Assembly: GCA_016234935.1 (NCBI GenBank)
Contig: JACRNL010000001.1
Span: 264,679-328,678, forward strand
Source of the DNA: Deltaproteobacteria bacterium
GTDB taxonomy: Bacteria > Desulfobacterota > GWC2-55-46
Length of the DNA stretch: 64,000 bases
Direction: 5' to 3'
Notes under the pieces: generated by a model
The model's input: the letters and a program-made list of their open reading frames with translations, nothing else
Databases searched by the model: none
Told to the model about the DNA's origin: nothing
Part shown: piece after piece, positions 1-64,000 of the stretch
Layout: every line of letters starts with the position of its first letter
Numbering within the stretch: the first letter of the stretch is position 1
Program-made: the position numbers and the translations under genes

Positions 1-38
1 GCGCCATTTAACGGCTTAGCAAAATTCATTTTTACCAT
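1..38 (-). CDS. Start of an unidentified leftward gene (partial)
   Basis: Reading leftward, an ATG at 38-36 opens a frame (M-V-K-M-N-F-A-K-P-L-N-G) that continues off the window edge. An AGGA motif lies 7-8 bases upstream of the ATG, which fits a ribosome-binding site. Only 12 residues are visible, so no family can be assigned. The AT-rich gap to eno would be shared by two divergent genes. It could still be a chance frame. Confidence 0.35.
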   Translation of the reverse strand, partial: MVKMNFAKPLNG

Positions 39-1566
<1,528 letters not shown>

Positions 1567-1605
1567 ACAACACCCTTTAAAACAGCCGGCGCGCCGTCGT
1601 CCCCG

Positions 1606-1645
1606 GTTGACATTCCGGTGACGAAAATCATGCGGGAATGACAAC
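1606..1645. repeat. GTCATTCC-type imperfect palindrome
   Basis: TGACATTCC on the left and GGAATGACA on the right form an imperfect inverted pair in the gap after eno. Related GTCATTCC/GGAATGAC motifs occur near 16606-16637, 18922 and 43504-43513. It is probably a dispersed palindromic repeat, but the copies here are too divergent to define a consensus. Confidence 0.35.
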
Positions 1646-1671
1646 CTTTGCCCGCCGCAGGCGCGGCTGTT

Positions 1672-1700
1672 TTGATTGATGCCGGTTTTTGTGGTATAAT
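1672..1700 (+). promoter_or_regulatory. Sigma70-type promoter for the CBS-domain protein gene
   Basis: A -35 TTGATT (1672-1677) and a perfect -10 TATAAT (1695-1700) are separated by 17 bases. The predicted transcript would start near 1707. That excludes the upstream in-frame TTG at 1689 as the translation start and supports the GTG at 1743. Confidence 0.7.
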
Positions 1701-1742
1701 TCAAAAAAGTTGCTTTTTAAAGGGAAAATCACAGGTGAATTC

Positions 1743-3077
1743 GTGACATTGGAGAGTCTGCTTTTCTGGGCTGCAATAATATTTATCCTCATAATCATAA
1801 ACGGTTTTTTCTCAGGCGCGGAGATTGCCATAATCTCTTCCAAACGGAGCCTGCTGGATAAACTCGTCAAGGACGGAAACAGCTCAGCCGCCATCGTAAA
1901 CAGCATGAAGGAAAAACCTGAACGGTTCATCGCCACCGTTCAGATAGGCATAACCCTTGTCGCGACGCTTGCCTCCGCCATAGGCGGCATCATCGCCATT
2001 GAATTCATCCAGCCGAGATTGGAATCCATAGCCCTCGGCGCCGACACGAAACGGCTCGGCGAATACGTATCCGTCGCAGTAGTGGTATTCGTCATCTCCT
2101 ATGTGACCCTTGTCATAGGAGAGCTTGTGCCCAAGTCCCTGGGCCTCAGGTTCGCGGAAAAGACATCCTGTTTCGCAGCCAGGCCCATAGAGTTTCTGTC
2201 AAAAATAACGTCATCATTCATAAGGCTGCTGACGGCGTCAAACAACGCCGTCTTGAGGATGTTCGGGATAAAGGGGACTGAAAAAGGCCATTTCGTGTCC
2301 GAGGAAGAGATAAAATTCTACATTAGGGAAGGAAAGGCATCCGGTGTATTTGAAGAAACAGAGGCCGCGCTCCTGCACGGGATATTCGAATTCGCGGATA
2401 CGACCGTTAAGGAGGTCATGGTGCCAAAGCCCCGCTTCAGCGCCATAGAAATAAGCATGCCCACGGAAAAGGTCCTGCGATTCCTGACCGAGACAGGTTT
2501 TTCAAGATACCCCGTCTACCGTGAGTCCCCTGAAAACGTAGTGGGCGTGCTGTTTAACAAGGACGTCCTGCGCGCCATCGAAAGGGGCAGGCCCTTTGTG
2601 CTCAGCGAACTTCTTCGCGCACCCTACTTCGTGCCGAACACGGTCATGATCTCGCGGCTTTTAAGGGAGTTGCAGAGGAGAAAGATTCACATGGCCATCG
2701 TGGTTGACGAACACGGCGAGGTCGACGGCCTCGTTACCATAGAGGACATACTTGAGGAGATAGTCGGTGAGATCGAGGACGAATACGACGTTGACAAAGG
2801 CGGCTTCGTTGAAAAACTCAAGGACGGCACGCTCGTCATTGACGCATCGGTATCTTTAAGAGACCTTGAGGACGTGGGGATAGTCTTCGATGAGGACACC
2901 GAGGAGTACCACACGCTTGCCGGGTTCATGCTTGCCAAACTTCAGCGCATACCGCGCGGCGGCGAGTTTGTCGTAAGCAAAGGCAGACGCTTTACAGTGG
3001 TGGACGTCGAGGCCAACAGGATCGTCAAAATAAAGGTCGAACAGCTGCCCGTGCAAAAGACGGCCGAGGCAAGGTAA
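1743..3077 (+). CDS. Hemolysin-family CBS-domain membrane protein (CNNM/CorC-like)
   Basis: A 444-residue membrane protein with the CNNM/DUF21 - CBS pair - CorC_HlyC layout. The first ~190 residues contain about four hydrophobic segments, including NGFFSGAEIAIISSKRS typical of DUF21. Two CBS motifs follow (VKEVMVPKPRF; then IVVDEHGEVDGLVTIEDILEEIVGEI), and the last ~80 residues form the CorC_HlyC domain. Relatives are implicated in Mg2+ or Co2+ efflux or tolerance; the name hemolysin is historical. I chose GTG at 1743 because AGGTGA lies 5 bases upstream and a promoter overlaps the more upstream TTG. Substrate is not shown by the sequence. Confidence 0.9.
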   Translation: MTLESLLFWAAIIFILIIINGFFSGAEIAIISSKRSLLDKLVKDGNSSAAIVNSMKEKPERFIATVQIGITLVATLASAIGGIIAIEFIQPRLESIALGADTKRLGEYVSVAVVVFVISYVTLVIGELVPKSLGLRFAEKTSCFAARPIEFLSKITSSFIRLLTASNNAVLRMFGIKGTEKGHFVSEEEIKFYIREGKASGVFEETEAALLHGIFEFADTTVKEVMVPKPRFSAIEISMPTEKVLRFLTETGFSRYPVYRESPENVVGVLFNKDVLRAIERGRPFVLSELLRAPYFVPNTVMISRLLRELQRRKIHMAIVVDEHGEVDGLVTIEDILEEIVGEIEDEYDVDKGGFVEKLKDGTLVIDASVSLRDLEDVGIVFDEDTEEYHTLAGFMLAKLQRIPRGGEFVVSKGRRFTVVDVEANRIVKIKVEQLPVQKTAEAR

Positions 3078-3086
3078 CGCCGCCGA

Positions 3087-3109
3087 GCCCCCTGAGGGGG
3101 TTCAACCCC
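3087..3109. repeat. Family A palindromic repeat (copy 1)
   Basis: GCCCCCTGAGGGGG followed by TTCAACCCC. It lies between the convergent CBS-protein and cupredoxin genes, where it could act as a weak bidirectional terminator or simply be a dispersed repeat. Confidence 0.75.
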
Positions 3110-3180
3110 GCATCCCTGCCCTTTCACTGAACCTGCTCGTCTTTTTATCTGCCTTTAATACTGCCTGAGACGAACGCGCC

Positions 3181-3828
3181 TTATTCCTCAACCGTCACCT
3201 TTCCGTACATGACCTTGTGAATAAAACAGATGTAGTAATAGACGCCGGGATTATCGAACTTGTAATCCCAGCTCTTGCCCGGCTCAATGGGCGGCGAGAA
3301 GATGCCTCCTATCCCGATGACCGGCATTGACGCCAGAAGGTGCTCCGTCGCGTCTTTGTTCACCCATCTGACAACAGACCCTTTTTTTACGATTATATTG
3401 TCCGGGACAAAGGCATTTATCACCGCATCGGTGGATATGGCGTCAACCATGTAAACTCCGCCGGAAGGCCGGGGACGGACCGGCTGCATAAGCCTTGAGT
3501 TGAATATCCTGGACTTGACCATCCTGAGGATGGCGATATCGCCCGTTACACGCCTGTACTCCTCGGCCATGGCGACCGCGATAAAGAAGTTTGATTCCCT
3601 TAGTCCGGCAGGCGTCTTTGGAATAAGGGCGATATCAAGAAGCGCCTTCAACTCCTGAGGGACAAAAACCCTGTTCACGCTTATGACATCATGCGCGGCG
3701 GCGGTGTTTTTGGAATAATAGGCGTTCTTGAACTTATGAACGATCTCTGAATCGGCGGCGCGGGCCGCGGCGCTTGAAAAAAACAGCCCTGTCAGAACCA
3801 AAAACAAAACCATCCTTTTTAAGCGCAT
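3181..3828 (-). CDS. Exported cupredoxin (plastocyanin-like) domain protein
   Basis: A 215-residue protein with a clear signal peptide (KR, then a hydrophobic core, ending AAARAAD). The middle third is helical and unassigned. The C-terminal ~90 residues look like a cupredoxin fold with type-1 copper ligands: His in DATEHLLAS, then Cys, His and Met in YYYICFIHKVMYGKV. It is probably a periplasmic electron carrier or copper-binding protein. The start at 3828 has GGGAGG upstream and begins MRLKRMV; a longer frame to 3870 would overlap polX and has no such site. No partner oxidoreductase lies nearby. Confidence 0.85.
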   Translation of the reverse strand: MRLKRMVLFLVLTGLFFSSAAARAADSEIVHKFKNAYYSKNTAAAHDVISVNRVFVPQELKALLDIALIPKTPAGLRESNFFIAVAMAEEYRRVTGDIAILRMVKSRIFNSRLMQPVRPRPSGGVYMVDAISTDAVINAFVPDNIIVKKGSVVRWVNKDATEHLLASMPVIGIGGIFSPPIEPGKSWDYKFDNPGVYYYICFIHKVMYGKVTVEE

Positions 3829-3866
3829 GGAATACCTCCCGTTGAGTTTTGTATTGCCTTCACAGC

Positions 3867-5606
3867 TCATTTTCTTTTAAGCAGTTTCATCAGTTCCTTC
3901 AGCGGCCTTGTGTTCAGGACGTCCTTTTTCTCCAGCCACCCTCTCCTTGCGGTGTGCACGCCGTAAAGGATGTTGTCAAAGTGACGCAGCGAATGGGCGT
4001 CCGTGGAGATGACCACCGGCACGCCCTTTTCCCTCGCAAGGGCCAGGTGGGTGTCGTTGAGGTCAAGCCTGTCCGGGTATGAATTAAGCTCAAGGGCCAC
4101 GCCGTATTTGCGCGCCTCGTCCATCACCTTTTCCATGTCAACGGCGTACGGCTCTCTGCTTGAGATAAGCCGGCCGGTAGGATGGGCGAGGATGTTGATT
4201 TTGCCGCTCCGTATCCCCTTCAGGATGCGCTCCGTCATATCGCTCATGGACATGGAAAAGCCTGAATGCACCGCGGCCAGTACGCAGTCCAGCTTATCAA
4301 GGACGCTGTCCGGATGATCAAGCGAACCGTCGGCCCTTATGTCCACCTCCGCGCCCTTTAGCACGGTAAACTTTCTGCCGCGTTTTTTGAGCTTCTCGTT
4401 GAATTCGTCAATCCTCTTTATTTGCGCCAAAACCCTTTTTTCATCAAGGCCGTGGGCAATCCCGACGGCCTTTGAATGATCGGTTACGGCCATGTAGGCG
4501 TAACCGCGCTCAATCGCGCCGTCCGCCATCTCCTCAAGTGAGCACGCGCCGTCGCTTTCATTCGTGTGCACGTGAAGGTCGCCCCTGATGTCCTTGACGT
4601 CGAGCATCTCAGGCAGCCTTCCCTCCTCGGCGGCTTCTATCTCGCCCCTGTTCTCGCGGAGTTCCGGCGGTATCCACGGCAGGCCGACGCTCCTGTATAC
4701 GTCCTCTTCAGTTTCACCGGCTGCCCACGCGCCGCTTTTTTCCTTGAAAACACCATATTCGCTTATCTTGAGGCCCATCCTCTTTGCCCTGTCCCTGAGG
4801 GCTATGTTATGGGCCTTTGATCCGGTAAAATACTGCAAGGCCGCTCCGAAGGATTTTTTCTCTATGACCCTGATGTCGACCTGAAGCCCTGCGTTGAGCA
4901 TCACGGTGGATTTAGTCTCGCCCCTTGAAACGACGTGGCGGACGTCAGGGTACGCGGCAAATCCGTCCATGACTGCCGCCGCCTTCTCGTCGCAGGCCGC
5001 GAGGATGTCGATGTCGCCGATGGAATCCTTCCAGCGGCGAAGGCTCCCTGCCGGGATGCAGTCTGTCACGCCGGGTATTTTTTTCAGGTAATCTTGAAAC
5101 GCGCCGGCATACTGCATGGCGGCTCCGAGATTTGCCCTGCCGGACATTGATCTCAGGTCTTTGATGGCCTTTAAAATCCGCTCTTCCGACTTCTCGCCGA
5201 AGCCGGTGAGCGTGCGGAGCCTTTGAGCCTTTGCGGCCTTTTCAAGCCCTTCAACGTCCGTTATCCCAAGTTCCTTGAAAAAGACGGCGGCCTTCCTGGG
5301 GCCGACGCCGCTTACCTTCAGGATGCCGAGTATGCCTTGAGGGACTTCCTTTAAAAGCCCGTCATGGAAGGCGCATCTGCCGGTCCGCGTCATCTCGAGT
5401 ATCTTCTCCCTGATGCCCTCGCCTATGCCGGGGATATGCATAAGACCCTCTGCGCCCTTTTGGGCCATTGTCCTGAGGCTCTCAGGAAGCCCCTCGACGA
5501 CAAGGGCCGCGTTCCGGTATGAGCGGACGCGGAACGGGTTGTCACCCTTGACCTCAAGGAGGTCAGCTATTTCATGGAATATCCGCGCTATCTCGCTATT
5601 TTCCAT
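3867..5606 (-). CDS. polX: DNA polymerase X family protein with PHP domain
   Basis: At 579 residues it matches bacterial PolX. The N-terminal helix-hairpin-helix/fingers region (MENSEIARIFHEIADLLEVKG, then HIPGIGEGI and VSGVGPRKA) is followed by the nucleotidyltransferase palm with GDIDIL and VDIRVIE carboxylates. A C-terminal PHP domain begins near residue 345 (DLHVHTNESDG, TDHSKA, NILAHPTGR, ISTDAHS). Family members fill short gaps in base-excision repair, and the PHP domain carries 3'-5' exonuclease/AP-endonuclease activity. It is divergent from murI, with a promoter in the short gap. Confidence 0.95.
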   Translation of the reverse strand: MENSEIARIFHEIADLLEVKGDNPFRVRSYRNAALVVEGLPESLRTMAQKGAEGLMHIPGIGEGIREKILEMTRTGRCAFHDGLLKEVPQGILGILKVSGVGPRKAAVFFKELGITDVEGLEKAAKAQRLRTLTGFGEKSEERILKAIKDLRSMSGRANLGAAMQYAGAFQDYLKKIPGVTDCIPAGSLRRWKDSIGDIDILAACDEKAAAVMDGFAAYPDVRHVVSRGETKSTVMLNAGLQVDIRVIEKKSFGAALQYFTGSKAHNIALRDRAKRMGLKISEYGVFKEKSGAWAAGETEEDVYRSVGLPWIPPELRENRGEIEAAEEGRLPEMLDVKDIRGDLHVHTNESDGACSLEEMADGAIERGYAYMAVTDHSKAVGIAHGLDEKRVLAQIKRIDEFNEKLKKRGRKFTVLKGAEVDIRADGSLDHPDSVLDKLDCVLAAVHSGFSMSMSDMTERILKGIRSGKINILAHPTGRLISSREPYAVDMEKVMDEARKYGVALELNSYPDRLDLNDTHLALAREKGVPVVISTDAHSLRHFDNILYGVHTARRGWLEKKDVLNTRPLKELMKLLKRK

Positions 5607-5633
5607 AATTCGGCCTTTACGTGTATTTATGAT

Positions 5634-5661
5634 ATTATAGCATTATCCCGCCGGACGGCAA
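5634..5661 (-). promoter_or_regulatory. Probable promoter for polX
   Basis: Leftward, TTGCCG (5661-5656) and TATAAT (5639-5634) are 16 bases apart and precede the polX ATG at 5606. The -10 is perfect and the -35 partial. Confidence 0.5.
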
Positions 5662-5671
5662 AAAACAGATT

Positions 5672-5699
5672 TTGAAATCCACCGTTTATATTATATAAT
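5672..5699 (+). promoter_or_regulatory. Promoter for murI predicting a near-leaderless mRNA
   Basis: TTGAAA (5672-5677) and TATAAT (5694-5699) are spaced 16 bases. Transcription should begin around 5705-5707, only 5-7 bases before the murI ATG at 5712. No Shine-Dalgarno motif is visible in that interval. Confidence 0.65.
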
Positions 5700-5711
5700 G
5701 ACTTACCATAT

Positions 5712-6539
5712 ATGAAAGAAAACCCTATCGGAATATTCGACTCAGGGCTTGGCGGCCTTACCGTCTTAAAGGAAATTGCCGGACTTCTGCCGTATGAAAA
5801 CACGGTATACCTCGGCGACACGGCGCGTGTGCCGTACGGGAACAAGTCAAAGGACACTATCGTCAGGTACTCCTTTGAGAACGCGCGTTTCCTGCTCCGC
5901 CATCACATAAAGCTTCTGGTCATAGCGTGCAATACCGCGTCCGCATTCGCCCTTGAAGAGATACGAAGCGCGCTTCCCATACCCGTCATCGGCGTCATCG
6001 AACCTGGCGCCAAGGCCGCCACCGCGGCTACGCGCACCGGCAGGGTCGGCATAATCGGCACTGAGGGCACCATAAAAAGCGGAGCCTACTGCTCGGCGAT
6101 AAAGGCGCTGGCGCCGGATGTCAAGACCTTTACGCAGGCCTGCCCTCTGTTCGTGCCGCTTGCGGAGGAAGGCTGGACTGATAATTCCATCGCCATTGAC
6201 ACGGCGGCCGCGTACCTCGCGCCCTTGAAAAAATTCGGCATAGACACGCTCGTCCTCGGATGCACGCATTATCCTCTTTTAAAGAAGACTATCGCCAGGG
6301 TGATGGGCCCCGGCGTCAAGCTCATTGACTCCGCCGAGGCCGCAGCCCAGGAGGTCAGGCGGACACTCGCTGAAAATGACATTGCCAACAGCCAGAAATC
6401 CGCCCCTTCACGCAGATTCTACGTCACCGACTCGCCGGAGCGTTTTATAAAGGTCGGCAGGACATTTTTCGGAAAAGAACTTAGCGACGCGGAGCTTGCG
6501 TATTTAGAGGCGCTTGAATATGGCAAAGAAAAAGAGTAG
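5712..6539 (+). CDS. murI: Glutamate racemase
   Basis: Converts L-glutamate to D-glutamate for peptidoglycan synthesis in the cytoplasm. The 275 residues include GIFDSGLGGLTVLKEI, the dinucleotide-like GDTARVPYG loop, and the two catalytic cysteines in IACNTASA and LGCTHYPLL, each with the expected flanking residues. The ATG follows a -10 box by 12 bases with no ribosome-binding site, so translation may be leaderless. The gene overlaps the start of the downstream GerMN gene by 20 bases, indicating cotranscription. Confidence 0.97.
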   Translation: MKENPIGIFDSGLGGLTVLKEIAGLLPYENTVYLGDTARVPYGNKSKDTIVRYSFENARFLLRHHIKLLVIACNTASAFALEEIRSALPIPVIGVIEPGAKAATAATRTGRVGIIGTEGTIKSGAYCSAIKALAPDVKTFTQACPLFVPLAEEGWTDNSIAIDTAAAYLAPLKKFGIDTLVLGCTHYPLLKKTIARVMGPGVKLIDSAEAAAQEVRRTLAENDIANSQKSAPSRRFYVTDSPERFIKVGRTFFGKELSDAELAYLEALEYGKEKE

Positions 6540-7155
6540 CCCCGGCGGCTCGCCAAGGCCGAGGAAAAGGAAAAAGCACGGCATGCGGACAATCATATTC
6601 GCTTTCGTCATCACCGTTGCCGCCGGCATAATGCTGCTTTCCTACTACGGAGACAGGCTGCCCTCAAATCTGAGACCCTTCAGCCGTCCCGCGCCTTCGG
6701 CGCCTGCCGCAGCGCCGCAAAGGCCGCAGGCCCTATTCAAAGAGATCAGCCTTTACTTCTCCGAGGAAGACGGCATGTATCTGAAGACCGAAAGAAGAAG
6801 GATAAAAACGGCGGACACTGAAACCGAGGCGAAAGAGGCCCTCCATGAGCTCCTTAAAGGGCCGCATGACCCGCGCCTCGCAAACGCCATACCTGAAGGC
6901 ACGCGGCTTAAAAGATTCTTCATTAAAAAAACGACCGCCTACGTCGACCTCAGCAGGGACGTCATGGAAAAACATCAGGGCGGCTCCGAGGGTGAACTTC
7001 AGACCATATACTCCATCGTCAACACCATCGCCCTGAACTTTCCGGAGATACGGGACGTGCAGATACTCATCGAAGGCAAGACCGAACCAACCCTTGCAGG
7101 ACACATAGACATCAGTTACCCCCTTGCCGTTGACAGAAATATGATAAGGGGCTGA
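6520..7155 (+). CDS. GerMN domain membrane-anchored protein
   Basis: A 211-residue protein. A highly basic N-terminus (KKK...RPRKRKKHG) precedes one transmembrane segment (IIFAFVITVAAGIMLLSYYG), then a Pro/Ala-rich linker and a GerMN (sporulation/germination-type) domain: ISLYFSEEDGMYL, EALHELLKGP, IPEGTRLK, AYVDLSRD and QTIYSIVNT. The ATG at 6520 gives the natural MAKKK start. GerMN domains are also common in non-spore-formers next to murI, so this does not imply sporulation. It probably acts at the cell envelope; its ligand is unknown. Confidence 0.88.
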   Translation: MAKKKSSPGGSPRPRKRKKHGMRTIIFAFVITVAAGIMLLSYYGDRLPSNLRPFSRPAPSAPAAAPQRPQALFKEISLYFSEEDGMYLKTERRRIKTADTETEAKEALHELLKGPHDPRLANAIPEGTRLKRFFIKKTTAYVDLSRDVMEKHQGGSEGELQTIYSIVNTIALNFPEIRDVQILIEGKTEPTLAGHIDISYPLAVDRNMIRG

Positions 7156-7211
7156 TCGCCCTTCGAGCCGTCCATTCCAGCCTGCTGCGGTTTTTTTCTG
7201 CTAAACTATTT

Positions 7212-7240
7212 ATCGTTCCCACGCTCAAGCGCGGAAACGA
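7212..7240. repeat. Family G palindromic repeat (copy 1)
   Basis: CGTTCCCACGCTC, then AAGCGCGGAAACGA, forms an imperfect palindrome in the gap before aspA. Related copies of CGTTCC(C/A)ACGC...GCGTGGGAA(C/T)G lie at 8694-8722, 19076-19134 and 41911-41979. Confidence 0.7.
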
Positions 7241-7255
7241 CGGCGGGTATAATTT

Positions 7256-8680
7256 ATGACAAAATACCGGATTGAAAAGGACAGCCTCGGAGAAAAGAAA
7301 GTGCCTTTTGCCGCGTACTACGGCGTGCAGACGGTTCGCGCCGGCGAGAACTTCCCTATAAGCGGGATAATGCCAAAGCCCGTTTTCATCATCGCTACGG
7401 CAATGGTCAAAAAGGCGGCCTGCGCCGCAAACCGCAATCTCGGCCTTTTAGACAAACAACGGGCCTCGGCCATAACGCGCGCCGCCGATGAGGTGATTTC
7501 GGGCAAACTGCACAGGGAATTCATAGTTGACGTGTATCAGGCGGGCGCAGGGACTTCGCACAACATGAACGCCAACGAGGTAATCGCAAACAGGGCCATA
7601 GAACTCCTCGGCGACAAAAAGGGCGATTATTCCGCGCTGCATCCGAACGACCACGTCAACATGAGCCAGTCCACGAATGACGTAATCCCAACCGCGATGC
7701 GCCTTGCCGCCCTCGCGTCGTCTGAAAAACTCCTCGGCTCGCTCGGCGGTCTTGAAAAGGCATTAAAGCGGAAATCACGGGAGTTTGACCGCGTCATAAA
7801 ATCCGGCAGGACTCATTTACAGGACGCCGTGCCCATAAGACTTGGACAGGAGTTCGGCTCCTACGGCGCAAGCGTCAGAAGTTCAATTGAAAGGATAAAC
7901 TGCGCCAGAGGCAGGCTTAAAAATATCGGCCTCGGCGGCACGGCCGTTGGAACCGGCCTTAACACGCACCCGTCTTACACAAAGACGGTCATCAGAGAGC
8001 TTGGCAGGGTATCCGGCATAAAGGGCCTTCGCATTGCGCCAAACGCCTTTGAGGCAATCGCCGGCATGGGGGATTTTTCATTCTTTTCCGCCTCGCTCAG
8101 AAGCGCCGCGATAGAGCTTATCCGCATCGCCAACGACCTGCGTCTTTTAAGCTCCGGCCCGCGCACGGGCATTGGCGAGATAATCCTGCCCGCTGTTCAG
8201 CCCGGCTCATCCATCATGCCGGGAAAAGTCAATCCCGTAATGGCTGAAATGCTCAACATGGTTTGCTTTCAGGTTGTCGGCAACGACACCGCGGTGACGC
8301 TTGCCGCGCAGGCTGGCCAGCTTGAGCTTAACGTAATGATGCCGGTCATAAACTACAACATCCTTGAGTCCATCGAAATACTCGATTCGTCAGTGCGCGC
8401 CTTCACCGAAAGATGCGTTAGCGGCATAAAAGCTGACAGAAAAAGATGCAAGGAATATTTTGAAAATTCCGCCGGCCTTGCTGCGATTTTAAACAAATTC
8501 ATCGGCTACGAGCAGGCCGCCCAAGTCGCAAAAGAGTCCATTTATACGGGAAAATCAATCAAAGACATTGTGATTGGAAAAGAGATTCTAACTGAAAAGG
8601 AATGGAAGAAAATTCTTGAACCGATGCGGGTCACGCAGGCAAACGGCGACATGAACGGCATAAAGAACAAAAGAAGTTGA
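7256..8680 (+). CDS. aspA: Aspartate ammonia-lyase / fumarase-superfamily lyase
   Basis: A 474-residue cytoplasmic tetrameric lyase of the fumarase/aspartase superfamily. The N-terminal RIEKDSLGEKKVP and YYGVQTVRAGENFPISG match aspartase more than fumarase C, whose usual motif is YWGAQT. The HPNDHVNMSQSTNDVIPTA, SGRTHLQDAVP and GSSIMPGKVNPVMAE catalytic segments are intact. The likely reaction is L-aspartate to fumarate plus ammonia. A GGCGGG motif lies 8 bases before the ATG. The gene stands alone and converges on leuB across a terminator. Annotation as a fumarate hydratase is the alternative. Confidence 0.9.
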   Translation: MTKYRIEKDSLGEKKVPFAAYYGVQTVRAGENFPISGIMPKPVFIIATAMVKKAACAANRNLGLLDKQRASAITRAADEVISGKLHREFIVDVYQAGAGTSHNMNANEVIANRAIELLGDKKGDYSALHPNDHVNMSQSTNDVIPTAMRLAALASSEKLLGSLGGLEKALKRKSREFDRVIKSGRTHLQDAVPIRLGQEFGSYGASVRSSIERINCARGRLKNIGLGGTAVGTGLNTHPSYTKTVIRELGRVSGIKGLRIAPNAFEAIAGMGDFSFFSASLRSAAIELIRIANDLRLLSSGPRTGIGEIILPAVQPGSSIMPGKVNPVMAEMLNMVCFQVVGNDTAVTLAAQAGQLELNVMMPVINYNILESIEILDSSVRAFTERCVSGIKADRKRCKEYFENSAGLAAILNKFIGYEQAAQVAKESIYTGKSIKDIVIGKEILTEKEWKKILEPMRVTQANGDMNGIKNKRS

Positions 8681-8693
8681 AGGCTGATATTTA

Positions 8694-8722
8694 CCGTTCC
8701 AACGCCGGAGCGTGGGAATGAT
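8694..8722. repeat. Family G palindromic repeat (copy 2)
   Basis: CCGTTCCAACGCCGGAGCG followed by TGGGAATGAT, between the aspA stop and a terminator. Confidence 0.7.
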
Positions 8723-8731
8723 AAAACAGAT

Positions 8732-8760
8732 AAAAACCCCCCCCTTTATAAGGGGGTTTT
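8732..8760. terminator. Bidirectional rho-independent terminator
   Basis: AAAACCCCC / GGGGGTTTT arms flank a short CCCTTTATA loop, with an A-run on one side and a T-run on the other. It lies between convergent aspA and leuB and can serve both strands. Confidence 0.85.
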
Positions 8761-8762
8761 CA

Positions 8763-9848
8763 TCATCTCAATTCCTTCACAATCGCCGCGCCCATCTCCG
8801 TGCAGGAGACCTTCTGCGTTCCGGCTTCAAAGATATCGGCTGTCCTCAGGCCTTTGTTTAAAACGGCCTCAACAGCCTTTTCAATCTCCTGGGCGGGCGC
8901 AATCAAGTCAAAGGAATATCTGAGCATCATCGCGGCGGAGAGTATAGTGGCAATCGGGTTTGCCATGTTCTTTCCTGCGATGTCCGGGGCGCTGCCGTGG
9001 ATAGGCTCGTACATGGCGCGCCTCTTTTCCGAGCCTATGCTCGCGGACGGCAGCATGCCGATGGAGCCGGTCAGCATGGCGGCCTCGTCGGAGAGGATGT
9101 CGCCGAATGTATTTTCAGTGACGATTACGTCAAACTGCTTCGGGTTTCTGACAAGCTGCATGGAGCAGTTGTCCACGTACATGTGGCTGAGCTCCACGTC
9201 GGGGAATTCATCTTTACCGATGCGCGTGACGACCTTTCGCCAAAGCTCCGTTGCTTCAAGGACGTTGGCCTTGTCAACGCTTAAAAGTTTTTTCCTGCGC
9301 TTGCGAGCCGTTTCAAAGCCGACGCGCGCTATCCTTTCTATCTCCGGCGACGTGTAGACCAACGTATTTACGCCGCGCTCGGTGCCGTCCTTGAGCGTTT
9401 CAATTCCCCTTGGCGCGCCGAAGTAAAGACCGCCGGTAAGCTCGCGGATAACCATCATGTCAACTCCGTCAATGACCTCAGGCTTCAGCGTAGACGCGTT
9501 TATAAGGGCCTTGTGTATTTTCACAGGCCTCAGGTTGGCGAAAAGGCCAAGCTCTTTTCGGAGGGCCAGGAGCGCCCTTTCAGGCCTCATGGCATAGTCA
9601 AGCCCCTCCCACTTCGGCCCGCCTACCGCGCCGAGCATGACCGCGTCGCTCTGCCTGGCAAAATCAAGCGCCCTGTCCGTCAAAGGCGCGCCATACTCGT
9701 CGATGGACGCGCCGCCCACAAGCTCTTCGACAAAAAAGAGGTTGATCCCGTGTTTTTTCTGAATAACGTCAAGGACGTTTACGGCCTCCATCATTATCTC
9801 CGGGCCGATGCCGTCGCCGGCGAAAACCGCGATGCTGTAACGCTTCAC
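8763..9848 (-). CDS. leuB: 3-isopropylmalate dehydrogenase
   Basis: NAD-dependent oxidative decarboxylation of 3-isopropylmalate to 2-oxoisocaproate in leucine synthesis. The 361 residues carry the GDGIGPEIM start, AVGGPKW, the substrate-binding [21 protein letters not shown] segment, the metal-binding Asp residues in VDNCSMQLV and [14 protein letters not shown], and the NAD-binding [11 protein letters not shown]. It is the last gene of the leftward leu segment, 61 bases after leuD, and is followed by a terminator. Confidence 0.97.
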
Positions 9849-9909
9849 TGTCTTGCTCCTTATCTGCGAAAATTTTTAACAGGCCTGCCCGCAAGGCAAT
9901 ATGAAATCC

Positions 9910-10407
9910 TCAGACAACGGCCCCTCTTTTTTTGATGGACTCAAGAAGGCCGCCTGCCTTTACGAGCTCCTGCATGAACGGCGGCACCGGGCGCGCCTTG
10001 AAGCCAAGCCCCTTCGTTACGTTGCGTATCTCTCCTGTGTCCATGTCGGCCTCAATGACGTCGCCGTTTTCGGCCGTATCGACGGCCTCTGCGGATTCAA
10101 GGATGGGCAGGCCCATGTTGAACGCGTTCCTGTAAAATATGCGGGCAAAGCTCCTTGCTATTACGCAGGCCACTCCCGCCGCCTTCAGCGCGATGGGCGC
10201 GTGCTCACGCGACGAACCGCAGCCGAAGTTCTTGTCCGCCACTATGACGTCGCCGGGCCGAACCTTCGAGGCAAATGACGGGTCTTCGTCCTCCATGCAG
10301 TGCGTCGCAAGCTCCTTGGGGTCCGACGTATTCAGATACCTTGCCGGGATTATCCTGTCGGTGTCTATGTCGGCGCCGAACTTCCAAACCTTGCCTCTTA
10401 ACTTCAT
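9910..10407 (-). CDS. leuD: 3-isopropylmalate dehydratase small subunit
   Basis: The 165-residue small (swivel) subunit pairs with LeuC to isomerise 2- to 3-isopropylmalate. It has DTDRIIPARYLNTSDP, then NFGCGSSREHAPIALKAAG, then the NAFNMGLPILE strand. The short length and the YLNT motif fit the LeuD2/homoaconitase-like branch, matching the 421-residue LeuC type present here. Two adjacent ATGs exist; the second (10407) sits at better spacing from AAAGGAG. The TSUP gene lies between it and leuC. Confidence 0.95.
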   Translation of the reverse strand: MKLRGKVWKFGADIDTDRIIPARYLNTSDPKELATHCMEDEDPSFASKVRPGDVIVADKNFGCGSSREHAPIALKAAGVACVIARSFARIFYRNAFNMGLPILESAEAVDTAENGDVIEADMDTGEIRNVTKGLGFKARPVPPFMQELVKAGGLLESIKKRGAVV

Positions 10408-10449
10408 CATCTCTCCTTTGGCGGCACAAATGCATTTATTACGTCAGTA

Positions 10450-10806
10450 TCATGTGAAGATCATATCCACGGCTACTATGAAAAGCAATATCCCGAAACC
10501 CTTCTTTAAGACGTTTACCGGTATATACTGCGCCGCATACGCGCCTACGAAGCCGCCTATTAAAAAACCGCCGGCGATAAAGGCCGCCGTCTTAAGCTCT
10601 ACGTTGCCCCTTCTGTAATACTCAAGAAAGGCCAGCAGGCCGATGGGCGGCAAAAGCACAGCAAGGGACGTCCCCTGCGCCTGAAGCTGGTTCATCTTGA
10701 AAAAAAAGACGAGCGCCGGGATGATAATCAGCGCGCCGCCTATGCCCAAAAGCCCGCTGATAACGCCGCTCATGAGGCCAAGAAGAAGCAATCCGGCAAA
10801 GTGCAT
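10450..10806 (-). CDS. Half-size TSUP (TauE/SafE) family permease
   Basis: A 118-residue integral membrane protein with about four hydrophobic segments. The N-terminal GLMSGVISGLLGIGGALIII repeat and the following Q-A-Q-G-T-S-L motif are diagnostic of the TSUP/DUF81 (TauE/SafE) family. Full-length members have 7-8 segments made of two such halves, so this is a single-half version that would need to dimerise. The family exports or imports sulfite, sulfoacetate, small organic acids and similar anions. Its place between leuC and leuD, in the same orientation, suggests cotranscription; a link to leucine intermediates is only an inference. Confidence 0.85.
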   Translation of the reverse strand: MHFAGLLLLGLMSGVISGLLGIGGALIIIPALVFFFKMNQLQAQGTSLAVLLPPIGLLAFLEYYRRGNVELKTAAFIAGGFLIGGFVGAYAAQYIPVNVLKKGFGILLFIVAVDMIFT

Positions 10807-10891
10807 GGCTTTCTCCCTTCTCCACGATTATAAGCTCAAACAACGCCGCTTAATCGAAGCAGCCATCCGCACGCGCAAAGGTTCACGCGCC

Positions 10892-12157
10892 TTAAACCAC
10901 CTCGTCGGGGTGCGCTATCTTTCCCTTGACGGCGGTTGCCGCCGCTACGGCGGGGTTTGCGAGGTAGACCTCGCTCCTTGGGTCGCCCATCCTGCCGACG
11001 AAGTTCCTGTTCGTCGTCGCCAGCGCCCTCTCCCCCGCGGCCAGGATGCCCATATGTCCGCCAAGGCACGGGCCGCATGTAGGCGGGCTGATAACCGCCC
11101 CTGCCTTCAGGAATATATCGAACCAACCCCTCTTCATGGCCTCGGCGTAGATAAGAGGCGTGGCGGGAATGACGATAAGCCGCACGTAGCGGTGGACCTT
11201 TTTGCCCTTTAAAATCCTTGCGGCCACTTCGAGGTCTTCAAGCCTGCCGTTCGTGCATGAGCCTATGACGACCTGATCAATGGAGACGTTTTTGACCTCT
11301 CCGACATTCTTCGTATTCTCCGGCAGATGAGGGCACGCTACCTGCGGCTCCAATATCGAGCAGTCATACTCGCTCACGCCGGCGTAAACCGCATCGTCGT
11401 CGCTGGCGTAGAACTTAAACGGCCTCTCGGCGCGCTTGGCGGCGTATGCCATGGTGACGTCGTCAGGTTCGATGATGCCGCTCTTTGCCCCTGCCTCTAT
11501 GGCCATGTTGCACATGGACATGCGGCTGTCCATGCTGAGCTTTTTTATGGCGCTTCCGGCAAATTCCATGGCCCTGTAAAGCGCGCCGTCAACGCCGATG
11601 TCTCCTATGACGCGCAGTATCATGTCTTTGCCGCTGACCCATTTATTGAGCCTGCCTTTAAAGACGAACTTCATGGACTGGGGAACCTTGAACCATAGCT
11701 CCCCGGTGATCATCGCCGCGGCAAGGTCTGTGGAGCCGACGCCGGTTGAGAAAGCGCCGAGCGCGCCGTAGGTGCAGGTGTGCGAGTCCGCCCCGATGAC
11801 CACGTCTCCCGGAACGACTATGCCCTTTTCAGGAAGGAGCGCGTGCTCAACGCCGACCTCTCCGCCCTCGTAGTAGTGCGTCAGCTTTTGCTCGATGGCA
11901 AAGTCCCTTAATATCTTGCACTGCTCGGCGCTCTTGATGTCCTTGTTGGGCGTGAAGTGGTCAGGCACGAGGACGACCTTCTTCTTATTGAAGACCTTCG
12001 TGGCGCCGATGCGCCTGAATTCCCTTATGGCGATGGGCGCGGTGATGTCGTTGCCGAGCGCGATGTCTACCTTCGCGTTTATAAGCTCTCCCGGCGCGAC
12101 CTCCTTTTTCCCGCAATGTTTCGCCAGAATCTTCTCGGTGATTGTCATTGATCGCAT
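10892..12157 (-). CDS. leuC: 3-isopropylmalate dehydratase large subunit
   Basis: The aconitase-superfamily large subunit (421 residues) acts with LeuD in leucine synthesis. Features include [22 protein letters not shown] and the [4Fe-4S] cysteines in IGSCTNGR and PTCGPCLGG. The length and sequence style fit the shorter LeuC2/HacA-type branch rather than the ~470-residue enteric LeuC. An ATG at 12157 is used here; the frame also has an ATG at 12148 (MTITEKIL), and neither has a strong ribosome-binding site. It follows leuA by 61 bases. Confidence 0.96.
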
Positions 12158-12218
12158 TATTTCATTATCCCCTTCTTATTTTGGGCGGCCTGCCATAGAA
12201 TGGACACGCGAGGGTTTT

Positions 12219-13763
12219 TCAGAGACCTGACAGATTCTCCCTTTTTTCCTTCTTTTTATACGCGAGCCTGTTAAGGGCGTTTATGTACGCCTTCGCGCTG
12301 GCAACTATTATATCCGTGTGCGAGCCCTGCCCGAGGACGATGTGGTCTTCTTCCTGAAGCCTGACCGTGACCTCGCCCTGCGCGTCCGTGCCTCCGGTGA
12401 TGGCGGTGACGGAATACTTGAGGAGCGTGCTCCTGGTGCCGGTTATCTTGGCTATGGCCTTGTATGCCGCGTCCACCGGGCCGTCGCCTGAAACCTTTTC
12501 CTTCATGGCCTTGCCGTCGGCCTCCATTTCGACCTCGGCGACGGGCTGAGTATCCGTGCCGCTCCGGACATTGAGCTTCAGGAGCCTGAATCTGTCCGGC
12601 ATTTCAAGCCTTAAAACTTCGTCCTGAACAATGGCCTCTACGTCCTCGTCAAAGACCTCTTTCTTTTTGTCGGCAAGGCATTTGAACCTGTCAAATGCCT
12701 TGTCAAGGTCTTCTCCCGTCAGGTCGTAGCCGAGTTCCTTTAAGCGCGACCTGAAGGCGTGCCTGCCTGAATGCTTTCCAAGGACGAGCGTTGAACGGGA
12801 GATGCCTACGGATTCCGGCCTCATTATCTCGTATGTCTCTTTGTCCTTCAAAAGTCCGTCCTGATGGATGCCTGATTCGTGCGCGAAGGCGTTGTCGCCG
12901 ACGATGGCCTTGTTGGGCTGGACCATTATTCCGGTTATCGAACTTACGAGCCTGCTGACCGGATAGATTTCCGTTGTGTTCACGCCGGTGTCAAGGCCGA
13001 GGACGTCTCTCCTCGTTTTCAGTATCATGACGACCTCTTCGAGCGAGGCGTTTCCCGCCCTCTCCCCGATGCCGTTTATCGTGCATTCTATCTGCCTTGC
13101 GCCGTTTGAGACCGCCGCGATGGAATTTGCCGTTGCCAGCCCAAGGTCGTTGTGGCAGTGGACGGAAATGACGGCCCTGCCGATATTAGGGACGTTATCT
13201 CTGATGTCTTTTATGAGCGCGCCGAATGTGGACGGCAGGGCATAGCCGACCGTATCAGGGATGTTGATGGTCGCAGCGCCGGCGTTAATGACCGCCTCTA
13301 TGACCTCATAAAGATACGCCGGCTCGCTCCTTGACGCGTCCATGGGAGAGAACTCGACGTCTTCGACATAGCCGCGCGCGCGGCTGACCATCTCGACCGC
13401 GCGTTTTTTAGCCTCCGCCCTCGTCAGCTTGAACTGGTGCTTGAGGTGAATGTCCGAAGTGGAAATAAAGGTGTGTATCCGCACCCTGGACGCGCCTTTT
13501 AACGCCTCCCATGCCGCGTCTATGTCCTCGGCCTTGGCGCGGGCGAGCGAGCAGATTACCGGCCCCTCGATCTCGTGGGCGATCCTTCTGACCGCCTCGA
13601 AATCGCCGGGAGAGCTGAAGGCAAACCCCGCCTCTATGACGTCAACGCCGAGCTTTGCAAGGGCCCTTGCGACTATCATCTTCTCCTCCACGTTCATGGA
13701 GGCGCCGGGCGATTGCTCTCCGTCCCTTAAAGTCGTATCGAAAATCCTTACTCTGTTATCCAT
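12219..13763 (-). CDS. leuA: 2-isopropylmalate synthase
   Basis: Condenses acetyl-CoA with 2-oxoisovalerate, the committed step to leucine. The 514 residues comprise a TIM-barrel ([16 protein letters not shown], metal-binding [23 protein letters not shown]), a communicating region ([13 protein letters not shown]) and a C-terminal LeuA-dimer regulatory domain (about 385-500) for leucine feedback. It starts 11 bases after the pssA stop, so it is translationally close to the phospholipid genes. No leader peptide or T-box is visible in so short a gap. Confidence 0.97.
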
Positions 13764-13774
13764 ATAATTAACCG

Positions 13775-14557
13775 TTATTTTCTTTTTATTTGTTCATATG
13801 GTATCTTGAACGGCAGCTTCTTCCTGCTGTCAAGGTACGTGGTGACCGGACCTGACGCCACGTAGCCAAGCGAGAGCGCGAACAGCATCAAGACCGGCTC
13901 CGCGGCTATGGCTATAAGAAGAAAGATAAGGCCCACGAGGAGCCTGAACGGCTTCCTCTGCCTCATGTCCAGCTCCTTGAAACTGTAAAACTTCACGTTG
14001 CTGATCATCAAAAATGCAAGCAGGTAGATAAGGATAAGCACCGTGATGTGCTTTATCATCTCCTCGCCCTTGCCGATGTGAAAGAACAGCAATACCGTCG
14101 TAGTGACAAGAAATGCCGCCGCCGGTATCGGCAGGCCGTTAAAGCGCTTGCTCTCTATGGTCGTCACCTGCACGTTGAAGCGCGCAAGGCGCAGCGCCCC
14201 GCATACGACGTAAAGAAAGGCCGCCAGCCACCCGTACCTGCCGAAGGGCCTTAATGCCCATGTGAATATCAGGATGCCGGGCGCCAGTCCGAAGGCGACG
14301 AGATCGGCGAGCGAATCATACTCGACGCCGAACTTGCTGCTCGTGCCGGTAAGCCGCGCTATCCTGCCGTCAAGGCCGTCGAGGATGGCCGAGACCAGTA
14401 TCGCCACCGCGGCCCTCTCGAAGTTGCCGTCAAACGAAGCGACTATCGCATAAAAACCGCCGAAGAGGCTTGCCGAAGTTATCAGGTTCGGAAGGATATA
14501 GACGCCCTTTCGAACCTTCTTCCTCATGCGGTCTTCGCCGTTGTATTCGTCTTCCAT
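13775..14557 (-). CDS. pssA: CDP-diacylglycerol-serine O-phosphatidyltransferase
   Basis: Integral membrane enzyme (260 residues) making phosphatidylserine from CDP-diacylglycerol and serine. The CDP-alcohol phosphatidyltransferase signature is seen as D-G-L-D-G-R-I-A-R, then [10 protein letters not shown], followed by multiple hydrophobic helices. N-terminal [19 protein letters not shown] is typical of bacterial PssA. The ATG at 14557 has GAGG immediately upstream; 14527 (MRKKVRK) is an alternative start. It lies directly after psd, whose product acts next in phosphatidylethanolamine synthesis. Confidence 0.96.
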
Positions 14558-14655
14558 AATCCTCGCCGTCCTTTTTCAAGTGGCCAACCTGCGGCTTCTA
14601 TTATGAGCCGCAACCGGATAACTTACCGCTGCCTTTAAGCCAATAAAAAAATCCT

Positions 14656-15294
14656 TCAATGCCAGTATGCGATTATTGACGACCCTGCCCTGACCTTATC
14701 GCCGAGCTTTACCGAGACCCTGCTGCCGGGCGGGAGGTAAACGTCAACGCGGGAGCCGAACCGTATCATGCCGAAGCGCTCTCCCTTTGTAAGCCTCGCG
14801 CCTTCCTTGACGCGGCAGACTATCCTTCTGGCGATGAGCCCTGCTATCTGGTTAAATACGAACTTATGCCCCAGCTGGCTTTCGCCGAGCACCGCGTTCT
14901 GCTCGTTCTCAAGCGACGCCTTGTCGAGATTGGCCGAGACGAATTTGCCCGGATTGTAAAGTATCTTTACAACCTTGCAGGCCGCCGGCGCCCTGTTCAC
15001 ATGGACGTTAAAGACGTTCATGAAGATGCTTATCTTCAGGGCATCGGCCTCAAGGAGCCTTGACTCCCACACCTGTTCGATCTTGATGATCAAGCCGTCA
15101 GCCGGGCTTACGATGGATTCGTTGCCGGACGGTATGACCCTCTCCGGATCTCTGAAAAACGCGATAACAAATATTTCCCAGAGCACGAACGCCGCCCTTA
15201 TGGGCCATATTTCCGTCAGGTTGAAGATGATTATGGTTATAAGCAAAAAAACAAGTATAAAGGGATAACCTTCCCTTGCGATAGGAATCCTCAA
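14656..15294 (-). CDS. psd: Phosphatidylserine decarboxylase proenzyme
   Basis: A short-form (archaeal/Geobacter-like, ~212 residue) pyruvoyl decarboxylase converting phosphatidylserine to phosphatidylethanolamine. Two N-terminal membrane segments precede FFRDPER, SPADGLI and FMNVFNVHVNR. Self-cleavage should occur at the Gly-Ser of IRFGSRVDVYLP, releasing a small C-terminal alpha subunit with the pyruvoyl group. I favour the TTG at 15294, behind GGGAGGACGAGGG, giving LRIPIAREGYP. In-frame GTGs at 15312 and 15366 are alternatives without a clear ribosome-binding site. Confidence 0.92.
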   Translation of the reverse strand: MRIPIAREGYPFILVFLLITIIIFNLTEIWPIRAAFVLWEIFVIAFFRDPERVIPSGNESIVSPADGLIIKIEQVWESRLLEADALKISIFMNVFNVHVNRAPAACKVVKILYNPGKFVSANLDKASLENEQNAVLGESQLGHKFVFNQIAGLIARRIVCRVKEGARLTKGERFGMIRFGSRVDVYLPPGSRVSVKLGDKVRAGSSIIAYWH

Positions 15295-15378
15295 CTGCCC
15301 TCGTCCTCCCACTCCGGATACGAATGATTGTAAAATTATTTTGCGCAAACCAATGCAAATCAGCACAGGGTAAAAGGA

Positions 15379-15524
15379 TTAAAGTTTTTTGGCGCCTGCG
15401 GCGGGCAAAGCTAAAAGGTTGTATATTGGCTTTAGCCGTGCGCAGCACCTGCGGTGAGCAAAGCCTAAGGTGTATCATTTTAAGCTTTAGCGTGCGCAGC
15501 ACCCTTTTTTTCAAAAAAGGTAAG
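15379..15524. repeat. Family D repeat (copy 1), abutting the ilvC stop
   Basis: AAAGTTTTTTGGCGCCTGCG, GGCAAAGCTAAAAGGTT, GGCTTTAGCCGTGCGCAGCA, a second partial unit (CTTTAGCGTGCGCAGCA) and a CCTTTTTTTCAAAAAAGG palindrome. Related blocks lie at 41803-41900 and 62325-62372. It ends at the base before the ilvC stop codon. Confidence 0.7.
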
Positions 15525-16637
<1,113 letters not shown>

Positions 16638-16658
16638 AAAATAAAGCAACCTATGAGT

Positions 16659-17144
16659 TTATCTCTGCTTTAAACTCCTGGCCATCGCGGCGCGTCCCGT
16701 CCTTACGATTTCCTTGATGCCGAACGGGCGCATCAGTTCAATTATCGCGCCGATCTTTTCCTCGTCGCCCGTTATCTCGACCGTGTAGGTCTTGGGGCTT
16801 ACGTCGACCACCTTTGCCCTGAATATGTCCACTATGCTGAGTATCTCGGCCCTGTTAGCGGCGTTCGAGGATACTTTAATGAGCGCGAGTTCCCTCTCGA
16901 TATGGTCTTCACTGGTGAAGTCCTGCACCTTGATGACGCTTATGAGCTTATTGAGGTGCTTGCTTATCTGCTCAAGGATATTATCGTCCCCGCTCGTAAC
17001 GATGGTCATGCGCGATACCAGAGGGTCAAGCGTCTCCGCCACGCTGAGGCTTTCGATGTTAAAGCCCCTGCCGGAAAACAGCCCGGAAATCCTTGAAAGG
17101 ACGCCGAACTCGTTCGACACAAGCACGGATATTGTATGACGCAC
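16659..17144 (-). CDS. ilvN: Acetolactate synthase small (regulatory) subunit
   Basis: A 161-residue regulatory partner of IlvB. The N-terminal ACT domain (ISVLVSNEFGVLSRISGLFSGRGFNIESLSV) binds valine in the family; a C-terminal ALS_ss_C domain follows (IVDIFRAKVVDVSPKTYTVEITGDEEKI). It uses GTG at 17144 with AAGGAGG 8 bases upstream and lies 13 bases after ilvB. It could equally be named ilvH. Confidence 0.97.
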   Translation of the reverse strand: MRHTISVLVSNEFGVLSRISGLFSGRGFNIESLSVAETLDPLVSRMTIVTSGDDNILEQISKHLNKLISVIKVQDFTSEDHIERELALIKVSSNAANRAEILSIVDIFRAKVVDVSPKTYTVEITGDEEKIGAIIELMRPFGIKEIVRTGRAAMARSLKQR

Positions 17145-17157
17145 GTTAAAAACCTCC

Positions 17158-18873
17158 TTACACGATAAGCATCTTATTGAGCGGCTGGCCTGACGGAACC
17201 ATTGGATAGACGTTCTCGAACGGGTCTACCTTGAAGTCCATGATGACCGGCCTGTCCTTCACCTTCATGGCCTCTTTTATCACGGGCACGACCTCGCCCG
17301 GCCGGGTGGCGCGAAGCCCGACGGCGCCGTAAGCCTCGGCGAGCTTAACGAAGTCCGGCGCGACGGAAACGCAGGTATGGGAGTATCTCTTGTCGTAGAA
17401 GAACTCCTGCCACTGCCTCACCATGCCGAGCATCATGTTGTTGAGTATCGCAATCTTGACGGGCACTTTGTATTGAACGGCCGTTGCAAGCTCCTGTATG
17501 TTCATCTGTATGGAGCCGTCGCCGGCGATGCCGAATACCGTCTTTTTCGGAAAGGCTATCTGCGCGCCTATGGCCGCCGGAAAGCCGAAGCCCATAGTGC
17601 CCAGGCCCCCTGAGGTCAGGAATGTGCGCGGCCTGTCGTACTTAAAAAACTGCGCCGCCCACATCTGGTTCTGACCTACCTCCGTCGTTATAATCGCGTC
17701 TCCCTTTGTGGCCTCGTATATCTTTTCAACGACGAACTGCGGTTTTATCTTTCCGCCGGCATCCTGCTTATATGAAAGAGTGTGCGTATTCGCCCATGCA
17801 TTGACCTGCTTATGCCAGCCTTCAAGCTCCTTTTTATACGAATTGAACGCGCCGCCGCCCCCTCCCAAAGACATGCCCCTGGTCATCTCTTTCAAAACGC
17901 CCTTCACGTCTCCGACGATGGGGACGTCGACCTTGACGTTCTTGCTGATGGACGTCGGGTCTATGTCCACGTGGATTATCTTGGCATACGGGGCGAACTC
18001 GTCTATCTTACCGGTGACGCGGTCGTCAAAGCGCGCGCCGATGGCGATGAGGCAGTCCGTGTTCATCACAGCCATGTTCGCGCAGTATGTCCCGTGCATG
18101 CCGAGCATGCCCATGAAGAGAGGATGCGTCCCTGGAAAACCGCCAAGCCCCATGAGCGTGGTCGTCGTCGGGATGCCGAGCTTCACGGCAAAGTGCCTGA
18201 GCTCCTCAGCGGCCCCGCTCAGGATAACGCCGCCCCCGGCATAAACAACCGGCCTTTTAGAGGCGAGGATAAGATCCATCGCCTTTTTTATCTGCCCCGA
18301 ATGACCCTTGTAGGTGGGTTGATAGCTTCCAAGCTCGACCTTGTCCGGATAATTAAGCTCTGTCTTCGCGTTAAGGACGTCCTTGGGCATGTCCACAAGC
18401 ACCGGGCCGGGCCTGCCTGTTGTCGCGATATAAAATGCCTCTTTGATTATCCTCTGAAGGTCTTTTATGTCTTTAACGAGGTAATTGTGTTTTGTGCACG
18501 GCCTCGTGATGCCGACGATATCGGCCTCCTGAAAGGCGTCGTTGCCGATAAGGGCCGTTGGGACCTGTCCGGTAAAGACCACCATAGGGATTGAATCCAT
18601 GTAGGCGGTCGCAATGCCCGTGACGGTGTTCGTCGCGCCGGGCCCAGAAGTGACGATGACCACTCCGGGCCTGCCGGTAGCGCGCGCGTAGCCGTCGGCC
18701 ATATGCACCGCGCCCTGCTCGTGCCTGACGAGGATATGATTAAGCGGCGCGTCGTAGAGGACGTCGTAGATAGGCAATACCGCGCCTCCGGGAAAGCCGA
18801 ACACGGTATCCACTCCCTCCTTGATGAGACATTCGATAAATATCGCCGCGCCTGTCTTCTCGGTCTTTTTCAT
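17158..18873 (-). CDS. ilvB: Acetolactate synthase large subunit
   Basis: Thiamine-diphosphate and FAD enzyme (571 residues) making acetolactate from pyruvate. The catalytic Glu lies in [18 protein letters not shown]; the central FAD domain follows, and the ThDP/Mg motif [16 protein letters not shown]...ILNN is at about 440-480. It is the first gene of a compact leftward set ilvB-ilvN-ilvC. A 362-base repeat-rich gap separates it from ilvD. No leader peptide with a Leu/Ile/Val run is obvious upstream. Confidence 0.98.
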
Positions 18874-19075
18874 GTCCGGTTCATATCCTCTTGTCCTTGA
18901 TTTCCGTATAGTCTGTCATGCAGTGTCATTCCAGCGATCCTTAAGCGGGCATCCGGCAGGGGCATCAAAACATCCAGAGTCTTTGTCTTTCTGCCGCTGC
19001 CTGCATCTCAAAAAAACACCGGATGCCCGATAGGGACATTCGGGCATGACAAATTTAAGTTATTATGTCGTCATC

Positions 19076-19134
19076 CGCGTTCCCACGCCTGCCCTCGCGC
19101 GTCTGAAGCGGGGGCTGGAGCGTGAGAACGATAA
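19076..19134. repeat. Family G repeat (copy 3) with an internal B/AroC-like segment
   Basis: Outer arms GCGTTCCCACGC and GGAGCGTGAGAACGATAA enclose CGCGCGTCTGAAGCGGGGG. The inner segment closely resembles, in inverted orientation, the palindrome inserted in aroC at 43915-43941. Confidence 0.6.
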
Positions 19135-19180
19135 TGATAAAAAAACACAACTTACTTTCCCCCTTTGTAAAAGGAGGATT

Positions 19181-19206
19181 GAGGGGGTTGAACCCCTTCA
19201 AGGGGA
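19181..19206. repeat. Family A palindromic repeat (copy 2)
   Basis: GAGGGGGTTGAACCCC followed by TTCAAGGGGA, 30 bases after the ilvD stop on the transcribed strand. Confidence 0.75.
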
Positions 19207-19235
19207 TTTAATGATGATATCCTTCACCTTTCGCC

Positions 19236-20894
19236 CTACTTCAAAACCGCGCCGGTGTTCGCGCTCGTCACCGAGCGCGCGTACCTTGCGAGCCAGCCGG
19301 TCTTTATCTTTGGCTGGGGCATCTTCCATGCCTTTCTTCTCTTTTCCAGTTCCTCTTTGGAGACCTTTAATTCAAGCCGCCTTGCGTGTATGTCAAGCTC
19401 GATGGTATCGCCTTCCTTTACAAGCGCTATCGGCCCGCCTTCCATGGCCTCTGGCGATACGTGGCCTATGCACGGCCCCCTTGTGCCGCCTGAAAACCTG
19501 CCGTCGGTCACGAGCGCGACGGACTCGCCGAGACCCATGCCCATGAGCGTAGCCGTGGGCGCGAGCATCTCCCTCATGCCCGGCCCGCCCTTTGGGCCTT
19601 CGTACCTGATAACAAGGAAGTCGCCTTTTTTGATCCGCCCGCCGAGTATATCCTTCATGGCGGCCTCTTCTGAATCAAAAACCCTTGCCGCGCCAATAAA
19701 GCGCATCATGCCTTCGCTCACGCCGGACTGCTTCACCACCGCGCCAAGGGGCGCGATGTTGCCCTTTAAAACCGCTATGCCGCCCTCTTTGTGATACGCC
19801 TCACCAAGCGGCTTGATTACGCTTCCGTCTATAAAATCAACCTCTTCGATTATCGCCTTCACCCTCTTGCCTGAGACGGTCGGATTATCTTTTATCGTAT
19901 CCTTAAGCCTCGCGAAAAGCGCGGGCATTCCGCCGGCCCAGTGAAAATCCTCCATATAGTGGTCTCCCACCGGCTCAAGCGAGGTTATGTGAGACGTGGT
20001 CTTGCTTATTTCATCAAAAAACTCAAGCGGCAGCTTCACACCGGCCTCGTGAGCTATGGCGAGCAGATGCAAAACCGTGTTAGTAGAGCCGCCGAGGGCA
20101 AGGTCGGCCCTTACGGCGTTCTCAAAGGCCGCCTTTGTAAGTATCTTCCTCGGAGTAACGTTCTTTCTGACAAGCTCGACTATGCGCTCTCCGCTGTCAA
20201 AGGCTATCCTCCTTTTTTCGGCTGAGTTGGCAAGGGCGGTGCCGCAAAGCGGCAGGCTCATGCCCATTGCCTCGGTCAGGCAGTTCATGGTGTTGGCCGT
20301 ATACAGGCCCTGACAGCTTCCCGCGCCCGGGCACGCCCCCATCTCGCAGGAGTCGAGTTCCTGTTTCGTTATCTCTCCGGTGCGAAAGCGCCCCATTGCC
20401 TCAAAGGTATTTCTTATGAACGAGAGCTTCTTGCCCTTATAACGGCCGGTGAGCATAGGCCCGGCAGTAACGACAATGGCCGGGATATTCAGGCGCGCCG
20501 CGGCCATGAGCATTCCAGGCGTTATCTTGTCGCAGTTCGTAAGGAGCACGATGCCGTCGAGGGCATGCGCCTCGGCCACGCTTTCAATGATATCGGCGAT
20601 AAGCTCCCTTGACGGAAGCGAATAGTGCATGCCCCTGTGCCCCATCGCGATACCGTCGCAAACGCCGGGCAGCCCGAAGATGAACGGATAGCCCCCTCCG
20701 GTATGCACGCCCTTTTCGATGAACCTTTCAAGCTCCCTCATGCCGACGTGTCCCGGTATGAGGTCGGTGAAGCTCGATGCCACGCCGATAAAGGGCTTCT
20801 TCATCTCGTGCTTAGGGATGCCGGTGGCATACATAAGGGCCCTGTGCGGAACGCGCTGGAGCCCCTTTTTTATCCTGTCGCTGCGCTGTTTCAT
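19236..20894 (-). CDS. ilvD: Dihydroxy-acid dehydratase
   Basis: Iron-sulfur dehydratase (552 residues) forming 2-oxoisovalerate and 2-oxo-3-methylvalerate. Cluster cysteines are in [32 protein letters not shown] and an N-terminal G-V-C-D-G motif. The C-terminal [20 protein letters not shown], with its catalytic Ser region, is intact. It has a weak ribosome-binding site (GGGAA). It is transcribed in the same direction as ilvBNC but separated by 362 bases of repeats, so it may be its own unit. Confidence 0.98.
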
Positions 20895-20926
20895 TATTGT
20901 TGTTTTCCCGGCATATCTTTATGTTT

Positions 20927-21148
20927 TTACTGCTTGCAGCTTGAGATAATCTTTTCCATATCGTCCTTGAGGCTCAATTTCAATTTTTTAAGACGCGCCT
21001 TTTCCGTCACTTCTTCGGCGGTCAGGTGAGGCTTTTTTTCGAGCTTGGCTACGACCTTTTCATAATCCCTGTGGGCATGGTACGTTTTCTTGAAAGCCGG
21101 GTCTTCCTTCAGCAGCTTCTTAACCAATTCTTCGTTGCTATTGATCAT
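20927..21148 (-). CDS. YdcH/DUF465 family small protein
   Basis: A 73-residue charged alpha-helical protein matching the DUF465/YdcH pattern: an N-terminal ELVKKLLKEDPAFKKTYHAH helix followed by RLKKLKLSLKDDME and a short basic tail. The function of the family is not established. AAGGAG lies 5 bases before the ATG. It is 32 bases upstream of ilvD in the same orientation and may be cotranscribed. Confidence 0.85.
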   Translation of the reverse strand: MINSNEELVKKLLKEDPAFKKTYHAHRDYEKVVAKLEKKPHLTAEEVTEKARLKKLKLSLKDDMEKIISSCKQ

Positions 21149-21427
21149 AGAGACTCCTTGTTGGCAGCCGCCAACCGCAAAGGGCCGACAGCCAGCCGGC
21201 TTAAATGTTCATGTTCAGCCAGTTATTTTTGCCCAAGCCCCGCCCTACCGCGCATTTTGCTCAAGTTATTATGAACTGCGCCCGAAAACCTCCTTTTTTA
21301 AAGGATTTTCAACAGGATATGTCATATTTAATAGTAACCTAACGAAAAAAACTTGTCAACCCGCTTTGTCGAACCCCTTCAGGGGGGACCTTATTCAAAC
21401 GTCAACCTTGTCAATTAACGCGTGCCG
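21149..21427. other. Intergenic region with a family A half-repeat
   Basis: Nothing coding is supported in these 279 bases. A family-A-like segment GAACCCCTTCAGGGGGGA lies at 21371-21388. The middle (21290-21360) is AT-rich and may hold the leftward promoter for the YdcH/ilvD unit. Confidence 0.4.
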
Positions 21428-21847
21428 TTAAATCGCTTTCTTCTCCCTGAACCAATCAGAAGATTGTTTCTGAAAGAGAATGACTAACGCGACTATAACG
21501 AAGACCGCCTGCCCGAAGCCGAACATTCCAAATATAGGGTCAATCGTCATATCCTGTAAATCCTTAAAAATTGAAAACGGTATAATGAAAACACCGAGCG
21601 CCAGAGATACGATGCGCGCCCAACTGCGGCCCTTGCCCGTCATATATACGCAGAAGCACATAAACAGGAGGATGGAGTAGATAACGGACATCGCGGCCGC
21701 TGATACCGTGGTTCGCGTGTCGATGAATATTTCAACTAATGTGAAACTCCGCACGACTCCAATCCCGAATGTGATATAGAGGAGCTTTAATGCGATTGAG
21801 ATTTTTTCCGGTCTGCTTGTCCGGTCTTGAACTATCCGGTTTTCCAT
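21428..21847 (-). CDS. Small four-helix membrane protein, function unknown
   Basis: A 139-residue protein with four predicted membrane segments (around 18-40, 50-68, 78-95 and 105-128) and a charged N-terminus. The C-terminal SSDWFREKK tail is seen in many small uncharacterised inner-membrane proteins. Its base composition is more AT-rich than the flanking genes, which may mean recent acquisition. No catalytic residues stand out. It is read leftward and isolated from tsaB and ilvD by gaps on both sides. Confidence 0.65.
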   Translation of the reverse strand: MENRIVQDRTSRPEKISIALKLLYITFGIGVVRSFTLVEIFIDTRTTVSAAAMSVIYSILLFMCFCVYMTGKGRSWARIVSLALGVFIIPFSIFKDLQDMTIDPIFGMFGFGQAVFVIVALVILFQKQSSDWFREKKAI

Positions 21848-21981
21848 TCGTAATGCCCCGATACAACGCTGCGTTATCTGAAATCAAGCTTCAAAATATA
21901 GCATCATCCTCGGCCTTCCGTCTGTTTTTCAGCTCTGCTTCGGACTTTTTCAGCTTCTTTAAATTTCAACTAAGATTAGCA

Positions 21982-22662
21982 TTAGCCCTTTCTCAGATAG
22001 ACGAGCGGCAGCATGGCCGGGTCAAAGGGTTCTTCGGCTTCCTTTGCGCGCGTTATTTCAAACGCCGCGAGCGCGACGTTTGAGGCCCTTATGTGCCAGA
22101 GCGGCTCAGGCGCGAAGACGGCGTTTTTTACGTTGGTTTTAATATAATCGGCATAGGCATTGAGGCCGCTGCCCGCGAATAAGATCGGGGTCTTAATGCC
22201 AAGCCCTGCTATGCTTGCCGAAAGCCCTTCCGGGGTAACCGCGCTTCGGGCCATTATGGTCCGAAGCGAACCTCCGTCAAACTCATAAATGGCGGCATAC
22301 AGCTCGCCCCTTCGCGCGTCGAGCGCCGTGCATACGGGCATACCGGCATACATGAAGTTCATCGCAAGGGCGTCAAGGGTTGAAACGCCGACTACCCTTT
22401 TCCTTAAAGACCAGGCCAGGCCCTTTGCCACGCTTACGCCTATGCGAAGACCGGTGAAAGAGCCGGGGCCGTTGGCCACGGCGAAAAGATCCATGTCGCG
22501 TATTCCAAGGTTGACGCTTTTAAGAAGGCCGTCTATACGGGGCAGGAGCCACACTGCGTGGGCGGCCACGCTGGAACTCGTCCATTCGGCCACGAGCACG
22601 TCGTCGTCGACAAGAGCCACGCTGCCGGAGGCCGATGACGTGTCAAAGGCAAGTATCTTCAT
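21982..22662 (-). CDS. tsaB: tRNA t6A37 biosynthesis protein TsaB
   Basis: A 226-residue ASKHA-fold protein that partners TsaD in threonylcarbamoyl-adenosine formation at tRNA A37. N-terminal ILAFDTSSASGSVALV and the GPGSFTGLRIGVSVAKGLAWSL segment are diagnostic. It starts 5 bases after the rseP stop, as the last gene of the long leftward rpsB-to-tsaB cluster. Confidence 0.95.
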   Translation of the reverse strand: MKILAFDTSSASGSVALVDDDVLVAEWTSSSVAAHAVWLLPRIDGLLKSVNLGIRDMDLFAVANGPGSFTGLRIGVSVAKGLAWSLRKRVVGVSTLDALAMNFMYAGMPVCTALDARRGELYAAIYEFDGGSLRTIMARSAVTPEGLSASIAGLGIKTPILFAGSGLNAYADYIKTNVKNAVFAPEPLWHIRASNVALAAFEITRAKEAEEPFDPAMLPLVYLRKG

Positions 22663-22667
22663 CGCGC

Positions 22668-23969
22668 CTACATCTTACCTATTATGCGGAAAATATCGTT
22701 ATACGTCACAAGGAGCATGAGGCCGACGAGAAGCGCTATGCCGACCTGCTGCGCTATCACCATGAACCTTTCGCTGAGGGGCTTGCCCTTTATCAGCTCT
22801 ATCGCGTAAAACAATATATGCCCGCCGTCAAGCACCGGTATCGGGAAAAGATTTATTACGCCGAGTTGCAGGCTTAGGAACGCCACCAGCGTCAACAGGT
22901 CTACCGCTCCGGCCTTTGCGGCCTTGCCCGCCACCTGCGCTATCATCAGCGGCCCGCCGAGCGTCTTTATGGAATACTTCCCTATCACAAGGCCCTTTAT
23001 CACCTCGAACAGGCGCCCGGTCATCTCCACACCCGCGGAAATGCCCTTTACTGTGGCCTGAAAAAAGCCGTACCTGCGCGTGACCGTGTCTACCTTCCTC
23101 GTGACCCCGATGAGGTATACGTTCATGTCCTTGTTGAGCTTCGGCGTTATCTCAAGGGTGAACGCCTTGCCGTCCCTTTCAACGACGAACACCTTCTTGC
23201 CGCCGCTCTTATGTACGAGATCTTCAAGCTCCGCCCAGTGTCCGACGGGCTTTCCGTCAACCGACATTATCATGTCTCCAGGCCTCAGCCCTGCCTCTTT
23301 TGCCGGGTAGCCGTCGTTCACGCCGCCGATAACGGGCGGAAGCGCCGGATATATCCCCGCGTATCTTTCAGCCGTCTCCTTTGAAGACGCCGGAGTAAGC
23401 ATAATCTCGATATCGGCGTTATCCCTGCGCACCGTGAGCTTAACGGTTTTTTCAAGCTCTACGGTCTCAAGGAACTCCTCCCAGTCTTTTATCTTCTTCC
23501 CGTCAACGGCGGTTATGGCGTCCCCCGCCCTTATGCCGGCCTTTGCCGCAGGCTCGTCAGGAGCGACAAATCCGGCCACAACCGGCTTGTCGAGATACGC
23601 CGGCGCCTGAATGCCGAGCATAAATATGATCGGAAGTAAAAAGGCGGCAAGGACGAGGTTCATAAGCGGCCCGGCCGCGACTATCGCGCCCCGCGTGAAG
23701 ACGGATTTGCCGGCGAAGGATTTATTTTTCACTTCATCCGAGACATCTTCACCAGGGGCCTCGCCTACCATCTTGACGTATCCGCCGAGCGGCAGGAGCG
23801 AGATGAGATATTCCGTCTCTCCCTTTTTAACGCCGAATATCTTCGGGCCGAAGCCCAGGGAAAACCGCTCCACGCCGACGCCGCGCCACTTGGCCACTGC
23901 AAAGTGGCCAAGCTCGTGGATGAATATCAACACGCCGAGTACGACTACGAAAGAGATTACCGTTGTCAT
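22668..23969 (-). CDS. rseP: Site-2 intramembrane metalloprotease RseP
   Basis: A 433-residue inner-membrane zinc protease. HELGHFAVAK (HExxH) lies in the first transmembrane segment, two PDZ-like domains occupy roughly 125-300 (each with an AGxxxGD motif), and the C-terminal NLFPIPVLDGG supplies the third metal ligand. In relatives it releases an extracytoplasmic sigma factor by cleaving its anti-sigma factor. AAAGGA precedes the ATG. It lies between dxr and tsaB, a widespread gene order. Confidence 0.96.
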   Translation of the reverse strand: MTTVISFVVVLGVLIFIHELGHFAVAKWRGVGVERFSLGFGPKIFGVKKGETEYLISLLPLGGYVKMVGEAPGEDVSDEVKNKSFAGKSVFTRGAIVAAGPLMNLVLAAFLLPIIFMLGIQAPAYLDKPVVAGFVAPDEPAAKAGIRAGDAITAVDGKKIKDWEEFLETVELEKTVKLTVRRDNADIEIMLTPASSKETAERYAGIYPALPPVIGGVNDGYPAKEAGLRPGDMIMSVDGKPVGHWAELEDLVHKSGGKKVFVVERDGKAFTLEITPKLNKDMNVYLIGVTRKVDTVTRRYGFFQATVKGISAGVEMTGRLFEVIKGLVIGKYSIKTLGGPLMIAQVAGKAAKAGAVDLLTLVAFLSLQLGVINLFPIPVLDGGHILFYAIELIKGKPLSERFMVIAQQVGIALLVGLMLLVTYNDIFRIIGKM

Positions 23970-24020
23970 TGGTCCTTTAGATGCCTGTTGGATGAAAGGC
24001 CCGGTCTAATCCCAGCTCCG

Positions 24021-24043
24021 GCCCCCTGAGGGGGCTCAGCCCC
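24021..24043. repeat. Family A palindromic repeat (copy 4), dxr-rseP gap
   Basis: GCCCCCTGAGGGGGCTCAGCCCC occupies most of the gap immediately before the dxr stop codon. Confidence 0.75.
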
Positions 24044-25196
24044 TGCCCTGCATCGCGTTAATAAAACCCTTTGCCATATCCCGTGCCTCACAATCGGCCT
24101 CTATTATATCCTCTATCGCGTCGCCCTTTGACGGGACGAAGGCGTCAAGCGTCTTTGCTATAACCCTGTGAATGCCGGTAAAACCTATCCTGCCCTTTAA
24201 AAAAGCGTCAACCGCAGCCTCGTCGGCGGCGTTCAAGACCGCCGGCATCACGCCGCCGTCTTTGAGCGCATCGCAGGCAAGCCCAAGGCACGGGAACCTT
24301 TTCAGATCAGGCTCCGCGAACTCAAGGCTCAGGCCTTTAAGATCCAGCGCGGGCGCGCCGCTCACTATCCTTTCCGGATACGAGAGCGCGTAAGAGATAG
24401 GCCCCTTCATGTCCGGCGCCCCCATCTGCGCCACGATGGAGCCGTCTATGTATTCCACCATGGAATGCACGACCGACTGCGGGTGTATCGCCACCGAAAT
24501 CCTCTCCGCCGCCATGTCAAAAAGCCAGCGGGCCTCTATGACCTCAAGCCCCTTGTTGACGAGCGTTGCCGAGTCTATCGAAATCTTCCTGCCCATGCGC
24601 CAGCGGGGGTGGTTAAGCGCCTCTTCCGGCGTTACGTCTTTGAGCCTTTTAAGCGGCGTATTTAAAAACGGCCCGCCGGATGCCGTAAGGATTATCCTCC
24701 TGACGTCCTGGCGCCTGTGGCCTTCGAGCGCCTGAAAAACCGCGCTGTGCTCGCTGTCTATGGGCATGAGGCGTATGCGCCTTTTTTTAACCTCGCGCAT
24801 GACGATGGCCCCTGCCATCACGAGGGTTTCCTTGTTGGCAAGGGCAATATCGCGCCCTGCCTTTATGGCCGCCATTGTCGGAACAAGCCCTGCCGCGCCC
24901 GATATGGCGGAAACCACGATATCCGCGCCGGGGAATGCCGCCGCGCTGGCCGCGCCTTCGATGCCGACGCCTATTTCAACGCGCCCCTGTATCGAGCGTT
25001 TAAGCTCCAGCGCGGCCTTTTCCGTAAGCACCGAAACGCATCGCGGAGCGAATTCGTCTATCTGCTTTTTTAAAAGCCTGACGTTATTGCCCGCCGCGAG
25101 GGAGACGACCTTAAACCTCTCAGGGTGGCGCCGGATTATATCAAGGGTGTTTATCCCTATTGAGCCGGTTGAACCTAATATCGAAACACCTTTCAT
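24036..25196 (-). CDS. dxr: 1-deoxy-D-xylulose 5-phosphate reductoisomerase
   Basis: NADPH-dependent second step of the MEP isoprenoid pathway (386 residues). N-terminal ILGSTGSIGINTLDI binds NADPH. Metal and substrate residues are in MPIDSEHSAVFQAL, TASGGPF, NHPRWRMGRKISIDSATLVNKGLEVIEA and AIHPQSVVHSMVEY. Its ATG overlaps the cdsA TGA (ATGA), indicating coupled translation. The last residues (MQGRG) and stop overlap a family A repeat. Confidence 0.97.
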   Translation of the reverse strand: MKGVSILGSTGSIGINTLDIIRRHPERFKVVSLAAGNNVRLLKKQIDEFAPRCVSVLTEKAALELKRSIQGRVEIGVGIEGAASAAAFPGADIVVSAISGAAGLVPTMAAIKAGRDIALANKETLVMAGAIVMREVKKRRIRLMPIDSEHSAVFQALEGHRRQDVRRIILTASGGPFLNTPLKRLKDVTPEEALNHPRWRMGRKISIDSATLVNKGLEVIEARWLFDMAAERISVAIHPQSVVHSMVEYIDGSIVAQMGAPDMKGPISYALSYPERIVSGAPALDLKGLSLEFAEPDLKRFPCLGLACDALKDGGVMPAVLNAADEAAVDAFLKGRIGFTGIHRVIAKTLDAFVPSKGDAIEDIIEADCEARDMAKGFINAMQGRG

Positions 25197-25993
25197 AAAA
25201 ACCGGCCGATAGTCAGATAATAATAGAGCAGCGGCACCGCGAATACGAGACTGTCAACCCTGTCAAGCATGCCGCCGTGGCCGGGGATTATCGTCCCTGA
25301 ATCCTTTTCCCCTGCGGCCCTTTTGATGACAGACTCAAAAAGATCGCCGAATATGCCCACTATGCCTATAACGGCGGCAAGGAGCAGGATGGAACCAGGG
25401 CCAAGCCCCATCGAAAGAAAATTATTATACAACAAGGCGGCAACGCCGCCGCCGACAAGCCCTCCAACAGCCCCCTCGACGGTCTTGCCGGGGCTTATCA
25501 TGGGCGAGAGCTTGTGCTTGCCAATGGTCTTTCCGGCAAGCATCGCAAAGGTGTCGTTTGCCCAGATTACGGTGAAAAGCAGCAGTATCCATCTTCCGCC
25601 GTTTTCCATGCCCCTGAGGAGAATAAAATATGAAAACGGCAGGGCAATGTATATGACGCCGAAGGTCCTTACTGCCGTGTTTAAAAAAACCGCCTTAAAC
25701 TCGCTGCTGCGTATCATGCCGAGCGCGAAGAAGGCAAACGCCGCCATCATTGCCAGCGCAGGGACATAAGAAGACGCCCCAGCAAAAAAAAGAATCGGCG
25801 TTGCCGCGCCGAATAAAAGGACAAGAAAATCCGAAAGCCTGTCTCCAGGCTTGACCGCGCTGAGCCTGTTATACTCAGCAAGGGCGATAAGAGTTATTAG
25901 AATTACCGATAAAAGAAGCCATATTGCGGCGGTATAAAGGACTATGAAAACAACTGCCGGAACAAGAAATAGAGCTGTGATTACCCTTTTCAG
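25193..25993 (-). CDS. cdsA: Phosphatidate cytidylyltransferase, full length from a probable CTG start
   Basis: Multi-pass membrane enzyme making CDP-diacylglycerol, feeding pssA. C-terminal D-L-F-E-S-V-I-K-R, then G-G-M-L-D-R-V-D-S, is the family signature. The first ATG in frame (25750) would remove the N-terminal third. Translating upstream gives a family-like start, LKRVITALFLVPAVVF, with conserved membrane helices and LAEYNRL, and no frame break back to a TAG at 26035. That stretch contains no ATG, GTG or TTG. A CTG at 25993 with GGGGAG 8 bases upstream gives 266 residues, the normal family length. Confidence 0.85.
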   Translation of the reverse strand: MKRVITALFLVPAVVFIVLYTAAIWLLLSVILITLIALAEYNRLSAVKPGDRLSDFLVLLFGAATPILFFAGASSYVPALAMMAAFAFFALGMIRSSEFKAVFLNTAVRTFGVIYIALPFSYFILLRGMENGGRWILLLFTVIWANDTFAMLAGKTIGKHKLSPMISPGKTVEGAVGGLVGGGVAALLYNNFLSMGLGPGSILLLAAVIGIVGIFGDLFESVIKRAAGEKDSGTIIPGHGGMLDRVDSLVFAVPLLYYYLTIGRFL

Positions 25994-26039
25994 ACTCCCC
26001 TCTCCCCTCGCGTCCGCTGCCTGATATTTTACCTACGGC

Positions 26040-26783
26040 TTAATTTACCGCGGCGGCCTTTTCTTCCTTGACGAGGCCGAAACGCCGCTCTCTTTTTCCG
26101 TAGTCCTCTATGGCCTGCATGAGGTGCTCTCTCGTAAAGTCCGGCCACAGAACGTCGGTTACGTAAATCTCCGTGTAGGCCATCTGCCAGAGGAGAAAGT
26201 TGCTTATCCTCTTCTCCCCGCTCGTTCTAATCAAGAGGTCAGGGTCAGGGCATCCCGCAGTATAGAGGAAGCTTTGCACCATTTCCTCTGTCACATCTTC
26301 CGGCCTTATGGCGCCGGAGGCCGCCCTTTTGGCTATCTCCCTCGCGGCCCTCGTTATCTCCTCCCTGCCGCTGTAACTGAGCGCCAGCTGCAGGGTCATG
26401 CCGGTGAGCTTCGCGGTCTTTGCTTCAAGGCTCCGGACGGCCTCCTGTACGCTCCCTGGGAGGTCATTTACCACGCCTATGGCCTTAAAGCGAATGTTAT
26501 TCTCAAGGAGCGTCTTTTCCTCTTCCTTCAGATGCCTCTCAAGGAACTTCATGAGGAGCGCGACCTCTGCAGCCGGACGCATCCAGTTTTCTTTTGAAAA
26601 GGTGTAGAGCGTGAGGCAGCTTATGCCAAGCTCCGAGCACCACTTCACAGTGTCCCTTGCGGCCGAAACCCCTTTTTGATGGCCGTTTATCCTGTTCAGA
26701 AGACGCCTTCGCGCCCACCGGCCGTTGCCGTCCATTATGACGGCGATGTGGCGGGGCAGGTTGTCCTTGAAAATATTTTCCAT
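26040..26783 (-). CDS. uppS: Isoprenyl (undecaprenyl) diphosphate synthase
   Basis: cis-Prenyltransferase (247 residues) making the undecaprenyl carrier for cell-wall synthesis. AVIMDGNGRWARRRLLNRINGHQKG carries the catalytic Asp and diphosphate-binding Arg residues; the C-terminal LLIRTSGEKRISNFLLWQMAYTEIY completes the signature. No ribosome-binding site precedes the ATG, but a promoter ends only 6 bases before it (see 26790-26818). cdsA follows at 46 bases. Confidence 0.97.
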   Translation of the reverse strand: MENIFKDNLPRHIAVIMDGNGRWARRRLLNRINGHQKGVSAARDTVKWCSELGISCLTLYTFSKENWMRPAAEVALLMKFLERHLKEEEKTLLENNIRFKAIGVVNDLPGSVQEAVRSLEAKTAKLTGMTLQLALSYSGREEITRAAREIAKRAASGAIRPEDVTEEMVQSFLYTAGCPDPDLLIRTSGEKRISNFLLWQMAYTEIYVTDVLWPDFTREHLMQAIEDYGKRERRFGLVKEEKAAAVN

Positions 26784-26789
26784 TTAATT

Positions 26790-26818
26790 AAAATACCACA
26801 AAGGAAGGGAAAGCACAA
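26790..26818 (-). promoter_or_regulatory. Possible leaderless promoter for uppS
   Basis: Leftward, TTGTGC (26818-26813) and TATTTT (26795-26790) are separated by 17 bases, and the uppS ATG begins 6 bases further on. The predicted start of transcription coincides with the ATG, and no Shine-Dalgarno motif is visible. Confidence 0.45.
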
Positions 26819-26935
26819 GCATGCGCGTCTGCGGCGACTGTAAAAGATGCTTCCAAATGACTCCATCCGGCAGCAGCTTATTTCTTTGTAAAAAGGCGCG
26901 AATCTATAAAAGAACCGGCGGCAGTTCCATGTCTG

Positions 26936-27490
26936 TCAGACTTCCATTATGTCCTTTTCTTTTTGGACGAACATGGCGTCGGCCCTGGCTATCTCCTTGT
27001 CCGTCAGCTCCTGCACCTCATGCTGGGCCTTTTTAAGGTCGTCCTGTGACAGCTTTTTTTCCTTTTCGAGCTTTTTTGCGGCCTCGTTCGCGTCCCTTCT
27101 TATATTCCTTATGGAAACCTTGCACTCCTCGGTATACTTCTTGGCGAGCTTTACGAGCTCTTTTCTCCTCTCCTCCGTGAGAGGGGGCACGCTTATTCTG
27201 ATGACCTTGCCGTCGTTTGTCGGAGTAAAGCCTATGCCTGAGGCCATTATCGCCTTTTCAATGGCGCCCATCTGCGCGATGTCCCACGGCTGAATGACGA
27301 TGGTCCTCGGCTCAGGCACGGAAAAGTTAGCCATCTGCTTTATGGGCGTTGACGTCCCGTAATAATCGACCTTCACCCCGTCAAAAACCGCAATGGCAGC
27401 GCGCCCCGTTCTTATGCCCGCAAGCTCATGCGTCAAGGCCTCAAGCGACCTGTCCATCCGTTTTTTCATCTCGGCTATTTCAGTCTTCAT
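26936..27490 (-). CDS. frr: Ribosome recycling factor
   Basis: A 184-residue factor that splits post-termination ribosomes with EF-G. The tRNA-mimic fold is recognisable from TEIAEMKKRMDRSLEALTHELAGIRTGRA, VDYYGTSTPI, and PPLTEERRKELVKLAKKYTEECKVSIRNIRRDA. AAAGGAT lies just upstream of the ATG, and a family A repeat ends about 20 bases before that. A gap of 152 bases separates it from uppS. Confidence 0.98.
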   Translation of the reverse strand: MKTEIAEMKKRMDRSLEALTHELAGIRTGRAAIAVFDGVKVDYYGTSTPIKQMANFSVPEPRTIVIQPWDIAQMGAIEKAIMASGIGFTPTNDGKVIRISVPPLTEERRKELVKLAKKYTEECKVSIRNIRRDANEAAKKLEKEKKLSQDDLKKAQHEVQELTDKEIARADAMFVQKEKDIMEV

Positions 27491-27500
27491 GTCATCCTTT

Positions 27501-27540
27501 CCCCTTGAAAGGGCTGAGCCCCCTCAGGGGGCTCAGCCCC
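27501..27540. repeat. Family A palindromic repeat (copy 5), double unit
   Basis: CCCCTTGAAAGGGCTGAG, then CCCCCTCAGGGGGCTCAGCC. It forms the frr leader region, immediately followed on the other side by a family B element. Confidence 0.8.
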
Positions 27541-27562
27541 GCTTAAAGCCCGCGGGGACATG
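27537..27562. repeat. Family B palindromic repeat (copy 1)
   Basis: CCCCGCTTAAAGCCCGCGGG followed by GACATG. Same core as copies at 28366-28392, 39898-39922, 40338-40363 and, inverted, 59239-59264. It lies tandem to a family A unit in the pyrH-frr gap. Confidence 0.8.
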
Positions 27563-27596
27563 TTTTTGCCGCCGCTATCCAACAGACCAAACGGAA

Positions 27597-28310
27597 TCAG
27601 CACACCGTAGTGCCGATATTTTCCCCGTTGACGACCCTTACGAGGTTGCCGGTCTGCTTTACGTTGAAAACGACTATGGGAAGATTGTTGTCCATGCAAA
27701 GGGAAATGGCCGTGGTGTCCATGACCTTCAGGCCGTGCTTCAGGACGTCAAGATAGCTCAGTTTGTCGTAACGCACCGCGTCTTTATCCTTGACCGGATC
27801 CCTGTCGTAAACGCCGTCAACCTTCGTGCCCTTGAGTATCACGTCCGCGTTTATTTCCATCGCGCGCAGCGACGCGGCCGTATCCGTGGTGAAATAGGGA
27901 TTCCCCGTGCCTGCGGCGAAGATGATGACCCGTCCCTTTTCAAGGTGGCGGACGGCCCTTCTCCTGATGTAAGACTCGGCAAGCTCCTTCATCTCTATCG
28001 CGGACATGACTCTCGTATGGACGCCTATTTTCTCAAGGGAATCCTGCAGGACAAGCGAATTTATGACGGTGGCGAGCATGCCGACGTAGTCTGCCGTTGC
28101 CCTGTCCATGCCCTTTGCGCTGGCGGACACGCCGCGAAAGATGTTGCCTCCGCCGATGACCACGGCGACCTCGACATTTAACGCGCGGACGGCGGCTATC
28201 TCGGCGGCAACCGACTTGATAACGCCTGTTTCAATGCCATACTCCTTTTCACCCATGAGGGCTTCGCCGGAAAGCTTCAACAGGATGCGTCTATATTTGG
28301 ATTCTGGCAT
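27597..28310 (-). CDS. pyrH: UMP kinase
   Basis: Bacterial-type UMP kinase of the amino-acid kinase family (237 residues), making UDP for nucleotide and envelope synthesis. [25 protein letters not shown], and [20 protein letters not shown] are characteristic. I start it at 28310 (MPESKYRR); a longer frame to 28412 would translate through a family B repeat and is unlikely. It sits in the conserved rpsB-tsf-pyrH-frr order. Confidence 0.97.
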
Positions 28311-28339
28311 GATTGACTCTGTGGTGGAAACAGGCCGCC

Positions 28340-28392
28340 TGTAGTGCGAGGCTTCAGCCTCGCTTCCCCGCTTTAAGCCCGCGGGGACATGG
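28340..28392. repeat. Family E half-unit followed by family B repeat (copy 2)
   Basis: GTAGTGCGAGGCTTCAGCCT and CGC (28341-28363) form a family E palindrome. It is followed by CCCCGCTTTAAGCCCGCGGG and GACATGG (28366-28392), family B. The pair fills the tsf-pyrH gap. Confidence 0.75.
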
Positions 28393-28457
28393 TTTTTGCG
28401 CCGCCCTTGCATATATTACGGCATTCTCTCAAAACCCGCCTCATTGCTTGCCGCTTG

Positions 28458-29105
28458 CTACTTCTGCATTGCCGCCACTTCCGCGGCGAAGTCGCTTGTC
28501 TTTTTCTCGATGCCTTCGCCGAGCTTATAGCGCGCGAAACGGCGCACGGATATGTTCTCGCCGATCTTCGCGATGGCGTTTGTAACCAGCTTTTCTATGG
28601 TCACGTCAGGGTTCTTCACGAAGGCCTGCTCAAGGAGGCAGGACTCTTTGAAAAACTTCTCAAGTTTGCCCTCGACCATCTTTCCAATGACGCCCGCCGG
28701 CTTGCCGGATTCCTTTGCCTGCGCGGCGTATATCTGCTTTTCCGCTTCGACTGCCTCCGCCGGGACCTCGCTCCTTCTCACATACTGCGGACTCATGGCC
28801 GCTATATGCATGGCGATGTCCTTGACCAGCTCGATAAAGTCCTCGTTCCTCGCAACGAAATCCGTCTCGCAGTTGACTTCCAGAAGCACTCCGACCTTTC
28901 CGCCGGAATGGATATATGACGTGACAAGACCTTCCGAGGCGGCCCTTCCGGCCTTTTTGGCGGCGGCGGCAAGGCCCTTCTCCCTCAGGTAGACAGCGGC
29001 CTTTTCCATGTCGCCTTTGGACTCGGTGAGGGCCTTTTTGCAGTCCAGAAACCCGGCCGCGGTCCTCTCCCTCAATTCCTTTATATTTTCAGCAGAAAAT
29101 TCCAT
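28458..29105 (-). CDS. tsf: Elongation factor Ts
   Basis: Guanine-nucleotide exchange factor for EF-Tu, 215 residues. The N-terminal UBA-like region (IKELRERTAAGFLDCKKAL) and the EF-Tu-contacting VLLEVNCETDFVARNEDF motif are present. It is the shorter, single-core form seen in many non-enteric bacteria. GGAGG lies 9 bases before the ATG, and it follows rpsB by 92 bases. Confidence 0.97.
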   Translation of the reverse strand: MEFSAENIKELRERTAAGFLDCKKALTESKGDMEKAAVYLREKGLAAAAKKAGRAASEGLVTSYIHSGGKVGVLLEVNCETDFVARNEDFIELVKDIAMHIAAMSPQYVRRSEVPAEAVEAEKQIYAAQAKESGKPAGVIGKMVEGKLEKFFKESCLLEQAFVKNPDVTIEKLVTNAIAKIGENISVRRFARYKLGEGIEKKTSDFAAEVAAMQK

Positions 29106-29197
29106 TTAAAAAAACCTCCGTTTATTCCATAAATCCGCAGACCGTGGACAGGCTCCACGGCTGCGGACGATTTCCTGAAAACAGCGTCTATGCCGGA

Positions 29198-29998
29198 TTA
29201 TTGTGCTGGAGCGGCCGCGGGAGCCGGGGTCTGCGCAGCGGCCACGGGCGCCGGAGCGGCGGCTGCCGCCTTATCCGCGGCGGCCTTGTCGCTGGCGGCC
29301 TGACGGCTTAACTCGTGCGCGGCCTTGCCCTCTATGCACGCATCCGCCATGGATGACGCGAACAGCTTAATGGCCCTTATCGCGTCGTCGTTGCCGGGGA
29401 TGATGTAATCCACTTCATCGGGGTCGCAGTTCGTGTCTACGATAGCCACGACCTTTATGCCGAGCCTTCTGGCCTCTTTCAAGGAAATAGATTCTTTCTT
29501 TGAGTCAATGACGAATATGGCCGACGGTATCTTCGTCATCTCACGGACGCCGCCCAGATACTTCGCAAGGCGCTCCTTTTCCCTGTCGAACATGAGGATC
29601 TCTTTCTTGGTAGCCTTCGCGTAGGCAGGGTTTGTGGCCATGCCGTCAAGCTCGTTAAGCCGCGCGATGCTCTTTTTAACGGTAGCGAAGTTCGTAAGGA
29701 ATCCGCCTATCCAGCGGTTGTTGACATAAGACATGCCAGCGCGTTTCGCCTCTTCGGCGGTGGCGTGCTGGGCCTGCTTTTTAGTTCCTATGAACAGGAC
29801 TGTTCCGCCCTTTGCGGTCACGTCCTTTATGCAGTCATACGCCTCTTTAAACATCTTCACGGTCTGCTGGAGGTCTATGATGTAAATGCCGTTCCTCGCC
29901 CCGTAGATATAGGTCTTCATCTTCGGGTTCCATCTCTTGGTCTGGTGTCCGAAGTGCACCCCGGATTCCAGAAGCTGCTTCATCGTCAAATAAGCCAT
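29198..29998 (-). CDS. rpsB: 30S ribosomal protein S2
   Basis: Ribosomal protein of 266 residues with the family motifs [50 protein letters not shown] and [25 protein letters not shown]. An Ala/Pro-rich low-complexity tail of about 35 residues extends beyond the usual C-terminus. GGGAG lies 8 bases upstream. It begins the long leftward cluster; the 5' region between it and the cyclophilin gene carries two terminator hairpins. Confidence 0.98.
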
Positions 29999-30141
29999 TT
30001 TCCCGTCTCCCTTAGTTTTGGTTTTTTTACCCTCCGCAAGGATAACATCGCCGGAGCCCGCTTGGTACGGGCACCCCCGGTATAGATCCCAGCGTGTGTA
30101 TTTAATCTTAAATATTTATCACATCGGACCAGATGATGCAA

Positions 30142-30183
30142 GGGAAAAAAGAGGCCGCCCTCTGGAAAGGGCGGCCCGAAAAA
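30142..30183 (-). terminator. Second of two tandem terminator hairpins
   Basis: A 9-bp GGCCGCCCT/AGGGCGGCC-type stem (30153-30176) with T-runs on the leftward strand (TCTTTTTTCCC) and an A-run on the other side. It follows a stronger hairpin at 30201-30232, insulating rpsB from the upstream cyclophilin gene, or acting as an rpsB leader structure. Confidence 0.65.
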
Positions 30184-30200
30184 ACATGCGCGCTGCCGCA

Positions 30201-30232
30201 AAAAAGGCCCCGCTTCAGGCGGGGCCTTTTTT
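30201..30232 (-). terminator. Rho-independent terminator after cyclophilin gene 1
   Basis: GGCCCCGC/GCGGGGCC stem (30206-30226) with a TTCAG loop, flanked by A-run and T-run, one base after the stop codon of the leftward cyclophilin gene. It looks bidirectional. Confidence 0.9.
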
Positions 30233-30233
30233 G

Positions 30234-31016
30234 CTATTCGACAATCCTTACCCTCATCTCAACCCGCTCATTTGGAAGGTCATTCGGGTTTCTGGGAAGA
30301 TTGACTATCTTGTCAACCGCCTCCATACCCTTCGTGACCTCGCCGAAGACGGTGTATTGCCTGTCGAGGAAGTTTGAATCCTTCACGACGATAAAAAACT
30401 GCGACCCGGCGCTGTTGGGGTCCTGCGATCTTGCCATCGAGAGGATGCCGCGTTTGTGCGGCTTATCGCTGAACTCGGCGGGTATCGTATAGCCTGGGCC
30501 GCCCATGCCGTAGCTCCTTACGTCCTGGGTCTTGGTGTTAGGGTCTCCGCCCTGGATCATGAAGCCGGGGATAACCCTGTGGAAGATAGTCCCGTTGTAA
30601 AAGCCCTTTTCAGCAAGCGTTATGAAGTTTTCAACGTGCTTGTTCGCGGCGTCACGGAATAATTTTATCTCTATGTCGCCGTACTTAGTCTCTATTATCG
30701 CCGTATTCTTCAGTTTTTCCACTTTTTTTTCTCCTTTTTTTATTGCACCCTTTGTCTTGGGCTTCCATTCAGTCTTGATCTGCTTTTTCAGAGCGTCCCT
30801 TTGAGCGGTCACTGCCGTGAGCTTTGCCTTAACGCCGTCAACTTCCTTTTGCAGACTCGCGGCCTTGCTTTCAAGCCCAACGCTCTTTTCGGTGAGGGTT
30901 GAAACCGCCGCCTTCAGCTGCTTGTTCTCCTGCTTGAAGTCCTGGCCGCAACCGGACGCCGAAGCGAGCATGACCGCCAAAACAACGGCTAACAGTCCGA
31001 GTTTTTTCATCACCAT
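30234..31016 (-). CDS. Lipoprotein-like cyclophilin with coiled-coil spacer
   Basis: Peptidyl-prolyl cis-trans isomerase of the cyclophilin family, 260 residues from the ATG at 31016 (AAGGAG 7 bases upstream). A signal peptide ends in ASASGCGQ, a plausible though imperfect lipobox. Residues ~25-90 are a heptad-rich coiled coil. The cyclophilin domain follows: IIETKYGDIEIKLF, FYNGTIFHRVIPGFMIQGGD, GPGYTIPAEF, GILSMARSQDPNSAGSQFFI and YTVFGEVTKGMEAVDKI. It is probably an envelope foldase. A paralogue lies immediately upstream. Confidence 0.93.
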   Translation of the reverse strand: MVMKKLGLLAVVLAVMLASASGCGQDFKQENKQLKAAVSTLTEKSVGLESKAASLQKEVDGVKAKLTAVTAQRDALKKQIKTEWKPKTKGAIKKGEKKVEKLKNTAIIETKYGDIEIKLFRDAANKHVENFITLAEKGFYNGTIFHRVIPGFMIQGGDPNTKTQDVRSYGMGGPGYTIPAEFSDKPHKRGILSMARSQDPNSAGSQFFIVVKDSNFLDRQYTVFGEVTKGMEAVDKIVNLPRNPNDLPNERVEMRVRIVE

Positions 31017-31055
31017 GCCTTTCTCCTTTTCGTTCTTAACATTAATCAACCGGCA

Positions 31056-31093
31056 GCCCCCTGAGGGGGGTGACCCCCTTCAAGGGGTTCAAC
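31056..31093. repeat. Family A palindromic repeat (copy 6), double unit
   Basis: GCCCCCTGAGGGGGGTGACC and CCCTTCAAGGGGTTCAAC, in the gap between the two cyclophilin genes. Confidence 0.8.
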
Positions 31094-31132
31094 GCTCACC
31101 ATGCCGCCCGGCGATAATAATGCCGCGCCCTC

Positions 31133-31771
31133 TTACTTCCTTTTCCTTTTCTTTATTTCAACTATCTTCACCTTAATCTCGACGCGCTCATCAGGTATGT
31201 CATCCTTATCGCGCGCGAGCGCCGCTATCCTGTCGGCCACGTCCATGCCCCTCGTGACCATGCCGAAGACGGTGTAGCGCCTGTCCAGATGCGGGGAGTC
31301 GGCAACCACTACAAAAAACTGCGACCCCGCGCTGCCGGGATCCTCTCCCCTTGCCATTGAGACGATGCCCCTCATGTGGGGGATAATATTAAACTCTCCG
31401 GGTATGGTGTATCCGGGACCGCCGTTGCCGTAACTTGACCTGTCAGAGCCGGCTATCCTTGTCAGCGGGTCTCCGCCCTGTATCATGAAACCTGGTATCA
31501 CCCTATGGAAGATAGTCCCGTCATAATAGCCCCTTTGCGCAAGAAATATGAAGTTGTCAACGTGCAGGGGGGCCTCTTCCGGAAAGAACATTATCTCCAT
31601 CTCTCCGTAGTTCGTCTGGATAACGGCCCTTGTCCTTTTCAGCTTATCGGCCTTTTCGGCGGCCTGCTCCTCCTGGGTCTGCTCCACCCTGGGCACGTTC
31701 ACGCAGCCGTGCGCTGAAAAAAAGACCAGAAACGTCAGTGATACAAATGCCTTTCTTACGCTACTTGGCAT
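31133..31771 (-). CDS. Lipoprotein-like cyclophilin (paralogue)
   Basis: A 212-residue peptidyl-prolyl isomerase closely similar in the catalytic domain to the neighbouring gene (GYYDGTIFHRVIPGFMIQGGD, YGNGGPGYTIPGEF, SMARGEDPGSAGSQFF, YTVFGMVTRGMDVADRI). The signal peptide ends in FSAHGCVN, suggesting a lipidated Cys. It lacks the long coiled coil of its paralogue. The pair probably arose by tandem duplication, with a family A repeat between them. Confidence 0.93.
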   Translation of the reverse strand: MPSSVRKAFVSLTFLVFFSAHGCVNVPRVEQTQEEQAAEKADKLKRTRAVIQTNYGEMEIMFFPEEAPLHVDNFIFLAQRGYYDGTIFHRVIPGFMIQGGDPLTRIAGSDRSSYGNGGPGYTIPGEFNIIPHMRGIVSMARGEDPGSAGSQFFVVVADSPHLDRRYTVFGMVTRGMDVADRIAALARDKDDIPDERVEIKVKIVEIKKRKRK

Positions 31772-31888
31772 CAGAGCGTCCTATCATATTTGCCGTCAAC
31801 GTCCACGCCCTTTACAATCCGGCGTAAAATAGTATAACCACTGGCCATGAATATTTCAAGACCGTTCCCTAACATCAAATACCGTTGC

Positions 31889-32025
31889 GCAGCCTGCTTA
31901 GCAGGCTGCTCAAAAAGCCCCAGCTACTAGGCGACGAGGAGCGAAGAACGAGGCGTAGTATGTCCTACGCCGCAGTGATGAGCGACGAAGGCAACGCAGT
32001 AGATGGGGCTTTTTCAGCAGCCTGC
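31889..32025. repeat. Family C long palindromic element (copy 1)
   Basis: A 137-bp element with inverted ends: left GCAGGCTGCTCAAAAAGCCC, right (reverse complement) GCAGGCTGCTGAAAAAGCCC. Inner arms continue CAGCTACT/CATCTACTG, and the apex pairs GGCGTAG with CTACGCC. The right end supplies the codons for the last residues and the TGA of the CCA enzyme gene. The second copy lies at 59211-59376. Confidence 0.85.
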
Positions 32026-33519
32026 TGCCTTCAGCCGTTTCCTTACGTAAGCCTTTGCCTCTTTTTTATCCTTCACCACGCCCGCCTCAATGCCCTCCGA
32101 TATCTTTTTAATTATCTCTCCCACAAGAGGGCCCTCAGGGATTTTAAAGACCCGCATTATCTCCCTTCCGTTCATCAGCGGCGCGGCGCGTTTTTTCAAA
32201 AAGTGTTCATAATAGAAGCGCAGCATCTCATTGACGAACTTCAGAAACCGCCTGTCCTCGCCCCCGCGCGTAGCCCTTACGTCCGCAACGGACAGTAAAA
32301 GCAGGTCAACCGCCGCGCCCTTCCATATTCCATCAACGCCGTCAGCGGCGCGGAGCAGATGCGCCTTTGCCCTGTCGCTCCTCTTTTTCAGTTTGGCCAG
32401 CGCAAATATCCTGTGGTGGTTTTTCACGAGGTTTGCGATCTCGGCGGCGACCCTGCCGCTGAACCTGAGCCTCCTGAATATCCCGTTTATCAGGACGGCG
32501 CCTTCGCGGTCGTGCCCCTTAAAGCTGAGCTTGCCGGAAGTCCGCCCTCTGAGAGGGTTCAACTTAACAGTCAGCGGCTTGCCTGCGTCGTGAAAAAAAG
32601 CGGCCATCTTGAAAAATACCTTCCTGTCAAGGGAACCTGCAGGGCAGAGAAAGTGCCTCGAAAGATTTTCAGCGAGGCCGGGAAATGCCTTCCCTGCCGT
32701 ATCCATCGCCTCGTCAATAACGGCCTCCCCCTCGTCGAGCGTTTTGAGGGAATGCGCGAGCAGGTCATACCCCTGAGGGGGTTCAACCCCTCCGGCATCG
32801 CGCCAATGGAGCGCCTCCGGCAGTATGGCCTTGATGACGCCGAGATAATACAGGGCGCTGACGGCGCGCGATGCTCCGACGCACCTGAATATGGCCGTCA
32901 GCTCCTCCCTTACTCGCTCCGGAGCGACGCCGGTTAAAAGCGGTGAGGCCTTTTTTACGGCGGCCGCGGTATCAGGCGTGATCTTAAGCCCGTATTGCCG
33001 GGCGATCCTTACGGCGCGCAGGCACCTCAGCGGGTCTTCAAGGAACGCCTTCCTGGAATTCATGCGCAGCCGAAGGCACGCCGCGTCATCAAGGCCGCCG
33101 CACGGGTCAAACAGCCGGGGCGCGTCTTCGGTGAAAAGCTCCGCCACGCCGACGGCCAGGGCGTCCACCGTAAAGTCCCGGCTTTTCAGGTCGCACGATA
33201 TGCCGCCATCCTTAACAGAAGAAATGTCTATTGTGCATGGCGCGCCATTGACTCTCGCGGCAACCCTGTAAGAAAGGGTTTCTTTATCAAGGATGAACGC
33301 GCTGCCTCCGAGCCTCGACGCGAACTTGCCGGCAAGAAGGGCCGTCCTGCCGTCGTAAACAAAGTCATAGTCCGGCGGCAACGGCCTGCCGAGCGCCAGG
33401 TTCCTCAATACCCCGCCAACAAGGTACAAACCCTGCCTTTTAACGGCGCCGCGCGCCTCTTTCAAGACCGGGTCGCTTCGCAGCAGCTTCAGCGCTTCCT
33501 GAAAATGCAAAAGGGGCAT
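32014..33519 (-). CDS. cca: CCA tRNA nucleotidyltransferase / poly(A) polymerase family, HD domain
   Basis: Class II nucleotidyltransferase of 501 residues from the ATG at 33519. Motifs: LVGGVLRNLALG, DxD in PDYDFVYDG, the RDFTVDALAV strand, EDPLRCLRAVRIARQYG, and a C-terminal HD-domain FHDAGKPLTV. It adds or repairs the tRNA 3' CCA, or polyadenylates RNA. Two family A palindromes lie in frame (LNPLRG near 32544-32563; GVEPPQG near 32770-32790), and its C-terminus AAGC and stop come from a family C element. The start lies inside another A repeat, whose AAGGGGC would serve as ribosome-binding site. Confidence 0.9.
   Translation of the reverse strand: MPLLHFQEALKLLRSDPVLKEARGAVKRQGLYLVGGVLRNLALGRPLPPDYDFVYDGRTALLAGKFASRLGGSAFILDKETLSYRVAARVNGAPCTIDISSVKDGGISCDLKSRDFTVDALAVGVAELFTEDAPRLFDPCGGLDDAACLRLRMNSRKAFLEDPLRCLRAVRIARQYGLKITPDTAAAVKKASPLLTGVAPERVREELTAIFRCVGASRAVSALYYLGVIKAILPEALHWRDAGGVEPPQGYDLLAHSLKTLDEGEAVIDEAMDTAGKAFPGLAENLSRHFLCPAGSLDRKVFFKMAAFFHDAGKPLTVKLNPLRGRTSGKLSFKGHDREGAVLINGIFRRLRFSGRVAAEIANLVKNHHRIFALAKLKKRSDRAKAHLLRAADGVDGIWKGAAVDLLLLSVADVRATRGGEDRRFLKFVNEMLRFYYEHFLKKRAAPLMNGREIMRVFKIPEGPLVGEIIKKISEGIEAGVVKDKKEAKAYVRKRLKAAGC
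32544..32563. repeat. Family A repeat (copy 7) inside cca coding sequence
   Basis: GCCCTCTGAGAGGGTTCAAC in the window orientation; read leftward it encodes K-L-N-P-L-R-G within the HD region. The frame stays open. Confidence 0.7.
32770..32790. repeat. Family A repeat (copy 8) inside cca coding sequence
   Basis: CCCCTGAGGGGGTT followed by CAACCCC; read leftward it encodes G-V-E-P-P-Q-G at the junction with the HD region. Confidence 0.8.
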
Positions 33520-33546
33520 ATGCCCCTTGAGGGGGCTCAGCCCCCT
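33512..33546. repeat. Family A repeat (copy 9) at the cca start
   Basis: AGGGGCATATGCCCCTTGAG and GGGGCTCAGCCCC. The leftward ATG of cca (33519-33517) is contained in it, and AAGGGGC in the repeat is positioned as a ribosome-binding site. Confidence 0.75.
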
Positions 33547-33596
33547 GTTTTTTTTATCCGCCCTGAAGTCCAACATATCCGGCGCGCCGCGCGGGT

Positions 33597-35516
33597 TCAC
33601 AAAAGCTCCACCTCCAGCATGCCGTCATCCGTCGGCGCGCCGCCTTCGCCCTCACCGGCCCCTGTCTCTATCTTGAATTCCTTCATCTTGGCTGCGACCT
33701 CTCTGTATGCCGGATCGATGGCGTGGATCGCCCTGTAAAGCTCGGCGGCCTCATCCTTGCTTTCGGCGGCCTCGTAAGCCAGGGCAAGCTCGTACATGGC
33801 GCCCTTTCTCTCCTCCTCGCCGCGGTTTTTGACCTTGAGCGACTTCAGATAATACGTGATGGCCTCATCCGGCTTTGCCTGCGACATATAGCACAGTCCC
33901 AGCCTCGCGTAGCAGTCAAATTCAATGTTATGGTCTTTAGCGGCTATCTTGAACTCCTTGCACGCCTCGGTGAAAAGCTCCATCTCCATGTAGGCAATGC
34001 CGAGGTTGTAGTGCGTCTCGCTGTCTTCCTTTCCGAGCTGGCTTTCTATGCCGGATTTAAACTCCTCGACCGTGGCCTTGTCCCCGCCTTTCGCGAAAGA
34101 CTCGGCCATGTCCTTAAACAGATTCTCAAGCCCCAAGTCCTCAAGGCCGATTTCCGCGGCAAGGTCAACGAACTCATCTTCACCGGCCCCTTCCATGCCT
34201 TCGCCGCCCTCTTCCATTGCGGAAGGCCCTTCGGCAAAGGCAGGTTCTTCAACATGAGGCTCCAAAGTGAGCGCCTCCTCGACAACTTCCTCCTCGATGC
34301 TTATCTCCGCAAGCTCCTCATGATGCTCATGCGCTTCCGGCGCCGCCTCGACAGGCTCGATCTCGACCACTTCATGGGATATCTCGATCTCGGCCTCGCG
34401 GGCGGCAGGCGCGCCTGTCTCTGCTTGCAAGGGTTCAACCCTCGCCGGAGACTCAAACCCTTCAAGCTCTATCTCTATCTCAGGCGAAGGCGCCGGAGCA
34501 GACGGCCTAAGCGCAAAATCCGGCATATCTATCAAGGGGGCTTCTTCCGTCTTTTCGGCCTTTACCTCAGGGGCCTTCCGAGGCTCCTCGACCTTCGGCT
34601 TGACCTCGGCTTCGATCAGGTCAAAATCAATCAGCGGCTCCTCTTCGTGATCGGTGATGTCCATGGCCGCGAGTACCGCTTCTTTAGAAACCTGCTCGAC
34701 CTTCTTCTCGCCGGCCGCCGGGACATTAAAATGGCTCAAAAAGCCCAGGCTCTCGGCGTCATCCGGCCTAACGGTGAGTATCTCTTCGGCAACGGACTTT
34801 GCCTTATCCTCATCGCCTTTATCCTTGTAAATATTCGCAAGCTGGTGCGCATGTCGCAGGTACTGGGCAATGTCGCCCTTTGCCTTGTAAAGTCCGCCCA
34901 GACCGATATGTATCTGCGGCTCTTTGGGATAGATGCGCAGGAGTGTGTGATATATCTTTTCGGCCTTATCGGCCTTGCCCTGCGCCGTGAGCTTTGCAAA
35001 TATGATGGAGTATTCGCCGAGGGAATCCTTGTGAAAGCCCTGCTTATGATAGCAGTCCGCGATCTTCAGCCTGATGCCGACGTTCTCCGGGTCAATGCCG
35101 ACCATCTTTTTAAGGAGCTCTATCGCGTCGTCCATCCTGCCCTTCTTCTCAAATGTGCTGAGCAGGAAGGAATACTCGTTGATGGCGTCTACTATGAGCC
35201 TCTGCTTGGTGTAGAGATCGGCCAGCTTGTTGTGGACGTCGATGTTGGCCGCGTCGAGCTTCAAGACCTGCTTGTAGACGGCGATGGCCTTCAGGTAAAA
35301 GCCCTTTTGCGTGTTGACCTTGGCGACGTCCATGTACTCTTTTATGGCGTCTTCCTCGTGTCCCATCTTCACGAAGAGATCTCCAATGCGCAGGCGTATG
35401 GAGATGTCCTTGGCGTCCACATCGGCGGCGTTCCTGTATTCGGCTATCGCCTTGTCAAGCTGGCCCTTCTGTATGAACTTCTGGGCCTTTTCGAGTATGT
35501 TTTCTTTCAGTCCCAT
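33597..35516 (-). CDS. Large TPR-repeat protein with acidic hinge
   Basis: A 639-residue protein with no signal peptide. Residues ~1-270 contain about seven tetratricopeptide repeats (AQKFIQKGQLDKAIAEYRNA, FVKMGHEEDAIKEYMDVAKV and others). Residues ~275-450 are a Glu/Ala/Pro-rich, low-complexity acidic linker, and the C-terminal ~180 residues return to TPRs (YNLGIAYMEMELFTEACKEF, YARLGLCYMSQAKPDEAITYY). TPR proteins scaffold complexes; the partner is unknown. A family A repeat is read in frame in the linker (R-V-E-P-L-Q). A long antisense frame over it is a codon-bias shadow. Confidence 0.9.
   Translation of the reverse strand: MGLKENILEKAQKFIQKGQLDKAIAEYRNAADVDAKDISIRLRIGDLFVKMGHEEDAIKEYMDVAKVNTQKGFYLKAIAVYKQVLKLDAANIDVHNKLADLYTKQRLIVDAINEYSFLLSTFEKKGRMDDAIELLKKMVGIDPENVGIRLKIADCYHKQGFHKDSLGEYSIIFAKLTAQGKADKAEKIYHTLLRIYPKEPQIHIGLGGLYKAKGDIAQYLRHAHQLANIYKDKGDEDKAKSVAEEILTVRPDDAESLGFLSHFNVPAAGEKKVEQVSKEAVLAAMDITDHEEEPLIDFDLIEAEVKPKVEEPRKAPEVKAEKTEEAPLIDMPDFALRPSAPAPSPEIEIELEGFESPARVEPLQAETGAPAAREAEIEISHEVVEIEPVEAAPEAHEHHEELAEISIEEEVVEEALTLEPHVEEPAFAEGPSAMEEGGEGMEGAGEDEFVDLAAEIGLEDLGLENLFKDMAESFAKGGDKATVEEFKSGIESQLGKEDSETHYNLGIAYMEMELFTEACKEFKIAAKDHNIEFDCYARLGLCYMSQAKPDEAITYYLKSLKVKNRGEEERKGAMYELALAYEAAESKDEAAELYRAIHAIDPAYREVAAKMKEFKIETGAGEGEGGAPTDDGMLEVELL
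34429..34442. repeat. Family A core (copy 10) inside the TPR protein gene
   Basis: AAGGGTTCAACCCT; read leftward it encodes A-R-V-E-P-L-Q, in the acidic linker. It is the shortest copy and could be coincidental. Confidence 0.45.
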
Positions 35517-35523
35517 TGCCGGA

Positions 35524-36318
35524 TCAAATACCCTTTATGGTTGGCGTGCCTTCGCTGCCGCACAGGTTCCACTCGTCTTTTGAATATTTGCATTCAAGCA
35601 GGCTCTGCCTGAGGCAATCTTCAGTTTCATTAAGCGCGGACAGCTCAAAGGATGCATTAAAACCCTCGGCCATCCTGCTTATGAGCTTTTCTGAAAATGC
35701 CGCCGTGTCAACTTCTTTGTATGCCCTTACCCATGCCGCCTTTTCAACGGCGTCTTTACCGAAAAGCCTTGAATTAAGCCCTTCATCCAGACCGAAAAGG
35801 ATAGAGCCGTGCTGAATGAAAGCGTCTTTAAAACGCCTCTGCGAGCTTCCCGCGAGCTTTCTGCCGTCAACGAGGACTTCATACCTTGAAGGGGCGTAAA
35901 AACAGGCGGGGTTGGCCGCCTTTCCCCCTGCGGATTTCCTCTCTGAAAGACCGGCGTCTATTCCAACGTCGTTAAGCGCGCTTGCGATGCAGGCGCTTAT
36001 GACGCGGTAGGCATCCATGATGCCTCCGGCGAAGAGCCTGTGCGCCGACGGCGCCGCCACGCCGTATGTAAGCTCCGCGTCATGAAGGACGGCCCTGCCG
36101 CCGGTCATCCTCCTTACAACCGGGATGCCCGCGTCTTTGAACGGCCCCGCATCCTGCAGATACCCTATGGATATCGTCGGAGCGCTCCAGCCGTAGAGCC
36201 TGAGCGTCGGCAACGCCTGCACGCGGTATTCCAGCCCCCTGACCATGGCCTCGTCAACGGCCATGTTCTCAGCGCCAGACTTTGAAGCGTCTGTTATGAG
36301 CCTCCATGAATCAGCCAA
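35524..36318 (-). CDS. Lipoate-protein ligase A / octanoyltransferase LipM family protein
   Basis: BPL/LplA-fold protein of about 264 residues acting in protein lipoylation. It contains GAENMAVDEAMV, the RRMTGGRAVLHDAELTY lipoyl-binding motif, and NPACFYAPSRYEVLVDGRKLAGSSQRR. The Cys in ACF and the GRKLxGSxQ pattern match LipM-type octanoyltransferases rather than classical LplA. The likely start is TTG at 36318 (LADSWRLI), with AGGGGC from a family A repeat upstream; a GTG at 36342 inside the repeat is the alternative. It follows accC by about 30 bases. Confidence 0.85.
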   Translation of the reverse strand: MADSWRLITDASKSGAENMAVDEAMVRGLEYRVQALPTLRLYGWSAPTISIGYLQDAGPFKDAGIPVVRRMTGGRAVLHDAELTYGVAAPSAHRLFAGGIMDAYRVISACIASALNDVGIDAGLSERKSAGGKAANPACFYAPSRYEVLVDGRKLAGSSQRRFKDAFIQHGSILFGLDEGLNSRLFGKDAVEKAAWVRAYKEVDTAAFSEKLISRMAEGFNASFELSALNETEDCLRQSLLECKYSKDEWNLCGSEGTPTIKGI

Positions 36319-36324
36319 TAAAAA

Positions 36325-36355
36325 GCCCCTGAGGGGCGTCACGCCCTTGAAGGGC
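36325..36355. repeat. Family A repeat (copy 11) at the lipoyl-transferase start
   Basis: GCCCCTGAGGGGC, then GTCACGCCCTTGAAGGGC. It fills the accC-transferase gap and carries the probable ribosome-binding site for the downstream gene. Confidence 0.75.
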
Positions 36356-36374
36356 GCCGCGCCCCCCTGATTGT

Positions 36375-37709
36375 TTAAGTAAAGCGCGAGAGGAAGTCTA
36401 TATCAATATTGCCGGCTATGAAATCGTGGTCTTTGAGTATCTTCAGATGAAGCGGTATGTTCGTTTTTATGCCGCCGATGTGGAACTCCTCAAGCGTCCT
36501 GACCATGCGCGCTATGGCCTCGCCGCGCGTCTGGGCGTGGACGACGACCTTCGCGAGGAGGTTGTCGTAATACGGCAGCACCGTGTATCCGCAGTAAAGG
36601 GCCGTTTCAATCCGCACGCCGAGTCCGCCGGGAATGACAAGCTCGGTGATCTTGCCCGGACACGGGACAAACGTCCTCGGGTCTTCGGCGTTGACCCTGC
36701 ACTCAATCGAGTGGCCCTTAAAAGTCACGTCCTTTTGCTTCAAGGAAAGGCGCTGGCCGCCGGCTATCCGTATCTGCTCCTTGACGATGTCCGTCCCGGT
36801 GACCATCTCCGTCACGGGGTGCTCCACCTGTATCCTTGTATTCATCTCCATGAAATAGAAGTTCTTGTTCTTGTCTAAAAGGAACTCCACCGTCCCCGCG
36901 TTGGTATAATTAATGGCCTTTGCAAGCCTCACCGCGGCCTCGCCCATCTTGTGGCGCAGTTTCGGGTCAACGGCCATTGACGGCGATTCCTCAAGTATCT
37001 TCTGGTGCCGCCTCTGTATCGAGCACTCTCTCTCGCCGAGGTGTATGACGTTGCCGTGCTCGTCGGCCATAATCTGTATCTCGATGTGGCGCGGAAGCTC
37101 GCAGTATTTTTCTATGAATACCTCGCCGTCGCCGAATGCCGCGATAGCCTCCATGCGCGCCATGTTGAATGCGCCGGCAAGGGCCGCCTGCGTGTGAACG
37201 AGTTTCATGCCCCTTCCCCCGCCGCCTGCCGCGGCCTTTATGAGCACGGGAAAGCCTATCTTCTTTGAGACCTCAAGGGCGTCCTTCTCGGTTGCAAGGG
37301 CCGAGTTGCTCCACTGCAAGACCGGCACCTTTAGCTCCTCGGCGAGCTTCTTGGCCTGTATCTTGTTGCCCATGAGCTTCATGACCGCGGACGTGGGGCC
37401 GATGAACTTTATGCCGCACTTCTCGCACGCCTCGGCAAAGGCGGCGTTCTCGGCAAGAAAGCCGTAGCCCGGATGCACGGCCTCCGCGTCGGCCACTTCC
37501 ATCGAGCTTATGATGGACGTGATGTTCAGGTAGCTGTCAGAGCTTTTCGCCGGGCCAATGCAGATGGCGCCGTCGGCAACGCGCGTATGCAGGGCCTCCT
37601 TGTCGGCCACTGAATAGACCGCGAGGCTCTTGACGCCCATCTCCTTGCACGCCCTTATCACCCTTAAAGCTATCTCGCCCCTGTTGGCGATGAGTATCTT
37701 GTTGAACAT
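36375..37709 (-). CDS. accC: Acetyl-CoA carboxylase, biotin carboxylase subunit
   Basis: ATP-grasp enzyme carboxylating biotin on AccB (444 residues), first step of fatty-acid synthesis. N-terminal KILIANRGEIALRVIRACKEMG, the GGGGRGMK glycine loop, MEMNTRIQVEHPVTEMVTG, and GHSIECRVNAEDP are all present. It is separated from accB by the truncated caspase-like gene and repeats, so the usual accBC operon appears to have been split. Confidence 0.97.
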   Translation of the reverse strand: MFNKILIANRGEIALRVIRACKEMGVKSLAVYSVADKEALHTRVADGAICIGPAKSSDSYLNITSIISSMEVADAEAVHPGYGFLAENAAFAEACEKCGIKFIGPTSAVMKLMGNKIQAKKLAEELKVPVLQWSNSALATEKDALEVSKKIGFPVLIKAAAGGGGRGMKLVHTQAALAGAFNMARMEAIAAFGDGEVFIEKYCELPRHIEIQIMADEHGNVIHLGERECSIQRRHQKILEESPSMAVDPKLRHKMGEAAVRLAKAINYTNAGTVEFLLDKNKNFYFMEMNTRIQVEHPVTEMVTGTDIVKEQIRIAGGQRLSLKQKDVTFKGHSIECRVNAEDPRTFVPCPGKITELVIPGGLGVRIETALYCGYTVLPYYDNLLAKVVVHAQTRGEAIARMVRTLEEFHIGGIKTNIPLHLKILKDHDFIAGNIDIDFLSRFT

Positions 37710-37749
37710 TTATGATTCCTGAAAACCTTTTTTAAGCTATTTTAACAAC

Positions 37750-37812
37750 AGCGAGACTAAAGTCTCGCACTACGTTTTTTTCGTCCCCGTAGTGCGACAC
37801 TTTAGTGTCGCT
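37750..37812. repeat. Family E repeat (copy 1), head-to-head pair
   Basis: AGCGAGACTAAAGTCTCGCA with CTACG, a short T-rich spacer, then CGTAGTGCGACACTTTAGTG with TCGCT. The two halves are inverted relative to each other. A closely similar pair lies at 42836-42906. Confidence 0.8.
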
Positions 37813-37815
37813 GTC

Positions 37816-38169
37816 TTACCGGACCAGCACGAACCTGCCCTTTGCCGCATCCGGCGCAGGCGTCATGCTGGGGCTTTGCTCGGCATTCAATTCCTTTGCA
37901 TCATCCTCGACAAGCGGCTTTAACTGGCCGTAGATGTCGGCTACATTCTTTTTCCCGTCCTTAAGCGCCTTTAAAAAATGATAGGTAAAAAGCCCGTGGC
38001 CCTTTTCAGGCGACGACATTGAAATCTGCGCGGCCCTTGTAGCCGTCATCATGACGATGTTGTCCTTTAAGGCAAGGCTCTCCGTCTTCATCACAAGCGG
38101 CCTTGCGCCCTTTGCAATCACGCTCCTGCCGCCAGCGCCTGAAAAGCAGGAATCAAGCATGACTATCAC
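37816..38169 (-). pseudogene. Caspase-like (C14) peptidase gene, 5'-truncated
   Basis: The 117 codons match the C-terminal part of a bacterial caspase/metacaspase p20 domain: VIVMLDSCFSGAGG with the catalytic Cys, VMMTATRAAQISMSSPEKGHGLFTYHFLKALKDG, then a short tail. The upstream half that should carry the catalytic His is missing. In-frame TGA and TAA codons lie a few codons before the first GTG (38169), where a family F palindrome begins. AGAGGTGAT could still allow translation from the ATG at 38160. Most likely a decayed gene cut by repeat insertion or deletion. Confidence 0.75.
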
Positions 38170-38183
38170 CTCTTTTGCTTATC

Positions 38184-38213
38184 ACGGGTTCAGATTTGCA
38201 ACCTGAACCTTTT
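38184..38213. repeat. Family F palindromic repeat (copy 1)
   Basis: GGGTTCAGATTTGCAACCTG plus AACC, with a T-run after it. It stands exactly where the caspase-like frame is broken, between that fragment and accB. Confidence 0.75.
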
Positions 38214-38272
38214 TGATTCGTAACTACAAAAAAAACCATGCCTGCAGACCATCTTCCATCCCCTGCGCGAAA

Positions 38273-38302
38273 TCCCGGGTTCAAGCTGCAAACTTGAACC
38301 CG
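38273..38302. repeat. Family F palindromic repeat (copy 2)
   Basis: CCCGGGTTCAAGCTGCAAAC and TTGAACCCG, just after the accB stop on the transcribed strand. It is about 60 bases from copy 1. Confidence 0.75.
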
Positions 38303-38309
38303 CATAAGT

Positions 38310-38753
38310 CTACTTCGACACCTCTATGTGAAACAGCGGCTCGCCGTACTCCACCGGCTGGCCGTTCTCAACGAGGATGGAAACGACCTTGCCGGAAAAC
38401 TCGCTTTCAACCTCGTTCATGAGCTTCATGGCCTCTATGATGCACAGCGCCTGTCCGCTTTTAACGAAGCTGTCCATTTCCACGAAGGACTGGGCCTCGG
38501 GGCTTGGCGACCTGTAAAAGGTGCCGACCATCGGCGAGGTGACAATTCTAATGTTGTCGGGCTTTGACGGGGCGGCCTCTTTCTTTGGTTCAACTTCAAC
38601 CTTTGGCGCCTGGCCGGCCTTTTCAACTATCACCTCATGCCCCGCGCCGCCGCGCCTCAGCCTGAGCTTGCCGTCTTTTCCCTCCACCTCTATCTCCACG
38701 ATGTCGGTGTCTTTAAGAAATTTATATATCGCTTTTATATCCTTTAAGTCCAT
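38310..38753 (-). CDS. accB: Biotin carboxyl carrier protein of acetyl-CoA carboxylase
   Basis: A 147-residue carrier. The N-terminal helix ([25 protein letters not shown]), a Pro/Ala/Lys linker, and a C-terminal biotinyl domain ([27 protein letters not shown], biotinylated Lys in [15 protein letters not shown]) are clear. It works with AccC downstream, despite the intervening caspase-like fragment. Confidence 0.97.
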
Positions 38754-38840
38754 TAAATCCTCCTGTTTTCAGAAACCGGGTGCTTTCGCGGGCGGCATTC
38801 GCCATGCGCTTGAAGCGCGCCCCGCAAGACCTGCGATACT

Positions 38841-39908
38841 TTACAAGCAGACAAGCCCTTTCGGCGTTTTAGTCAATACCTCGGCCCCGCCTTCGGTCAC
38901 AAGTATCATGTCCTCTATGCGCACGCCGCCTTCGCCTGGAATATAGACGCCGGGCTCCACCGTCACCACCATGCCGGCCTCAAGGACGTCTTTGCTGAAA
39001 GGGGACAGCGTCGGGGCTTCATGCACGTCAATGCCCACGCCGTGGCCAAGGGCATGGCCGAAGAATCTGCCGTAGCCCGCCTTTTTTATATGCCCCCTCG
39101 CGGCCGCGTCGACCGCCGAGGCCGCCACGCCCGGTCTTATCGAATCAATGGCCCTTTGCTGGGCGTCAAGGACCGTCTGGTATATCTTCTTCTGCCGGGG
39201 ACCGGCCCTTCCGACGCAGTAGGTGCGCGTCTCGTCGGAATTGTAGCCGTCAAGGCGCGCCCCCATGTCGACCACGACAAACTCGCCGTTTTTTATCTTC
39301 TTGCCGGAGGCCTTGCCGTGCGGCAAGGCCGAGCGGAAACCTGACGCGATAATCGTATCAAACGCAGGGCAGTCCGCCCCGTGCCTGATAAACGCCGTCT
39401 CTATCGAGAACGCGACCTCTTTTTCAACCGCGCCGGCCCGGATGCACCTTTGGGCCTCCTTGAAGCCGAGGTCTAATATCCTTATGGACTCGCGGACGCG
39501 GCCTACCTCGTCCGCGTCCTTTATTTTCCTCAACCCGCGGACAAGCTCCGGAGCGGATGCGAGTTTTACGCCTTTTAACGCGCCGTCCAGCTTTTTGAAG
39601 CTGTCATAGCTTAGACAGTCGCCTTCAAAACCGACGGCCTCGGCCTGAATGGCTTCTAAAAGCCTTATGACTTCTTCAAGGCCGTTTTTCCTGTATATCT
39701 TTATCTGGAAGCCCTTGAAGAGCTCGCCTCTTGCCTGGGTAGCATATCTCGTGTCCGTCAGGAAAAACCGCCTGTCCTGCGTAATCACAACAAACGCGCT
39801 CGATCCGGTGAACCCGGACAGATAGCGGATGCTGGAGATGTCGCTCACAAGGAGCGCGTCAAGCCCCCGGCCCTTCAGGTCAATGAGCCGTGCCCTTCCC
39901 CGCTTCAA
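38841..39908 (-). CDS. Xaa-Pro aminopeptidase (M24 family)
   Basis: Metallopeptidase of 355 residues removing N-terminal residues before proline. Creatinase-like N-terminal domain (LDALLVSDISSIRYLSGFTGSSAF), then the pita-bread domain with metal ligands in DMGARLDGYNSDETRTY, HALGHGVGIDVHE, TVEPGVYIPGEGGVRIEDM. The only canonical start compatible with the conserved N-terminus is a TTG at 39908, which is part of a family B repeat, so the repeat encodes the first residues (M-K-R-G). It follows the roadblock gene by 35 bases. Confidence 0.92.
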   Translation of the reverse strand: MKRGRARLIDLKGRGLDALLVSDISSIRYLSGFTGSSAFVVITQDRRFFLTDTRYATQARGELFKGFQIKIYRKNGLEEVIRLLEAIQAEAVGFEGDCLSYDSFKKLDGALKGVKLASAPELVRGLRKIKDADEVGRVRESIRILDLGFKEAQRCIRAGAVEKEVAFSIETAFIRHGADCPAFDTIIASGFRSALPHGKASGKKIKNGEFVVVDMGARLDGYNSDETRTYCVGRAGPRQKKIYQTVLDAQQRAIDSIRPGVAASAVDAAARGHIKKAGYGRFFGHALGHGVGIDVHEAPTLSPFSKDVLEAGMVVTVEPGVYIPGEGGVRIEDMILVTEGGAEVLTKTPKGLVCL

Positions 39909-39922
39909 GCCTGCGGGGACAT
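39898..39922. repeat. Family B repeat (copy 3) at the aminopeptidase start
   Basis: CCCCGCTTCAAGCCTGCGGG and GACAT. Read leftward it contains the TTG start of the M24 peptidase. Confidence 0.75.
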
Positions 39923-39943
39923 GCTTATGCGCGTCCGGCGCTG

Positions 39944-40306
39944 CTATGCGAGCTCCTTTCCTGTCTTTGCGGCGGCCCTTCTGAGGAGATAGCGCGCCTT
40001 GCCGACGTTCACGTCCTGGGCTACGACCAGGACGATATAGTACTCGGGGCTGATCACCCGCAGAATTACGTCCGCCAGCGGGGTCTTGACGACTATCTCT
40101 TCAAGCTCGCCGAGGCTCAGGACCTCCGCGGCATTTTTTATCTCGCTTATGACCTTCCCATACTCGAGCGCGACGAGGTCGACGTCATAGTGCGTTTTAG
40201 GGGAGCTGAAATGCTCCAGCGACAGGCCGTCAGTGCCCATTATGGCGGCGGCCATGCCGCCATTAAGCCCGGTCACCAGATCTTTTAATATCTCTATAAA
40301 GGCCAT
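39944..40306 (-). CDS. Roadblock/LC7 domain protein
   Basis: A 120-residue single-domain protein of the roadblock/LC7 (MglB-like) superfamily: LKDLVTGLNGGMAAAIMGTDGLSLEHF, a central helix, then EIVVKTPLADVILRVISPEYYIVLVV. Such proteins dimerise and in bacteria often regulate small Ras-like GTPases in polarity or motility. No MglA-type GTPase is present in the window. It is read leftward with the TPR-like gene upstream and the M24 peptidase downstream. Confidence 0.85.
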   Translation of the reverse strand: MAFIEILKDLVTGLNGGMAAAIMGTDGLSLEHFSSPKTHYDVDLVALEYGKVISEIKNAAEVLSLGELEEIVVKTPLADVILRVISPEYYIVLVVAQDVNVGKARYLLRRAAAKTGKELA

Positions 40307-40337
40307 GTATTATTTTTTTAATGACGCGGACGCCTGG

Positions 40338-40363
40338 TCCCCGCTTCAAACCCGCGGGGACAT
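40338..40363. repeat. Family B repeat (copy 4)
   Basis: TCCCCGCTTCAAACCCGCGG and GGACAT, ending 4 bases from the stop codon of the small TPR-like gene. Confidence 0.75.
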
Positions 40364-40366
40364 GCG

Positions 40367-40570
40367 TCAAGCCCCTGTTTTCCTGCCCCTGCCTTTTTCA
40401 GCGAGGCCCTTAAGCCTCGTTATCCGCCCGGCAAGCGCTTCGTCATCAGGCGAACCATTGGAAAGTATCTTATAAATCATCAGGGCGTCTTCAAGATAGC
40501 CCTGCTTCTCAAGTATCTCCGCCATTGTCATGGTGAAAAATATGTCGTCCCCTGCCTTTACTATGTTCAT
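40367..40570 (-). CDS. Small TPR-like protein
   Basis: A 67-residue helical protein. FTMTMAEILEKQGYLEDALMIYKIL matches one tetratricopeptide repeat; a second helix pair (PDDEALAGRITRLKGLAEKG) and a basic tail follow. Its function is unknown. A good promoter precedes it. It neighbours the roadblock gene in the same orientation, so the two products may belong to one complex; that is inference. Confidence 0.7.
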   Translation of the reverse strand: MNIVKAGDDIFFTMTMAEILEKQGYLEDALMIYKILSNGSPDDEALAGRITRLKGLAEKGRGRKTGA

Positions 40571-40580
40571 AATACTCTTA

Positions 40581-40609
40581 AAATTATTAAAGAAATGACC
40601 TTAAGTCAA
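40581..40609 (-). promoter_or_regulatory. Promoter for the small TPR-like gene
   Basis: Leftward TTGACT (40609-40604) and TAATTT (40586-40581) at 17-base spacing, 10 bases before the ATG at 40570. Confidence 0.55.
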
Positions 40610-40654
40610 GGACAAACTTTATCGCCCGGCCCCATTCAACCCGCCCATTACCCT

Positions 40655-41734
40655 TTAGCCCTGTTTCCCGCTTAAAAAAGCCCTTATATCCGCCTCTTTG
40701 ACATCCTGCAAAAAGACCTTTCCAAGCCTTTTGAGGAGCACGAAGCGCATGGCCCCGCCCACGACCTTCTTGTCATGCTTCATGGCGGCTATAAGGGCGT
40801 CGGCCGGAAAGTCCGGCAGACTCACCGGCAGTCCGAGGGCATCAAGCAAGACGCAAACCCTTTCATAAAGGCCCTTTTCGCAGAGGCCGAGTTTAACGGA
40901 GAGCCTTGCGGCCAGCGCCATGCCTATGGCAACGGCCTCGCCGTGCCGGAAAGCGCCATACCCGGCGGCCTTCTCGACGGCATGACCGAAGGTGTGCCCG
41001 AAGTTAAGAATAGCCCTTAAATCCTTTTCCGTTTCGTCTTTGGCGACGACCTCGGCCTTTACCCTGCATGACGTTTCAATGGCATGGGTCAACTCAACGC
41101 CGCATTTAAACAGGGCCTTTGCATTAGCCTCAAGGAACTCGAAGAACTCCTTATCCCATATAACGCCGTACTTCACGACCTCCGCAATGCCTGCCCTGAG
41201 TTCGCGTTCGTCAAGCGTCTTAAGCGTGTCAGGGTCTATGAACACGGCCTTTGGCTGGTAGAACGCGCCGATAAGGTTTTTTCCGGCGGGATGGTTGACG
41301 GCCGTCTTGCCGCCAACGGATGAATCAACCTGAGAAAGGAGCGTCGTTGGAACCTGCACCAGCGGAACGCCCCTTTGATACGTGGCCGCCGCGAACCCGG
41401 CCATGTCGCCTATGACGCCGCCGCCGAGGGCAACTACAGGCGAGAGCCTTTCCATCCGGTGATTGATAAGCCTGTCGTAGATGGCCGACACTTCTTTAAG
41501 CGTCTTAAACTCCTCTCCGTCCGGCACGGTGATGACCGCGGTGTCAAAATTAGCGGCTTTAAGCGAACCAACGACAGCCTTGCCATAGAGCCTTTCCACC
41601 AAAGGATTGGTAACTACCGCCGCCCTGCCTGAAAAGCCCATTTCCTTCAAGTTAGAGCCGACTTCGTTTATTATGCCGTTTTTAATTATTATCGGATACG
41701 AACGCTCGCCGAGCTCAACCTGCATAGTGCGCAT
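40655..41734 (-). CDS. aroB: 3-dehydroquinate synthase
   Basis: NAD- and metal-dependent second step of the shikimate pathway (359 residues). Motifs: VPDGEEFKTLKEV, ALGGGVIGDMAGFAAATYQRG, PTTLLSQVDSSVGGKTAVNHP, and FGHTFGHAVE. GGGG lies 5 bases before the ATG. It is in the same orientation as aroK and aroC, with a DUF4384 gene and repeats in between. Confidence 0.97.
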   Translation of the reverse strand: MRTMQVELGERSYPIIIKNGIINEVGSNLKEMGFSGRAAVVTNPLVERLYGKAVVGSLKAANFDTAVITVPDGEEFKTLKEVSAIYDRLINHRMERLSPVVALGGGVIGDMAGFAAATYQRGVPLVQVPTTLLSQVDSSVGGKTAVNHPAGKNLIGAFYQPKAVFIDPDTLKTLDERELRAGIAEVVKYGVIWDKEFFEFLEANAKALFKCGVELTHAIETSCRVKAEVVAKDETEKDLRAILNFGHTFGHAVEKAAGYGAFRHGEAVAIGMALAARLSVKLGLCEKGLYERVCVLLDALGLPVSLPDFPADALIAAMKHDKKVVGGAMRFVLLKRLGKVFLQDVKEADIRAFLSGKQG

Positions 41735-42000
41735 CTAAACCCCGTTAACATCCTGAAATCAATTATTAAATATACACCTTAATGCCTTGATTTACAAATA
41801 AAACTTACCTTTCTTGAAAGAAAGGTGCTGCGCACGGCTAAAGCCAGGATGCAACCCTTTAGCTTTGCCCTTCGTAGGTGCCCAAGAACTTTAATGTCTT
41901 TAATAATCATTACCACGCTGGAGTGTGGGAACGACGACGGTGGGCAATGCCCACCCTACCATTGGAGCGTGGGAACGATAAAAATAATATGCTCGCGCCC
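41735..42000. repeat. Repeat-filled gap (families D and G)
   Basis: No gene is visible. A family D block lies at 41803-41900 (CTTACCTTTCTTGAAAGAAA, GGTGCTGCGCACGGCTAAAG, CCCTTTAGCTTTGCCC). Family G units follow at 41911-41979 (CCACGCTGGAGTGTGGGAAC and GGAGCGTGGGAACG around a GGTGGGCAATGCCCACC hairpin). Confidence 0.7.
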
Positions 42001-42807
42001 TTACCTGCTCAACTTATAAGCAGTCTGTGCCTGTGTCCAGTCCGCAGGCTCAAGCTGGTTAAGCCTTTTCGTAAGGTCGCTTATCATGCCGGTTGACCTG
42101 GCGTCGTAGACCTTGAAAAACCCCTCCTTGAAACCCAGCGGGACGATATCTTCCTTTTTCTTCGTTGCGATTATCTTTATCCTCTCTTCGGCCTTTACTG
42201 CGCCGGGAAGGAGCTGTGCCTGCAGCTTTATCCTGTCATCCGGCGGGAAGGTGTAACTTTTTCCTGCCTGTATGCCGCTGTCCGGCATGGCCGAGTTAGG
42301 AAAAAGGAGCGTCACCGAGCCGTCCGCTGCCACGGAAAAGATGTAGACGTAGCAGTCCGCCGAACTCTGGTAAAATATCTTTACCTCCTCCCCTTCCTTC
42401 AAATCGTCCTTTGAAAGAGAGAGCTTCACCGAAAGCCCTGCCCCGCTTTCAGGATACACAGGCTCGACAAGCGCCTTCAACCTCGCCCTGTAAAGTTTCC
42501 TGTCGCTCTTATCCCAGCCCTCTTCGATTATCTCGACCTTTACGGTCTTTCCCCTTACCACCGCGTAGACAAGGTCTTCGGCAAGCTGTGAGTTTGACAC
42601 AACCGTATGGGCATTGATAAACGCCCCTCTGGCCTGCTCGACCGCCTTATTCTGCGCGTTAATCCTTGCCCGCTCCATTACCTCCTTTTCCGTGTCAACC
42701 TCCGAGAGATACGCCTCGCCAACAGCCTCGACCCATATGGGTTTTTCCTCTGCAAGGGCCGGAACTGTCAAAAAGAGCATTATAAGGGCAAATAAGATTT
42801 TTTTCAT
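42001..42807 (-). CDS. Exported DUF4384 domain protein
   Basis: A 268-residue protein with a signal peptide (KKILFALIMLFLTVPALAEE). Residues ~25-90 resemble the LPP20/FlgT-like N-terminal fold (RARINAQNKAVEQARGAFI). Residues ~120-225 are a DUF4384 domain (LSVKLSLSKDDLKEGEEVKI, DCYVYIFSVAADGSVTLLFPN). DUF4384 is often found in or near caspase-like proteins, and a caspase-like fragment lies 4 kb away, so both may derive from one former locus. No catalytic motif is seen. Confidence 0.82.
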   Translation of the reverse strand: MKKILFALIMLFLTVPALAEEKPIWVEAVGEAYLSEVDTEKEVMERARINAQNKAVEQARGAFINAHTVVSNSQLAEDLVYAVVRGKTVKVEIIEEGWDKSDRKLYRARLKALVEPVYPESGAGLSVKLSLSKDDLKEGEEVKIFYQSSADCYVYIFSVAADGSVTLLFPNSAMPDSGIQAGKSYTFPPDDRIKLQAQLLPGAVKAEERIKIIATKKKEDIVPLGFKEGFFKVYDARSTGMISDLTKRLNQLEPADWTQAQTAYKLSR

Positions 42808-42835
42808 GGTTGATGTCCCTTTGTTAGTCTTAATT

Positions 42836-42906
42836 CGTCCCCGTAATGCGACACTTCAGTGTCGCCGCTTTTAAAAACTACAGCGAGGCTGAAGCCTCGC
42901 ACTACG
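42836..42906. repeat. Family E repeat (copy 2), overlaps the aroK stop
   Basis: CGTCCCCGTAATGCGACACT and TCAGTGTCGC, a spacer, then AGCGAGGCTGAAGCCTCGCA and CTACG. The right end contributes the final Thr codon and TAG of aroK (leftward ACG TAG). Confidence 0.8.
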
Positions 42907-43414
42907 TCTTTAAAAACCGCTCTATCTCCTTCACCACGTCGTCAATGCCGATGGACGAGGTATCTACCGTCAGGTCGCAGTCACGATAAGCGGCTTCGCG
43001 GTCTTTAAGTCTCTTTTCTATCTCTGTTTTCTTGTCTTCAACTGAAAGCAGGGGGCGGTCGTCGCCGCCCGCAACGCGCCTGAGCAGCACGTCAACCGGC
43101 GCCGTAAGGCAGATGAGCGTTGCCCACTTCCTTAAGGCGGCCCTGTTCTCATCATCAACCACCACGCCGCCGCCGGCGGCGACGACAAGGCCGTCTCCGA
43201 ATGCGCCGGATACGAGCTTGCCGACGGTCACTTTTTCAAGCCTTCTGAAGTGGGCCTCGCCGCGGCTTGCGAAGATGTTCTTTATCTTAACGCCAGCGTC
43301 CTTTTCAATGACGGCGTCCATGTCAACGAACCTGAGGCCAAGCTCTTTTGCAAGGCGCCTGCCCACGGACGACTTCCCTGTGCCCATGAAGCCTGTAAGG
43401 ACGATGTTTTTCAT
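42902..43414 (-). CDS. aroK: Shikimate kinase
   Basis: ATP-dependent kinase of the aromatic pathway, 170 residues. Walker A GFMGTGKSSVGRRLAKELG, shikimate-binding FVDMDAVIE and AAGGGVV, lid GGDDRPLL, and an Arg-containing C-terminal helix are present. The start at 43414 (MKNIVLTGFMG) is the family-typical one, with GGAGG about 10 bases upstream. The last codon and stop lie inside a family E repeat. Confidence 0.95.
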   Translation of the reverse strand: MKNIVLTGFMGTGKSSVGRRLAKELGLRFVDMDAVIEKDAGVKIKNIFASRGEAHFRRLEKVTVGKLVSGAFGDGLVVAAGGGVVVDDENRAALRKWATLICLTAPVDVLLRRVAGGDDRPLLSVEDKKTEIEKRLKDREAAYRDCDLTVDTSSIGIDDVVKEIERFLKT

Positions 43415-43556
43415 AAACCTGTATCCTCCACCCCGCCCTACCCTTTTTTCTGGTTTTAGATTCCCGATTAAAACCTCCCCCGTTTCTAACACGCGAGGGC
43501 AGGCGGGAATGACAAAATGTAAAATCCTCCGTTATCCTTTCTACCTCAAGCGGCCA

Positions 43557-44819
43557 TCAAAACTCCCTTACCTGCTTCAAATATCCCCTGTAATTGCGCT
43601 CTATCTCAATCACGGAATCGCCGCCGAACTTCTCAAGGAACGCGTCGGCAATGGCAAGGGCGACCGCGGCTTCGGCGACTACCGACGCCGCGGGCACGGC
43701 GCAGACGTCAGACCTTTCGACAGAGGCTTTAAAAGGCCTCTTCGTGTCGACGTCAACGGAAACGAGCGGCTTGTAGAGCGTGGGTATGGGCTTCATTACG
43801 GCGCGAAGGATTATCGGCTCTCCGTTGGACATGCCGCCCTCTATGCCTCCGGCGTTATTCGTCTTTCTGTAAAAGCGCGGCAACTGCGGCCAGAAGGCCG
43901 CCGCCTTCGAGCTGCCCCCCGCTTCAGACACGCGGGGGCGGACCTTTTTGTAAAATATCTCGTCATGCACCTTTGAGCCGGGACGCCTTCCTGCCTCAAA
44001 GCCGAGGCCGACCTCGCAGCCTTTTATCGCCTGTATGCTCATTAAGGCATGGGCAAGGCGCGCGTTTAATTTTCTATCCCACTGGACATGGCTTCCAATG
44101 CCCGGCGGAACGCCTGTCACAACGGTCTCGAATATGCCGCCGAGGGAGTCGCCGCTTCCGCGAGCCACGTCTATCGCCTTTTTTATCTTTGCGGTGGCGG
44201 CCTTATCAGGACATCTTACCGGGGAAGCCTCGGCCTTTTTAAACAGCTCGTCAAAATCGCCGCCTGAGTCAGCGATTGAAATGGCGCCGCCATTCCACCG
44301 GACAGGGCCTATGCCGACGACCCAGCTCATGACATTAATGCCGAACTCTTCAAGAAGGGCCCTGGCAACCGCCCCTGCGGCCACCCTCGCGGCAGTCTCC
44401 CTCGCGCTGGAGCGTTCAAGGATGTTGCGCATATCCCTGTGATTGTATTTCAGCCCTCCGGCAAGGTCAGCGTGTCCGGGTCTCGGCCTTGAGACAATGG
44501 TCTGTTTTGCGTCCCGCTGCCATCCGCTCCGGTCAATGACATCCGCGGACATAATGTCCATCCAGTTTTCCCAGTCGCGGTTCTGGATGAGGAGCGCGAT
44601 GGGAGAGCCGAGCGTAAGCCCATGCCTCACGCCGGAGGTTATCTCGACGCGGTCTTTTTCTATCTTCATCCTGCCGCCGCGCCCGTAGCCGAGCTGGCGC
44701 CGCGCGAGACCGTGATTTATGCCGCCATCATCCAAAGGAACGCCCGACGGCATACCTTCGACCACCGCGGTAAGGCACCTGCCGTGCGACTCTCCCGCCG
44801 TAATGACTCTAAGTTTCAT
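43557..44819 (-). CDS. aroC: Chorismate synthase with an in-frame repeat-encoded insertion
   Basis: FMN-dependent last common step of aromatic synthesis: EPSP to chorismate. N-terminal [55 protein letters not shown], and [19 protein letters not shown] are conserved. At 420 residues it exceeds the usual ~360-390. Between EIFY and [11 protein letters not shown], about 23 extra residues ([14 protein letters not shown]...) are encoded by a GC-rich palindrome related to dispersed repeats. The flanking catalytic segments are intact, so the enzyme is probably functional. Confidence 0.95.
43915..43941. repeat. B/G-like palindrome inside aroC
   Basis: CCCCCCGCTTCAGACACGCG and GGGGCGG. It resembles an inverted segment at 19095-19115 (CGCGCGTCTGAAGCGGGGG) and the family B core. 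It is read through in frame as part of chorismate synthase. Confidence 0.7.
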
Positions 44820-45147
44820 GGTATCCTTCCGGTTTTTTGTCGTATATCAAAAAAAAGCCTCCGGTTATAGTAAAATAAAGGGTTGAACCCACTGAGGGGG
44901 CTTCGGCCCCCTGAGGGGGTTCAACCCCTTCAAGGGGCGGGAAGGAACCCATAAAAAACTATATATGGAGGCAGGTTGCGGATATCATGAATATATCCCT
45001 AAATGAGGGAATAAACAATCAAAAAAAGGGGAAAGAAGCCCGATTGAAACGCCGCGGCTGCCTTTATGATTGACCGGTTTCGGTGCGAGAACAGACAAAA
45101 ACATCACCTTGCCATCTATGACCTCAACACGCGCCATGCAGTATCGC
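44820..45147. other. Intergenic region with a multi-unit family A repeat; no gene
   Basis: A long family A block (three units) lies at 44880-44938: GGGTTGAACCC, GAGGGGGCTTCGGCCCCCTG, GGGGGTTCAACCCC and a final CTTCAAGGGGC. The rest (44940-45147) is less GC-rich; a 28-codon frame at 44987-45073 has no support. Nothing else is recognisable. Confidence 0.55.
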
Positions 45148-45174
45148 AAAAAAAAGCCCCTTGAAGGGGCTTTT
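45148..45174 (-). terminator. Rho-independent terminator after the chemoreceptor gene
   Basis: AGCCCC/GGGGCT stem with a TTGA loop, an A-run on the left (T-run on the leftward transcript), 26 bases after the chemoreceptor stop codon. Confidence 0.85.
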
Positions 45175-45199
45175 GCGTGGATGATATTCTCTTGCGTTT

Positions 45200-47314
45200 T
45201 TATGTATTATCCGCCGCCTTACGGTCTTCTACGTCATTCGATCTGTTGTCTTTTATCACAAAGAGCTGCCTTTGCGGCGCGTTTCTGGACGCCGAGGCCT
45301 TTTCCCTGTGAGCGGGCCTGTAATGCATGTCTTCCTCCGTGAGCTTGAAGTTAGATACCATCTCCTTCAGTTCTCCGGCAAGGCGCGCCATCTCGCCTGT
45401 GGCCTTGGCGACTTCGGTAATGGAGTTCACGTTCGTCTTGGCCACCTCGGCTATGGACTCCATGTTCCTGTTTATCTCGTCGGTGGTGGCGCTCTGCTCC
45501 TCGGTGGAGGTTGCCATGTGGCTTATCATGTCCGTGACGTTCTGAACGCCGACGACTATCTGCGAGAGGGCCACTCCGGCCTCATCCGTCAGCTTGACGC
45601 CTTTTTCCACCTTCTTGGAGCCTTCAGACATGGCGACCACGGCCTTTGTGGTCTCGCCCTGAATAGACGTGATCATGCCGCTTATCTCTTTCGTGGCCTT
45701 CGTCGTCCTCTCGGCCAGCTTCCTGACCTCGTCGGCCACAACGGCAAAGCCCCTGCCCTGATCCCCGGCCCTTGCGGCTTCGATGGCCGCGTTAAGCGCG
45801 AGCAGATTCGTCTGGTCCGCGATGTCGTTGATGACGGATACGATAGTGCCTATCTCTTCAGAGCTCTTTCCGAGCTTCTTTATGGTGTCTGACGTGACTG
45901 ACGTGGACTCCGCCACTTCCTTGATGGCGGACGTGGCCTGCCTGACGACGTCTCCGCCCCTTGTGGCGACGTCTTTCGCGCCGCGGGCGGATTCCGACGC
46001 CTGCTGTGCGTTCTTGGCGACCTCAACGACCGTTGCGTTCATCTCTTCCATTGCGGTCGCCACCTGGCCTGTCTGGCCCGACTGCTTATTGGCGCCTGCC
46101 TCTATCTGCACGGAAGAGGCCGAGAGCTGCTCCGAGGCCGACGCTAAAAGGCTTGAGGATTCGGATATCCTTCCGAGCACCCTGGACATCTGCCCTGCCA
46201 TTGCGTCAATACTGTCGCCCAGAGAGGATATCTCGTCTTTTATCTCTCTGCCCATGAACGTCACCTTTACATTGGCCCTCTTTGTGAGGTCTCCCTGCGT
46301 AAAGCCCTCGACCGCCTCCTTAATCCTTACAAGCGGCCTTATTATCTGCGTGTTCGCCGTCCACATGAACATGGCCACTATAAGCGCGGATACGACGACG
46401 GAAAACGCCAGCACCCCTACGCCCTTCATGGCGCTTGACTCCGACTTGATGACGACTATCTTGGTAAGCTCATTTGCGGCGTCCACCATCTGAGGCGTGT
46501 ATTTATCCACGAGCTGGGTAAGGTTGTCGTTAAAGGCCGCGCTGACGGCAACGGCTCCGGTCAGCTCGACCTTCCTCTTGGCCCATGCGTCATCCACGGC
46601 CTTTACAGCCGCCGTCACCCTTACGCCCCTGGCCCCTTTTTTTTCAAGGCCCGCGGACGCCTTCTTGAGTTCGGCAAGCGTCTCCTCGAACTGCGCCGTG
46701 GTCTGGTCTATCTCCCTTGATACGTTTTCCCTGTCGGCATAGGACGTGAAGAACCGCTCGACGAGGTAGGAAAGCCTCATCGTCCTCATCCTCTCAAACC
46801 CGGATATGTCTATATACTTGACGTATGCCGGGTCTTTAAGCCCTTCAAATGACCTTATCATCTCATTGGTCTTCTCGACCATCGGCATGGTGGATGCCTC
46901 GACCTCGGCCTTCCTGTCCTTCATCCTGTCGCCGTAGTCCATGCCCTTGTCAAGGGCGGCCTTCATCTCATTCCACCTCTTCTCGATAACGTCGAGCTTT
47001 TCGAGCGCCGCGGCCTCGGTCATGGGCTCAAGGGTCTTCGTGCCGTTCCTCAGGTCGCTTATGACGCCGCCATACTCATTCTTCTTATCCTGAAAGAGCT
47101 TTTCAAGAGCCTCATCGCCAGTCGTGACGTGCCTGTTCAAGACCTCGGTTATCTCAACCGCCCGCCTTCTCAAGGAGCCTGTGACGTCAATCTGCTCGAA
47201 CTTCGCGGTTATCCCGGTCACGACGAAATAAATTATGGGTATCTGGATTATAAACAGAATTAAAAGAGCGAGATAACTTCCAAGGAACCTTGTTTTCACG
47301 GAATGGATATTCAT
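45200..47314 (-). CDS. Methyl-accepting chemotaxis protein
   Basis: A 704-residue transmembrane chemoreceptor. One transmembrane helix near 12-33, a helical periplasmic sensor (~35-305) with PilJ-like features ([35 protein letters not shown]), a second helix near 308-330, HAMP, then the cytoplasmic signalling domain with hairpin tip [42 protein letters not shown] and methylation helices. No C-terminal CheR-docking pentapeptide is visible. AAGGAG lies upstream of the ATG. CheR is encoded in the same cluster; CheA, CheW, CheB and CheY are not. Confidence 0.95.
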
Positions 47315-47387
47315 ACTACTCTCCTTATTTATTGGACTATCAATCGAAACGTGATTCTACAACATATCCGGCAAAAAAGCTACTGAC

Positions 47388-47822
47388 TTAAAACGTTACC
47401 ATCTCTATAATCCGAAGCAGCTGCTCCGGTATGAACGGTTCCTTTATCCACGCCGTTATCCCGGCCTGCTTCCAATCGGCGGCCCTTTGAACGGGTTCAA
47501 CCCTGCCGGTCATATCCTCGGACGTAATCAGCAGCACCGGAGTGAACCTGTGCCGAGGGCTGTTTTTTATGGTTTTCGCAAGAGATACGGCTTCATGGCC
47601 GGCAAAATTCGAACCTATAAGAACGATGTGCGGCCTTTTTGCCTCAAGCGTTAAAAAGCACTCTTCGGCGGTCGAGGCCTCCAGCACGTTGTAGCGCTTG
47701 ACGGCAAGCATGGCGGAAATACTGCTTCTGAGCCGGCCATTTCTCTCAACTAACAGTATCGTCCTTGCGTCGAATGATACGTTTGAATCAAAAACCGCCC
47801 CTCTGCCCCCTGTCTCTCCCAT
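47388..47822 (-). CDS. Degenerate response-regulator receiver protein
   Basis: A 144-residue protein from the ATG at 47822 (GGAG 7 bases upstream), made of one receiver-like domain with no output. TILLVERNGRLRSSISAML, ILEASTAEE-like helix, LLITSED, and WIKEPF with the conserved Lys are present. The phosphoacceptor Asp is missing: the strand reads IVLIGSN where VLLD is expected. A family A repeat is read in frame in the loop before WIKEPF (G-R-V-E-P-V-Q). Probably a phosphorylation-independent pseudoreceiver in the chemosensory cluster. Confidence 0.8.
   Translation of the reverse strand: MGETGGRGAVFDSNVSFDARTILLVERNGRLRSSISAMLAVKRYNVLEASTAEECFLTLEAKRPHIVLIGSNFAGHEAVSLAKTIKNSPRHRFTPVLLITSEDMTGRVEPVQRAADWKQAGITAWIKEPFIPEQLLRIIEMVTF
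47483..47508. repeat. Family A repeat (copy 13) inside the degenerate receiver gene
   Basis: CCCTTTGAACGGGTTCAACC and CTGCCGG; read leftward it encodes R-V-E-P-V-Q, the same frame as in the CCA enzyme copy 8 and the TPR protein. Confidence 0.7.
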
Positions 47823-48016
47823 AACCGTTCTCCGGATGCGAATGCGGTTAAAATGCAAGATTTCCTTGGTTATTATACCGGAAATCCACAGGAGAGATAA
47901 ATGGCCGTTTGGTTGATTTAACGGCAGCCGAAAGGTTGATTTTCTATCGGCCGGAGGGTGGATGCATTAATGGCGGAAATTCTTGTTTTTTTATTATTTT
48001 CAATTATTCAAGAAAA

Positions 48017-48670
48017 TTACTCGGACTTTACAATGCCTTTTTTGATGGCAAGCTTGATAAGCCCCGCCATGTCGTTGACCTTCAGCTTTTGCATGAGGTT
48101 GTTGCGGTGGCTCTTGACGGTGGAAACGGATATGAAGAGCTTTTCCGCTATCACCTTGCTGGTATCGCCGTCGGCTATCAATCTCAAGACCTCCCTTTCG
48201 CGCGAGGAAAGCGTGTCAACGGGGTCTGCGGTGTCCTTCTTTATCGTATCCACGAAGTCGTTCAGTAGGCCGTCCGTAACGGCGTTGCTTGCATATTTTT
48301 TGCCGGACATCACCCTGTCAATGGCAAGAAGAAGCTCCGGCGCAGGGGCGTCTTTCAATACATACCCAGCCGCCCCGGCCCGGAAGGAATCTATCGCGCT
48401 GTATACGTCGGCGTGCATGGAAAGTATTATGACATGGATATCAGGGAACTCGTCCGCGAGCCTCTTCGTGGCGGTTATGCCGTCAAGGCCGGGCATGGTA
48501 ATGTCCATGATGACGACATCAGGCTTCATGACGGAGATGTCGCGCAGCGCGGCGTTGCCGTTGTCGGCTTCGCCTACGACCTGATAGCCGGCGCTATCGG
48601 AAAGAAACGACTTTATGCCGCCCCGCAGCACCGGATGGTCGTCAGCTATGTATATCCTTATTTTTTTCAT
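48017..48670 (-). CDS. NarL/FixJ-family response regulator
   Basis: A 217-residue two-domain regulator. Receiver (IRIYIADDHPVLRGGIKSFL, phosphoacceptor Asp in DVVIMDITMPG, conserved Thr/Ser and Lys in VLKDA) and a C-terminal LuxR-type helix-turn-helix (LSSREREVLRLIADGDTSKVIAEKLFISVSTVKSHRNNLMQKL). It probably activates transcription after phosphorylation by a kinase such as the adjacent hybrid kinase. The ATG at 48670 begins MKKIRIY; a TTG at 48688 is also possible. It is 41 bases after the kinase gene. Confidence 0.93.
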   Translation of the reverse strand: MKKIRIYIADDHPVLRGGIKSFLSDSAGYQVVGEADNGNAALRDISVMKPDVVIMDITMPGLDGITATKRLADEFPDIHVIILSMHADVYSAIDSFRAGAAGYVLKDAPAPELLLAIDRVMSGKKYASNAVTDGLLNDFVDTIKKDTADPVDTLSSREREVLRLIADGDTSKVIAEKLFISVSTVKSHRNNLMQKLKVNDMAGLIKLAIKKGIVKSE

Positions 48671-48711
48671 TTCATTTTTGGAAAACAAGGCTGACGCCTT
48701 GCCCTACGGTT

Positions 48712-51639
48712 TCATGCTATCAGTTTCATAATGACTTCGTTCAACTGATCAATTGTAAAGGGCTTTTTCAAAAATTTGTTGCCGGTGGAGTTTAGGAACC
48801 TGTGCGTGTCCGTGTTCACGCTGTCGCCGGTCACAAAAAGTATCCTGCCGACGGCTTCGGGCTTTATGGCCTTGACCTCGCGGTAAAAATCCTTCCCGTC
48901 AAGCCCCGGCATCTTCATATCGCTTATTATCAGCTCATATTCGTTTTCCATGACGCTTTTTATCGCCTGAGCGGTTTCCTCCGCGCGCGTTACGTCAAAA
49001 CCGAAGTAATTCAGGTATTCGTTCAGGACGTCAAGCACTACCGGCTCATCGTCCAATATCAGGGCCTTTTTGCCGGCGGCGAGCTTTTTAAGCCGCTCCC
49101 TCGTGTCCGCGAAGCTCGCGCCTGTTGACGCCTCGGGTTGACTCTCCCCTGCAACCGGCAATTCAATCACGAAAACCGCGCCGTCGGCCCTGCCCAGGGC
49201 GTATATCTCCCCGCCGTGCTCCTTTATGATGCCGTAAGAAATGGAAAGTCCGAGGCCGGTGCCCTTACCCACGGCCTTCGTCGTGAAAAACGGGTCAAAT
49301 ATCCTCGCGGCAACGTCGGCGGAGAGCCCCTTGCCGGTGTCTTCTACCCTCACGATGATCTTCCTGCCGTCTATGCATCTGGAGCTTATCATGATCCTGC
49401 CGCCCTTTCCAGACTCCGTGATTGCGTCATAGGCGTTGTTTATCAGGTTTAAAAACACCTGCTGTATCTGGGTGACGTCCAGCATCGTCCTGGGCACGGT
49501 GGCGTCAAGGTCGAGAACCGTCTCGACATTGCCCACTTTGAGCTGGTAGGCCCTTAATTCCACGCTCTCTTTTATCACGCCGTTTATGTTTTCGTATTTC
49601 TTCTCCGGTTTTCTCCAGCGCGCGAAGGTCAGGAGGTTCTCTATAATTTTTTTGCATCTTATCGAGGCGTCGTTTATCTTCTTGATTTTCAGCCTTATAT
49701 CCGCGCCAAGGCCTTCAGCCTCCGCGAGCAGCTCCGAAAAGACCATGATGCCGGTAAGCGGGTTATTAAGCTCATGCGCGACGCCGGATACCAATTCTCC
49801 GAGCGAAGACAGCTTGTCCGAATGTATCAGCTTTTGCATAAGGAGCCTCTGCTCAGTTACGTCCTTTATATAGACTACGGCCTTTCTCTCCTTTTCATCC
49901 TCGTCAATGAGCGGATACGTGTGCCACATGAGCACCTTGCCGTCCGCAAGCGTCATCTCGTGCTCCACCGGCGCCATGCCGTCAACGGCCTTTCTGACCG
50001 GACATTCCTTTAAAGGTTCGGCAAGGCCGAAAAAGCCGCACACGCGCCTGCCGACGGCCTGATGCTCGTCGAGCTTGAAGTTGTCTATAAAGTATTTATT
50101 TGCCTCCATGATATTGTGATTATAATCTACCACGAGCATGTAGTCCTTTATGCTGTCATATGTGAGCCGCAGTCTGTCCTTGGCCCTCCTCAGCTCCTGC
50201 TCCTCCATGCTGATGGTCCTGTTGGCCATTATGAGTTCGGAATTTTTCCTGTCCAGGTCTTCGTTAAGGAGCTTGAGTTCCTCGTTGATGGCGTGAAGCT
50301 CCTCTGTCTGGCTCTGCATCTCCTCGTAGGCAACCTCAAGCTCGTCGTTCTTTATCTTGAACTCCTCGTTTATCTCTGAGAACTCCCTGTTCATGGCCTC
50401 GATGACCCTTACGTACCGCTCCTTTTCATCGGCGCGCCTTCTTACGTCGTCCATCATGGTGTTGTAGGTGCGGGCAAGCAGCGTTATCTCGTCCTGTGTC
50501 GCGCCTTCGGATTCGACAGCCACCCTTGCCGTCATGTCGCCCCTGCCGAAGGAATCGAGCTTTTCCTTCAAGGCGTTAAGCGGACTGGTAATCTTCCTCG
50601 TTGAGATGAACGCGGCAAAGAGCGACAGGAGCAGGCCAAGCGCCGTAATAACGGCTATGACGGTGAGGTTGCGCCTCTGAATGGCCCATATGACGTCTTT
50701 GGGCATGCTGACGTCAAAGGAGCCGATGATATTATCCTTGTTGTCCCTTATGGGATCAAAAAGGGCGGAATAAACCTTGCCGTTTATGTCTATGTCGCCC
50801 CTGTAAGTAGTCCCGCCGGAAACGCCGTCGAGCACGGACTTCGTCACCTGCGAATCCCTCACGCTAAGGCCCTGGCTGTCGGAGAGGTTCGTGGTTATGC
50901 GCCAGCCCTGGGCCGAGATAGTCGTAAAAAGGCCGGGTATCTTGGATGCGACCATATCGGGGATGAAATTGTCGTTGTTTATGATGTCGGCGGTAAGGAT
51001 CGCGCCGATGGGCCTTTGCCCGTCGTCAAGCACGGGCACTATGACCATAAGGGCCATGACCGGCGGTTCGTCCGCCTCCTGCCTCGCGCCGGAGCCGGTT
51101 CTGGATGTTGCCGCAATGTGGGCCTTATCCGCGAAACCGTGCCCCTCGAGCCTGACTACGTCTTTCGGGATGAGCTCGGTAGACATCCTTGTCTCACCGT
51201 CAAGAAGCGCGTCATGCAAGACGCCGTTGATGTCGAACCTGTCGCCGGCGTCGTCGACGTTCAGCCGCGCGATGACCCTTGAGTCCTTGTCGACTATCGT
51301 CCATATGTCGACATAGGGCCGCCTGGACTTCCACACCATCATCATCTTCTTTAGCTTCGCCTTGTCCTTTTTCCGTACGGCCTGCTTGACGTCCTCGGAT
51401 GAGGCCGCCTGCAACATGCCGTAGCGCATCTGCTCTATGCGCAAGTAATAGTCCGTCCATGCCACCTTCAGGCCCGTGTCCATCTTGTCGTGCGCGTCGG
51501 CCACGATGTAGGAGTCAAGCACCCTGTAGGACATATAAGCCAATATCGTCATGGGGATGAGGATAACAAGTAAAAATACGACCGTGAGCTTAAAGCCCAT
51601 GTTCCTGTCATCGAAGAATTTAGCCAATCTTAAGGGCAT
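48712..51639 (-). CDS. Hybrid sensor histidine kinase (dCache-HAMP-PAS-HisKA-HATPase-REC)
   Basis: A 975-residue membrane kinase. Two transmembrane helices (~16-40 and ~322-345) flank a large double-Cache-like periplasmic sensor. A HAMP domain (~346-395) is followed by a long coiled coil, a PAS domain (~500-610; DYNHNIMEANKYF), HisKA with the His in GVAHELNNPLTGIMVF, HATPase (FLNLINNAYDAI, DTGKGLS, GTGLGLSISYGI) and a C-terminal receiver (ILDDEPVVLDVL, Asp in LIISDMKMPGLDG, FLKKPF). The receiver suggests a phosphorelay. It starts 4 bases after the cheR stop and precedes the NarL-type regulator. Confidence 0.95.
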   Translation of the reverse strand: MPLRLAKFFDDRNMGFKLTVVFLLVILIPMTILAYMSYRVLDSYIVADAHDKMDTGLKVAWTDYYLRIEQMRYGMLQAASSEDVKQAVRKKDKAKLKKMMMVWKSRRPYVDIWTIVDKDSRVIARLNVDDAGDRFDINGVLHDALLDGETRMSTELIPKDVVRLEGHGFADKAHIAATSRTGSGARQEADEPPVMALMVIVPVLDDGQRPIGAILTADIINNDNFIPDMVASKIPGLFTTISAQGWRITTNLSDSQGLSVRDSQVTKSVLDGVSGGTTYRGDIDINGKVYSALFDPIRDNKDNIIGSFDVSMPKDVIWAIQRRNLTVIAVITALGLLLSLFAAFISTRKITSPLNALKEKLDSFGRGDMTARVAVESEGATQDEITLLARTYNTMMDDVRRRADEKERYVRVIEAMNREFSEINEEFKIKNDELEVAYEEMQSQTEELHAINEELKLLNEDLDRKNSELIMANRTISMEEQELRRAKDRLRLTYDSIKDYMLVVDYNHNIMEANKYFIDNFKLDEHQAVGRRVCGFFGLAEPLKECPVRKAVDGMAPVEHEMTLADGKVLMWHTYPLIDEDEKERKAVVYIKDVTEQRLLMQKLIHSDKLSSLGELVSGVAHELNNPLTGIMVFSELLAEAEGLGADIRLKIKKINDASIRCKKIIENLLTFARWRKPEKKYENINGVIKESVELRAYQLKVGNVETVLDLDATVPRTMLDVTQIQQVFLNLINNAYDAITESGKGGRIMISSRCIDGRKIIVRVEDTGKGLSADVAARIFDPFFTTKAVGKGTGLGLSISYGIIKEHGGEIYALGRADGAVFVIELPVAGESQPEASTGASFADTRERLKKLAAGKKALILDDEPVVLDVLNEYLNYFGFDVTRAEETAQAIKSVMENEYELIISDMKMPGLDGKDFYREVKAIKPEAVGRILFVTGDSVNTDTHRFLNSTGNKFLKKPFTIDQLNEVIMKLIA

Positions 51640-51643
51640 ACGA

Positions 51644-52474
51644 TTAGTCCATTTTCCTGTAGATGCTCATGTCGCTTTCAAGCTGGACATAGCGGTGCGC
51701 GAACTGCTTGGGCAGGCTCTCGGATCTGCCCATGACAAGTATCCCTCCGGCGGAAAGGGCGTAATCGAGTTTTTTAAACACCTCTTCCTGAAGCTCTTTG
51801 TTGAAGTATATGAACAGGTTCCTGCAAAAAAGGATATGCATCTTCGTAAGGGTCCTGTCCGTGACGATATTGTGCCTGCCGAACCTCACGAGGTTTGTGA
51901 GGTTGTTTTTGACCTTGTATGCCGCCCCCGTTCTGATGAAATACTTCTTGATAAGCTCCGGGGGCACGTTTGTCAGGAAATCCTCCCTGTATTCGGCCTT
52001 TCTGGCGACGTCTAATGCCTCTGAATCAATATCGGTGGCGAATATCTTCGTGTGCTTCAAGACGGCCGGGCTTAAAAGCTCGGAAGATAATATGGCCAGC
52101 GTATACGCCTCCTCGCCGTTTGCGCACGCGCAGCACCAGATGCGCAGCCCCTTCACGAGGGTGCGCCCTTCGTCAACCGGCAGAAACGCATTTATGGCCG
52201 GCCCAAGGGCCTCGAAAACCTCCGGCTCCCGGAAGAACTCGCTTACTTTTATAGTGATGCAGGAAAGAAGCCTGTTGTATTCCGAGGGGTCTGAATCAAG
52301 CATCTTGAAGTATTCGTTGTAGGAGAGAATATTCAGGGCGTTAAGCCTTTTTGTAACCCTGCGTTTGAGGCTGGCGGTCTTATAATTGCGGAAATCAAAG
52401 CCGCGTTCATCATACATGCGGACAAGAAGTCTCGTGAGATCAACGTCAAGGTTGCGTGTCGAAGGTGTCATCAT
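51644..52474 (-). CDS. cheR: CheR-type protein-glutamate methyltransferase
   Basis: SAM-dependent methyltransferase (276 residues) that adapts chemoreceptors. N-terminal helical CheR domain (YKTASLKRRVTKRLNALNI, ITIKVSEFFREPEVF) and a Rossmann domain with the SAM motif RIWCCACANGEEAYTLAI and FATDIDSEAL. It is the first gene of the leftward chemosensory set and lies upstream of the hybrid kinase. No ribosome-binding site is obvious before the paired ATGs at 52474/52471. Confidence 0.93.
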   Translation of the reverse strand: MMTPSTRNLDVDLTRLLVRMYDERGFDFRNYKTASLKRRVTKRLNALNILSYNEYFKMLDSDPSEYNRLLSCITIKVSEFFREPEVFEALGPAINAFLPVDEGRTLVKGLRIWCCACANGEEAYTLAILSSELLSPAVLKHTKIFATDIDSEALDVARKAEYREDFLTNVPPELIKKYFIRTGAAYKVKNNLTNLVRFGRHNIVTDRTLTKMHILFCRNLFIYFNKELQEEVFKKLDYALSAGGILVMGRSESLPKQFAHRYVQLESDMSIYRKMD

Positions 52475-52561
52475 GTTGATATTTTCAAAGGTTGTTTAAA
52501 ATCTCATCCTGACCAGTATAGCGTGGATTATAACATTTTTTAAAAATAAAGAAATTAAAAT

Positions 52562-52591
52562 CTGAAGGGCGCGTCTTTTCTTTGCTATAAT
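52562..52591 (+). promoter_or_regulatory. Promoter of the EIIA/P-type ATPase gene, predicts leaderless mRNA
   Basis: A perfect TATAAT (52586-52591) ends 7 bases before the ATG at 52599. The best -35 is CTGAAG (52562-52567) at 18 bases. No Shine-Dalgarno motif precedes the ATG. Confidence 0.5.
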
Positions 52592-52598
52592 CTAACGT

Positions 52599-55500
52599 AT
52601 GGACGGCAGACACACTCTAAAAGCCGCGCTCCTCGGCGTGAAAAGTGAAGACCATGAAACCGTGCTTGAGGCAATGACTGCCCGCCTTTTGCCCACGGCC
52701 TCGGCAAAAAAGGACAGCAAGGCCTTTTGCGACCTTAAAGCCCACGAGAGCATTGACGGCATACTGGCCAACACTGGCTCGGCGATATTCCATTGTCTTA
52801 ACGAAGACGTCAAAGAGCCGTTAATCGCCCTTGCGGTGGCGCAAAAGGGCGTCCCGTATGTGTCCGCGGCACACAGCCGCAAGACCCCCGGACAAAAAGG
52901 CATCTTTTCCCACATCTATAAAATCATCCAGCCCGCGCATGGAAGGCCGGAGGCAAAACGCATATTCTTCCTCATCATCTCTCCGATAAAAGAGAGCGGA
53001 ACGCATCTTCAGCTTCTTTCCAATCTCGAAGGGCTTCTGCTGAGCAAAAACTTCCAATCCTCGATACTTGACGCAAAGACTGAAAACGAAGCGTGCCTTG
53101 CGGTTAATCGCGGCCTTGAGACGGCTAAATCCTCTTTTATCCCGCTTGAAAAAAACGAGGTGCTCCTTGAACTCGGCACGTCCGAAAGCGGGATCAGCGA
53201 TGAAACGGCGGCCCTGCGCCTGAAGCTCGCGGGCCCCAACACCATCAAAAGGGCGGTGCGCGGGACGCTCCTTAAAGACTTCCTCTATAACCTTTTCCTC
53301 AACCTCTTTGCCGTGCTCCTGTGGGTGGGCGGAGCCCTTGCGTTCTTATCAGGCATGGCCGAGCTTGGCTACGCCATATTCCTCGTCATCGTCATCAACG
53401 CGGTCTTCAGCTTCTTTCAGGAATACAAGGCCGAGCGGGCCGTCGAGGCCCTTGAAAAGCTGCTTCCGAAAAAAGTCCGCGTGATACGCGGCGGGGCTGA
53501 AAAGGAGATAGACGCCGAAAAGCTCGTTCCCGGCGACCTTATCATCCTCGGCGAAGGCGACAGCGTCCCTGCGGACGGCAGGCTCATCCACGCCGACGAC
53601 ATGCGGGTGGACAACTCCGCCCTCACCGGGGAGAGCAAGCCCGTCTACAAGATTTCCGACCCGCTCCCGACGGCGCACGGCTTCATCTGGACTGAAGTCC
53701 CGAACCTCGTCTTCGCCGGCACGGCGGTTCTCTCCGGCGCCGGAAGCATGGTGGTAACGGCCACCGGCATGGACACGGAGATAGGAAAGGTCGCCTCCCT
53801 GACGCAGGCCATAAAGCTGGAGATGAGCCCGCTTCAAAAGGAAATGGCAAACGTCACCAGGACGGTAACCTTCATCGCCGTCACGCTTGGCGCCGCCTTT
53901 TTTATCTTCGGCAGGGGTATAGCCGGACTGACCCTGACCGAAAGCTTCATCTTCGCCATAGGCATCATCGTCGCCAACGTGCCCGAAGGGCTCCTGCCCA
54001 CGGTGTCGCTCTCCCTGGCCATGGGGGTTCAGCGTATGGCCGCTAAAAACGCCATCGTGAAAAAACTCTCCGCCGTCGAGACGCTGGGGAGCGCGACGGT
54101 CATCTGCACGGACAAGACCGGCACGCTCACCACCAACCAGATGTGCGTTACCAAAATATACGCGGGCAACACGCTCATAGACGTCACCGGAAGCGGCTAC
54201 GAACCGTCAGGGCGGTTTTTCATGGGCAACAAACCTCTTGATAAAGACGGAATCGGCTCTCTCGGCGTTGAAAGGCTTCTTACAGGCGCGGCCCTTTGCA
54301 ACAACGCGGCGCTGAGGCCCCCTTCGGCAGCCGTTCCTTACTGGACAATCTCAGGCGACCCGACGGAGGGCGCGCTAATCACGGCCGCCCAAAAAGCCGG
54401 TATCTCCATTGACTCGCTTAGACAAACATTGCCGCGCATAGCGCAGTTCCCCTTTGAGCGGATAAGAAAACGCATGGCCACCGTTCATGAAGACAACGGC
54501 AAGGCCGTGGCTTATATCAAGGGCGCGCCCGTGGAAACCCTTAAGTTCTGCACTCATATCAGCCGCGGCGGAAGTTTAACGGAGCTTACGCCTGAGGATA
54601 GGCGCGATATCCTGACTGAAAACGACCTGATGGCGTCAAGGGGCCTCCGTGTGCTTGCCGTCGCCGCAAAGTCCGTCCCGCTCGCCAAAACCTATAAGAT
54701 AGGCGAGACTGAGCAAGAACTCTGTTTTTTAGGCCTTGTGGCCATGATAGACCCTCCGAGGCCGGAGGTCAAAGAGGCCGTGGCCGCGTGCAGGGGCGCG
54801 GGAATAAAGATAGTCGTAGCCACCGGCGACTACGGCCTTACGGCAAAGGCGGTGGCCGATGAAATAGGCCTTGACCACGGCATAAGGATAATCACGGGAG
54901 AGGAACTCGGCGGCCTCGGCAACGCGGCATTGAAGGAACTGCTCAAGAACGGCAGCGCGATATTCGCGCGCGTGGCGCCCAAGGACAAGCTCCGCGTGGT
55001 GGCGGCCTTGCAGGAAAACGGCGAGGTCGTGGCCGTCACCGGAGACGGCGTCAACGACGCCCCCGCCCTCAAGAAGGCGGACATAGGCATCGCCATGGGC
55101 CTTCGCGGAAGCGACGTGGCAAAGGAGTCCGCCGAGATAATCCTCGCGGACGACAACTTCGCGTCCATCGTCGACGCCGTCAGGGAAGGGCGCGCGGTAT
55201 ATGCCAACATAAAAAAGTTCGTCACATACATCTTCGCCAGCAACATCCCTGAAATCATTCCATTCATCGCCTTCGTGATATTCAAGATACCGCTGCCCCT
55301 TACCGTGATGCAGATACTGGCCGTTGACCTCGGCACCGACCTGTTCCCTGCCCTGGCCCTCGGCGTCGAGCCGCCTGAAAAGGGCGTCATGAGCCAGCCG
55401 CCGAGGCCCAGGGACAAACGGCTCCTTGACCGCAAAACCATTATGCGGGCATACCTGTTTTTAGGCCCTATCGAGGCCGCGCTCTGTCTGGCCGGATTTT

Positions 55501-55877
55501 TCTTCGCCTACTGGTTACGGGGCTGGCATTTTGGAGAGCCTCTGGCCTCCTCCGGCGCGGTATACGCCGCGGCCACTACCATGAGCTTTGCCGGCATCGT
55601 GGCCTCCCAGGTCGGCAATATCTTCGCGTGCAGGACCGAGAGGGAATCCGTGTTTAAAATCTTTTTCAAAAACCGCTTCGTTGTCTTCGCCATTGCGATG
55701 GAGCTTGCCATCTCACTCCTGCTCCTGTATAACCCGTTTTTCCAGCGCGTATTCGGCTTTGCCCCGCTCACGTGGAAGGACTGGGCGTTTCTTTCCGCCT
55801 TCCCGGCCGTCATGCTTGCCGCCTCCGAGGCCAGAAAGCTCTACCTGAGACGATTTCATAGTTTAAAAACTTATTGA
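52599..55877 (+). CDS. P-type cation-transporting ATPase fused to an N-terminal PTS EIIA-like domain
   Basis: A 1092-residue membrane pump. Residues ~5-165 look like a PTS EIIA type 2 (PtsN/fructose) domain: His65 in GSAIFHC aligns with the phosphorylated His of the usual AIPHG, followed by VKEPLIALAV and SGTHLQLLSNLEGLLLSKNF. From ~190 a P2-type ATPase follows: cation_ATPase_N, LTGES (TGES at 343), VANVPEGLLPTVSLSLAMG, the phosphorylated Asp505 in CTDKTGTLT, GDGVNDAPALKKADIGIAMG, and SNIPEI and LAVDLGTDLFPALAL in M5-M6, resembling Na/K- or Ca-type pumps. It probably exports Na+, K+ or Ca2+; the ion is not shown. The mRNA appears leaderless. Confidence 0.92.
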   Translation: MDGRHTLKAALLGVKSEDHETVLEAMTARLLPTASAKKDSKAFCDLKAHESIDGILANTGSAIFHCLNEDVKEPLIALAVAQKGVPYVSAAHSRKTPGQKGIFSHIYKIIQPAHGRPEAKRIFFLIISPIKESGTHLQLLSNLEGLLLSKNFQSSILDAKTENEACLAVNRGLETAKSSFIPLEKNEVLLELGTSESGISDETAALRLKLAGPNTIKRAVRGTLLKDFLYNLFLNLFAVLLWVGGALAFLSGMAELGYAIFLVIVINAVFSFFQEYKAERAVEALEKLLPKKVRVIRGGAEKEIDAEKLVPGDLIILGEGDSVPADGRLIHADDMRVDNSALTGESKPVYKISDPLPTAHGFIWTEVPNLVFAGTAVLSGAGSMVVTATGMDTEIGKVASLTQAIKLEMSPLQKEMANVTRTVTFIAVTLGAAFFIFGRGIAGLTLTESFIFAIGIIVANVPEGLLPTVSLSLAMGVQRMAAKNAIVKKLSAVETLGSATVICTDKTGTLTTNQMCVTKIYAGNTLIDVTGSGYEPSGRFFMGNKPLDKDGIGSLGVERLLTGAALCNNAALRPPSAAVPYWTISGDPTEGALITAAQKAGISIDSLRQTLPRIAQFPFERIRKRMATVHEDNGKAVAYIKGAPVETLKFCTHISRGGSLTELTPEDRRDILTENDLMASRGLRVLAVAAKSVPLAKTYKIGETEQELCFLGLVAMIDPPRPEVKEAVAACRGAGIKIVVATGDYGLTAKAVADEIGLDHGIRIITGEELGGLGNAALKELLKNGSAIFARVAPKDKLRVVAALQENGEVVAVTGDGVNDAPALKKADIGIAMGLRGSDVAKESAEIILADDNFASIVDAVREGRAVYANIKKFVTYIFASNIPEIIPFIAFVIFKIPLPLTVMQILAVDLGTDLFPALALGVEPPEKGVMSQPPRPRDKRLLDRKTIMRAYLFLGPIEAALCLAGFFFAYWLRGWHFGEPLASSGAVYAAATTMSFAGIVASQVGNIFACRTERESVFKIFFKNRFVVFAIAMELAISLLLLYNPFFQRVFGFAPLTWKDWAFLSAFPAVMLAASEARKLYLRRFHSLKTY

Positions 55878-55880
55878 CTG

Positions 55881-55910
55881 TTGAATCGGGCTTGCGTAGT
55901 ATGCTATGAT
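55881..55910 (+). promoter_or_regulatory. Probable promoter for the DsrE-like/tusA pair
   Basis: TTGAAT (55881-55886) and TATGAT (55905-55910) with an 18-base spacer, just after the P-type ATPase stop. AGGGGC lies 14 bases before the next ATG. Confidence 0.45.
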
Positions 55911-55936
55911 TAAAATCAAGGGGCGCAAAGCAAACA

Positions 55937-56431
55937 ATGACAGACGCTAAAAAAAATAAAGGCTCCGTGACGATAGTAGTCTTCAGCGGCGAACTTGACA
56001 AGGCAATCGCCGCATACGTCATCGCCACCGCCGCGGCCTCCATGGGCATGGGCGTAAATATGTTCTTCACCTTCTGGGGCATGAACGTCATAAAGAAACG
56101 GGGCGGCCTGATAAAAGGGCGGCACTGGATGCAGAAGATGCTGAACGTCATGAACTACGGCCACGCGAAAAAATTGGCGCTCTCCAGGATGAACATGCTC
56201 GGTATTGGCCCGGCCATGCTGAAGACGATGATGTCTCAAAAACGGGTGCCTACCCTTCATGAGTTCATCCAAACGGCGGCCTCCCTGGGCGTGAAGATGT
56301 ACGCCTGCGAGATGAGCATGAGCGTCATGGGGCTTAAAAAAGAGGACTTCATAGACGAATGCGCCGGCGTCATAGGCGCGGTGTCATATCTGGCGGACGC
56401 GAAGGAATCAAACGTAAATCTTTTTATATGA
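55937..56431 (+). CDS. DsrE/DsrF/DrsH-like family protein (DsrE2 type)
   Basis: A 164-residue protein of the DsrE-like fold: VTIVVFSGELDKAIAAYVIATAAASMGM, VNMFFTFWGMNVIKK, a Met-rich middle, and VKMYACEMSMSVMGLKKEDFIDE with the conserved Cys, plus a second Cys in DECAGVIG. DsrE2 proteins pair with TusA and rhodaneses to shuttle sulfane sulfur in the cytoplasm, often at the membrane. tusA follows by 3 bases, supporting that role. No sulfur oxidation or reduction genes are nearby. Confidence 0.9.
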   Translation: MTDAKKNKGSVTIVVFSGELDKAIAAYVIATAAASMGMGVNMFFTFWGMNVIKKRGGLIKGRHWMQKMLNVMNYGHAKKLALSRMNMLGIGPAMLKTMMSQKRVPTLHEFIQTAASLGVKMYACEMSMSVMGLKKEDFIDECAGVIGAVSYLADAKESNVNLFI

Positions 56432-56440
56432 GGTATGAAG

Positions 56441-56689
56441 ATGCCCGCTTTTGCCGCGAATAAGACAATAGACGTAAGGGGGCTGGCCTGCCCCATGCCG
56501 TCCGTTAAGACGGCCCTGGCGCTGGAGGGGATGGCCGCGGGCGAGACGCTCGAGGTCGTCACCGACGACCCGGTCTCTAAAAAAGACCTGCCCGTGTGGG
56601 CCCAATCCACCGGCAATACCCTCCTTGGAATGAAGGAAGAAGCGGCGGTTGTAAGGATATATTTGAAGAAAGGCCTGAGGATAGATTAA
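56441..56689 (+). CDS. tusA: TusA-family sulfurtransferase
   Basis: An 82-residue sulfur carrier with the diagnostic CPxP motif, in DVRGLACPMPSVKTALALEGM, where the Cys carries persulfide. It functions in tRNA thiolation, cofactor sulfuration or sulfur trafficking. ATG at 56441 has GAGG 7 bases upstream; an ATG at 56435 is too close to it. It overlaps the regulatory end of the DsrE-like gene and likely shares its mRNA. Confidence 0.92.
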   Translation: MPAFAANKTIDVRGLACPMPSVKTALALEGMAAGETLEVVTDDPVSKKDLPVWAQSTGNTLLGMKEEAAVVRIYLKKGLRID

Positions 56690-56735
56690 ACGTCTACCAG
56701 CGGCCCTGCGCCTGAGGACAGTTATCCGCATCCGG

Positions 56736-59114
56736 TCACTTCACGTCCATCGTTTTACCCTCGGCTATCAGCTTTTCAAACTCATACGCACTGAGCGGTT
56801 TGGCGAAAAGGTAGCCCTGCATCCTGTCGCATTCGAGCCTGCGGAGAAACAGCCTCTGCGCCTCCGTCTCCACCCCTTCCGCGACTACCTTGAGGTTCAT
56901 ATTATGGGCAAGCCTTATTACCGCTATGGCTATCGAGGCGTCGTCCGCGTTTTCCGTTATGTTGTTCACGAAGGACTTGTCTATCTTAAGCGTGTCGATG
57001 GGCATGCGCTTTAAATAGCTCAGCGACGAAAAACCCGTGCCGAAGTCGTCTATGGCAAAGCGCATGCCCTTTGCACGAAGCTCCCGCATTACGCCCAATG
57101 CCTCGTCCATATTTTCCATGATGACGCTTTCAGTCAGCTCAATCTCCAATTGATGCGGATCAAGCCCGGTCTGGGCAAGGATCGCGTCTATCGTCGCCGT
57201 AAAATCCTTCTGCTTGAACTGCCTTGAGGAAACATTGACGGACACCGTGAGCTTATGGCCCCTGTCGCCGAGCCGCCTGTTCTGCATGCAGGCATTCTTC
57301 AAAACCCATACGCCCAAATCCACTATGATGCCGGTCTTTTCGGCAACGGGTATGAATTCGCCGGGAGGGATTACGCTTCCGGTTAAAGGATCTCTCCAGC
57401 GCACAAGCGCCTCGGAGCCGGTGACGCGGCCGTTTCTCATGTCAACCTGCGGCTGGTAGAGGAGAAAGAATTCGCCGTTTGCCAACGCATTTCTGAGCCT
57501 TTTTTCCATGGCGAAAAACTCCAACGCCTTTTCATTCATGGCCGGGCTGTATATCCTCCAGCAGTTGATACCGTCCTTCTTTGCCTGACACATGGCCGCG
57601 TCCGCGCTCCTGATAAGCGCCTCTGCATTATCTCCATCCTCAGGATAGATGCTTATGCCCATGCTTACGGTGGCGCTTATATCCTCGCCATTGACGAATA
57701 CGGGCGGCCTGAGAGCGGAGAATATTTTCTCCGCGACCCTTATCACGTCTTCGGCCCTTGCAATCTCCTGCAGGAATACCATGAACTCGTCCCCTCCGGC
57801 GTACGCGACGGTGTCGCCCTCGCGCACGCTCCCTGAGAGCCTTTCGGCCACAGCCCGCAAAAGGCCGTCTCCGGCGTCATGGCCGAAGAGGTCGTTGATG
57901 TTTTTAAATCTGTTTATGTCAAGGAGCAGGAGCGCGGCAAGCCGCCCCTTCCATCCGCCCCTTGCAAAGGTCTGCGTGATCCTGTCGGCTAAAAGACGGC
58001 GGTTGGGAAGGCCCGTAAGGTAGTCATGGTAGGCCATATGGTTTATCGTCTTATCCTTTGCCCTCCTCTCGTAATCATACGAGAAGATATCGCAGGCCAG
58101 CCTGATGAGGTAATTGTCGTCATCCATCCATTTACGCCTCTGGCCTGCATTGTCAAAACCTGCAAATCCATGGAGCTTTCCCTCGCGCGTCATAATCGGG
58201 ACGGCAAGGAACGACGCTATGCCGAGGGAAAGAAGAAGTTCCTTCTCGGACGCCGATTCCGGGCCGAGCGCGCCTGAATCCTCGACCACGACCGGCTCAC
58301 CCTTTTCGAGCGTTTCAAACCACAGCGGAAGCCTTGTCTTTTCGACTTTCCCGAAACCTTCCTTTCTCGATTCCCATCCGCCTGCGCGCCATTCATAGGC
58401 GGCGTCAAAGCCCGCGCAGTCTGAGCAGATATCGAAGATATATGCGCGGGTTGCGGCCACGGCCTGTCCTAATATCTCAAGGGCGGCGTTTATATAGCCG
58501 TCGCTTTGCAGGATAAATATCCTCGACAGACTGCCAAGCGCCTTCTCAAAGGCAAGCCTGTGCCGAATGTATTGCCCGTTTTTTTCGCGTTCGATGACGC
58601 CGGCGAGGATTTCGGCTATAGATATCAAAAAAGCTATCTCGTTGTCGTTCCTTGCGCGCCCCTGCTTGAAGTAAAGCGTTATCACGCCAAGCACTCTGCC
58701 CCCGTAGAGGATGGGCACGCTGTAATGTCCGTGCCGGGCGATCCCCCTGTATATGATTTCGTGCGCCTCATTAAAGCAGTCGCCGACGTAGACCGGTTTC
58801 CCTGTAGAGGCGGCCTTTCCGCACACGCACGTGCCGGAGGGCACTGCCCCGCAGGCATTTTGCTGCTCAGCGGAAAAACCTCTTTGCGCTTTGAGCCGCA
58901 GCTCACCGGCGGCCTCGTCAATGAGCCATATGCCGCCCTTTGGCTCAGGCTTGAGCCACGATATGGACAGTATGCGGTCAAGGGCGCGGCTCAGCATCTC
59001 CTCAAGCGGCATCTCTTCAAGCGAGATGCCCAGCAGATATCTCACCGCCGCCTGATACTCGGCGCAATGCGGCGGCTCATCATGCGCGGCCTCTTTTTCC
59101 ACAGACTCGGTCAT
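56736..59114 (-). CDS. GAF-GAF-GGDEF-EAL c-di-GMP signalling protein
   Basis: A 792-residue cytoplasmic protein from the ATG at 59114 (AAGGA upstream). Two GAF domains occupy ~15-170 and ~180-345. The GGDEF domain (~360-520) keeps YAGGDEFMVFL; the EAL domain (~535-785) keeps GSEALVRWRDP, DDFGTGFSSLSYLKRMPIDTLKIDKSFV and AEGVETEAQ. Both cyclase and phosphodiesterase activities are therefore possible. No transmembrane segment is seen, so input is probably a small ligand or redox state at the GAF domains. A terminator separates it from rpe. Confidence 0.94.
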   Translation of the reverse strand: MTESVEKEAAHDEPPHCAEYQAAVRYLLGISLEEMPLEEMLSRALDRILSISWLKPEPKGGIWLIDEAAGELRLKAQRGFSAEQQNACGAVPSGTCVCGKAASTGKPVYVGDCFNEAHEIIYRGIARHGHYSVPILYGGRVLGVITLYFKQGRARNDNEIAFLISIAEILAGVIEREKNGQYIRHRLAFEKALGSLSRIFILQSDGYINAALEILGQAVAATRAYIFDICSDCAGFDAAYEWRAGGWESRKEGFGKVEKTRLPLWFETLEKGEPVVVEDSGALGPESASEKELLLSLGIASFLAVPIMTREGKLHGFAGFDNAGQRRKWMDDDNYLIRLACDIFSYDYERRAKDKTINHMAYHDYLTGLPNRRLLADRITQTFARGGWKGRLAALLLLDINRFKNINDLFGHDAGDGLLRAVAERLSGSVREGDTVAYAGGDEFMVFLQEIARAEDVIRVAEKIFSALRPPVFVNGEDISATVSMGISIYPEDGDNAEALIRSADAAMCQAKKDGINCWRIYSPAMNEKALEFFAMEKRLRNALANGEFFLLYQPQVDMRNGRVTGSEALVRWRDPLTGSVIPPGEFIPVAEKTGIIVDLGVWVLKNACMQNRRLGDRGHKLTVSVNVSSRQFKQKDFTATIDAILAQTGLDPHQLEIELTESVIMENMDEALGVMRELRAKGMRFAIDDFGTGFSSLSYLKRMPIDTLKIDKSFVNNITENADDASIAIAVIRLAHNMNLKVVAEGVETEAQRLFLRRLECDRMQGYLFAKPLSAYEFEKLIAEGKTMDVK

Positions 59115-59130
59115 ATATTTCCTTAAATTA

Positions 59131-59166
59131 AAAAAACCCGCACCTTGTATACTCAAGATGCGGGCT
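59131..59166 (-). terminator. Rho-independent terminator upstream of the GGDEF/EAL gene
   Basis: CCCGCA/TGCGGG stem with a ~22-base partly paired loop (CTTG...CAAG), followed on the leftward strand by a run of T. It would stop transcription from rpe before the GGDEF/EAL gene. Confidence 0.7.
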
Positions 59167-59210
59167 TCACGATTGAACGACCAGACAGACTGCGGTATCT
59201 GTTTTTTTGA

Positions 59211-59376
59211 GCGGCCTGCTAAGGGCAGGCTCTCAAAACATGTCCCCGCAGGCTTTAAGCGGGGAAGCCCCAGCTACCAGGCGACGAGGAGCGAGGAACG
59301 AGGCGTGCTTTTGGGCACGCCGTTCGTTCCGAGCGACGAAGGCAACGCAGTAGATTGGGCTTTTTCAGCAGCCTGC
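59211..59376. repeat. Family C long palindromic element (copy 2) with nested family B
   Basis: Same ends and interior as the copy at 31889-32025 (CAGCTACCAGGCGACGAGGA, GCGACGAAGGCAACGCAGTA, GGGCTTTTTCAGCAGCCTGC), with the apical stem changed in both arms (GGCGTGC/GCACGCC). A family B unit (59239-59264) is inserted in the left arm. The right end supplies the last residues and the TGA of rpe. Confidence 0.85.
59239..59264. repeat. Family B repeat (copy 5), inserted in family C
   Basis: CATGTCCCCGCAGGCTTTAA and GCGGGG, in inverted orientation, between CTCAAAA and AAGCCCC of the C element. The other C copy lacks it at this site. Confidence 0.8.
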
Positions 59377-60027
59377 GGCGGCGGCCCTCATTGCGGCGAT
59401 AGTCTTCTTATAATCCGGCGTGCCCAAGACGCCGGAGCCTGACACGAACACGCCGGCGCCTGCGCCGGCCGCGTCTTTTATGTTGCTCACCTTTATGCCG
59501 CCATCTACCTCAAGCTCTATCGCCCTTCCGGCGGCGTCTATCATCTTCCTGACTATTTCTATCTTGCGGAGGCTTCCTGGTATGAAACCCTGCCCTGAAA
59601 AGCCGGGGTTCACGGACATTATCAGCACGAGGTCGACGTCCGGCAGAATCTCCTCAAGCGCCGAGGCCGGAGTGGCCGGGTTCAGAGACACCCCCGCCTT
59701 CACGCCAAGCTCTTTTATCGCCTGAACCGTCCTGTGCAGATGCCTCGTGGCCTCCGCGTGCACGGTGATGATGGCGCTGCCGGCCTTCGCGAACTCCCCG
59801 ACATACCTTTCAGGCTCTTCTATCATGAGGTGCACGTCAAGTGGCAGTTTCGACGCCCTTTTGACTGCCTCGACTATGAACGGGCCTATGGTTATGTTCG
59901 GGACGAAGCGCCCGTCCATAACGTCAATATGTATGTAGTCCGCGCCCGCCGCCTCCAGGGCCGCAAGCTCATCTTTCAGCTTTGTGAAGTCGGCGGAAAG
60001 TATCGAAGGGGAAATCTTGACTGTCAT
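59365..60027 (-). CDS. rpe: Ribulose-phosphate 3-epimerase
   Basis: TIM-barrel epimerase (220 residues) interconverting ribulose- and xylulose-5-phosphate. ISPSILSADFTKL, metal/catalytic residues in YIHIDVMDGRFVPNITIGP, LDVHLMIEEPERY, MSVNPGFSGQGFIP and LEVDGGI are all present. The C-terminal A-A-A-A-G-C and the TGA are encoded by the right end of a family C repeat, just as in cca. Confidence 0.97.
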   Translation of the reverse strand: MTVKISPSILSADFTKLKDELAALEAAGADYIHIDVMDGRFVPNITIGPFIVEAVKRASKLPLDVHLMIEEPERYVGEFAKAGSAIITVHAEATRHLHRTVQAIKELGVKAGVSLNPATPASALEEILPDVDLVLIMSVNPGFSGQGFIPGSLRKIEIVRKMIDAAGRAIELEVDGGIKVSNIKDAAGAGAGVFVSGSGVLGTPDYKKTIAAMRAAAAGC

Positions 60028-60145
60028 CTGTCCTGCCTTTTAAAGGAATTTACAACAGGCCTGAAGACCTGTTCCTACGTTTTTTCCCTCTTATCATGAA
60101 TTATAACAAAGTTTATCAACTAAGCAACCGTCCGGTGTTGCGCTC

Positions 60146-60661
60146 CTAAAGCGCGTGACTTATCTCGCCAGCAAGGTCATCTTCGGTGATAGGGCCTATG
60201 CGCACGAAACTTATACGGCCGTCTTTTCCGATAACAACGGTCGTCGGCGTTCCGACGACATTATACGCTTCATTAATGGAACCATCTCCATCAAAGGCAT
60301 TGGGATAGGTCAAGCCGTATTCTCCGATGTACTTATTTACGCCTTCGATACTGTCATTATGAATTATGCCGATGAACCGGACGTCCCTGCCCTTGAACGA
60401 GCGCCATACCTTTTCAACGGCTGCGGCCTCGCGTTTGCAGTAACCGCACCATGAGGCCCAGAATTTCAGGACCAACACCTTGCCCTTATTGTCTTCAAGA
60501 CCGTTTCTATAGCCGTCAAGCGTGATTACCCAGAAGACAGGGGCCTTTCTGCCTGCCGGCTCATCGCTTTTCGCCCTTGCGCAACCCGCGGCAACAAAAA
60601 TAAAACAGGCAATGAGGGTCGAGAATAGCGCTGCGGAACTGCTCAGACGGGTTGACGGCAT
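60146..60661 (-). CDS. TlpA-like thioredoxin-fold lipoprotein 1
   Basis: A 171-residue exported redox protein. The signal sequence ends LIACFIFVAAGCARA, a plausible lipobox (VAAGC). The thioredoxin fold carries FWASWCGYCKREAAAVEKVW, with a CGYC active site, and a cis-Pro in VGTPTTVVIG. TlpA-family proteins reduce disulfides during cytochrome c maturation. It directly follows a paralogue by 18 bases. Confidence 0.92.
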   Translation of the reverse strand: MPSTRLSSSAALFSTLIACFIFVAAGCARAKSDEPAGRKAPVFWVITLDGYRNGLEDNKGKVLVLKFWASWCGYCKREAAAVEKVWRSFKGRDVRFIGIIHNDSIEGVNKYIGEYGLTYPNAFDGDGSINEAYNVVGTPTTVVIGKDGRISFVRIGPITEDDLAGEISHAL

Positions 60662-60679
60662 ATATGCCTCGCAATGCGC

Positions 60680-61228
60680 TTACTTTGAAAGGACCTTTCT
60701 TATCTCCGCGGCCAAGTCATCTTCGGAGATAGCGCCAAGCCGCTCGTAGGCTATGATGCCCTGCCTGTCCACCACGATGGTCTTGGGCATGCCGTAGACG
60801 TTGTATGCGTTCATCAATTCTTCCTTCTCGTCGATGCTTACCGGAAAGCCCCAATTGAATTCCTTCATGAATTTTTTGACGTTTTGCGGCTCGTCCTGCA
60901 CCGCTATGCCGATGAACCTTACCCCTGAGCCTTTAAAGGCGGCATAGGCTCGCTGTATCCCCTGTGCCTCCGCGCGGCACGGCCCGCACCACGAGGCCCA
61001 GAAGTTTATGACCACCGGATGGCCTTTCATGGCCTTGAGACTGAAGATCTTCCCGTCAAGCGTTGTCACCTCGAAGGCAGGGGCGCTCTTTATGAGTTTC
61101 ATGGTTGCCGCGCCGGAATGACCCTTGAGCGCGAAGAAGAATACGGCCAAAAACACGCAAAGGAATGTCCATGTAAAAAGGCGCGCCCTTTTCCCGCGTG
61201 CGTGCCTGTTTAAGCTGAGCGCCTTCAT
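60680..61228 (-). CDS. TlpA-like thioredoxin-fold protein 2
   Basis: A 182-residue membrane-anchored thioredoxin-like protein. A basic N-terminus and one transmembrane helix (FTWTFLCVFLAVFFFAL) precede the domain FWASWCGPCRAEAQGIQ (CGPC) and cis-Pro in YGMPKTIVVD. It probably acts in the periplasm alongside its neighbour in reductive disulfide relay. A terminator lies upstream, after trxA. Confidence 0.93.
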   Translation of the reverse strand: MKALSLNRHARGKRARLFTWTFLCVFLAVFFFALKGHSGAATMKLIKSAPAFEVTTLDGKIFSLKAMKGHPVVINFWASWCGPCRAEAQGIQRAYAAFKGSGVRFIGIAVQDEPQNVKKFMKEFNWGFPVSIDEKEELMNAYNVYGMPKTIVVDRQGIIAYERLGAISEDDLAAEIRKVLSK

Positions 61229-61292
61229 GTCTTTGATTTTACATCACCGACGACGGGCATACAAGAAAAAACAGCATCGCGGCAAAAACGAC

Positions 61293-61330
61293 AAAAAAAG
61301 GACGGGCAGCTCATCGCTGCCCGTCCTTTG
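61293..61330 (-). terminator. Rho-independent terminator after trxA
   Basis: GGACGGGCAGC/GCTGCCCGTCC stem (61300-61326) with a short TCATC loop and a T-run on the leftward transcript (CTTTTTTTG). Confidence 0.9.
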
Positions 61331-61378
61331 TATTTCAGTCCATGCGGCAAGGCCTTGCAGCCTGCCCTCGCAGGTCTA

Positions 61379-61424
61379 AACATGTCCTCGAATGCCTCTA
61401 TCGGGGAGCGGGGGTTTTAAGCGG
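61379..61424. repeat. Degenerate family B-like repeat after trxA
   Basis: CATGTCC, then CGGGG and GTTTTAAGCGGGG resemble a family B unit interrupted by about 20 bases. It lies between the trxA stop and its terminator. Confidence 0.4.
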
Positions 61425-61437
61425 GGGGCGGCAGCCC

Positions 61438-61764
61438 TTACAGACCCTTGTCAACAAGGTCCTTTATCTGGCTTTTCGGCACCGCTCCCACGAGCTGGTC
61501 TACGACCTTGCCGCCTTTAAAAAGTATCAGCGTGGGGATGCCCCTCACCCCGAATTTGCCGGGCGTTGCGGGGTTCTCGTCCACGTTCATCTTGAAGACC
61601 TTTACCTTGCCGGCGTATTGACCGGCGATCTCGTCAACGAGAGGGGCTATGGCCTTGCAAGGGGCGCACCACGTCGCCCAGAAGTCCACAAGCACGGGGG
61701 CGTCGGATTTGAGCACCACGGCGTCAAAACTTGAATCTGTAACGGTTGAAGTATTTTCACTCAT
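61438..61764 (-). CDS. trxA: Thioredoxin
   Basis: A 108-residue cytoplasmic thioredoxin. The active site reads [16 protein letters not shown] (CAPC rather than the commoner CGPC), with KMNVDENP and the cis-Pro in [13 protein letters not shown]. It reduces protein disulfides with thioredoxin reductase, which is not in the window. A strong promoter precedes it. Confidence 0.96.
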
Positions 61765-61834
61765 TTGATGTTTATCTCCTTCCGCCGGGAAGCTGCCCCG
61801 GCGGCATAATTATTTCAAGCAATTGTCTGAACAA

Positions 61835-61863
61835 AATATAATCCAACGGCCCTGCCGTGTCAA
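61835..61863 (-). promoter_or_regulatory. Sigma70 promoter for trxA
   Basis: Leftward consensus -35 TTGACA (61863-61858) and -10 TATATT (61840-61835) with a 17-base spacer, about 70 bases before the trxA ATG. Confidence 0.7.
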
Positions 61864-61892
61864 CTTCTTTATGGCATATTTCTTAAAACCAC

Positions 61893-61921
61893 TTGACACC
61901 GCCGGCGCGAACGGCGAAAAT
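61893..61921 (+). promoter_or_regulatory. Possible promoter for the small conserved protein gene
   Basis: Rightward TTGACA (61893-61898) and a weak -10 GAAAAT (61916-61921) at 17 bases. It is divergent from the trxA promoter. Confidence 0.4.
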
Positions 61922-61992
61922 ATGAAATGCAGGATTGCATGCGTCCCCGCGTGAAACCGCCGCGGCATCAAAGTGCGGTACCGGATAAAAAC

Positions 61993-62265
61993 ATGAAAGA
62001 CGAAGAGATACTGAGTACGCTGGAAGAGGCCCTTGAAAAGCTTTCCATAAAGCTCGGATATGAAGACCTCAGAAAAGGCGAGGTCAACACGAGCGGGGGG
62101 CTGTGCGTGGTCCGGGGCGAAAAAAGGGCGCTCATCCACAAAGGACTTTCGGTAAAGGATAAGATCGAAGTCCTTGCCGCCATCCTTTCCGGCCTTGACA
62201 CCGAGGCGATCCACCTGCCGCCCGCGGTAAGGAAAAAGCTCGACGAGAACAGTCAGGGCGAATGA
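61993..62265 (+). CDS. Small conserved protein of unknown function
   Basis: A 90-residue soluble protein from the ATG at 61993 (MKDEEILSTLEEALEKLS). The middle reads YEDLRKGEVNTSGGLCVVRGEKRALIHKG, a pattern I recall in uncharacterised proteins of Desulfobacterota and Nitrospirota, and the C-terminus reads AIHLPPAVRKKLDE. A conserved Cys lies in GGLC. A longer frame to 61927 is possible. No function is known. It is divergent from trxA. Confidence 0.7.
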   Translation: MKDEEILSTLEEALEKLSIKLGYEDLRKGEVNTSGGLCVVRGEKRALIHKGLSVKDKIEVLAAILSGLDTEAIHLPPAVRKKLDENSQGE

Positions 62266-62324
62266 AGAACCCCCCGGGGAAACGTCCCTGCGGCGGTAAC
62301 GTCAAGCATTTTGTGTCAAAAAAA

Positions 62325-62372
62325 CATTAAAGTTCTTTGGCTTACCTTTCTTTCAAGAAAGGTAAGCAGCCT
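62325..62372. repeat. Family D repeat (copy 3)
   Basis: ATTAAAGTTCTTTGG and CTTACCTTTCTTTCAAGAAA, GGTAAGCAGCC. The CTTTCTTTCAAGAAAGG palindrome matches the one at 41803-41825. Confidence 0.65.
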
Positions 62373-62492
62373 TGCGTTTGACTGCAACGCCGGAAAATGT
62401 TATTGTTAATAGATGAACCCGCCAGATGAACTTACTCCATCGCATCCCAGTCTTCACCGGAAACATTATTTAGCCTTAAAAAGCGCAAAAAA

Positions 62493-64000
62493 ATGAGAGA
62501 TAACCGGCCATTCTGTTTAAAAAAAATTACGACTGCCTTCTTTGCGGTCATCGCGCTTGTCTTGGTCACCTCATGCGCGCACGCCGGCGCCAAACAGGCG
62601 ACGCCGCCAAAAAAGGTCTTGAAACCCTCGCAGGCCGCCAAATCCGCCGCGGGCTTATCCTCGGACTCATACTTCTATTTCCTCACGGCGGAGCTTCAAA
62701 TGAAGGAAGGCAATTTAACGACCGCCCTGGAACTTTACAAAAAGGCCCTTGAATCAGACCCTGCTTCCGGCTTTCTCCTTACGGAGATCGCCTCCGCCTA
62801 CGCGCAGTCCAACAACGCCGACGACGCCGTAAAATACCTTGAAAAGGCCATCGCCGCCGACCCCTCATACCCGGAATCTTACAGCGCGCTTGCCGAGATA
62901 TACATCGCGCGCGGCAACGAAACGGCGGCGGCTGAAAAATACCGCAAGGCCATCGAGCTTGCCCCGGACAACTATAAAAACTACCTGCTCCTGGCCACTT
63001 TCTACGCGCGCATGAAGGAATACGCCAAGGGGAGCGAGGTTCTGAAAAGCCTTCTCATCAAAAAACCTGATTCCGTAATGGCCTTATACTACCTCGGCAA
63101 GATCGAATTCGAGCAGGGACACTACCCCGCGGCCGAGGAATACTACCTGAAGACCCTGAGCATCAGCAGCAAGTTCGACGCCGCGTACACCGAGCTTGCC
63201 GCCTCGTATGAGGCCGAGAACAAGCTGGACAAGGCGATCGAGACCTACCGCACGGCGGTAACCGAGGAGCCATGGAACCTGAACTTCATTGCCAGACTGG
63301 GCTCGCTCTATCTGCGCCAGAACAGGCTTGATGAGGCGCTTGCCCAGTTCAGCGAGCTTGAAAGGCACGAGGAGACCCGCCTGGACGCCACAATCAAGTC
63401 CGGCCTCATATACTTCGAGAAGAAGGATCTGGACTCCGCGATAACCAAGTTCAGGAAAATTCTCGATGAAAGACCGGAGCTTCACCGCGTGCGCTACTAC
63501 ATAGGAGCGGCATACGAAGAAAAGGGCGACACGGAAGCCGCGCTCCGTGAATTCAAGAGCATCCCGGAAGACGACTCAAGCTACGTAGACTCAAAGATTC
63601 ACCTTGCATACATCTACGAGCGGCAAAAAAGGCTCGACGACACCATAAGGGAGCTTAAAGACGCCCTCAGGATAAAGAAGGACAGCATTGAACTCACAAA
63701 GCTGCTTGCCGCCATTTACAGGGAGGCAAAACGATACGATGAAGCCCTCGTCACGCTCAAGCAGGCCCTCGCGCTTAAACCCAAGGACACTGACATCCTG
63801 TTCACCATCGGCGTCGTCTACGATGAAGCAAAGAGGCAGGACGAAGCCATCGAGACGATGCAACAGGTCGTATATCTCGACCCGAAGCACGCCAACGCCC
63901 TTAACTTCATAGGATACAGCTACGCTGAAAGGGCGATAAAGCTCAATGAGGCCGAAGACCTTGTAAAAAGGGCCCTCGCGATAAAACCCGGCAGCGGCAA
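62493..64000 (+). CDS. TPR-repeat lipoprotein (partial, runs off the window)
   Basis: An ATG at 62493 opens a frame uninterrupted to the window end (502 codons seen). The N-terminus is a signal peptide with lipobox LVTSC (FFAVIALVLVTSCAHAG). At least nine tetratricopeptide repeats follow from ~60 (GNLTTALELYKKALESDPAS, DDAVKYLEKAIAADPSYPES, and so on), including a final FIGYSYAERAIKLNEAEDLV near the edge, typical of long TPR outer-membrane lipoproteins. It may be an envelope assembly or secretion factor. No ribosome-binding site is evident. Confidence 0.85.
   Translation, partial: MRDNRPFCLKKITTAFFAVIALVLVTSCAHAGAKQATPPKKVLKPSQAAKSAAGLSSDSYFYFLTAELQMKEGNLTTALELYKKALESDPASGFLLTEIASAYAQSNNADDAVKYLEKAIAADPSYPESYSALAEIYIARGNETAAAEKYRKAIELAPDNYKNYLLLATFYARMKEYAKGSEVLKSLLIKKPDSVMALYYLGKIEFEQGHYPAAEEYYLKTLSISSKFDAAYTELAASYEAENKLDKAIETYRTAVTEEPWNLNFIARLGSLYLRQNRLDEALAQFSELERHEETRLDATIKSGLIYFEKKDLDSAITKFRKILDERPELHRVRYYIGAAYEEKGDTEAALREFKSIPEDDSSYVDSKIHLAYIYERQKRLDDTIRELKDALRIKKDSIELTKLLAAIYREAKRYDEALVTLKQALALKPKDTDILFTIGVVYDEAKRQDEAIETMQQVVYLDPKHANALNFIGYSYAERAIKLNEAEDLVKRALAIKPGSG

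Follow-up and report, generated by a model that had tools for sequence, protein, structure and literature searches.

The DNA analysed here (the window, 64,000 nt of a deltaproteobacterial contig) contains two copies of a palindromic repeat, family C, at the 3' ends of the genes cca (32014-33600, minus strand) and rpe (59365-60027, minus strand). The initial annotation had placed these copies at 31889-32025 and 59211-59376 in the same orientation, and both their orientation and their places were confirmed in the window sequence. As it had also described, GCA GGC TGC TGA is read leftward from both right ends in frame with cca and rpe, and the sequence after the stop (AAAAAGCCC) begins a long hairpin. 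Its folding energy is -65 kcal/mol for each strand, with z of -6.6 and -8.0. The 20-mer of the repeat end has three matches in the window compared with 0.02 expected.

At cca, the family C palindrome (31901..32025, minus strand, 125 bp) matches the family profile in full, with its C-end at 32025 and its L-end at 31901. The terminal inverted repeat CAGGCTGCTGAAAAA of the C-end (32010..32024, minus strand) has the same sequence as the ends of ISRssp10-like elements of the IS5 family, and the inner arm CAGGCTGCTCAAAAA of the L-end (31902..31916, plus strand) pairs with the C-end bar one conserved mismatch. The TGA stop of cca (32014..32016, minus strand) lies within the element, at position 10-12 from the element end. 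The L-end of this copy is not followed by the tail of about 30 nt that complete copies possess. At rpe, recognisable family sequence extends over 59265..59376 (minus strand) with the C-end at 59376, the terminal inverted repeat CAGGCTGCTGAAAAA at 59361..59375 (minus strand) and the TGA stop of rpe, again within the element, at 59365..59367 (minus strand). This copy is a mosaic, which corrects the initial annotation: its left third (59200..59264, minus strand) is a different sequence, made up of a hairpin module of another kind (CCCCGC..GCGGGGACATG) plus a further element end (GCAGGCCGCTCAAAAAAAC). A separate hairpin resembling a canonical intrinsic terminator (59133..59168, minus strand, 15 pairs followed by a T run) is located beyond the element, downstream of rpe. 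Tail and target duplication are absent from both window copies. Two adjacent genes elsewhere in the window (30234-31049 and 31133-31771, minus strand) both encode products that resemble cyclophilin-type peptidyl-prolyl isomerases, as judged from their translations.

Similarity searches with either window copy as the query returned at least 40 scored copies each. Copies were counted as found by DNA similarity, and the stretches around about 80 places were read. Alignment of 51 clean copies gave a profile with 84 non-overlapping matches in the genome, 63 of which are complete palindromes with unique flanks (hereafter own copies); the same analysis was applied to 98 further complete copies from relatives. 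The genome holds about 85 copies, and hundreds of candidates were found in related uncultured Deltaproteobacteria. The end 20-mer detected 145 ends in the 2.15-Mb genome, whereas the reversed control pattern detected none. The element occurs in most genomes of the same bacterial family and, within the order, in a few others, the named carriers being mostly uncultured groundwater Deltaproteobacteria. The 125-bp palindrome was not found on plasmids or phages. A known RNA family was also considered and was dropped, since Rfam gave no match at the gathering threshold. Family C is short (about 150 bp), non-coding and dispersed over about 85 places of its own genome, as expected of a MITE.

Complete copies measure about 150 bp, start with CAGGCTGYTGAAAAA, finish with TTTTTCAGCNNCCTG and contain a long internal palindrome. 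The palindrome of 125 bp pairs end to end, with the exception of a conserved mismatch where the C-end reads TGA inward and the L-end TCA. Seventeen of its 33 pairs were altered on both sides; such compensatory changes amounted to 83 cells compared with 24 in shuffles, none of which reached a value as high. The element further shows a symmetry of A-tract, GC stem and T-tract. Beyond the L-end follows a tail of about 30 nt ending in TTTTTCAGCNNCCTG, the inverse of the C-end, and therefore the complete element is a unit of about 150 bp bounded by the terminal repeats CAGGCTGCTGAAAAA. Both C-end CAGGCTGCTGAAAAA and tail TTTTTCAGCNNCCTG, that is, the terminal inverted repeats that characterise a MITE, are present in 32 of the 63 own copies and in 66/98 copies of the relatives. 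About half of the own copies have neither a recognisable tail nor a duplication. Small hairpin modules differ between otherwise similar copies, being inserted or swapped beside the L-end as if hairpins collect at one internal place. The module CCCCGC..GCGGGGACATG of the rpe copy (59200-59264) recurs at two other loci (L056, L094), the module ACCCATGCTCCGCATGGGT is present at four (L076, L077, L078, L082) and the module CCCATTGC..GCAATGGG at five (L051, L063, L074, L075, L079). A separate repeat, ATCGTTCCCACGCTCCGGCGTGGGAACG, lies beside several element copies (L057, L075 near 9094, and L092).

Complete copies are flanked by a 4-bp direct repeat with the consensus YTAR (C/T-T-A-A/G). Left and right 4-mers were identical in 11 of 27 own copies compared with 4.1 after shuffling, and in 23 of 61 copies of the relatives compared with 7.3; in either of these two independent sets, none of 5000 shuffles reached the observed value (0/5000). 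Only at Y and R, the variable letters of the consensus, do left and right matches exceed expectation. One locus provided a single pair of sites in sister species, one filled and the other empty: G008 carries TG-TTAG, a 152-bp element and TTAG-CC, whereas G016 carries TG-TTAG-CC. The TAG of this site is the native stop codon of the same gene in both species, whose last residues correspond (VIERSC* in G008, VIERTC* in G016). Both a duplicated target and a filled/empty site, by which a MITE is recognised, were thus found for the family. At the same locus of G016 (L245), an unrelated 84-bp insertion is situated a few letters beyond the empty TTAG site. Two other kinds of site had been considered. 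A 2-bp TA duplication of the IS630/Tc1 type was replaced by the 4-bp YTAR, as both outer letters co-vary and PF13358 is lacking in the genome; an integron attC-like site, suggested by the anatomy, was dropped, since a target duplication is present and cassettes are absent.

The position of gene stops relative to the element was determined with a home-made codon-usage gene caller. Genes that run into the C-end stop either at -1 (15 own copies, 20 in relatives) or at -12 (6 own copies, 2 in relatives), and genes that run into the tail end stop at -1 in 4 own copies and 5 copies of the relatives. Altogether, a stop lies exactly at the element end (-1) in 19 of the 63 complete own copies and in 24 of the 98 copies of the relatives. 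To this extent the initial reading is supported: stops fall at two sharp positions, -1 and -12, and no read-through in the third frame was seen. In the -1 class the stop codon is made of TA or TG of the flank and the first letter of the repeat as it was first delimited. Where such copies have a tail, the same stop letters usually recur past the element, which indicates insertion into the native stop codon, with its duplication. Since YTAR contains TAA and TAG, the stop is duplicated upon insertion; an insertion at a native stop codon leaves the upstream gene with its stop and the protein unchanged. The frequency of these coincidences follows the target. A YTAR flank is present in 48 complete copies, of which 14 lie at a stop, while 12.6 are expected from random YTAR sites in spacers (p 0.24); with any TA dinucleotide as the target, 18 of 59 lie at stops against 12.3 expected, a mild excess (p 0.0125). 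The proposal that the element targets gene ends is not borne out by these data: the target is YTAR, it is used on either side of genes and in either orientation, and stops are hit as YTAR predicts. These counts can be explained without invoking any special attraction to gene ends. The element does provide the stop codon in the -12 class including cca and rpe, where the TGA lies within it, but not in the main class, where the stop is the gene's own, duplicated.

The ending A-G-C-stop described for cca and rpe was found at both genes; as a general outcome it did not hold, being present in only 6/63 complete own copies and 2/98 copies of the relatives. One of the six complete own copies of this class has a YTAR flank and five have no tail, and the C-ends at cca and rpe have no YTAR. 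The -12 class probably arose by later deletion or rearrangement. On the simplest reading, such an event would have removed the native stop of cca and rpe together with the duplication, leaving translation to end at the first TGA that the element offers in frame. The comparison of orthologous C-termini that had been advised showed that Rpe and Cca proteins end variously past the conserved part, with their own stops, and an added A-G-C tail is therefore tolerated. In G005, rpe (L210) ends within an apparent element end (GGC CGC TAA AAA GTC CAT CTG C), TAA replacing TGA at the same element position, and in G008 an element end follows rpe (L213). Together with the window, these cases show that rpe adjoins such elements in three genera.

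The ends of family C are shared with IS5-family elements. Five plasmid elements of this family (1364-1368 bp) have ends that match those of family C within 3 letters, in one case with CAGGCTGCTGAAAAA exact, and are flanked by TTAA, TTAG or CTAA duplications; one of them is annotated as belonging to the ISRssp10 family. YTAR is the conserved target duplication of IS5 (PMC10359306). Moreover, two contigs end inside a longer element that carries the start of an IS5/IS1182-like transposase (DUF772) just within the same end. A terminal-repeat scan of viral contigs revealed MITEs that share these ends and the YTAR duplications while their interiors are unrelated; on these viral or prophage contigs the duplication is CTAG in L252, TTAA in L253, TTAA twice in L255 and CTAA in L257. 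Immediately next to the L252 MITE and one L255 copy (10681-10840, minus strand) lie open frames of 150 and 211 codons, each terminating at the duplicated stop. Matching ends and a 4-bp YTAR duplication, the two features asked of an IS5-mobilised element, were thus both found. Domain searches of this genome gave 0 matches for PF01609, PF13586, PF13358 and PF01797; by PF01609 and PF13586 no cognate IS5-type transposase was recognised in it. Among the loci fetched from this bacterial family there was no autonomous IS with family C ends. A currently active MITE is expected to share its genome with a cognate transposase, but an old one need not. Judging from ends and duplication, an ISRssp10-like IS5 transposase, now absent from the genome or unrecognised in it, may have mobilised the copies in trans.

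Taken together, family C is very probably a mobile IS5-type MITE which inserts at YTAR and thereby duplicates the stop codon, and not a dedicated stop-and-terminate device. For the two window copies, transposition is what we infer from the rest of the family. This reading offers a simple and testable reason, silent insertion, for finding some mobile elements precisely at the ends of genes. YTAR holds two of the three stop codons and should be rare inside the genes of GC-rich genomes, so that the same reason could apply to many IS5-type elements in such genomes. It also names the likely type of mobiliser for a very abundant repeat of uncultured Deltaproteobacteria.

Orientation bears on whether the element acquired a further role. 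A fixed orientation relative to genes was rejected, as all complete copies are balanced (61 ++ versus 59 --), and tailed copies relative to tandem genes are balanced as well (29 versus 35). Gene stops show a preference for the C-end: of 34 inward genes, 19 stop there, compared with 7/34 at the tail end (p 0.0056; a post hoc comparison with 26 exact cases), and the relatives alone give p 0.0145. YTAR targeting alone does not predict this preference. It would fit a mobile element that was later kept near stops in one orientation, its hairpin controlling how stable the mRNA is or how it is processed, in line with what has been proposed for ERIC in Yersinia. Such a role, added to the MITE explanation, may be considered tentatively and is less likely than its absence. 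It is favoured by the C-end, rather than the tail end, lying at stops, by the maintenance of the palindrome through compensatory changes and by the many copies that occupy the whole spacer between co-directional genes; the orientation effect, however, was found after looking, and covariation of the arms can also come from the way in which such elements copy themselves. A wider form, in which an IS5-type MITE was co-opted across the whole deltaproteobacterial family as a stop-adjacent 3'-UTR element, one orientation being kept because the upstream message depends on the hairpin for its decay or processing, appears doubtful. If true, YTAR targeting would make entry at stop codons free of cost.

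The initial annotation had proposed an element aimed at gene ends that combines a stop codon with an intrinsic terminator. Gene stops are tightly clustered at -1 and -12, both strands fold strongly, and the A-tract/GC stem/T-tract symmetry is that of a bidirectional terminator; these features are in line with this proposal, which we nevertheless consider improbable. The coincidence with stops is what YTAR targeting predicts. Convergent gene pairs, which would profit most from a bidirectional terminator, are not favoured, holding 5 of the 63 own copies, about the same share as among the gene pairs of the window, and orientation is balanced overall. In 22 of 52 own tandem copies and 34 of 68 tandem copies of the relatives the next start lies within 30 nt (<=30 nt); these copies must be read through, unless the element itself supplies a promoter, because there is no room for a new one. 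A classical terminator scan of the cca element found only short stems, and the canonical terminator-like hairpin stands apart, beyond the rpe copy. These counts and this separate hairpin do not support the supposed doubling as terminator: a general terminator role is unlikely, but individual copies could still terminate. In 3' UTRs and operon spacers the element would be a transcribed hairpin that is mostly read through, and any effect would more likely concern the processing or stability of the mRNA than termination. Finally, the strong hairpin and the fixed YTA flank at one end might speak for a single-strand element of the REP/RAYT or IS200 type, placed 3' of the short tag TTA. This reading is hardly tenable: complete copies have at both ends a 4-bp direct duplication, which elements of that type do not generate, PF01797 reveals no Y1 transposase in the genome or in copy-rich genomes such as G011, G014 and G019, and the element ends match IS5-family elements.

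In a 2005 study, De Gregorio reportedly found that ERIC overlaps Yersinia stop codons in a preferred orientation, which the preference of family C for its C-end at stops resembles. ERIC/IRU/RU-1 of enterobacteria is, like family C, a palindromic MITE (127 bp) with a TA-containing end motif that lies in intergenic regions and sometimes overlaps gene ends (PMC2229807, PMC2759123), such overlaps having been described for ERIC (PMC2759123). At the 3' ends of genes, ERIC is reported to affect transcript levels (PMC10969869; a transcript effect is also described in PMC2229807). ERIC/IRU differs from family C in its ends, in its phylum and in the target duplication, which is the 2-bp TA; the TA duplication was not found for family C, which has the 4-bp YTAR instead. 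RUP of pneumococcus and Correia/NEMIS of Neisseria are non-autonomous elements of about 107-155 bp, like family C, and RUP is presumably mobilised in trans by IS630-Spn1, an IS whose ends match its own (PMC2229807). Unlike family C, both have a TA target, an IS630-type or unknown mobiliser and different ends. QMITE2 of Coxiella burnetii, a MITE reported mainly in 3' untranslated regions (PMC10969869), is likened to family C by location alone. Compared with the ISRssp10-like elements of the IS5 family, family C is devoid of a transposase, measures about 150 bp and has an unrelated palindromic interior, and the terminal repeat CAGGCTGCTGAAAAA and the 4-bp YTAR duplication are common to both.

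Follow-up and report, generated by a model that had tools for sequence, protein, structure and literature searches.

An N-terminal PTS EIIA type-2 domain on a P2-type ATPase: a candidate for phosphotransferase control of an ion pump

Why does an ion pump carry a domain of the phosphotransferase system (PTS)? The question is raised by one gene in a window of 64,000 nucleotides of deltaproteobacterial DNA. A first-pass annotation of the window placed an EIIA domain in front of a P2-type ATPase core and suggested that PTS phosphorylation could link ion export to carbon or nitrogen state. The identity of the two parts, the ion that is moved and the phosphate relay that could reach the pump are considered in turn below.

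The fusion gene and its distribution

The fusion gene (52599..55877; coordinates refer to the window and to the + strand unless a - is given) is a single open reading frame from ATG to stop and encodes 1092 amino acids. It is comprised of a PTS EIIA type-2 domain (residues ~1-176, 52599..53126) and a P2-type ATPase core (residues 185-1092, 53151..55874). The hexamer TATAAT at 52586..52591 is a possible -10 box. It lies just 7 nt 5' of the ATG, which suggests a leaderless mRNA. A consensus promoter scan did not list this hexamer; no matching first hexamer passed. The production of a separate ATPase from an internal start is unsupported: the sole in-frame start codon within residues 121-215 is a GTG at residue 188, and it is without a clear ribosome-binding site.

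The assignment of the N-terminal domain made in the first-pass annotation is borne out by both profile and fold. The three sequence motifs on which it was based are all found in the protein. The PTS_EIIA_2 profile PF00359, whose gathering cut-off is 27 bits, scores 43 bits on the whole protein and 49.9 bits (E 4.2e-13) on residues 1-187. Among the NCBIfam models, a fruA-type IIA match falls below its cut-off, and the PtsN equivalog model TIGR01419 gives 12.6 bits against a cut-off of 138.7, so that the fused EIIA fails it. The predicted structure of residues 1-183 (pLDDT 79.3, pTM 0.77) has an EIIA fold. It best matches EIIANtr (1a6j; Z 17.1, rmsd 2.6 over 140 residues), while the match to E. 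coli EIIAMtl (1a3a) has a Z of 13.9 and those to the cytoplasmic domains of band 3, AE and BTR1 have Z values of 10-16. About 25 extra residues (~90-118, 52866-52952) separate the EIIA halves; they are predicted with low confidence and are absent from the other fused relatives.

The fusion is conserved in dozens of genomes. A search for other EIIA fusions to E1-E2 ATPases gave an alignment of 37 fused proteins, consisting of the window protein and 36 further proteins drawn from a genome-collection scan and from relatives of the window. A tree built from 105 ATPase cores groups all 37 in one clade (SH-aLRT 95), which corresponds to a single change; the unfused relatives in the tree belong to Chloroflexota, methanogens, Nitrospira and others. 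The recurrence of the fusion in many independent genomes rules out an assembly artefact or a frameshift, and the fusion is therefore neither chance nor error. Besides deltaproteobacterial metagenome-assembled genomes (MAGs), the scan recovered fusions in MAGs labelled Nitrospinota, Planctomycetota (Brocadia), Desulfuromonadales, NC10 and Rokubacteria. When the clade's own profile was applied to the host class, fused-type EIIA matches were found in 33 of the 63 genomes examined. These 35 matches, some of which sit in frames truncated by contig ends, score 151-246 bits and are clearly separated from stand-alone PtsN, which scores at most 114 bits. Elsewhere in the wider phylum, EIIA type-2 domains also occur in frames of 554-634 amino acids (G065, G070, G074, G083, G088, G092 and G093), which may represent further EIIA-transporter fusions or PTS permease fusions.

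The surroundings of the gene recur in part. Downstream lie two genes for sulfur-relay proteins: a DsrE-family gene (55937..56431; PF13686), which adjoins the fusion in 10 relatives, and a TusA-family gene (56435..56689; PF01206), which is found in the loci of 12 relatives. Both may be served by a promoter-like site at 55874-55910. Upstream and divergent (48712-52474, -) are genes for a CheR methyltransferase and for a hybrid histidine kinase of the Cache/PAS type, which accompany the fusion in about 10 relatives.

The pump core and its probable ions

The ATPase core exceeds the Pfam cut-offs of PF00122, PF13246, PF00702, PF00689 and PF00690, and its catalytic motifs are intact: TGES, DKTG (in DKTGTLT), TGD and GDGxND (GDGVND). 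The first-pass annotation spoke of ion export in general. This can be narrowed, as the predicted ion-site residues are of the Na,K-ATPase type. The TM4 motif ANVPEGL (53973..53993; A459, V461, E463) is kept across fused and unfused relatives. In the TM5/TM6 region (55227..55340), Y877, S881, N882, E885, D910, T913 and D914 are aligned with Na,K-ATPase Y771, S775, N776, E779, D804, T807 and D808. The whole ion site of Na,K-ATPase comprises 14 positions in TM4-6, 8 and 9. Twelve of these are identical in the fused pump, including the equivalents of Q923 and E954, and the two exceptions are T774, replaced by Ala, and D926, replaced by Asn. Nearly all of these residues are conserved across the fused clade. 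We consider it quite probable, judging from these residues, that the transported ions are Na+ and K+.

The alternative is a Ca2+ pump of the P2A/PMR1-like type, in which the EIIA switch would control Ca2+ export. Whole-protein comparisons do not all point the same way. The NCBIfam model of PMR1-type Ca2+ pumps, TIGR01522, scores 625 bits and that of the Na,K/H,K subfamily, TIGR01106, 599 bits. Both scores are below cut-off, that of TIGR01106, a curated animal-type Na,K subfamily, being 946 bits. The slight lead of the PMR1-type model keeps the ion assignment short of certain, and the Ca2+ pumps SPCA1 (501 bits) and LMCA1 (474) are also strong matches in the PDB, with SERCA at 423. Nevertheless, the Na,K-ATPase alpha subunit leads the PDB sequence matches with 527 bits, Na,K-ATPase is also the top match in a fold search with the full-length model, and the predicted ion site argues against Ca2+. 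The unfused methanogen homologues of the same tree argue in the same direction, methanogens being reported to have P2C pumps (PMC10654040). Ca2+ transport is thus rather unlikely. No beta subunit was recognised among the flanking genes as annotated. The host genome has one other P2-like ATPase, which is 40% identical.

The phosphate relay and the proposed control of the pump

The relay that could phosphorylate the domain is present in the host genome (G000; 2.15 Mb in 15 contigs, completeness 100). A single locus has the order lptC-lptA-lptB-rpoN-hpf-hprK-rapZ-EIIAman-EIIBman-HPr-EI; the His and Ser sites of HPr and the domains of EI are intact. Of the components named in the first-pass annotation, EI and HPr were thus found and PtsP was not. 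The EI of this locus lacks a GAF domain and is the only EI detected in the host genome. A nitrogen-type PTS with PtsP is therefore unsupported, and the evidence favours a carbon/energy (PEP/pyruvate) input over one from nitrogen. Among 40 genomes surveyed, almost all of which have the fusion, 36 gave an EI and 35 an HPr. In two seemingly complete fusion-bearing genomes (G005 and G048) neither was detected, perhaps due to assembly gaps.

Three relatives that were inspected have a stand-alone ptsN between hpf and hprK, two genes that are just 13 nt apart in the host. A ptsN hidden elsewhere in the host genome was sought with PF00359 and with the clade's own profile and was not found. Since ptsN is lost and there is no other type-2 EIIA match, the pump bears the only detectable type-2 EIIA of the host. 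EIIAman and EIIBman (L088 8420-9384, -) may represent a regulatory mannose-type branch, as no EIICman was detected in the host genome in a search confined to the profile PF03609. These three observations, a type-2 EIIA confined to the pump, an absent ptsN and an EIICman that was not found, make the whole relay look regulatory.

The site of phosphorylation proposed in the first-pass annotation, His65 in GSAIFHC, holds up in the alignment. E. coli PtsN, with its residues R57, His73 and His120, served as the alignment ruler. His65 (codon 52791..52793), found in the context AIFH, is aligned with PtsN His73 in all 37 fused proteins. A second histidine of the active-site region, His136 (codon 53004..53006) in SGTHLQ, is aligned with His120 in 36 of the 37. 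Among the fused EIIA domains, identity to that of the window falls as low as 20%, and His65 and Pro129 are the sole invariant columns. The loop around His65 is altered: the close clade has AIFHC and the Brocadia group F.PH in place of the classical AIPHG, and most of the fused proteins have a His at the position of PtsN R57, whereas the stand-alone PtsN proteins of the relatives retain R...GIGxGVAIPH. Both changes could weaken phosphotransfer.

The altered loop and the lost arginine raise the alternative that the EIIA has been inherited as a docking or structural module, which binds HPr or other partners and is no longer phosphorylated, the pump being regulated by binding alone or not at all. 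The genomes with the most divergent fused EIIA domains (L018 of NC10 and L047 of Rokubacteria), in which neither EI nor HPr was found, would fit such a module. On the other hand, a purely structural role needs neither of the two conserved histidines. Furthermore, pairwise dN/dS is 0.10-0.21 for the EIIA part and 0.12-0.27 for the pump, and this similarity indicates that the domain is maintained under strong purifying selection. Loss of phosphorylation is accordingly considered unlikely, somewhat more so than Ca2+ transport.

The interpretation that we consider fairly probable is that HPr phosphorylates His65 and thereby turns a Na+/K+-type pump on or off according to the PEP/pyruvate state. 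Phosphotransfer from HPr~P to His65 and its effect on the pump are here inferred. EI would take the phosphate from PEP and pass it through HPr to His65 of the N-terminal EIIA, and serine phosphorylation of HPr by HprK would gate the input. The EIIA is joined directly to the actuator (A) region and would be well placed to hold back rotation of the A domain. In its unphosphorylated form it may dock on the cytosolic A, P and N domains and limit the movements of the A domain in the E1/E2 cycle; at high PEP/pyruvate, the phosphorylated EIIA would let go and the pump would run. The full-length model (pLDDT 82.6, pTM 0.69) is too weak to place the docking of EIIA.

Fused and free EIIA domains studied in other systems provide precedents. 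The fused EIIA of LacS is phosphorylated by HPr (PMC10710835), PtsN in its unphosphorylated form binds the K+/H+ antiporter YcgO and inhibits it (PMC11808508), and several K+ systems are under the action of PtsN (PMC13104625). By analogy with PtsN and YcgO, the balance tips slightly towards the unphosphorylated EIIA being the inhibitor of the pump. The sign is uncertain because, in P. putida, it is phosphorylated PtsN that acts on KdpD (PMC13104625).

Information could also flow in the reverse direction. The pump would then sense ions or its own conformation, and its EIIA would drain or hold phosphate, reporting the ion status to the PTS, to HprK/RapZ and to the EIIAman/EIIBman branch. A relay whose only type-2 EIIA sits on the pump, with ptsN cleanly absent, is what this proposal would lead one to expect. 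However, a separate ptsN is retained in most of the other relatives that have the fusion, and in LacS and YcgO the direction is from the PTS to the transporter, so that reverse flow appears improbable, the least likely of the alternatives weighed here. It is also conceivable, but rather doubtful, that in the host lineage the fused pump replaced stand-alone PtsN and became the one type-2 EIIA in a regulatory PTS, with the pump cycle and the PEP/pyruvate relay coupled both ways in one protein.

Relation to known systems

The first-pass annotation knew of no studied example of such a protein, and no description of a fusion between an EIIA domain and a P-type ATPase was found in the literature searched, which covered few subscription papers. 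The parts are known; their combination and the regulatory link between them appear to be unreported. If a PTS-switched Na+/K+-type pump does exist, it bears on both phosphorylation-controlled transporters and the uncharacterised P2C pumps. The connection already known between K+ homeostasis and PTS proteins would then reside within one polypeptide, and the metabolic (fuel) state may directly switch the pumping of ions.

The closest known counterpart of the domain is EIIANtr (PtsN), with which it shares its fold and the aligned active-site histidines. PtsN acts on monovalent cation transport systems, TrkA, KdpD and YcgO (PMC13104625, PMC11808508). PtsN is a separate protein, whereas the fused EIIA is covalently part of its pump and its host has no GAF-bearing EI. 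The core is related to the prokaryotic P2C pumps, for instance those of methanogens, which share the ion-site residues and fall in the same tree but are without an EIIA domain; a review describes the P2C pumps of archaea as lacking functional characterisation (PMC10654040).

Other transporters carry a comparable domain. LacS of streptococci and lactobacilli likewise combines a transporter with a fused PTS domain that HPr phosphorylates (PMC10710835). It is, however, a secondary sugar transporter (a GPH symporter) with an EIIAGlc-type domain, whereas here an ATP-driven ion pump has a type-2 EIIA as its N-terminal domain, and the resemblance is functional only. Band 3, AE and BTR1 also have an EIIA-like fold fused to a transporter, as judged by the match to the predicted structure, but are eukaryotic secondary transporters with no PTS.

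A 2023 review names LacS as the sole bacterial transporter regulated by direct phosphorylation (PMC10710835), to which the Kdp pump (PMC7535926) can arguably be added. KdpFABC is likewise a bacterial P-type pump controlled by cytosolic phosphorylation. In KdpB the modification is an inhibitory phosphoserine, Ser162, in the TGES motif of the A domain (PMC7535926), whereas in the fused pump it is predicted to be a PTS phosphohistidine on an added domain.
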